A stretch of 25,823 bases of DNA, taken from positions 1 to 25,823 of IMG/VR virus record IMGVR_UViG_3300028571_000100; one strand, written 5' to 3'. The DNA comes from a virus. This document shows positions 1 to 25,823 of this stretch, one piece after another. Position 1 is the first letter of the stretch, and the number at the start of each line of letters is the position of its first letter. The notes under the pieces are model-generated. The model saw only the letters and a program-made list of their open reading frames with translations, made no database searches and was not told the origin of the DNA. The position numbers were made by a program, and so were the translations under genes.

Positions 1-229
1 CTAGCTTAAATGCCGTAACCTCACAGTTATCCCTAATCTTCTGACGAGCCACTACAACCTTGAATTCGCCATTTGCAGGCGCATCGGATATTTGAAAGTG
101 TTCTGGCGCCCACTTGAGGATGTCTTTGTGGAATACACCAAACTTATCAGCAAGCGTATAACCCCCGCCAATCATGGCAGTTGAAGCAGTTACTGCGCCA
201 ATAATTTTAGTGTAATACTCAAGTTCCAT
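1..229 (-). CDS. Membrane-anchored hypothetical protein, 3' end beyond the window
   Basis: Reading left from an ATG at 229, the frame stays open to the window edge, giving 76 complete codons and no stop. The N-terminus (MELEYYTKIIGAVTAS) runs into a glycine-rich hydrophobic stretch at about residues 8-28 that could be one membrane segment or signal anchor; the rest is soluble-looking, with a WAPEHF motif near residue 44. It starts one base after the stop of the 30-residue membrane peptide gene, with GGAG about 11 bases upstream. I recall similar N-termini in other phage genomes but no assigned function. Its place after two other one-helix proteins suggests a lysis or envelope role (inference). 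A spanin is possible, but there is no visible lipobox. Confidence 0.7.
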   Translation of the reverse strand, partial: MELEYYTKIIGAVTASTAMIGGGYTLADKFGVFHKDILKWAPEHFQISDAPANGEFKVVVARQKIRDNCEVTAFKL

Positions 230-230
230 T

Positions 231-323
231 TCACACCAAGCTCCATGCAATTATGTACGTGCCGTAAATGACAAAGGCAACCATAAGAGTCGCCGCAATA
301 AATGCTTCGACCCAGTCCCACAT
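231..323 (-). CDS. 30-residue single-helix membrane peptide
   Basis: This short frame begins MWDWVEAFIAATLMVAFVIY and ends TYIIAWSLV before TGA. Nearly the whole peptide is one hydrophobic helix with tryptophans at both ends, as expected for interfacial anchoring. It starts one base after the stop of the 77-residue gene (TGA-C-ATG) and is followed after one base by the next ATG, so it exactly fills the interval between two neighbours. That packing, the non-random composition and my recollection of near-identical peptides in freshwater phage contigs argue that it is real. The size and topology fit a small holin-like or anti-holin-like protein, but this is inference; any inner-membrane regulator would look the same. 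Confidence 0.6.
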   Translation of the reverse strand: MWDWVEAFIAATLMVAFVIYGTYIIAWSLV

Positions 324-324
324 G

Positions 325-558
325 TCACAACCCCAGAATCTTCTTGATGAGCTCGCCAGCAACGCCCGGCCCGAATAACACACACACCATCACCGCGTAC
401 AGCAAGTACTCAATCTTTGTCATGCGCTTGTCCCCATCACGCAAAGAACGGTCTATGCTGTTATAGCGCTCCGAGCAGATGGCTTCATGCACCGCTAATT
501 TTGTTTCTACCGAGTCCACAATTAAGCGTTCAGTGCGTCCAAACGACCCCATGCCCAA
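325..558 (-). CDS. Small holin-like protein with C-terminal membrane helix
   Basis: A 77-residue protein with a charged, probably helical N-terminal half (about residues 1-46) and one hydrophobic segment at about residues 50-67 (LLYAVMVCVLFGPGVAG), followed by a short lysine-containing tail. The layout, soluble helix then one C-terminal membrane helix, resembles XhlA-type phage proteins, which act with holins; I do not see a diagnostic motif. The annotated ATG at 558 overlaps the previous gene by 37 bases and has only a weak purine stretch before it. ATG 552 or a GTG further in are alternatives. With the next two genes it makes a run of three membrane proteins, which suggests a lysis cassette. 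Confidence 0.65.
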   Translation of the reverse strand: MGMGSFGRTERLIVDSVETKLAVHEAICSERYNSIDRSLRDGDKRMTKIEYLLYAVMVCVLFGPGVAGELIKKILGL

Positions 559-863
559 TCGGTAGCGGCAGACGGATCAAAAGGAATCGTAGCTTCTGGA
601 TTGTTTGGCTGTGCTGGATCAGGTTGTGTCCAGTTCGCACCGACTGTTGTCAAATACGCCAACAGGTCAGCTTTAGTGGCAACAGCTTCAGCGTCACCAA
701 TGTCATCGGTTTCAGAAATGCCAACCATGACCATGTCACGGGGGCTGGGAGTTGTAGGGTCAGCAACCACAAACACACCACCAACACCTTCAGCGTGTAG
801 GCAGAGGAATGTAGGGACTGTGCCGTCAGCGGCTAAACGATACTTCATCATGCGATGTGCCAT
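522..863 (-). CDS. Hypothetical protein, 113 residues
   Basis: I do not recognise a family. The protein is acidic, with no membrane segment or signal peptide. It has a short beta-rich first half (residues 15-50, FLCLHAEGVGGVFVV) and a Pro/Asp-rich second half with PDPAQPNNPEA near residues 81-91. It starts two bases after the stop of the glycosyltransferase-like gene; AAGGAG lies about 8 bases upstream inside that gene's last codons, which supports the start. It overlaps the next gene by 37 bases. Its place between tail-associated and membrane genes suggests an accessory virion or late protein (inference). Confidence 0.75.
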   Translation of the reverse strand: MAHRMMKYRLAADGTVPTFLCLHAEGVGGVFVVADPTTPSPRDMVMVGISETDDIGDAEAVATKADLLAYLTTVGANWTQPDPAQPNNPEATIPFDPSAATDWAWGRLDALNA

Positions 864-865
864 TT

Positions 866-1576
866 TTATGCTCCTTGGGCGTATTGCCCGCTAAAAAGAT
901 ATGCGCCAAAGTGTCCAAGTTCGCACCAAGGTGCGGCCCAGACGGTTCCACCGTGTTCACGGTACAAGTGGCAGAAGTTGTAGTCCTCAGACAGAAGCTC
1001 GTGGTTGTAGTTCTGTACCTTGAAATAGTCGTACACCTTCTCGCCCTTGGGGATAGTTACACCCCCATTGTCATACCAGCCCACATGAGGCTGTAGTTTC
1101 TCAAAAACATCACGGCGGATCAACATAAATCCTGTGCCAATATGCTTTACTTGAAACGGCAAGTCTGGGCTAATCATCTCGTGACCGTCCAGCTTGTTTA
1201 AATTGAAAATGCCCGTAAGAACAGACAAGTTAGGATGGTTCAGAACAGCGCCCTGACGCACCTTATCCCAGTTGATTCCCTTCATTGGGACTGGGCCACC
1301 AATGATCCCTTTGTCAGCTTTAATCATTCGGGCAATGTCGTTTGCCACAAACTTCTGGTCAGCGTCAATAAAGATCAGGTGGCTTGCGTCCTTCATCTGC
1401 ATGAAGTGGTGGGCAATAGTATTGCGACCACGTTGAACCAAGCTCTCGTTGCCAAGAAAAACGCAGGTTAACTTGATGCCGTTAGCCATACACGCTTCCT
1501 TGAGCGCCAGCAGGGACTGCACATATTCCGAACAGCACTGACCACCATACATTGGAGTTCCAACTACTAAATGCAT
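866..1576 (-). CDS. Glycosyltransferase-like (GT-A fold) protein
   Basis: The 236-residue protein starts MHLVVGTPMYGG and has a conserved RGRN at about residues 49-52, followed by a hydrophobic strand ending in the acidic motif DAD (LIFIDADQKF, D71 and D73). This matches the nucleotide-sugar and metal-binding DxD of GT-A glycosyltransferases; the RN...LFIDAD layout is common in phage-encoded glycosyltransferase-like proteins. The C-terminal half has GTGFMLIRRDVF and an SEDYNFC acidic motif, where such enzymes carry the catalytic or acceptor-side acid. The gene starts inside the stop of the previous gene (TAATG), so it is translationally coupled. It lies downstream of tail genes, so it might modify virion proteins or host surface glycans; the substrate cannot be told. 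Confidence 0.8.
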   Translation of the reverse strand: MHLVVGTPMYGGQCCSEYVQSLLALKEACMANGIKLTCVFLGNESLVQRGRNTIAHHFMQMKDASHLIFIDADQKFVANDIARMIKADKGIIGGPVPMKGINWDKVRQGAVLNHPNLSVLTGIFNLNKLDGHEMISPDLPFQVKHIGTGFMLIRRDVFEKLQPHVGWYDNGGVTIPKGEKVYDYFKVQNYNHELLSEDYNFCHLYREHGGTVWAAPWCELGHFGAYLFSGQYAQGA

Positions 1577-2397
1577 TATTTGTTTTCCAACTGTGGTGTG
1601 TTGGTCAATGACGTTGGGTCAAAGACAGAGAAGCCACGACGAGCGGCAAACGTCTCTGGGTCTTTTTCCCACTTGTCAGCACAAGCCTCAAGCCAGCGCA
1701 TGGTCATCTCGTGCGTAGGAGCGTTGCCGTTGGAGATAAGTTGGTTCTCCATGTTCAGGTAGGCAAACACTTCAGCCTGCGCTTGAGCGGCGTTGATACC
1801 GAGGTCAAACAAATAGATCAGGTTGCCTTCGTCAATCATGCCGTTGCGTGAACGTGCGGCGTTCAGGGCTTGCTTCATACACGTCATGATGTGATAACGG
1901 GCCTCTTCTTTCTCGTAGTCCTCTTCGGTGATCTCGTTCTTGCCTACGCGCTCCAGCAGTTGGGCGTGCTGGTTCACCAAGAAGTTCATCTTGCGCAGTG
2001 CGCCGTTGACGTGGTTCTGAGTACCCTCAAGGTGGCTGTTCAGCTCCAGAATCTCGATCTCCATCAGCTCACGGTCAAGTGGATCGGTGGATGCCTCAAG
2101 GTCACGCTCTTTCTTCTTCAACTCGTTTTGCTTCTTGCGCAGGCCAATGTAGGCTTCTTGCAAAGCGGAGCGGGTGCGGTCAATTTCGGCCAAGGTGTGC
2201 TTGATGGAGCGGATCGGCGTGATGGCCGTCACGTCCAAAGTCACCTGCATGAACTGGCTGTGGGACTTGTGGAAGTTGCTGGTGTCGCGCACGACAGCAG
2301 GCATCCGGTCTTGGATGTTTTTCAACATCAGGTTGTACTCTGGCTTCGTTACGGCCAGAGCAGTGTTCATGTTGCCAAGGATCAGATCATTGCTCAA
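1576..2397 (-). CDS. Coiled-coil hypothetical protein, probable TTG start
   Basis: No family recognised. From a TTG start the protein is 273 residues. It has a long charged helical region at about residues 70-165 (ELKKKERDLEA, then EKEEARYH) that looks like a coiled coil, and a C-terminal domain with RWLEACADKWEKDPETF. The frame is open up to 2490, but the ATGs at 2490 and 2439 overlap the preceding gene and lack a ribosome site. TTG at 2397 sits six bases after AGGAG, and translation would begin (M)SNDLILGNMNTAL. ATG at 2370 is another option. The gene lies between the tail repeat proteins and the glycosyltransferase-like gene, so a tail or virion accessory role is possible. Confidence 0.75.
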   Translation of the reverse strand: MSNDLILGNMNTALAVTKPEYNLMLKNIQDRMPAVVRDTSNFHKSHSQFMQVTLDVTAITPIRSIKHTLAEIDRTRSALQEAYIGLRKKQNELKKKERDLEASTDPLDRELMEIEILELNSHLEGTQNHVNGALRKMNFLVNQHAQLLERVGKNEITEEDYEKEEARYHIMTCMKQALNAARSRNGMIDEGNLIYLFDLGINAAQAQAEVFAYLNMENQLISNGNAPTHEMTMRWLEACADKWEKDPETFAARRGFSVFDPTSLTNTPQLENK

Positions 2398-2403
2398 AGG
2401 GTT

Positions 2404-2408
2404 CTCCT
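2404..2408 (-). promoter_or_regulatory. Ribosome binding site deciding a TTG start
   Basis: On the minus strand AGGAG is followed by six bases and then TTG at 2397. No comparable site precedes the upstream ATGs in the same frame. This is why the coiled-coil gene is started at TTG. Confidence 0.55.
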
Positions 2409-2425
2409 GTTTGTAAGGGGTTTCA

Positions 2426-3463
2426 TCATAAACCACCATGCACCGAAGACGCTGAAAACATCTGTTTGTTAACGGCCAACAGGTCGCCAAAGTCTAGGGC
2501 CGAACCACCTCCGGAAAATGTCAGGTAGTCAATTACGTTAATATCTCCTCCGGAACTACCGCCTGCAAACAAGGCGCGTGTTGAACTGGAGACCCCATTC
2601 AAATCAGTTCGCGCCACGGTCAGCGTGCCAAAAGAGGAGGAGTTTCCTGTACTGGCAATTGTTATTGACTGCACGTCTGCGGTATTCACGCTATCGGGTA
2701 AAAGATACCCCCCTCCAAACACTCCGGTTGTGGAGTTTGAACACGCGCCGCCGCTTTTTCTAGAGGAGTTTAAGTCGCCAAAATTAACAGCATTGCCCGT
2801 TGAGGCGATGGTGACGTAGTTAATTGTGTTGAACGTAAGGCCGAGAGAACACGCAAATACCCCCCGAGTTGGAGACGCAACCCCACCAAGACCTTCCCAC
2901 ACTTGAGTTAAATCTCCGAAGTCAAGGGCGTTGCCTGTGGAAGCAATCGTGATGTACTCAATAATATTGACGCGACCCGTTTCCGATTGATCGCCACCAG
3001 CAATAATTCCTCTAGTGGAATTAGAACAGCCCCCAAGAATAATTTTTCTACCGCTGCAATCCCCGAAATCCAAGGAGTTTCCAGTGGTGGCAATCGTCAT
3101 GTACTGAATGGTGTTGCATAACCCTATGTTGTCGCTGCCAGCAGCCATAATACCTCGGGTAGCAGAAGAAATTGTGCCGTTTGCGCCCCTTCCTTGCGCT
3201 ACAGCTAAGTCACCCACGTCAACAGCATTCCCGGTAGTTGCAATAATTACGTATTGAATTACGTTTACCATGCTACCAGTATTGCCCCCGGAAAATATTC
3301 CAATAGGCGCAACATTCCCCGCAATCGGCCACAGTCCTTGCTGGAGCCAGTACGCCACCTGATCAAGCGTCCACACACCGGGAGCAGCGCCGTCTTGATA
3401 CGGCCCAGCAGGAGTTACGGGAACGGGTCTAATGATGCCTGCGTTCCATGAAGAGATTGCCAT
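2426..3463 (-). CDS. Six-repeat propeller-like tail/adhesin protein, copy 3
   Basis: A 345-residue protein with an N-terminal region (about 1-55, with a GVWTLDQVAYWLQQGLWP segment) followed by six copies of a degenerate repeat of about 45 residues. The repeat core is hydrophobic-x-Y-[IV]-T-I-A-[ST]-T-G-N-[AS]-x-D-F-G-D-L, then a variable loop, then CS-x-STRG-[IV]-[FI]-x-GG. Copies 5 and 6 are the most degenerate (one has FGTL, one has SGGG). The chain ends SSVHGGL, half of a CS-x-STRG unit, and begins its repeats with GIFSGG, the other half. That is the arrangement expected if N- and C-terminal halves close one beta-propeller blade. It is the last of three tandem paralogs. Function inferred: virion surface or tail adhesin. 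Confidence 0.85.
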   Translation of the reverse strand: MAISSWNAGIIRPVPVTPAGPYQDGAAPGVWTLDQVAYWLQQGLWPIAGNVAPIGIFSGGNTGSMVNVIQYVIIATTGNAVDVGDLAVAQGRGANGTISSATRGIMAAGSDNIGLCNTIQYMTIATTGNSLDFGDCSGRKIILGGCSNSTRGIIAGGDQSETGRVNIIEYITIASTGNALDFGDLTQVWEGLGGVASPTRGVFACSLGLTFNTINYVTIASTGNAVNFGDLNSSRKSGGACSNSTTGVFGGGYLLPDSVNTADVQSITIASTGNSSSFGTLTVARTDLNGVSSSTRALFAGGSSGGDINVIDYLTFSGGGSALDFGDLLAVNKQMFSASSVHGGL

Positions 3464-3465
3464 TT

Positions 3466-4377
3466 TTATAAACCTCCGTTAGCGTTGGAACATCCAGAAG
3501 GACTACTATTGGCATTTGCCAATAAATCACCAAAATCAGTTGCATTGCCTGTTGTGGCAATAGTAACGTAGTTAATTATGTTTGTATTATTGTTAATAGT
3601 AAGAACGGCTCTAGTGGTATTAGACGTAGCACTTCCATAAGATGATTGATTTGTTAAATCTCCAAAATCTGTGGCGTTGCCAGTTGAAGCAATCGTAATG
3701 TATTGAATTACATTAGTAGCTGATCCACTACTAATTATGCCCCTTGTTGAAGAACCACACCCAGCCAAACCATAGTCCTGCGATAATAAATCGCCAAAGT
3801 CAGTGGCGTTACCCGTAGTAGCAATGGTAATGTAGTCAATAATATTTGTAGTAGCAGCGCCAGTACCACCAGCAAAAATTCCTCTTGTTGAAGAAGAACA
3901 TGAGGCAAGCGTAGACGCGGCTCTTGTCATGTCACCAAAATCAGTGGTGTTTCCAATAGAGGCATACGTAATGTATTGAATTACGTTACTACCAACCCCT
4001 TCCCCGCCACCTGCAAAAATGCCCCTAGTAGACGAACCGCACCCTGCTGGCCCTTCTGCGTTACCTAATAGATCACCAAAATCTGCCGCGTTACCAACAG
4101 AAGCAATAGTGACGTAATCCACAACACTACTTCCAGACCCGCCACCAAACACACCTCTTGTTGCTGAAGCGCAGGCGGCGGTATAACTTCTAGAAACTGT
4201 TAAATCGCCAAAATCTGTTGAGTTTCCAGTAGAAGTAATGGTAATGTATTGAATAACATTTGTACCACCACCACCAAACAAACCAATATCACCAGTTAAA
4301 GGCGGTAAAGGCCAATTACCAGCACCCTTGGCTTGATACTGCGCAGTGAGCGTCCAGACACCACTATACGACGGCAT
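3466..4377 (-). CDS. Six-repeat propeller-like tail/adhesin protein, copy 2
   Basis: A 303-residue protein, the shortest and most regular of the three paralogs. After a short head with GVWTLTAQYQAKGAGNWPLPP, which resembles the GVWTLDQVAYWLQQGLWP segment of its downstream neighbour, come six repeats of the [VI]-I-x-Y-[IV]-T-I-A-x-x-G-N-x-T-D-F-G-D-[LM] type, each followed by CxSSTRG-[IV]-x-GG. It ends CSNANGGL. The start ATG at 4377 is preceded by AGGAGG with five to six bases spacing. The next gene starts two bases after its stop. The Asn/Thr/Gly-rich composition without Cys pairs or signal peptide fits a phage adhesin. Function is inferred from repeats and position only. Confidence 0.85.
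   Translation of the reverse strand: MPSYSGVWTLTAQYQAKGAGNWPLPPLTGDIGLFGGGGTNVIQYITITSTGNSTDFGDLTVSRSYTAACASATRGVFGGGSGSSVVDYVTIASVGNAADFGDLLGNAEGPAGCGSSTRGIFAGGGEGVGSNVIQYITYASIGNTTDFGDMTRAASTLASCSSSTRGIFAGGTGAATTNIIDYITIATTGNATDFGDLLSQDYGLAGCGSSTRGIISSGSATNVIQYITIASTGNATDFGDLTNQSSYGSATSNTTRAVLTINNNTNIINYVTIATTGNATDFGDLLANANSSPSGCSNANGGL
3473..3477 (-). promoter_or_regulatory. Shine-Dalgarno embedded in the conserved GGL C-terminus
   Basis: The last codons of the 303-residue gene read GGA GGT TTA TAA. The GGAGG in them is also the ribosome binding site for the next paralog, whose ATG is at 3463. One stretch thus encodes the conserved C-terminus and starts the neighbour. Confidence 0.6.
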
Positions 4378-4408
4378 AGACGCCTCCTGTGAATTTGTTG
4401 TTAGGCAT
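4364..4408 (-). other. Possible 14-codon leader minigene between two repeat genes
   Basis: The stop of the 397-residue gene overlaps an ATG (TGATG at 4406-4410), with GGAGG six bases before that ATG. The resulting frame, MPNNKFTGGVYAVV then TAG, runs over the AGGAGG and the start of the next gene. It could be a translational leader that carries ribosomes to the next start, or simply a relic of an earlier gene start. No coding evidence beyond the signals. Confidence 0.25.
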
Positions 4409-5601
4409 CAGAGACCTCCGTGGGCGTTAGAGCAGGCGGCAAGGGCGAAATTTGCAAATAACAAATCGCCAAAATCCACAGCGTTACCAAGTGACGCAAT
4501 TGTCACGTAAGAAATTACATTGACTTGCGTACTGGTTTGTTGCCCACCACCAAAGGTCGCTCGTGTTGTATTTGCGCATGCAGCTAACTGTTGATAACTA
4601 CCTGCAAAAGTCAAATCGCCAAAATCTGCGGCGTTACCAGTAGTCGCAATTGTTATGTAATTAATTGCATTATTGTTACTGCCAGCTATTAGCCCTCGGG
4701 TGCTATTTGAACATGCGGCGGCTTTGTCGTAACCATAAGGTGGTTCAGGTAGATCGCCAAAATCTATTGCGTTTCCAGTTGTGGCAATAGTAATGTATTG
4801 AATTACATTCCTGTCTGCGCTAAAAGTTCTGTCACCCGAAAACACAACCCCCCTTGTAGTAGACGCGCAAGAACTGCAAAAAGATGTACCAAATAAAAGA
4901 TCGCCAAAATCTGTTGCGTTTCCTAATGTGGCAATAGTAAGGTATTGGATTACATTAAAGAATCCAGAAGCCTCCCCACCTGCAAAAACGCCCCTAGTGC
5001 TGCTTGAAAGTGCAGTTGGAGCAGTATTTGCAGCAAGCAAATCTCCAAAGTCTTGAGCATTTCCAAGAGTCGCTATGGTAATGTAGTCAATTGAATTTAC
5101 ACCGCCACCGCCAGTCAGCCCTCTTGTTGCGGAGGCACAAGCAGCAATTCGGTCTAATGCGGCCACTAAGTCGCCAAAATCTGTGGCGTTTCCAGTCGTT
5201 GTTATATTAAAGTATTGAATTACATTTACATCGTTACTTCCGTTATTTCCACCAGAATAAATGGCTCGATTACTTGTATCTTGTGGCGTCACACTCCCAC
5301 TCGCCGCGCTATACGGCGACGGGCCATACGAGTTCAGCGCCCACACAGCAAACGTGTAAGCTGTGCCGTTGGTCAGGCCAGACACAGTAACAGGGGACGA
5401 GGCAGCCGTTGCGGTAACGTCACCGGGAGTTGAAATAGCGCCATACCCGGTAATAGCCGAGCCACCAACGTTAGCAGGCGGCGTGAACGCAACAGACGCA
5501 GAAGCATCACCACCCGTAGCCGTCCCAATGGTCGGTGCATTAGGGTTATTCAGCGGATCATAAAATGCTGAGATAAACCCAGAAGGAGGACGTAGTGGCA
5601 T
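4408..5601 (-). CDS. Fn3 domain plus six-repeat propeller-like tail/adhesin protein, copy 1
   Basis: A 397-residue protein. Residues about 20-108 form a fibronectin type III domain: PNAPTIGTATGGDAS, then AITGY, then VSGLTNGTAYTFAVWALNSYG, the usual strand pattern of Fn3. Six repeats of the I-x-Y-[IFL]-T-I-A-T-x-GNAxDFGDL type follow, each with an STRG-[VL]-x-GG partner segment, and the chain ends CSNAHGGL. It is the first and largest of three tandem paralogs. AAAGGGGGG precedes the ATG. Fn3 domains are common in phage tail and capsid surface proteins, where they are thought to mediate weak carbohydrate or surface binding. Combined with the repeats this points to an adhesin (inference). Confidence 0.88.
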   Translation of the reverse strand: MPLRPPSGFISAFYDPLNNPNAPTIGTATGGDASASVAFTPPANVGGSAITGYGAISTPGDVTATAASSPVTVSGLTNGTAYTFAVWALNSYGPSPYSAASGSVTPQDTSNRAIYSGGNNGSNDVNVIQYFNITTTGNATDFGDLVAALDRIAACASATRGLTGGGGVNSIDYITIATLGNAQDFGDLLAANTAPTALSSSTRGVFAGGEASGFFNVIQYLTIATLGNATDFGDLLFGTSFCSSCASTTRGVVFSGDRTFSADRNVIQYITIATTGNAIDFGDLPEPPYGYDKAAACSNSTRGLIAGSNNNAINYITIATTGNAADFGDLTFAGSYQQLAACANTTRATFGGGQQTSTQVNVISYVTIASLGNAVDFGDLLFANFALAACSNAHGGL

Positions 5602-5612
5602 GATGCCCCCCT

Positions 5613-5990
5613 TTAGGCGTTGATCTCTTCCCAGCTTGCATTCACCACAAGGTCGTTAGCCGTGCCAGCCGTTGCACCGATGGATTGATTCTCCAGCAAG
5701 TAAAACGTAGTGGTTTTGTCGGTCACAATCAATGTAGCATCAGCAGGAACTGAGATTGTTGAAACAATCGGGAAAGCCGTACCACCCAAGGCGGCGGCGC
5801 TGTACACGTTGATCGTGATGTCAGCGGCGGCTGTACCGTCTACGTTAGCAACGGTGATTGAGTTGATCTTGAAAACTTTACCGCTAGATGCGGCATTGCT
5901 TACCAAGCTAGTAGCACTGGTGCTACTTAGCGATGTTTGCGAAGAGTTGCCATAAATGGCGGCTACGTTGACAATATTTGGATTTGCCAT
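5613..5990 (-). CDS. Small virion-like beta-rich protein, 125 residues
   Basis: The protein is Ser/Thr/Ala-rich with alternating short hydrophobic strands (KINSITVANVDG, DITINVYSAA, TLIVTDKTTTFYLLENQSI, NDLVVNASWEEI), typical of an Ig-like or beta-sandwich fold. It has no membrane segment and no cysteines. AAGGAACC, containing the stop of the gene before, precedes its ATG. I recall similar short proteins next to tail fibre genes in many phage contigs, usually without an assigned role. A trimerising or decorating virion protein is the best guess; nothing in the sequence is diagnostic. Confidence 0.8.
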   Translation of the reverse strand: MANPNIVNVAAIYGNSSQTSLSSTSATSLVSNAASSGKVFKINSITVANVDGTAAADITINVYSAAALGGTAFPIVSTISVPADATLIVTDKTTTFYLLENQSIGATAGTANDLVVNASWEEINA

Positions 5991-5999
5991 GATGGTTCC

Positions 6000-6317
6000 T
6001 TACAGACCGAAAATCATTGAGAAAGCGATGGCTTGACCTTTGGTCGCGCCGCTTGCAGGGGTTGAGAAGCTGAGGTTGCCAGCGCCATCTGTTGAAACAA
6101 CTTGACCGCTAGTGCCATCCGCAGTGGGATATTTAAGGCCAGCAGGGTTGTTCATGATGCGTATAACCGTGCCTGATGCGTTTTCGGCGTACAGGGCCAT
6201 GTCGGTGTTGGCGATGTTGAAGCCAAGCTCCCCCGGCAACAGGTCAGCCGCCAAAGGCACAGCCGCCCCTGTCGTTGTGCGATAAAGTTGAATTGGTGTA
6301 AAGCCTGCTTGTGCCAT
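6000..6317 (-). CDS. Tail-fibre N-terminus-like protein, 105 residues
   Basis: I start this at MAQAGFTPIQLYRTTTG (6317), not at the longer frame start, because AGGAGG lies just upstream and the ATG overlaps the stop of the tail fibre gene (TAATG). The segment LLPGELGFNIANTDMALYAE matches the phage tail-fibre N-terminal pattern GEL-x-x-N-x-x-D-x-x-LY seen in Mtd-type and other fibre N-terminal domains. The last third (GTSGQVVSTDGAGNLSFST) resembles C-terminal fibre repeats, and a similar GTAGQVLTSAGASAPVWS ends the preceding 634-residue protein. It may be a short fibre subunit or adaptor that associates with the long fibre. Confidence 0.8.
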   Translation of the reverse strand: MAQAGFTPIQLYRTTTGAAVPLAADLLPGELGFNIANTDMALYAENASGTVIRIMNNPAGLKYPTADGTSGQVVSTDGAGNLSFSTPASGATKGQAIAFSMIFGL

Positions 6318-8221
6318 TAGAAAGTTCCTCCTGAGATTCCTGACCATACGGGAGCTGATGCACCCGCCGATGTTAACACCTGACCTGCTGTTCCAGCCGC
6401 AGTAAAGGCGTAAGCTGTACCAGTTCCATAAGCCGCACCGCCTGCTGTAGCAGTTGCAGTTGTGTTTGTGCCACCGTTAGCGATTGCCACAATTCCCGTA
6501 ACATTAGATGCTGTACCAGTGGTGTTTTGATTGAGTGTTGGGACATCAGCCACTTGGATTGTGTTCATCACAACATTTGTGCCATCGCCACGCAAATACG
6601 ATCCGCTAGTGACTGCACCAGCAAAGGCATTCATTCCTAACTGAGCTGATGTTTGACCAGAGCCGCCATTAGCCAAAGCCAAGGTGCCAGCCAAAGTAAC
6701 CGCACCACCAGTTGCGCTAGAGGGGGTCAGACCCGTAGTACCTGCACTAAAAGTCGTCACACCACCAGCAGGGGCTGGTTGCCATGAGGCTGTTGTGCCG
6801 TTAGACGATAAAAGATAACCGTTAGCACCAATTCCCAAGCGGGTAGCGCTGTTAGTACCGTTACCAAGGATCAGGTCACCAGTTGTGGTGATGGGCGATA
6901 AAGCATTGAATGCGGCACCTGCTGTAGTCTGACCCGTTCCGCCATTAAGAATGGCTACAGTACCCGTGACGTTAGCCGAATTGCCAGAAATATTGCCAGT
7001 GACTTGTGAGCCGGGCAAGCTCAAGGCGCTTAAAGTTGTTAGTGTTGCGTTGGTTGTGGCTGTAATGTTAGCCGCGGTGCCTGTTGTGTTTTGGTTAAGC
7101 GTAGGAACATCGGCAACTTGTATGGTGTTCATCACCACATTCGTTCCGTTACCTCGTAAGTACGATCCACTTGTAACCGCGCCTGCAAAAGCATTTATTG
7201 CCGCTTGAGCTGTGGTTTGACCTGAGCCGCCGTTGGTAAGCGCCAAAGTCCCCGCCAAGGTAATGGCGCCTGTGGATGCTGTACTTGGCGTAAAACCAGT
7301 GGTTCCAGCGGTAAAGCTTGTAACACCACCAGCCGCACCGTTTGCCGCGGCAGTAATCTGACCTTGAGCATTAACAGTAATGTTGGCAGAGGTGTAGCTA
7401 CCAGCGGTCACCGTAGTGTTAGCAATAGAGATTGTGCCCGTTGAGGTGATTGGGCCTCCCGTGAGACCCGTACCCGTAGCAACAGAAGTTACGCCAGTAC
7501 CTGTGACGATTGCACCCCAAGCGTTGTTGGCATAGCCCTCAAAGGTTCCTGTTGAGGTGTTGTAGCGAAGCTCACCATTGTTTGGAATGGCTGGGCGCTC
7601 AGCGGTTGTACCAAACGGTAAGGTCACGCCCTCGACGCCGGGCAACTCTGGGTTGCTCGTAATAGCAAACGTAGGGTTACCAGAGGAGCCGTTTCCATTG
7701 GTTATGGTGATCTGGTTTGCCGTACCCAAAAGGTCACGACCAGACACAGTCGTACCACCACCTGTCATGGCAAGCATACCTGTGCCAGACAAGCCAGCCA
7801 CAGAAGCCGCAACACCACTCAGCGCAAATGTTGGGTTACCTGATACGCCATTGCCATCGGTAATGCTTAAACCGTTGCCAGAGGCTGTCAAAGTACGAGC
7901 TACTACTGCGCTACCAGATTTGGCAATAATCCCGTTAGACGCCGTTTCAAGGCTTCCTGAGACAGCGTTTAGGGTGATCTGTAAGGTAGATTGAGCACCA
8001 CCATCAACCAAACCAATACCAGTACCGCCAGACAGTGCGCGACTGTTGGCTAGTTGAGGGGTTTGGATAACAGTGAGGTACTGATAAGGTTGTGAAGGAG
8101 AAGCCGCAATAGCACCTGTCGTAGTTTGTACGGTTTGACCGTTCTGAACGATAGGAACGGACTCTGAACCAGTAATTGCACCAGCGGCAGGTAATTGTGT
8201 GATCGTTACTTGTGCGGACAT
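6317..8221 (-). CDS. Long repetitive tail fibre protein
   Basis: A 634-residue Gly/Thr/Ala/Asn-rich protein with almost no charged residues, typical of trimeric phage tail fibres. The N-terminus (SAQVTITQLPAAGAITGSES) has the ITQLP...DxxP-like opening seen in many fibre N-terminal domains. Repeats follow: NGNGxSGNPTFA occurs twice, NGG[ST]GQT[TS]A several times, and a block of about 85 residues occurs twice. A central GTTAERPAIPNNGELRYNT segment is a common fibre or spike linker module. The C-terminus is GTAGQVLTSAGASAPVWSGISG. No chaperone or lyase motif is visible. The ATG follows the previous stop by one base, with no clear ribosome site, so it is probably coupled. Confidence 0.88.
   Translation of the reverse strand: MSAQVTITQLPAAGAITGSESVPIVQNGQTVQTTTGAIAASPSQPYQYLTVIQTPQLANSRALSGGTGIGLVDGGAQSTLQITLNAVSGSLETASNGIIAKSGSAVVARTLTASGNGLSITDGNGVSGNPTFALSGVAASVAGLSGTGMLAMTGGGTTVSGRDLLGTANQITITNGNGSSGNPTFAITSNPELPGVEGVTLPFGTTAERPAIPNNGELRYNTSTGTFEGYANNAWGAIVTGTGVTSVATGTGLTGGPITSTGTISIANTTVTAGSYTSANITVNAQGQITAAANGAAGGVTSFTAGTTGFTPSTASTGAITLAGTLALTNGGSGQTTAQAAINAFAGAVTSGSYLRGNGTNVVMNTIQVADVPTLNQNTTGTAANITATTNATLTTLSALSLPGSQVTGNISGNSANVTGTVAILNGGTGQTTAGAAFNALSPITTTGDLILGNGTNSATRLGIGANGYLLSSNGTTASWQPAPAGGVTTFSAGTTGLTPSSATGGAVTLAGTLALANGGSGQTSAQLGMNAFAGAVTSGSYLRGDGTNVVMNTIQVADVPTLNQNTTGTASNVTGIVAIANGGTNTTATATAGGAAYGTGTAYAFTAAGTAGQVLTSAGASAPVWSGISGGTF
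6511..6766 (-). repeat. Tail fibre internal duplication, downstream copy
   Basis: Encodes the second copy of a block of about 85 residues (from VTTFSAGTTGL to NQNTTGTAS). It aligns with 7074-7330 with very high protein identity, but the DNA differs at many third positions. Confidence 0.8.
7074..7330 (-). repeat. Tail fibre internal duplication, upstream copy
   Basis: Encodes the first copy of the block (VTSFTAGTTGF to NQNTTGTAA). Both copies share GAVTSGSYLRG-[ND]-GTNVV and the following NTIQVADVPTLNQNTTGTA, while the bases differ mostly at synonymous positions. Confidence 0.8.
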
Positions 8222-8222
8222 A

Positions 8223-8570
8223 TTATGGGCTCAGTTGGTCTAGGTTACCGTTGTTCTCAGGATCCTGAGTATTACCTTCGGTCGAGATGATGAAGCTACC
8301 ACCAGTGATACCGTTTTGAGTTGTAACAATGTTGTTGTCATTGGCGGCAACGCTCACGTCAGGACGCGGGAATCTGATCGTTATTCTCTCAGTTTTTCGG
8401 GCTGGAAGTCTATAGGGATCTTTCTCATCTGCACAATTTTGCCCACAGACTTGGAGACCGGGGAAGTTCGGGTCAGGTCTCATCTCAGCGTGGGGTCTTT
8501 TAAACCTGCACCGATCACAAATTGCAATCGATAAGGTCGCCATTCCACGAGTATCAAGAAACATCGGCAT
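8223..8570 (-). CDS. Small zinc-ribbon-like protein
   Basis: From ATG 8570 the protein is 115 residues. It carries two cysteine pairs, C18-x2-C21 and C42-x3-C46, spaced like a zinc ribbon or treble-clef knuckle, within ICDRCRFKRP and VCGQNC. A DPYRLPARKTERITIRFPRP segment follows, and the C-terminal third is Asn/Gly/Thr-rich and probably disordered. I recall the same CDRCRFK...DEKDPYRLP signature in other phage genomes, where the function is unknown. The start overlaps the stop of the homing endonuclease (TAATG) with GAGGTGG just before it; the 8579 start would overlap more. It could be a virion assembly factor or a nucleic-acid-binding protein. Confidence 0.8.
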   Translation of the reverse strand: MPMFLDTRGMATLSIAICDRCRFKRPHAEMRPDPNFPGLQVCGQNCADEKDPYRLPARKTERITIRFPRPDVSVAANDNNIVTTQNGITGGSFIISTEGNTQDPENNGNLDQLSP

Positions 8571-9205
8571 TAGATCCACCTCGCTTCGGTGATGTGTCGA
8601 TACTTGCCATTGTGCCGCACATCTTGGTTATTTAACCAGCGGTACAAAGTGCCGTGACGCACACCTATGGAACGAGATGCCTCCATCATGGATGGATACT
8701 CAACGCCGTTGATGACGCATGGTCTCATTGGGTGGCAGTTCTTCAAAGACTCTACGTGCGCCTTTGACAGCTTTTTGCCAGACAAAGCGGCACTTATACG
8801 TGAGCGAACATCTGGCCTGCTCATAGCTTGCTTCAAAGCCACTTTTTGCTTTTCCCGAAGCTCTGGCGTTGCCATAGGATTACGGTCGCGCATCATTTGA
8901 GCTTTAAAAGTTTTATGAGCTTCGGTATGCCGAAAGCCAGTAGAACCCATACCGCCGTTTGCAATGTTGACCAACTTATGGCCCATATCACGGAATGTGT
9001 CAATCAATGCAATCTCGTGGTCAAACGCCTCTTGCTCAGTGTTCCACTTGGCAAGCACCAAGACTGAAAAACCACCATGCTTTTCAACGGTACGCTTCCA
9101 CACAACATTACGCCCGTTTGAACTGTGAGCGCGTTTGGACGATCCTTTACCTATGTAAAAGATTGAACCATCAGGCTTGCAGTGAGCGTATGTTAAAAAC
9201 TGCAT
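8570..9205 (-). CDS. GIY-YIG homing endonuclease, free-standing
   Basis: A 211-residue protein. Residues 5-80 form a GIY-YIG nuclease domain: a first-strand YAHCKPDG, then FYIGKG at 16-21 in place of YIG, the expected arginine R25 (SSKRAHS), and E64 (DHEIALI) as the likely metal-binding acid. The middle (about 92-150) has NUMOD3-like DNA-binding segments (HTEAHKTF, PELREKQKVALKQA, RSRISAALSGKKLS). The C-terminus (about 163-195) is a NUMOD1/IENR1-like helix-turn-helix (INGVEYPSMMEASRSIGV). Such enzymes cut genomes lacking the gene and spread by repair copying. It sits between the connector and zinc-ribbon genes, with AGGT before its ATG, and breaks the run of structural genes as a mobile insertion would. 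Confidence 0.93.
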   Translation of the reverse strand: MQFLTYAHCKPDGSIFYIGKGSSKRAHSSNGRNVVWKRTVEKHGGFSVLVLAKWNTEQEAFDHEIALIDTFRDMGHKLVNIANGGMGSTGFRHTEAHKTFKAQMMRDRNPMATPELREKQKVALKQAMSRPDVRSRISAALSGKKLSKAHVESLKNCHPMRPCVINGVEYPSMMEASRSIGVRHGTLYRWLNNQDVRHNGKYRHITEARWI

Positions 9206-9210
9206 ACTTT

Positions 9211-10281
9211 TTACCTAGTATATACAGAAATATTTGGTGCCAGATACAGGGGCGAGCGATCGCGCTCTTCTTGCTCAACCATGTTCAGGTACTTCTCAGC
9301 CTGACCTTCGAGGTATTGGATGCGCGTAAGATCGACCCCGGGCAACTCTAGCGCCATCCTATGCGACAACATCATCAGCGTCGCCTCGTACCACCGCGTT
9401 GGGATGTACAGCTCGTTTGTCAATGAACCTACGTCCATGATCTGTTTGCTGTACCACACCGTGATCTGCACAAACGGGTCACTAGGGACAGGCCACAAGT
9501 ACAGCGAGGGCAAAGGAATTGTGCGATCAAACCAAAATTGGAATGGTTGATTCGATGTGAAGTTCTTGTTTGGCAGGTTCGTGTAGTCGTCGCGGTTTAG
9601 GCGAGACATGGTGATCTCAGTGGAGTTGTTTCCAACGTAGAACTCACGCAAAGCCAAAGTCGTACCACCAGAGGCGCGTACGCGGTAGTACTGGACGGCT
9701 TGACCGGGGTTTATATCTGTCCAGATCCACTGGTTATCAGTCACAGCTACGGCGCCAAGGTTCTGTAGCGTCGTCCAAGTGCTGTTATCTGTCGAGTATT
9801 CGAGGGTCAGCGTCCATGTGGCGCTTCCACCACCTGCTATGTAGGGGAGGATGCCGATGGAGCCAGCATAAATCTCTTGGTTTGTTCCAAAGTTTGCTGA
9901 AATGTTCCCGTTTGCGCTTGTCTGTAAGCAGAACGTGTCTACGTCGTTGTCACCCACGTTTCCAACCGTACCACCCGCGGAGGATGTGTAGCTCGCACTA
10001 GGGCGGTTCATGGTGCGATAGAGCACGTTTAGAGCGTCGTTTGCACCTGCGGGTAGGGTGTATATGTAATTGTTCGGAGAAACGCCCAAAACCTGCTTAT
10101 CGATGGCAAAGTACTGTATGCCAATGTTGATCAGGTTCTGTAAAAGAAAGCTCAAAGACTGACGAGCGGACACAAGTTGCTCAGAGGTCAACTCTTCGGC
10201 TAATTTGCCTGCACGTCTCGCACCATGATCGATCAAGGTTTGTACGTTAACTGTCTGACCGTATGTATCTGAGTACGCCAT
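9211..10281 (-). CDS. Head-tail connector (P22 gp4-like) with carbohydrate-binding-like insert
   Basis: The first 65 residues (TLIDHGARRAGKLAEE, then SARQSLSFLLQNLINIG) match the helical start of P22 gp4-type tail accessory factors that bind the portal and extend the head-tail channel. The last part (about 219-356: SRLNRDDYTNLPNK, PSLYLWPVP, WYEATLMMLSHRMALE) has the same family's strand-plus-helix core. Between them, at about 95-218, lies a beta-rich segment (NISANFG, WTLTLEYSTDNSTWTTL, QYYRVRAS) that resembles a discoidin/F5-8C-type jelly roll. The protein is about twice the length of P22 gp4 (166 residues), and the insert explains most of this. AGAGGAA precedes the ATG. Confidence 0.85.
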   Translation of the reverse strand: MAYSDTYGQTVNVQTLIDHGARRAGKLAEELTSEQLVSARQSLSFLLQNLINIGIQYFAIDKQVLGVSPNNYIYTLPAGANDALNVLYRTMNRPSASYTSSAGGTVGNVGDNDVDTFCLQTSANGNISANFGTNQEIYAGSIGILPYIAGGGSATWTLTLEYSTDNSTWTTLQNLGAVAVTDNQWIWTDINPGQAVQYYRVRASGGTTLALREFYVGNNSTEITMSRLNRDDYTNLPNKNFTSNQPFQFWFDRTIPLPSLYLWPVPSDPFVQITVWYSKQIMDVGSLTNELYIPTRWYEATLMMLSHRMALELPGVDLTRIQYLEGQAEKYLNMVEQEERDRSPLYLAPNISVYTR

Positions 10282-10293
10282 TTGTGTTTCCTC

Positions 10294-10545
10294 TTACCAG
10301 CCGGGGCAGTTCCACCGTTGCATCGATGCGCGTGATCGACTGCCCTTTTCGCTCTTTTCTGCTACTGCCCCCATTCTCGCGCAAAACGCATCTCTACGCG
10401 AGCCCCCTTGGGGTTGTGGAGCCTTTAAATTTGAACCAGTCTCGCGGTTGTACTTGGCACGACCTTTAGCCGTAAGTCCTGCACCCTGTTTGGCAGGGAG
10501 CTTCTCACCACGACCAATTGCAAGACTTACGTTCTTTTTGCTCAT
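10294..10545 (-). CDS. Small basic conserved phage protein (DUF6321-like)
   Basis: 83 residues, strongly basic. It carries GLTAKGRAKYNRETGSNLKAP, then RRDAFCARMG, and ends RWNCPGW. I recognise the G-L-x-x-K-G-R-x-x-[YF]-N-x-x-x-G-S-x-L-K-A-P ... R-x-x-F-C-A-R-M ... [RK]-W-x-C signature as a small protein family common in marine and freshwater phages, annotated as a domain of unknown function; I believe this is DUF6321. Its start overlaps the stop of the previous gene (ATGA at 10542-10545). The conserved cysteines and basic charge could suit nucleic acid or virion binding, but no role is established to my knowledge. Confidence 0.85.
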   Translation of the reverse strand: MSKKNVSLAIGRGEKLPAKQGAGLTAKGRAKYNRETGSNLKAPQPQGGSRRDAFCARMGAVAEKSEKGSRSRASMQRWNCPGW

Positions 10546-10850
10546 TTTACTTTGGCTGTTCTGGCGGATTGCTTGAAGGCTTGAGCCGTTGGCGCACCTT
10601 TGCTACCCACTCGGCGCATCTTTTCCCCAGATCCTTCAGCGATTCTTTCACGTTTTGCATTGATATTTTCATACAAGCCGCCGCCTTTCATTTTCTTAGT
10701 TGTAAAAACTTTATCAACTATTTCCATCCGTTGGGGTTTAGTCGTTACGTCATTGATAATTTTCAGACGCTCCGATTTATCCTTCTTGGCAAACGCAGGG
10801 TTATGTGCGATGGACGCCATAGAACTGTGTTGGGATGATTTGCTTGACAT
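10542..10850 (-). CDS. Small basic conserved phage protein, GLYENINAKRERI type
   Basis: From ATG 10850 the protein has 102 residues and is strongly basic. The C-terminal half carries GGGLYENINAKRERI, GSGEKMR, GSKGAPTAQAFKQSAR. I recognise this as a widespread small phage protein, often found beside the DUF6321-like gene as here, with no function I know of. The frame could start at TTG 10856 but ATG 10850 is preferred. The stop of the upstream gene lies two bases before the ATG, and the last bases overlap the next start (ATGA), so these three genes look like one translational unit. Both small basic proteins sit in the connector region and may be virion components (inference). Confidence 0.85.
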   Translation of the reverse strand: MSSKSSQHSSMASIAHNPAFAKKDKSERLKIINDVTTKPQRMEIVDKVFTTKKMKGGGLYENINAKRERIAEGSGEKMRRVGSKGAPTAQAFKQSARTAKVK

Positions 10851-10852
10851 GA

Positions 10853-11257
10853 TCAACCGTAAGATTTAACCATCTCAAGGACGATGGTGTAGAAGTCACC
10901 ATTAGAAGCATCAGCGGTGCTAAACAATACATCACCAGTCACGCCAGTACCTGCGTTGTTAGTCAAACCGCCAAACTTCTCAAAATCCATTGTGTATGTA
11001 GAATTTTGTGGCACACACCAGCAAAATACATCTGTTGTTGCATCCCAGTAAATCTGCACTTCCAAGCCATGCGTTGAGGCATGAATCTTTGTAATTGTGA
11101 CCCCATCACACGCTTTACCAGAAGCGCTTGATGTCAAAGTAGATACATCTACCTTTAAAACTTTACTTTCACCAGTACCGTCAGAGAGGTTTGTGAATTT
11201 CATGATTGCCATCCGCTCACCATCTAAGAGCGTTTGACTTGCGACTGCATCAGCCAT
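10853..11257 (-). CDS. Conserved virion structural protein, 134 residues
   Basis: I place the start at MADAVASQTLLDGERMAIMK (11257), with GGAG six bases upstream; a frame start at 11269 lacks this. The protein has a beta-rich pattern, with ITKIHASTHGLEVQIYWDAT in the middle, FEKFGGLTNNAGTGVTGDV, and a C-terminal strand DFYTIVLEMVK. I recognise the THG-x-x-V-x-x-x-WDATTD ... FGGL-x-NNAG-x-GVTG signature as a common phage virion protein, found near connector genes. Its exact site in the particle is not known to me. It is the first gene after the 11272-11295 hairpin, so it may depend on read-through or a local promoter that I could not identify. Confidence 0.85.
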   Translation of the reverse strand: MADAVASQTLLDGERMAIMKFTNLSDGTGESKVLKVDVSTLTSSASGKACDGVTITKIHASTHGLEVQIYWDATTDVFCWCVPQNSTYTMDFEKFGGLTNNAGTGVTGDVLFSTADASNGDFYTIVLEMVKSYG

Positions 11258-11271
11258 ATTTATCTCCAATT

Positions 11272-11295
11272 AAAAAGCAGGGGCCGAAGCCCCCA
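11272..11295 (-). terminator. Rho-independent terminator with UUCG loop
   Basis: On the minus strand a GGGGC stem, TTCG loop and GCCCC stem (11280-11293) are followed by TG-C-TTTTT. It lies just after the stop of the Lys/Gly-rich gene. The C(UUCG)G tetraloop and T-run are strong terminator features. Confidence 0.8.
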
Positions 11296-11302
11296 CTTAG
11301 GT

Positions 11303-12367
11303 TCAGCACTTTACTGATCCACCACGTTTCTTTGCAGGGGTTACTGTCACGGACTTCTCAGTCTTGGTGACAGAGCCAGAAGGCTTTTCCTTGCTAGTAA
11401 ACAGGCTCTTCGCACCCTCATACAGCTTGCTTGGAATGTTACGGATGGCTTTTGCCATGTCCATCTCACTCTCAGATGGGCCAATCGATTTGTCGTAAGC
11501 GCCTTTGGATAGGTCAGTTACTTTCCCGCCATCTTGATACTTCAGGTTGCTCTGGGCTTTCGCTTGCTTCATCGCTGTTGCGTTCTCAGCCTTGAAGGCA
11601 GATTGCTCTTTCTTCTGTGCTGGTGTCACACTGCCACCCTTTTTAAAGGTGCCAGATTGACGATCATTGCTGACAGGAACAGATGGTTTCTTTGCTGGGT
11701 ATGCTACGGCGTGACCGCTGTTATTAACAGCTCCCCCCGTAGCGTAGTGCTTTTTTGTTGCACCGCCTTTTTTGTAACCACCGCCATTACCTAACTTCAC
11801 CTCGCCTGTGGGGGCGCTGTTGTTGTCAGGATGAGCTGTGTCCATCTTCGTGTTGCGATATGCGCCGCCTTGACCTTCGGTGTTGATGATGCCGCTCTTA
11901 GCAATAGCACCACCCTTTTTGTAGCCGCCTTGACCGTTTACAACACCACCTGTGGCGTAGTTACCGGGCTTGGTTGACTTCAAAACGCCACCAGTAGCGC
12001 AAGCCATGCCACCAGACTTCAGACCTTTATGTCCCTTGCTGGCAGGCTTGGACTCGTGAGACTTCAGCTCTTTTTCAAGACCCTTCATCTTCGACATCTC
12101 AGCCTTGTGCGTAGCCTTAGACTCGCCACCTTCTTTCATGCCGCCTTGCATACCCTTCATGCCCATCATAGCCGCACGACGTGCCGCCATAGTAGGACGC
12201 TTAGGACGAGCAACGGGCATCATGCCACCGCGAGCAGGCATTGAAGATGCCATAGGAGCATCCATCATGCCGCCCATAGCCTTCTTCACAGATCCGCCTT
12301 TTTTGAGCTTTAACTCAACTGTAGGCTCTGTGGTCATCATTTTGACCATTGGTTTAAATTGACCCAT
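11303..12367 (-). CDS. Lys/Gly-rich low-complexity basic protein with KKGG repeats
   Basis: A 354-residue, extremely basic protein with little hydrophobic core, so largely disordered. KKGG[SA][VIT] occurs at about residues 22, 150, 199 and 242, with DGGKV at 279 and KRGGSV at 347, four residues from the end. YATGG[VA]V occurs at about 137 and 208, and a Met/Ala/Gly-rich stretch covers 30-80. The N-terminus MGQFKPMVKMMTTEPTVELK and similar repeats are familiar from freshwater phage contigs, but I know no function. A DNA- or RNA-condensing internal virion protein is plausible because of the charge, its number of Lys-Gly motifs and its place beside the capsid genes. AAGGAG precedes the ATG and a terminator follows the stop. 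Confidence 0.85.
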   Translation of the reverse strand: MGQFKPMVKMMTTEPTVELKLKKGGSVKKAMGGMMDAPMASSMPARGGMMPVARPKRPTMAARRAAMMGMKGMQGGMKEGGESKATHKAEMSKMKGLEKELKSHESKPASKGHKGLKSGGMACATGGVLKSTKPGNYATGGVVNGQGGYKKGGAIAKSGIINTEGQGGAYRNTKMDTAHPDNNSAPTGEVKLGNGGGYKKGGATKKHYATGGAVNNSGHAVAYPAKKPSVPVSNDRQSGTFKKGGSVTPAQKKEQSAFKAENATAMKQAKAQSNLKYQDGGKVTDLSKGAYDKSIGPSESEMDMAKAIRNIPSKLYEGAKSLFTSKEKPSGSVTKTEKSVTVTPAKKRGGSVKC

Positions 12368-12369
12368 GA

Positions 12370-13062
12370 TTAACGCTCCTTCGCAACAAAGACGTAATCT
12401 ACAGTCATTGTCTTTGCAACGGCTTCACCATTTTGAAGAGCAATTGACACAGTCATATCTTCGTCGTCAGGCAAGTTGGTGGTCACAGAAGTGCCCTTCA
12501 CAACGCCATTTACGGAGTATTGAATGCTTGATGCGCCATCATAGTAAAAACCAAGACTAATGAAAGTGTCGTTAGCCATAGTAGCCACGCTAGAGGTCGT
12601 AGTTGCTGTGTTGTTCTTCTCGACCAACAGACTTACCGAAGTAGAGCCGTCTGCCTTAATAAAAAACACACCATCCGATACGTCAAGCGGGGTTGCATCG
12701 GTAATTTGAAGACCAATAACCACATCAGATTGAGTTGCGTCGCTAACTTTGAAGCGAGCCTCAAAGAAAAGCTCTTTGCCTGAAGCAAAGCGATATGACT
12801 CACCTACTTTTTGCAAAGCAACAAGATCGTCATCTGCGGCGGTGTTGGTGATCAAAAGTAAACCACCATCGCCGTCTGTCAAAGCCTGAGTAGCACCAGC
12901 CTGAGTCTCAGTTACAGTCCAGTTTCCAGCTACGTAGTAGTCGAAATCTTCAAAGTAAGTGTGAAACTTTGTTGGTGCTGGCATTGCCAGATCAGCAAAC
13001 GGTGAATCTTCCCCGACGTTTGTCACGCCATTGGGGAAACGGGTTACCAATAAATTTGCCAT
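12370..13062 (-). CDS. Beta-sandwich (LamG/ConA-like) virion protein
   Basis: A 230-residue protein. After a short leader (NLLVTRFPNGVTNV) it has an alternating-strand pattern over about residues 35-225 typical of a concanavalin A/LamG jelly roll: FEDFDYYVAGNWTVTETQAG, then KELFFEARFKVSD, VVIGLQITD, DGVFFIKADGSTSVSLLVEK, FISLGFYYDGASSIQYSVNG, MTVDYVFVAKE. The EARFKVSD...GFFI...SLxV order is that of LamG-like domains in phage decoration or fibre proteins. AAGGAG directly after the capsid-gene hairpin gives its ribosome site. Likely a capsid surface or decoration protein, given that it follows the major capsid gene; carbohydrate binding is possible but unproved. Confidence 0.82.
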   Translation of the reverse strand: MANLLVTRFPNGVTNVGEDSPFADLAMPAPTKFHTYFEDFDYYVAGNWTVTETQAGATQALTDGDGGLLLITNTAADDDLVALQKVGESYRFASGKELFFEARFKVSDATQSDVVIGLQITDATPLDVSDGVFFIKADGSTSVSLLVEKNNTATTTSSVATMANDTFISLGFYYDGASSIQYSVNGVVKGTSVTTNLPDDEDMTVSIALQNGEAVAKTMTVDYVFVAKER

Positions 13063-13075
13063 TGTCTTTTCTCCT

Positions 13076-13100
13076 TAAAGCGCAGGGGGCGAACCCCCCA
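13076..13100 (-). terminator. UUCG hairpin after the capsid gene, weak terminator or attenuator
   Basis: On the minus strand GGGGG-TTCG-CCCCC (13085-13098) follows the capsid stop codon, but the run after it is TGCGCTTTAAG, without a good T-tract. The flanks AACC-AAGTGGGGG resemble those of the 11272-11295 hairpin. It could attenuate transcription or protect the capsid mRNA 3' end. Confidence 0.6.
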
Positions 13101-13107
13101 CTTGGTT

Positions 13108-14025
13108 TTAGACGCCAGCAGTGCCGTACATAGCACGAGGATCAGTGAAACCAACGTCGTAACGCTCTGTCGCTTTGTAGCGCATAGAGTCAGTTTCGAA
13201 GTCGCCTTCCATGGTCTTCTCGAGCTTACGACGCATCATCATCTTCATGCCTTCAGGCGCGTCGGTTTGTACGAAGAATGCTGATGCATTGGTCAAACGT
13301 GACAACACAGCCGCGCCTTCGTCCAACAGACCGATGGACTTGACAGGGTTGATGTCGTTGTTTGCATTACCTGCGCGCAAGACGGATTTCAGGAGAACTT
13401 CAGCTTGGAAGACGTTGCCGGGGGCGACCACCAATTGGCGGGGCACCAAACGAATCTTCTTACCGTTGTTGTCCACAGCTTGACGAATCTGGATCAACAT
13501 CTGTTCTAAAGATGTTTGTGACAGATTGGCGGCTGTAGCCAATTGGTTGCTGAATGTACCACTGACGATAGGGTGAGCTGTGTTGATCAATGACACGCCG
13601 TCGCCACCTGCTGTAGCACCACCTGTGAAGGCGTTGTTCAACACGTTAGCAGACAAAGTCTCTTTGGTCTCAATCAATGACTGAGCCAAGTGACGTGCGT
13701 ACACCTGACCGATACGGATGTGGTCACCGTCTTCAACCAAAACTTTGGTCAAAGCAAATGCCAAGCCGTACACAGAGTACACATAGCGTTTCAAGAACAG
13801 AACACCACCCTGTTGGTACGACACTGGTGTGCCGTCAGGCAACTGAGGTGCCGCGCCGAAACCGTACAAGACGGGTTCTTCGTGGTAGTTACGTGGAATG
13901 CCGTCTTGTTCCGTGAAAACACGAGACCATTCATCGGCACGTTGGTCGTAGACACCGTCGAAACATTCATTCAAGATAGGTTCGACGATGCTACGAAAGT
14001 CGGTACTGCGCATTGGAGCGGCCAT
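13108..14025 (-). CDS. Major capsid protein
   Basis: A 305-residue protein with the HK97-like major head protein layout. The N-terminus is MRSTDFRSIVEPILNECFDG, followed by a helix-rich stretch about residues 85-130 (KVLVEDGDHIRIGQVYARHL, ETKETLSANVLNNAF). Then come GVSLINTAHPIVSG, a P-domain-like SQTSLEQMLIQIRQAVDNNG with PRQLVVAPGN, and a C-terminal FVQTDAPEGMKMMMRRKLE segment. This 'TxHP ... LxxxSLE ... NG ... P..LVVxP' series is that of phage capsids of the Mu gpT and similar families. It lies after the scaffold, as expected, and AGGAGG precedes its ATG. The alternative of a head decoration protein is unlikely given the motif order and size. Confidence 0.9.
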   Translation of the reverse strand: MAAPMRSTDFRSIVEPILNECFDGVYDQRADEWSRVFTEQDGIPRNYHEEPVLYGFGAAPQLPDGTPVSYQQGGVLFLKRYVYSVYGLAFALTKVLVEDGDHIRIGQVYARHLAQSLIETKETLSANVLNNAFTGGATAGGDGVSLINTAHPIVSGTFSNQLATAANLSQTSLEQMLIQIRQAVDNNGKKIRLVPRQLVVAPGNVFQAEVLLKSVLRAGNANNDINPVKSIGLLDEGAAVLSRLTNASAFFVQTDAPEGMKMMMRRKLEKTMEGDFETDSMRYKATERYDVGFTDPRAMYGTAGV

Positions 14026-14041
14026 GGTTCATGTCCTCCTA

Positions 14042-14617
14042 TTAAATTGCCGTACCTGCCGCACCAGCAAACTGGTACTCGGCAATAGTGGCACGAACGA
14101 TGGTGTAAGAATCACCCCAAGCATTGTCAGGGTACGGTGCGAGGTTGATGATTCGCATTTGTGCGCTATTGCCAGCACCAGCTAAGGTGGTTGACAAAGT
14201 GCAAGCAGACAAACCAGTGGTTGTTGAACCAGCAGTAGTGTTGCTCAAATCAGCCTCATCGCCAATGGAAGTCTGCGCTAGTGAACCAGCGGCTTGAATT
14301 TCATAGACGATATTAGGGTCGTTGTAGAAGTACGCAATGCATGAACCAGATTGGTATGCCGTGTTGGCAGGCCAGTAGTTCGACACGCGACGACGACCAG
14401 TAGTGTCCGTAAACTCGACGCCTGAAAAGCAACCGAGAAACGAATCACCAGCGGCGGCGACCTGAATAACACCACTTGTAGCCATCTTGACGGGTTGACC
14501 CTTTAAGATGTCGGTGCTGTACGTAGAGAGAATACCGTCAGCTAACGCCGAAGCACGATCCAACCCAGAAGGGTGGAATGCAGGACGCATACCGAACGGA
14601 GCATTTGTAGAAGACAT
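14042..14617 (-). CDS. Probable capsid decoration protein
   Basis: A 191-residue protein starting SSTNAPFGMRPAFHPSGLDR, then a beta-rich body with PVKMATSGVIQVAAAGDSF, CFSGVEFTDTTGRRRVSNYW and YEIQAAGSLAQTSIGDEADL. I recognise the NAPFG-[LM]-RP ... HPSG ... GVE[FY]T ... GR ... SNYWPA pattern as a structural protein widely found just upstream of major capsid genes; the position supports a head decoration or minor capsid role, which I infer and cannot prove. AAGGAG is eight bases before the ATG. No protease or cleavage signature is visible. Cys 83 and Cys 92 lie close together in the body, without a metal-binding spacing. Confidence 0.82.
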   Translation of the reverse strand: MSSTNAPFGMRPAFHPSGLDRASALADGILSTYSTDILKGQPVKMATSGVIQVAAAGDSFLGCFSGVEFTDTTGRRRVSNYWPANTAYQSGSCIAYFYNDPNIVYEIQAAGSLAQTSIGDEADLSNTTAGSTTTGLSACTLSTTLAGAGNSAQMRIINLAPYPDNAWGDSYTIVRATIAEYQFAGAAGTAI

Positions 14618-14635
14618 AGTCTTACTCCTTAGAAG

Positions 14636-15187
14636 TTAGCCCTCAAAAATGGGGGCGCGATTAGATTGAGATTGGTCAAACCTACCCATACCTTCGCCTT
14701 CCAACCGTACCAGCGACTTACCACTGCTGTCACGCTGACCTTGAAGGTTCTCAAGCTGAATACGGACTTTGTCCGCTTCTTCCATGGGAGCTTCGTAGTG
14801 CAGTTGCGTCATGACGTCTTGGTAGACATCCATGGGCAATTTGAACAGCAACATCTCGTTGCATGATATATACCCAACGTGTTCGCCTGCCTTGACTTTG
14901 TAGTTGTCGAACCCAGCCATCTCGTCCGCTTTCACGGGAATGTAGCCAAGTCGCACCCTTTTATCAATGGTGTCGTATGCGTTGGTGGTTGAAAGCCAAA
15001 TGAGGTGCCAGCCCGGCATCTCTGGTACTTTTGGCAGTGCTGATTGGTTCCATTCATCACTCCACATCTTTCGACGTTCCTGTGAGCTTACGAACTTTGT
15101 TTCTGGAGCGGCGCGACTTGCGTCCTCGCTTGCGCGATCATTGCGTCCACCTGCGTTCAGAGATTTTTTCAAACGTGATTCGGTCAT
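14636..15187 (-). CDS. Conserved head-region protein, 183 residues
   Basis: I start it at MTESRLKKSLNAGGRNDR (15187), with AAGGA upstream, rather than at 15229, which overlaps the scaffold gene. The first 45 residues are charged and probably disordered. A conserved segment follows: MPGWHLIWLSTTNAYDTIDK, then RLGYIPVKADEMAGFDNY, then HVGYISCNEMLLFKLPMDVY. A helical, charged tail ends in NRAPIFEG. I recall this PGWH-x-x-WLST-TN pattern in other phage genomes between scaffold and capsid genes, where it has no assigned role. By position it is a head assembly or minor capsid factor (inference). Confidence 0.82.
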   Translation of the reverse strand: MTESRLKKSLNAGGRNDRASEDASRAAPETKFVSSQERRKMWSDEWNQSALPKVPEMPGWHLIWLSTTNAYDTIDKRVRLGYIPVKADEMAGFDNYKVKAGEHVGYISCNEMLLFKLPMDVYQDVMTQLHYEAPMEEADKVRIQLENLQGQRDSSGKSLVRLEGEGMGRFDQSQSNRAPIFEG

Positions 15188-15197
15188 ACTTGTTTCC

Positions 15198-16145
15198 TTA
15201 GTAAGAGTTGTTTCGAGCTTCTTGCGCATATCGCTTAATCATCTTGGATCGCTTATCGGGATCATCCCAAAAGCCAGCATCCTTCATTGCGCGCACTTGT
15301 TCTGGTTTCAGTACAAATGTGTTCCTGTTGGTGCTTCCGTTGACGCTTTCGCGACCAGAACTTGTTACAACACTCCTTGGTCTCTTAGTAGACGAACGTA
15401 CGTCCGTGCTGTCATTGTACTTGTGAGGCAAGTACTTATGCAAGCGATTATCGAGCTCATTCCAATAATCAGGTGAGGTTGGATCCCAACCCTCTGAAAC
15501 CAGAGTCTCGTCAATCTGCTTTGCAATCTTGGAATCGGTGTCCCGAGCGTTCGGGTCGTACCAATCATTCTTCTCCATCCAGTTCGCCGCCAAGCGTTGC
15601 AGGCGTGGATCTGGGACGTTTCCTTGGGACTGGCGAGGCTCCACAGCCGCCTTCTTAAAGTTGGTCAAAGCCTCCATCTGACGACGCGATTCGTACATCA
15701 TCTCTTGGGCTTCAGCCATGGCGTGACCGTCAGAAGCGCTTGCCGCCTCAGAGATCTTCATCTTGGCGTACTGCAAGCGAAGTTCTTGGTCTTCAATAGC
15801 CTTGTCGATACGAGCTAGGTCAGCAGAGTGGGTTTTGCGCTCCACAACGGACAAACGCTCCATCAATTCTTGGTTTTTGCGTTCCAAGAGCTGGAGTTTC
15901 ATGTCCTTCTCTACGCCTGTCTTCTTAGCTAAATCCCGCTTGGCACGACGTTTTTCACGACGGGCACGTTGGTACTCTGTCTCGTCTTCAGGGGCTATAT
16001 CGTCGTCTGTAGAGCCGCCTGACGCCATTTCACGGTCGTCCTCAATATCATCAGGGGATTCAATGCTGTCAGGAAGGTCGATAACGGCTGAACCGTCCGC
16101 CTCTTCGGTGACTTTGATCTTATCAAGTTCGTTTTCTGTGGTCAT
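15198..16145 (-). CDS. Scaffolding protein
   Basis: A 315-residue protein with the composition of phage scaffolds: an acidic N-terminus (about 1-57, EEADGS, ESPDDIEDD, PEDETE), a long charged helical region (about 58-165, with EKDMKLQLLERKNQELMERL likely coiled coil), and a basic C-terminal helix pair (about 272-315, KPEQVRAMKDAGFWDDPDKR then SKMIKRYAQEAR) such as scaffolds use to bind the coat. The EQVRAMKDAG-x-WDDP-x-[KR] ending is familiar from phage scaffold genes. It overlaps the co-chaperonin stop (ATGA) and has no separate ribosome site, so its translation is probably coupled. It is followed by the head-region genes and the capsid gene, which fits scaffold function. Confidence 0.88.
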   Translation of the reverse strand: MTTENELDKIKVTEEADGSAVIDLPDSIESPDDIEDDREMASGGSTDDDIAPEDETEYQRARREKRRAKRDLAKKTGVEKDMKLQLLERKNQELMERLSVVERKTHSADLARIDKAIEDQELRLQYAKMKISEAASASDGHAMAEAQEMMYESRRQMEALTNFKKAAVEPRQSQGNVPDPRLQRLAANWMEKNDWYDPNARDTDSKIAKQIDETLVSEGWDPTSPDYWNELDNRLHKYLPHKYNDSTDVRSSTKRPRSVVTSSGRESVNGSTNRNTFVLKPEQVRAMKDAGFWDDPDKRSKMIKRYAQEARNNSY

Positions 16146-16576
16146 AAGAATGCTTTCATTGCTAAGGGATCACCAATTACTTTGGCGATGATTTCGTGGT
16201 CGTTTAGGATCATGAACAGGGCTGGATCTTCGTGATCGTCCTGTCCTTCAACCTTAACTTCCCACCGATCTCCGCCCCATTTAGGGACTCGGATGTAATC
16301 GCCTACTTCGCACCATGACCCCTCGGGCCAGCCTTGCATGGTGTCGCGGTTTTTGAATGCGAGAGGGCCAACTTCGATGACTTTTGCCACCATGTTGTTC
16401 CACTTCTCGCTCTCTTTGGTCTCTTCCACCAAAATGATCCCTGCGCTTGTCGTTTTCTGCTTTGTGCGACGTAATTGCACCAAAATTCGACCACCTAATG
16501 GCTTAGCACCCGGGCTAACAGCGGGGAATGCCCACTTAACTTCAGCGTTTTCCAACACTTCGGGGTTATCGCTCAT
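16142..16576 (-). CDS. Phage GroES-like co-chaperonin
   Basis: A 144-residue protein with the GroES fold signature: PLGGRILVQL at residues 26-35 (GroES P-L-x-D-R-[IV]-x-V), the mobile-loop segment TTSAGIILVE about 42-51, where GIIL stands for the GroEL-binding GIVL, then VAKVIEVGP (63-71), EVGDYIRVPKWGG (90-102), and ILNDHEIIAKV (123-133, GroES [MI]-x-E-x-[DE]-I-x-A-x-[VI]). It is longer than GroES (about 97) through an N-terminal leader and an insert around 73-90. Such proteins replace host GroES to let GroEL fold large phage capsid proteins, as T4 gp31 does. The scaffold follows with an overlap, then the capsid, so the head fold is its likely client. Confidence 0.88.
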   Translation of the reverse strand: MSDNPEVLENAEVKWAFPAVSPGAKPLGGRILVQLRRTKQKTTSAGIILVEETKESEKWNNMVAKVIEVGPLAFKNRDTMQGWPEGSWCEVGDYIRVPKWGGDRWEVKVEGQDDHEDPALFMILNDHEIIAKVIGDPLAMKAFL

Positions 16577-16757
16577 CTTCTTCTTTGTCCTTTAACATTT
16601 TGTTTATGAGATCGAGGGTTTCCTGCAATCCCAAGTTTGTGCCGACCGTGCGTTGGTACGCCTCCCATGACGCGACGTTTCCAGCCGCTAAGGAAGAAGC
16701 TATTTCAGCTTGACGCGCCTTAATTGCGCCGATCAGATCACCCAGATTGAATAACAT
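16566..16757 (-). CDS. Small helical protein upstream of the co-chaperonin
   Basis: 63 residues, apparently all helical and soluble, with ALAGN-like middle (SSLAAGNVASWEAYQRTVG) and a charged C-terminus (INKMLKDKEEDER). I do not recognise a named family, but small proteins with this SWEAYQR motif beside portal genes are familiar in phage. It starts within the stop of the 51-residue gene (TAATG, 16755-16759) and its last 11 bases overlap the co-chaperonin start, so all three genes are coupled. A head-assembly accessory role is possible from position only. Confidence 0.75.
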   Translation of the reverse strand: MLFNLGDLIGAIKARQAEIASSLAAGNVASWEAYQRTVGTNLGLQETLDLINKMLKDKEEDER

Positions 16758-16912
16758 TATTTTTTCTTAGCTTGCGATAGGGCGCCTCCTTGTTTTTTAG
16801 CTGGCGCTGTGTTGCCAGAGGACTTCAAAGACGTGCCATCAAGCTTCTCGCCTGCGGCAATACGCTTGTGCATGGGCACTGCTTCGTTGTGGTAAGGGTT
16901 AGATGTAGCCAT
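16757..16912 (-). CDS. 51-residue basic protein after the portal
   Basis: A short frame, easily missed, between portal and the next gene: MATSNPYHNEAVPMHKRIAA, then GEKLDGTSLKSSGNT, ending SQAKKK. It is basic and rich in small residues, with no membrane helix. The ATG is one base after the portal stop and GGAGG is five bases upstream within the portal C-terminus. Its stop overlaps the next ATG. The good ribosome site and exact fit between genes argue that it is real. I recall similar MHKRIAAGEKL-type peptides beside phage portal genes, function unknown. Confidence 0.75.
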   Translation of the reverse strand: MATSNPYHNEAVPMHKRIAAGEKLDGTSLKSSGNTAPAKKQGGALSQAKKK

Positions 16913-16913
16913 T

Positions 16914-19463
16914 TCAGCCTCCTAAGTAGGTTTGTGCTTCACGTTGAAGCTCGGTTGCAGTTTTTACCTGCTCTTGTTGCAGTTTTGCCGCATCTCGCGT
17001 CAATCTTGCAGACTCTATACGCTCTTGGGTGAGATTTTTCTCTGTTTGCATCGCCACTTCGAGCTGTTGATCTGACTCGAACTGCTGTTTGCTCTGTGTG
17101 AGCTTGGCAACGTCGAGTTGTTGTTGGTTTTGAAGCTTCTGAACAGCCAATTGGTTGTCCGCTTGGTCTTTTGCAGTCAAGCGCTGGGTCTCTGCCATGC
17201 TTGTCTGGAGCAAAACCTGTGCTTCTGGTGTCATTGGAGGGGTGTTGCCTTGCTTGAGCTTCTGCATTGTCTGCATCATGCCCTGCAATTCAGGCACAAC
17301 CTGCGCAAATACCTTCTGTGTGTCCAAGGTAACGTGCTGTGAGGCGATAGCCATGAGCTTGTCTGCCTCTGGCGTGACCTTTGGATCGTCGTAATCCGTG
17401 GCTTGGCGACCCAAAGTCTTCACAACGTAGCCATTCATGCGGTTTAAGTACCACATAGAGATGTGTTGCTTCAGGTGCTCGACCATCTGGGGCAGAATAA
17501 TTGGCTGAACCATGGGGTTTGAGCCAAAGATTGGGTCTTTGTAGAAGTCCATGTGGCTCTGAATGTGGGACAGGTGGTCTTGCTCCATGTAAGCAAAAGC
17601 CGCTTGCCCTAACATCATGGCGACATTCTCATTGGCAGAGTCGCGCTTCTCAGGAGAAGGTACGTCTTTCATGATCTCGTTGATCCCGGGCACCTTGATC
17701 TGCTTCAGGAACCGCTCCACCACGACCTTGCGGTTAAACAGGTCTGGGTTCTCCTTCATGATCTGCATCACCGCTTGGCTCTGCGCCATACGCTGAGTCT
17801 CAGAGAAGATGTGCGGATCAGAAACAGGGATCACGTCCGTGTTAGAAGCGAAGTCTTCTTTGCGAATATCAAGGTCTTGAACCACTTCACCCTTGCGTTG
17901 CTCTTCCAAGTACCAACGATTCAGGCGACCAAGGATCTTGAGGACGCGACCTTGGCTGTCGTGCAGGCGTGAGTGGATGGCAGAAAACACCGCGGCGCCC
18001 TGCTCGATCAAAGCTTGGGTGGTTCCAACAGGGGTGTTGGAGTTCACGTCAGCGATCTTTTCTTCTGCGGTGGTCACTACCCCCTTAGCCGCACCGTCTA
18101 ACCAGCCTAGAAGCTGGAATAGCACCGCGGAAGGTGGGTTAAACGGCATAGGCATGGCGATCTTGCGGATGTCGTCAACACCGGGCGCCCCTTCGATCTC
18201 ACAAACCTGCGTCACATCCACCTGTTGGGACTGACCCGAGATCTTCGCTCCCTTGAGCTTGAGCATAGTTGCCGCATTGTTGATATGGGCAGAGTCAAGC
18301 AAAGCGCGCAGAGAGCCTGTAAGAGCCGCTGACAGCCCACCAATGAGCTGTGGCAGACCGATAGCGTAGGCACCACGCCATGGGATGAACTTGAACTCGA
18401 CCAACCAATCAAGCTTGGTCACTGTCTCGTCGCCCTCTTCCCAGTTACGGTACAGACCGACGCACTCGTTCTCGTGCTCGTCAACCATCAGGATGTAGGG
18501 GGCTGATTCACCGTTGGTCAGAGGGTCGTCTTCTAGCTCGAGCCATGTGTAGATGTGATAGACCTTTCGCAGACCGTCTTCGTTGTCATCCCACTTGCGA
18601 CCTTCAATCTTGTTGTTGGCTTTCTCAGAGTGGGTTTCATCTGGCTCAGCGCTTACGCGAACCAAGTCGATGTCACGGTACAGACCTGAGCGAATGCGGT
18701 TCTTGAACTCCCACTCGGTAATCGTCTGCATCTCAGTGACACGTTGAGCGGTGTAGAAGTTTGCGGCGGCATAGGGCAACAGAATGTTGTCGATGGGCAT
18801 GAACTCAGCGCAGGGGCGCTTCTTTTTCTCGTCGTACCACAGCTTCATGTACTGTGAGCCACCCAAGGGAAGCTGAGTCAGCATCTGTTCCTGCTCGTCG
18901 CGGAACTCTTCGATCTGCTCAGTCAACTGCCAGTTCATGTAGTCGCGCTTGCGCTCAGCCTTCTGGATCTTGGCTTCATCCACGTCGCCTAAGATCTTGG
19001 TGCGGGTAGGGCCATCTGGTGGGAACATCTCTTTGATAGCACGTGAGGCAAAGTCCACGCAGGCTTCAGCCATGACAGGGTGGACAACCTTGCTGGCGCC
19101 CATGAACGTGGCACCGCCCGGCGCATCATTGCCCATGCCCGTACGCTTAAGACCCTCTTCGTACTTCTTGTCGCGCTCTTCACGGGACTTCTTGTCGTTC
19201 TCGACTAAGTCCATGTAGCGCAGGGCAATCTTGTTCAAGTCGTATGGGTCAATCTCTTCAGCCAAGTTGGCGTAGAAGTCTTCGTCCTCCATGGGCCCCT
19301 TGCTCTCCATGCGAACGATGGCAGAGCCGTCAGGCAACTCCTCGATCTCTTGGTCGTCATCAGATATTTCAAACTCCATGCCTTCGTCGGCATTGGCTTG
19401 TTGATCTCTGAGACCGTCAATAAAACGACCCGCGTTAGGATCTTGTGGGAATTGTGTCGCCAT
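16914..19463 (-). CDS. Portal protein (P22-like, long C-terminal barrel)
   Basis: An 849-residue portal. An acidic N-terminal arm (about 1-60) leads to a conserved portal core: NKIALRYMDLVENDKKSREE, GASKVVHPVMAEACVDFASR, then PLGGSQYMKLWYD and IDNILLPYAAAN. The stem/wing region includes GAYAIGLPQLIGGLSAALTG, AHINNAATMLKLKGAK and TPVGTTQALIEQG. The C-terminus, from about 725, is a long Gln/Lys-rich helical tail (LAVQKLQNQQQLDVAKL, VKTATELQREAQ). P22-type portals carry such a tail, forming a barrel that runs into the capsid; the P22 portal is 725 residues, so this one is longer. AAGGA precedes the ATG, six bases after the upstream gene ends. The terminase lies upstream, as usual. Confidence 0.93.
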   Translation of the reverse strand: MATQFPQDPNAGRFIDGLRDQQANADEGMEFEISDDDQEIEELPDGSAIVRMESKGPMEDEDFYANLAEEIDPYDLNKIALRYMDLVENDKKSREERDKKYEEGLKRTGMGNDAPGGATFMGASKVVHPVMAEACVDFASRAIKEMFPPDGPTRTKILGDVDEAKIQKAERKRDYMNWQLTEQIEEFRDEQEQMLTQLPLGGSQYMKLWYDEKKKRPCAEFMPIDNILLPYAAANFYTAQRVTEMQTITEWEFKNRIRSGLYRDIDLVRVSAEPDETHSEKANNKIEGRKWDDNEDGLRKVYHIYTWLELEDDPLTNGESAPYILMVDEHENECVGLYRNWEEGDETVTKLDWLVEFKFIPWRGAYAIGLPQLIGGLSAALTGSLRALLDSAHINNAATMLKLKGAKISGQSQQVDVTQVCEIEGAPGVDDIRKIAMPMPFNPPSAVLFQLLGWLDGAAKGVVTTAEEKIADVNSNTPVGTTQALIEQGAAVFSAIHSRLHDSQGRVLKILGRLNRWYLEEQRKGEVVQDLDIRKEDFASNTDVIPVSDPHIFSETQRMAQSQAVMQIMKENPDLFNRKVVVERFLKQIKVPGINEIMKDVPSPEKRDSANENVAMMLGQAAFAYMEQDHLSHIQSHMDFYKDPIFGSNPMVQPIILPQMVEHLKQHISMWYLNRMNGYVVKTLGRQATDYDDPKVTPEADKLMAIASQHVTLDTQKVFAQVVPELQGMMQTMQKLKQGNTPPMTPEAQVLLQTSMAETQRLTAKDQADNQLAVQKLQNQQQLDVAKLTQSKQQFESDQQLEVAMQTEKNLTQERIESARLTRDAAKLQQEQVKTATELQREAQTYLGG

Positions 19464-19466
19464 ATC

Positions 19467-21425
19467 TTATTTCCTTTTGAGCTTCTTGTTGCTCAGTTCC
19501 ATGAACATAGTATCGCGGTTCTTAGTCATTCTAACCCTACCGCCTTTTGCTTCTTTAACTTCAGGTTTAGATGCTTCTGCACGAGCTTTCATGCGCGCAA
19601 TCTCTTGCTCAATAGACTCGTTGGTCAATGAATTGGGGGTTACGTCACGCAGGTAGCTGTTCTCATCCCTAGCAATCAAAGCTTTGACAGCCTCAGCTCG
19701 AGGAGTCATTTCTTCTCGCATCTTCTTAAGCTTAGCCAGAGCCGCCAGCTTGGCAACAGATCCACCACCTGCTAAGCCTGCTTCTTCTTCAGGCTCAAGC
19801 ATCTGAGAAGCCGCACCAGCGCCAGCAGTTGGGATGCCAACCTGTTGGTACAGGGGTAAGCCCTTCTGTTGGATCTGCTGGCGCATCTCTGGCGTGATGG
19901 GGAAAAGATGGGCGCTATAAGTTTCAGGCGGGGTCGTAGTCCAGCCGCCTTCAGGGTTTGGCACGTGCATACCCTTGTTGATTGGGATTGGCATCTGACC
20001 AACCTGAGCGCCATAGGGCTTGCCAAATGTATTTAGGTAATTTGGCAAAATCTGATCGTAGAAGCCCTTCATGCCTTCGCCGCCGACTTGAAGGTCAACA
20101 CCTCGCAAAGCAAGATTGCCAGAGGCATCAGGAGAAGCTTCAAGAATCTTCTGCGCCCCTTCTTTACCAATGTAGTCAGATAAGGTTTCCTTGGTCACGC
20201 CTTGTTGGGCAACCACCATATTACCTTTTGGGTCACGACCAGACAGGTAACCAGTTGCAGGATCAAAAACAACTTCGCTTAATTGCTTGCTTAAGTCATA
20301 GCGCTTAGCCTGCTCGGCGCCGGGCGTTATGGCGATGCTGTCATACCCGTTGTCAGCGGCGTAGTTCAGCAGGCGCTTCATCGCTAGCTCATGCCAGTTT
20401 TTCTTGAAGGGGGCGTCGGGTACGCCGTAATTGATGACATCCCTCATTTTGTCCCTTTGCTCTTGCAACTGCATGAGCTTAGGAGTGATGTCAATTGCTT
20501 CATTCATTAAACTTGTAAATTCAGCACCGTGAGTTGGCATGGCTTCAGCTTGTTTTAAAAGCTGTGTACGTCTTTCGCCTAAGTCGTTGAATTGCTTATC
20601 AAGCGCATTGCTTTGCTCTATGTAGTCATCGGGCTTGTATCCCTTTTTGCGACCTTCTTGATGCCAATCAGACTGAATCTCTTCGACGTGCAGGATTTTC
20701 TCTCCGTTGGGGCCTTTACGGTCTTGAACGCGCATATGGGCTAGAACGTTGGGATCTTCTTGCCAATGACTGGATTGGTATTGATTGCGCATTCGATCAA
20801 CGGTCTGAGAATCCACTGCCCGTGCATCACCACTCGACCCAGCAAATCTTGACGCCTCATCGGGATCATTGAATATCCGCTCAACTCCTTGACCGTTTTT
20901 TGCCCAAAACCGTTGCTTGTCATCTGGCAACTTTAGCAAAATCTCACGGTAGTTCTCACCATCTGGTGTTCTGTATTTACCGTACTTTGTGCCGTTGTCG
21001 GCATCCATGCGCCTGTAGACCTCATCCGAGATCTGGCGATGCCGAGCACCACTAAAGCCAATAGTGCTATACGGCACTCCAAACATCTCTTGGGACACCA
21101 TCTCTCGAAGGTCGTCCTCGTCTATGGCTGTTGACTCGTCGTACACCTTCTCTTTAAGTTTAGGTGGTGGGTTCTCTTTGAGGACTTCTTGAGCCTCTTC
21201 CTTGGTCATCTTGCCCTTGGCTTTGAATGCCTGCTCGAGCTTACGGTCAGCGATCTCCGCCTTCTTGACGCCCGGCTGTTTCAGCACCTCCGTCAAGAAC
21301 TCTATGCCCGTACCCTTGGGGCGCTTGAGGTTAGCCAGCGCCTCATCCACGGCAGAGTAAAAGGGCGCCGTCTTCCTGACTTTCTCACCTGCCTTAGCGG
21401 CTCTCAGTGCTCCAATGATAGTCAT
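19467..21425 (-). CDS. Phage polyvalent-type protein, 652 residues
   Basis: Residues 35-88 (KGTGIEFLTEVLKQPGVK, then KMTKEEAQEVLKEN) match an N-terminal module I recall from large phage proteins. Residues about 145-475 form a conserved domain: DGENYREILLKLP, DPNVLAHMRVQDR, VEEIQSDWHQEGRKKGY, PFKKNWHELAMKRLL, KRYDLSKQ, VGGEGMKGFYDQILPN. This domain occurs in large polyvalent proteins that phages and plasmids deliver with their DNA; its activity is unknown to me. The protein is soluble, with a Lys/Glu-rich C-terminal third. The last 26 residues carry the motif GGRVRMTKNRDTMFMELSNK, also in the next gene upstream. It overlaps that gene by four bases (ATGA) and precedes the portal, so it may be a virion or internal protein. 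Confidence 0.8.
   Translation of the reverse strand: MTIIGALRAAKAGEKVRKTAPFYSAVDEALANLKRPKGTGIEFLTEVLKQPGVKKAEIADRKLEQAFKAKGKMTKEEAQEVLKENPPPKLKEKVYDESTAIDEDDLREMVSQEMFGVPYSTIGFSGARHRQISDEVYRRMDADNGTKYGKYRTPDGENYREILLKLPDDKQRFWAKNGQGVERIFNDPDEASRFAGSSGDARAVDSQTVDRMRNQYQSSHWQEDPNVLAHMRVQDRKGPNGEKILHVEEIQSDWHQEGRKKGYKPDDYIEQSNALDKQFNDLGERRTQLLKQAEAMPTHGAEFTSLMNEAIDITPKLMQLQEQRDKMRDVINYGVPDAPFKKNWHELAMKRLLNYAADNGYDSIAITPGAEQAKRYDLSKQLSEVVFDPATGYLSGRDPKGNMVVAQQGVTKETLSDYIGKEGAQKILEASPDASGNLALRGVDLQVGGEGMKGFYDQILPNYLNTFGKPYGAQVGQMPIPINKGMHVPNPEGGWTTTPPETYSAHLFPITPEMRQQIQQKGLPLYQQVGIPTAGAGAASQMLEPEEEAGLAGGGSVAKLAALAKLKKMREEMTPRAEAVKALIARDENSYLRDVTPNSLTNESIEQEIARMKARAEASKPEVKEAKGGRVRMTKNRDTMFMELSNKKLKRK
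19476..19547 (-). repeat. GG-V...DTMxMEL module, C-terminal copy
   Basis: Encodes residues 627-650 of the 652-residue protein. It aligns without gaps with 22877-22948; 13 of 24 residues are identical, and the DNA is clearly related. Confidence 0.7.
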
Positions 21426-24400
21426 AGCGGTCTCTCTTCAAGGATTAAGTCGTCACCGCTGATAGCACCACCAGCGGCTTTGTGCATACCAGTGTCAGCT
21501 ACTTGGCGTGCCGCATCATCTACTGACAAGCCCTTGTTGACAAGGTCTACGATCTTATTCAGGTTGTTCATGCTGTCTTTGATGCCGTACTTCTTGGCGG
21601 CGTTCACAAACTCATCACCGTTAATGTAGGCGGCTGGCTTCTTGAGGTATCCGCCTTCGGCTTTCTTGACGGCTCCGCCCTTCTTCTTGCCTGTCAGCTC
21701 CTTCATGCGGCGCTGGTACTCACCAATGGCTTCGATCAGCTCGTTGTCAATCTGTTGCTTAGGCACAATCATGTTCATGCGCCCAAACTCGCTTGACTTC
21801 TTGTCAGACGGAACATCCTTCATCCAGTTCAGCGTATCTCTGTAGATCAACTGGTAGGGAGATGGATACTTTGAACGTCCAGAGGCGCCAGCTTTAGGGA
21901 AGCCTGTATCGTAGGTCTGGCTGTCAGCTTCAAAGTTCCTTAGAGGCGCATTGACATCCAAAGGTACAACAGCGTAGCCACTTGCGCCAGCTTCCAAGTC
22001 GCGTAGCTCAGGCAAGGACGTAGCGGCTAGTACATCTTGACCACTATTCAAACCATAGCGCGTGGTGAACTTGGGGCCTCCAAAGATCGCGCCAATATGC
22101 CTACGGAAGTTAGGATCCATCTGAGCATGGATCTGCAAGTTCAGAGGATCATCAAACCCCTCAAACTCAGGGTGCTTACCAAATCCAACATCCTTAGTGC
22201 GAATCTCTTCAATCATCTCCTGATACAGCTTAGGATCACGCAACTTCAGCTCTTCTGGACGCAAGTGTCCAAGGATTGAATTGAAGTGGTGCATGGCGTA
22301 CCAGTTCGCGTCTGGTGTCATCTTGTGATAGTGAAGGTAGGGGTCTGCTTCGTACTCCTCAGCCGCCTTCTTAGCCCTCTTCATGTAGGTCTTTGCCATC
22401 TGATCTGTAGCCGCCCAAGCTGTGGGGTTGTACAGCTCCCACTCAGGGCCTGCCTGCATGTGGACAGGAGCGGACAGGGGTTGGTTATCGATGGAGATCA
22501 ACATGCGGTTCCCCGGCGTCACATCCCCCTGCGCGCCGATCAGCAGAGCACCCTTCTTTTTCGCGTAGTCAAACTCTTCAGGCGTCACTGGCTCCTTGAT
22601 GTTCTCGTACTCAATCGGCAGAGTCTTCTCACGCTCAAACTGCTTCCTTGACTTACCTACAACGCTTTCGCTTGGGTTTGGCTTACTTGGCGTTGGTGCG
22701 GCACGAACGAACTCACCCATGACTTGGGGAGCCATGCGCTCAGCCATAGCGCGGATCTCGGGCACGGTAGGGCCACGCGACACGGGGAAGCGAATAGGCA
22801 CATCAATCTTTGGGGGCTTAGCCGCTTTCAGACCACCCTTGATTAAGCCAGCGCCAGCGTAGGCAGGGACGCCGTTCTTCATCTTCTGGTTGCCTAGCTC
22901 CATCATCATGGTGTCAGGGTTGTTGGAGATGTTGACCTTGCCGCCACGCTTCATGCCTGCGGCTGGTGGTTTAGCGCCTAGTCCAAGCTCATCAAAAGTA
23001 TCTTGACCAAGTTGCTTCAGTAACCAGTCAGCGTGTTCAGCAGGCGTCATGATCTGTCCGCCTTCACGAATCAATCCAGTATTCTTAAAGTCGCCAATGT
23101 CAGACCAATTGCCACCCTTTACAAAGTCCTGCACAAATGGCAGGTACGCATCTTTGGGTTTGGCATTCTGCTTGCCTTTAATTTGCTTGATCTTTGGCGG
23201 TAATGCTTCACGAGCGGCAAGATATTCTGGGCCTTCGTATTCGTCGTGATTTTTGTCTTCTTTTCTTCGTTGGGCAATTCTGTTCTGAATTTCTTCGGGT
23301 TGTTTGTTGAACCAAGTGTTGTAATCCAAATGCTGGTTTGGCACAACTTCAATCGTTACATGCGGCTCACCCTTGGCATCACGCAAACTATAGATTTTTG
23401 ACCTACCAGATATAACGTCAGGACAGTAGCCGCCAACGCAGTGACCCATGGTGTCGCCTTCGTACTTAAGGGCATCAGCCAGTTGGCTTTCAGGATATTT
23501 CTCAATGTAATCCTCTGGTGTCAAGCCTTTTTGTCTGGCTTCTTCAGTCAACCTAGCAATCATTTGCTTGCGTTCATCAAGTGGCAAAGAGTTGTAATCT
23601 GGCGTTTTTAGCTCAATCCACTTGTACCCCTCTGGGTATTCCTTGTAGGTAGGAAAGCCTTCTTGCTGTTGAAGAGCAGTCTCCTGCATCTTTTTAGCCA
23701 TCTCTTGGTCGTACTCGTAGGTGCGGCGTACTGCCTGCTCCATGCTGACCTTGTTCAGTTGCTCAGGGCGTATACGACCAGCGGCTAAGTCTTCACGTAA
23801 TACGTCAACAACGTGGTCAAAGCCCAAGTTGTACGTTGACCCTGAGTACAGCCTTGTCTCTGGGTCAAGCTTGGCAACAAACGGGTTGAGGTCGCCAGCT
23901 CGCTTCTCAAAGCCTGACTCTCTACCAAGCAAGGTATTGATGTTGCCCTGCAACTCTTTGTACTTTGTGTCACCTAAAATCTCTGCCTTTTGGAAGTTTG
24001 GCATCTTGTCAAATACTTCACGGTCTTTAATGTCAAGACCGCCAAGGCGTTGCAAATAGGCGATAAAGTCTTCATCGATTTGTTTCTTGTGGGCATCCAG
24101 CTCGGCTCTAGCCTTCTCAATCTTGGCGCCAATGTTTGCCTGATCTTGAATAGCGCCAGCCTTGGTGACCCTGATTGCGTCATCAGATAGGTTTTCCCAC
24201 CTCTTAGCAAGCTCAGACTTGCCCATACCCTCAGCAGGGTAGCCCTCTGCTTTACGTGTGTCTTCCAAGTATCCTGCGCGATCTAGGTCATCACGTAACG
24301 GCATGTGTGTGATGCCCTCTTCAGCCAGCTTTCGTACTGGGTCGTCGCGAGTAGCCATTTCTTTCTTGACGTAGTTCTTTAGGTTACTGTCAATCCAGTT

Positions 24401-25294
24401 ATCAACCGCGGCTTCACCTTTAGTCTGTTCAAGCTGATATAGGACGCGATCAATCTGGTCTTGGTTTAGTGTCGGGTCTTTCAACAACTCTTCATGTTTG
24501 GGTATCCGTTGCGCAGGAGTTTCCCCAGCAATTGTTTGTGTTTTCAGCCTGCGCAGGTCGTTCTCAGGGATGCCCAACTGTTCACCGCCACCGAGCCAAT
24601 TGCCACCTCTAGGCTTGACCACGTTGGACTGCGTGTTAGCACCCATAGCCATGACCATCTCACGAGGTAAGCCGCCACGTTCAAAGGCGCCCTTGACAAC
24701 TGGCTCCATGGCGCTCTCAATCTTCCTACCGACCTGCTCTGCGCCTCTACCTGCCGCTCTTGCGGCTTGAGCCGTGGCTGGGCCTGTCAAGTACTGCAAA
24801 GCCACAGCTTCGGGTAGCACTGGTGGGATCTTGTATTCGGTCTCGAGCTTCTCGAGAAAGTCACCAATGTCCTGTGCGTACTCATACGCCAGTGGTTGCT
24901 CAGGCTTGTAGATGCGGTCTTGGATGAACTTGTCAGCCGCCTCGTCACCCTTGAAGATGCGGGTAGGCAGGGAGTTAACAGCTTGCGTCAAGGCGGAACC
25001 CATGAACCTGCCAGCCTGTATGCCACCAGCAAGCTTCTCGAGTGGGGATCTGTCAGCCTGTACTTGACGCATGAGGTCAGCATCACGTTGGGTGATGCGT
25101 CTGTTCAGCTCTCGGTTCTCCTTGGTCGGGACGCTCAGGTCAACCGTTCCAAGCTTGGGGATGAACTCGCTGTACTGCGGGAGCTCCATCGCTCTAGGGT
25201 CTTCAATGAAGGCTGGCGGCTGAGCTGACCTAAAGTTCTTAGCGATGGTTCGACCGACTCGTGGGTAGAACGCTGGTTTGTTTTCGTCAGCCAT
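21422..25294 (-). CDS. Large polyvalent-type protein with PcfJ-like HC motif, 1290 residues
   Basis: A large multi-part protein. Residues 1-230 are helical with no membrane segment I can call. Residues 545-700 contain a PcfJ-like domain: a helical lead-in (ERKQMIARLTEEARQKGLTP) and the motif MGHCVGGYC at 616-624, then SLRDAKGEPHVTIEVVPN, typical of a family named from a conjugative plasmid protein. Residues 782-806 carry the motif shared with the 652-residue neighbour. The C-terminal part (about 890-1200) is a separate globular domain (PAWAATDQM-like region, IFGGPKFTTRYGLNSGQDV) that I cannot name. A KKGGAV module at 1204 precedes the helical C-terminus. Start at ATG 25294 after the terminase. 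Perhaps a fusion of two genes; function unknown, defence or virion roles possible. Confidence 0.78.
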   Translation of the reverse strand: MADENKPAFYPRVGRTIAKNFRSAQPPAFIEDPRAMELPQYSEFIPKLGTVDLSVPTKENRELNRRITQRDADLMRQVQADRSPLEKLAGGIQAGRFMGSALTQAVNSLPTRIFKGDEAADKFIQDRIYKPEQPLAYEYAQDIGDFLEKLETEYKIPPVLPEAVALQYLTGPATAQAARAAGRGAEQVGRKIESAMEPVVKGAFERGGLPREMVMAMGANTQSNVVKPRGGNWLGGGEQLGIPENDLRRLKTQTIAGETPAQRIPKHEELLKDPTLNQDQIDRVLYQLEQTKGEAAVDNWIDSNLKNYVKKEMATRDDPVRKLAEEGITHMPLRDDLDRAGYLEDTRKAEGYPAEGMGKSELAKRWENLSDDAIRVTKAGAIQDQANIGAKIEKARAELDAHKKQIDEDFIAYLQRLGGLDIKDREVFDKMPNFQKAEILGDTKYKELQGNINTLLGRESGFEKRAGDLNPFVAKLDPETRLYSGSTYNLGFDHVVDVLREDLAAGRIRPEQLNKVSMEQAVRRTYEYDQEMAKKMQETALQQQEGFPTYKEYPEGYKWIELKTPDYNSLPLDERKQMIARLTEEARQKGLTPEDYIEKYPESQLADALKYEGDTMGHCVGGYCPDVISGRSKIYSLRDAKGEPHVTIEVVPNQHLDYNTWFNKQPEEIQNRIAQRRKEDKNHDEYEGPEYLAAREALPPKIKQIKGKQNAKPKDAYLPFVQDFVKGGNWSDIGDFKNTGLIREGGQIMTPAEHADWLLKQLGQDTFDELGLGAKPPAAGMKRGGKVNISNNPDTMMMELGNQKMKNGVPAYAGAGLIKGGLKAAKPPKIDVPIRFPVSRGPTVPEIRAMAERMAPQVMGEFVRAAPTPSKPNPSESVVGKSRKQFEREKTLPIEYENIKEPVTPEEFDYAKKKGALLIGAQGDVTPGNRMLISIDNQPLSAPVHMQAGPEWELYNPTAWAATDQMAKTYMKRAKKAAEEYEADPYLHYHKMTPDANWYAMHHFNSILGHLRPEELKLRDPKLYQEMIEEIRTKDVGFGKHPEFEGFDDPLNLQIHAQMDPNFRRHIGAIFGGPKFTTRYGLNSGQDVLAATSLPELRDLEAGASGYAVVPLDVNAPLRNFEADSQTYDTGFPKAGASGRSKYPSPYQLIYRDTLNWMKDVPSDKKSSEFGRMNMIVPKQQIDNELIEAIGEYQRRMKELTGKKKGGAVKKAEGGYLKKPAAYINGDEFVNAAKKYGIKDSMNNLNKIVDLVNKGLSVDDAARQVADTGMHKAAGGAISGDDLILEERPL
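22877..22948 (-). repeat. GG-V...DTMxMEL module, internal copy
   Basis: Encodes residues 783-806 of the 1290-residue protein (RGGKVNISNNPDTMMMELGN and on). It aligns without gaps with the C-terminus of the downstream 652-residue protein. Confidence 0.7.
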
Positions 25295-25297
25295 GGC

Positions 25298-25354
25298 TTA
25301 TCCCGCTGAGTTGCTGTTATCCCAATGATACCTTGGGTATAGCCGTTCGTCCAT
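25298..25354 (-). CDS. Possible 18-residue peptide between terminase and polyvalent gene
   Basis: The terminase stop overlaps an ATG (TGATG at 25352-25356) that opens an 18-codon frame (MDERLYPRYHWDNSNSAG), ending in TAA three bases before the 1290-residue gene's ATG. It exactly fills the largest intergenic gap in the window. There is no ribosome site and no homology I can cite. It may only be a re-initiation bridge. Confidence 0.25.
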   Translation of the reverse strand: MDERLYPRYHWDNSNSAG

Positions 25355-25823
25355 CATGCTGAGTACGGGTTCTCACGTTTCTTAGCCATACCGCTGTCCA
25401 AGTAGTCGTCCTCGTCGTAGTCGTCCCTTGGGGCGCCATCGATGTCCAGCCACCCAGCGTCACGTAGGAACCGCAGGCCTTGGGTGCAGGCGTCCACGAA
25501 GTCGTCGTGAGTTGAGTCAGGGAAGCTACAGATCTGAGACACAAAGCCCTCAGCCCAGTCCTTGACGTAGCCTCTCCTTACACCGCTCTCGGGGATCCAT
25601 ACACGCCCAGCGGCGATGATGTTAGACACGATGTTAAGGCGCTGGATCTTGTCAGCTCTGCCGGGGTTATACGCACGAACAGGTAAGTGCCCACGTTGCA
25701 AGTCTTGTATAAGAGCTATGCCTGCGGACTTGTCTTCCACGAGGATCAGGTCTACGCGCTTCTTGTCCTTGCCCTCACCGTAGACTACGTCGTACTCCTC
25801 GATCACCTTGGGGCGCAGGTCTG
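25354..25823 (-). CDS. terL: Terminase large subunit, C-terminal nuclease part (partial)
   Basis: The frame is open to the window's right edge and continues beyond it (DLRPK precedes the first start codon in frame), so this is the C-terminal part. It carries a nuclease-domain strand with LILVEDKSAGIALIQDL, where the D of VEDKSAG corresponds to an RNase H-fold metal ligand, and the C-terminal motif THDDFVDACTQGLRFL, where HDD provides further catalytic acids. The tail (DDYDEDDYLDSGMAKKRE) is acidic and disordered. Large terminase cuts concatemeric DNA and, with its N-terminal ATPase (outside the window), pumps it into the head. The next gene starts within 60 bases, giving the usual terminase-then-portal layout with two large genes inserted. 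Confidence 0.9.
   Translation of the reverse strand, partial: DLRPKVIEEYDVVYGEGKDKKRVDLILVEDKSAGIALIQDLQRGHLPVRAYNPGRADKIQRLNIVSNIIAAGRVWIPESGVRRGYVKDWAEGFVSQICSFPDSTHDDFVDACTQGLRFLRDAGWLDIDGAPRDDYDEDDYLDSGMAKKRENPYSA

Follow-up and report, generated by a model that had tools for sequence, protein, structure and literature searches.

The window, that is, the whole stretch of viral DNA analysed, comprises 25,823 nucleotides. A TerL fragment, a gene for a protein of 1290 residues, a gene for a protein of 652 residues and the portal gene follow each other in this order. A protein of 315 residues encoded at 15198-16145 resembles a scaffold protein by position only. Both large proteins are thus encoded between terminase and portal, among late genes, and the 1290-residue protein combines a PcfJ-like domain and a separate folded domain in one polypeptide. 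The name polyvalent proteins has been given to phage proteins that combine several domains of disparate activity and have their genes close to terminase and portal (Iyer et al., 2017, PMC5512222). The features of the locus are:

16914-19463, minus strand: portal gene (phrog_1216), starting 3 bases past the stop of the 652-residue gene
19467-21425, minus strand: 652-residue polyvalent-type protein; residues ~86-523 modelled with a GNAT-like fold, at weak to moderate support
19470-19499, minus strand: last ten codons of the 652-residue gene, ending in the run AAAAGGAAA ahead of the portal start; hardly any variation at synonymous sites among relatives
19476-19547, minus strand: terminal module copy, residues 627-650 of the 652-residue protein (predicted helix and sequence match)
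21422-25294, minus strand: 1290-residue polyvalent-type protein
21425-21481, minus strand: second conserved C-terminal tail, residues 1272-1290 of the 1290-residue protein, KAAGGAISGDDLILEERPL
21692-22765, minus strand: folded domain (block D1), residues 844-1201 of the 1290-residue protein, C side of the module (from the model)
22805-22999, minus strand: predicted disordered linker holding the internal copy, residues 766-830 of the 1290-residue protein (model residues 309-373, pLDDT <50)
22877-22948, minus strand: internal module copy, residues 783-806 of the 1290-residue protein, in a stretch of pLDDT <50
23315-23557, minus strand: PcfJ-like domain (PF14284, by Pfam), residues 580-660 of the 1290-residue protein, N side of the module

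A sequence-only reading of the window had proposed that both proteins share a module of 24 residues, and the comparison bears this out. The terminal copy is followed only by R, K and the stop codon. The two copies are identical, without gaps, in 13 of 24 residues and 47 of 72 nucleotides. No ungapped 24-mer pairing of the two proteins exceeds these 13 identities, while 100 shuffles of the 1290-residue sequence reached at most 11, and that once. Searching the window with the 652-residue protein returned the internal copy again (42% identity, query residues 619-651, E 3.4e-4). A module HMM found matches in related loci with a best E of about 2e-16. The consensus covers ~25 residues, roughly [KR]GG-x-V-x-[IMF]-[ST]-x-N-[PR]-D-[TA]-M-x-[ML]-E-[LV]. 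A tblastn search of a phage collection with a 33-residue query gave no match at E up to 10, a weak test with so short a query. Rfam had no match within the window.

In the AlphaFold model of the 652-residue protein, a helix at residues 637-649 (block pLDDT about 60) follows a stretch of pLDDT <50 at residues 620-628. It had been suggested that a new domain begins just after the internal copy. A folded domain does follow, but not directly, the fold starting at ~844 after the disordered linker. Pfam gave no match for block D1 at E up to 0.1 and none for the 652-residue protein, and a PDB fold search with the models of both proteins yielded no match with E <0.001. With VIA-align, the 652-residue model reached Z 9.5 with GCN5 (3.9 A, 132 aligned) and up to Z 10.8 with the C-terminal part of ICL2, with unrelated helical hairpins at similar values; the best Foldseek E was 0.057. 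The PcfJ part of the 1290-residue model scored a VIA-align Z of 7.8 or below, within the uninformative range of this tool. A relative of the 652-residue protein in HTVC028P (23.6% identity) is annotated beside internal virion proteins. The PLxRFG C-terminal domain of NCBIfam was not among the families listed for either large protein at E up to 1, in a release that may lack this model. The second tail, KAAGGAISGDDLILEERPL, was considered as kin of the module. Only 8 columns were aligned by hhalign (probability 4.6), leaving this kinship unsupported.

Among relatives, 37 terminal and 91 internal copies of unique sequence were counted. HMM counts are those of the first module HMM, a refined HMM having lost variants found by the first. 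All 128 copies are C-terminal or internal, save one in a fragment with a cut 5' end, and the internal copies connect different domains. The neighbours vary. Downstream of the PcfJ-side block U1 come 12 different blocks, of which five were seen once, and four different blocks occur upstream of block D4, which is ART-PolyVal (PF18760) in L211 and L213. PcfJ occurs in one polypeptide with ASCH (block D8) in L043 and with ART-PolyVal in L141. The 1290-type proteins of L021, L025 and L048 end 22 residues past the module. Those of L048 and L043 are identical in 680 of 707 aligned residues and differ by 206 residues with the ASCH domain, situated at the module end. In L212, two module copies flank a 652-type domain that follows a PcfJ-type part, the module marking the joint. 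Such domain gain or loss and fusion in relatives indicate that the 1290-residue protein is modular at this point, in agreement with the fusion or boundary suggested initially. The module is thus a real portable unit, occupying protein C-termini or the junctions of different blocks. Four named records with related proteins (DSL-LC04, HTVC028P, MW202675 and Dfl-JY45) had no module copy, the HMM count being 0 for three of them.

In 57 adjacent pairs of 1290-type and 652-type genes, the module was present in both genes in 53 and exactly once in each in 52; the remaining four pairs had no module by HMM. Gene 1 of L198 carries two copies. In two-gene loci the count thus mostly follows the polypeptide, at one copy each, and not the domain. 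Of 64 two-gene loci, 54 have at least one copy and 49 have exactly two. A number of two for every locus is not claimed as a rule, since among single-gene loci only 11 of 23 tagged ones hold exactly two copies, and 45 others are untagged.

A portal gene adjoins 65 of 70 terminal tags identified by loose regular expressions; the tagged proteins range from 362 residues, in one truncated at its 5' end, to 1847. Phylogeny and sampling each account for part of this adjacency, most loci having been retrieved through their similarity to the two proteins or to the module. When loci were selected by the portal, 20 of 63 genes before it carried the tag at E<1 and 17 at E<0.05; eight of the 20 tagged loci were records already fetched through the 652- and 1290-residue proteins. 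The remaining loci have different tails on the gene before the portal. It is thus ruled out that the tag always precedes this portal family, and the tag is not required for it.

The module is conserved as protein. Copies were anchored on D-x-M, so that D and M occur in 91 of 91 internal and 37 of 37 terminal copies by construction, and conservation was instead taken from family alignments blind to the module. Conservation reaches 90% or more in the V, N, D, M, E and L columns of the 652 family (34 sequences) and in the G, G, N, D and M columns of the 1290 family (28 sequences). In PcfJ-side proteins, ungapped identity lies mostly between 0.3 and 1.0 at positions -14 to +12 and falls to ~0.1-0.2 in the linker on both sides. 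Position and conservation are consistent with the portable signal postulated earlier, and the chances appear about even that the module is a peptide tag by which polyvalent proteins are docked or loaded for entry into the virion. The docking or loading signal would consist of a flexible GG hinge and, from the Asp onwards, a short helix. The tag might recruit the large proteins to the interior of the procapsid, the portal vertex being the likeliest site, and they would then be ejected together with the DNA. New effector domains could be appended with the tag retained, which would account for its internal location in the 1290-residue protein; a free C-terminus would be unnecessary, as the tag may be internal.

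The same conservation island weighs against the idea that the module is a remnant, the former C-terminus of each ancestral protein that stayed in place after fusion or domain gain and is now a flexible spacer only. The fusion in L212 and the domain gain or loss between L043 and L048 were observed directly at the module, and the internal copy lies in predicted disorder, as this explanation would have it. A mere spacer would not need key columns kept at 90% or above even in divergent homologues, and such a fossil linker is regarded as unlikely. Cleavage at or just after the module, for instance at the GG that follows it, would free single domains, as has been proposed for the metallopeptidases of other polyvalent proteins. 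The location between domains, the G that 75 of the 91 internal copies have at +14 and the reported processing of phage P1 DdrB (PMC5512222) would fit. The module is, however, kept at free C-termini and mostly present once per polypeptide instead of once per domain. Furthermore, the protease families S78, S14 and S49 gave no match in seven related records of 49-57 kb, perhaps incomplete, five of them tagged. The absence of PF18818 metallopeptidase matches from related records is uninformative, because none was obtained in any control genome either. The cleavage at GG suggested by the sequence-only reading is thus unsupported, and a processing site seems quite improbable.

A role of the module as DNA, either as translation start of the portal gene or as a recombination seam for swaps of upstream genes, is very unlikely for the module as a whole, although part of it is constrained in this manner. 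In 32 terminal copies, the last ten codons share the same codon for identical residues at 0.63-1.00, with 1.00 at +5, +7, +10, +12 and +13; portal codons 3, 4, 5 and 7 share at 0.91-1.00 and codon 6 at 0.39. The run AAAAGGAAA stands directly before the stop in 28 of 37 terminal copies. Hence, the last ten codons are constrained as DNA too and include a ribosome-binding-like run before the portal gene; they probably serve also as its translation start region. At most core positions, however, codon sharing is only 0.38-0.64, apart from -2 (0.88) and -1 (0.97), and the internal copies lack the fixed codons. The contrast between core and end is not perfectly clean, because the linker codons upstream of the terminal copy span 0.35-1.00. 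Codon sharing between the two copies was no higher within genomes (0.475, 50 pairs) than between genomes (0.486, 5998 pairs), and 1150 of 2000 permutations were at or above the value observed for the 50 within-genome pairs. A recent duplication or gene conversion between the two genes finds no support on this basis. Of the mobile or duplicated cassette inferred from the clearly alignable DNA, the alignment stands, but neither mobility nor a recent duplication is supported.

Encapsulin cargo-loading peptides of bacterial nanocompartments are short C-terminal peptides on a disordered linker. They resemble the module in being short and linker-borne but belong to nanocompartments, not phage, and are likened by description, not by sequence. 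The capsid targeting sequence of T4 internal proteins comprises their first 10 residues and is processed (PMC9026906). Both this sequence and the module are short transferable peptides on unrelated proteins; the module differs in its C-terminal or internal position, its ~25 residues and the lack of evidence for cleavage so far. PMC4496689 cites an unpublished work whose title names the C-terminal domain of N4 vRNAP together with encapsidation. This domain, as the tag would be, is a C-terminal portion of a giant cargo protein of the virion, but it is a whole domain and not a short repeated peptide; this likeness, too, is one of description. The cargo protein gp45 of crAss001 binds the portal within the capsid (PMC10172136), as proposed here for tagged cargo, through a compact domain (residues 425-552) and not a linear tag. 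The polyvalent proteins of PMC5512222 are alike in that relatives of the present proteins carry ART-PolyVal (PF18760). In the portions of that article available, their common unit is a metallopeptidase and a shared peptide tag is not described; its main text mentions neither 'linker' nor 'PcfJ'.

Searches of the open-licence PMC literature listed no paper recognised as describing this tag. To our knowledge, the mechanism by which uncultured phages choose effectors for the particle is largely unknown. A cargo-loading code of tailed phages is tentatively proposed, somewhat short of an even chance. With a swappable C-terminal or internal peptide, an environmental phage group would bring new effector domains (ART, ASCH, GNAT-like, PcfJ and unknown ones) into virion-delivered proteins, the portal or the scaffold would read the tag, and further KGG-type tails (e.g. 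GGxITxDDLIxEERPL) would be parallel addresses on neighbouring proteins. If true, a recognisable short tag would flag carried effector proteins from sequence alone and mark sites of domain gain. The growth of large polyvalent proteins by added domains, with their place in the particle kept, would likewise be explained.

The main genes of this 25,823-base virus record are located on the minus strand and comprise a terminase fragment, a 1290-aa protein with a PcfJ-like domain, a 652-aa protein, the portal, a GroES-like protein, a capsid protein and others. The following features are referred to in the text:

19476-19547, minus strand: terminal copy of the module, residues 627-650 of the 652-aa protein
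22877-22948, minus strand: internal copy of the module, residues 783-806 of the 1290-aa protein
21425-21481, minus strand: second conserved C-terminal tail AxGGxITxDDLIxEERPL, ending the 1290-aa gene
16142-16576, minus strand: GroES-like co-chaperonin (PF00166, E 1.1e-7)
11303-12367, minus strand: KGG-rich 354-aa protein close to the capsid gene
9211-10281, minus strand: SU10-type adaptor protein (Pfam match below the curated cut-off)
2426-5601, minus strand: three adjacent proteins of repeated 'NVIQYITIASTGNATDFGDL'-like units

DSL-LC04 has an annotated GroES gene at a comparable position. The C-end SVTKTEKSVTVTPAKKRGG..C of the 354-aa protein is common to several relatives. The adaptor may hold an F5/F8 type C (discoidin-like) insert, a Pfam match below the curated cut-off.

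The module observation is real. Its placement in both proteins, proposed by the sequence-only reading, was borne out by 13 of 24 identical residues and 47 of 72 identical nucleotides. The match is beyond chance, because 100 shuffles of the 1290-aa protein yielded at most 11 identities and searching the window at the protein level recovered the same site (E 3.4e-4). Relatives are common in IMG/VR, with 351 confirmed stretches for the 652-aa protein and 121 for the 1290-aa protein; the best 80 of each were used. A module HMM, seeded with 49 gapless copies and then iterated, detected 144 copies in 142 ORFs at E<0.01 among 151 sequences (150 loci and the window). Searching with the module itself gave 236 stretches fitting the pattern, of which 85 were confirmed and 74 loci retained; the HMM then found 170 copies in 161 ORFs among 214 sequences. 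Counted as unique sequences, 91 copies are internal, one of them the window's own copy in truncated form, and 37 are terminal; two copies were not anchorable and four lie at contig ends. For the 127 copies of the first set that lie in ORFs with a complete C-end, the distance to the C-terminus is at most 12 residues in 48 and more than 300 in 72. Only seven lie at 13-300 residues, and the position is therefore two-peaked.

The proposed fusion at a module boundary is supported by individual loci. The proteins of L048 (707 aa) and L043 (913 aa) have 680 identities over 707 aligned residues. What sets them apart is an extra 206 residues in L043 (alignment gaps of 157 and 49, two residues placed between), starting at alignment position 684, the end of the module (659-685). 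The 2238-aa protein of L212 is a fusion with modules at the joints: from N to C it contains PcfJ (684-730), a module (876-900), a 652-type domain (904-1470 by local alignment), a second module (1478-1497) and another block. In L021, L025 and L048, nothing but a 22-residue tail comes after the module, and this tail is of the kind that ends the window's 1290-aa protein. Proteins of the 652 type with extra sequence N-terminal to the module keep it at the very end (e.g. L023, 1082 aa; L031, 1130 aa), and 714-719 aa lie C-terminal to it in those of L020, L025 and L043.

Flanks of up to about 200 residues per side were clustered into upstream (U) and downstream (D) blocks; the clusters hinge on BLAST thresholds, and a few blocks may be related (D10 and D15 seem similar). 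The PcfJ-side block U1 precedes 12 different blocks, five of them single occurrences. D2 follows U1, U2 and U4, and D4 follows U1, U2, U6 and U7. The Pfam domain ART-PolyVal occurs C-terminal to the module in L211 and L213 and N-terminal in L141, while ASCH occurs C-terminal in L043. The scanned representatives of D2, D3, D5, D6 and D7 received no Pfam name at E<0.01, and likewise the window's D1 block. Among PcfJ-side proteins, ungapped identity stays high across the module but drops to about 0.1-0.2 on either flank. Even among proteins with a common downstream block, flank identity is 0.1-0.3, so that the module represents a conserved island between variable linkers.

Among 70 distinct C-terminal tags matched by loose regular expressions, the portal is the next gene in 65, at a gap of -23 to +3 bases. 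For three others the data include no ORF downstream, and the remaining two belong to L025 and L048, whose copies are near-terminal. More distant proteins, e.g. in L215, L283, L306 and L319, end in looser forms. Twenty-five distinct C-ends of 652/1290 homologues beside the portal were scored untagged. At least six carry looser tags by eye, missed by the expression (L126, L216, L217, L277, L284, L285), and nine carry the tag internally (L020, L053, L057, L064, L118, L195, L211, L212, L213). L139 (2047 aa) and L148 (2451 aa) adjoin the portal and have no tag by HMM; most of the listed giant homologues (over 2000 aa) of bacterial assemblies have neither the tag nor this portal adjoining.

A less biased sample was fetched by portal alignment (71 rows, eight without an upstream ORF, leaving 63). 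Since only 20 of the 63 genes before the portal are tagged at E<1 (17 at E<0.05; eight of the 20 in records fetched earlier), the tag is one among several tails and not universal to this portal family. For three of the 20, BLAST gives no match to either the 652- or the 1290-aa protein (L370; L394 and L401 weak, E 0.7 and 0.6). The remaining 43 have other ends, in many cases with a basic residue plus GG. Under a slightly different selection, the last 45 residues contain [KR]GG in 38 of 61 portal-upstream proteins versus 18 of 206 for other genes; for the tag pattern the counts are 11 of 61 and none of 206. Overall [KR]GG density is similar (2.4 versus 2.1 per 1000 residues). In the genes before the portal of L322-L401, recurring alternative tails end in GGLTLMR, GGLAAMSR or GGLTQLKAR. 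The AxGGxITxDDLIxEERPL tail, in 49 unique forms, closes the gene that precedes the 652-type gene. Also ending in it are the 711-aa protein of L300, which shows no similarity with the 1290-aa protein at E 1e-8, and two 5'-cut proteins (L231, L214).

AlphaFold models reached a mean pLDDT of 73.9 for the 652-aa protein (34 sequences) and 75.4 for the 1290-aa protein (28 sequences). The terminal copy is modelled as a short low-confidence helix after a disordered linker. The internal copy falls in a segment below pLDDT 50, with the PcfJ part on one side and a confidently modelled C-terminal domain on the other. Acetyltransferase of the GNAT type is a possible identity for the 652-aa protein: its model aligns with many GNAT chains at a VIA-align Z of about 9, with Foldseek not significant. 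GNAT domains have been reported for polyvalent proteins (PMC5512222). For the PcfJ part of the 1290-aa model (residues 545-747, window 22-23 kb), the best alignments are to GNAT chains, HAT1 among them, with Z up to 7.8, an uninformative range.

Processing at the module, with a cut at GG, is not supported. In 57 pairs of neighbouring 1290-type and complete 652-type genes, the tag occurs in both genes of 53 and exactly once in each of 52; L198 has two in the first gene. Four pairs lack an HMM copy (L056, L066, L067, L280), with looser forms by eye in the last three. One copy per gene in 52 pairs argues for one address per polypeptide and against one cut per domain; the rule is weaker in the 23 tagged single-gene loci (two copies in 11, one in 12). 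A search for S78, S14 and S49 proteases gave no match in seven related records (49-57 kb, possibly incomplete; five tagged).

A mobile cassette is likewise unsupported, as the two copies share codons to the same extent within and between genomes. A DNA-level element is probably part of the explanation for the terminal copy. In alignments blind to the module, conservation reaches at least 90% at V, N, D, M, E and L in the 652 family and at G, G, N, D and M in the 1290 family. Several codons are used at V, G, T and L in both sets of copies; N and D codons are skewed in internal copies (GAC 86/91). Terminal copies have near-fixed codons from position +5 to the end, and portal codons 3, 4, 5 and 7 are near-fixed too. 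Of 37 terminal copies, 28 finish in AAAAGGAAA, usually with the ATG 2-3 bases beyond the stop. Upstream linker codon sharing is 0.35-1.00, a good but not perfect contrast. From residue conservation and codon use, the core appears to be under protein-level selection and the last ten codons also under selection as DNA or RNA. A further rival takes the module as a fossil spacer.

The portable part of the earlier proposal stands: in multidomain proteins whose genes precede the portal, a conserved peptide occurs at C-ends and at joints. That it is a signal is the most likely reading. On the basis of gene order, the polyvalent-protein concept, an HTVC028P homologue situated among annotated internal virion genes, and precedents from T4, crAss001 and N4, the tag would serve as a signal for loading into, or docking at, the procapsid.
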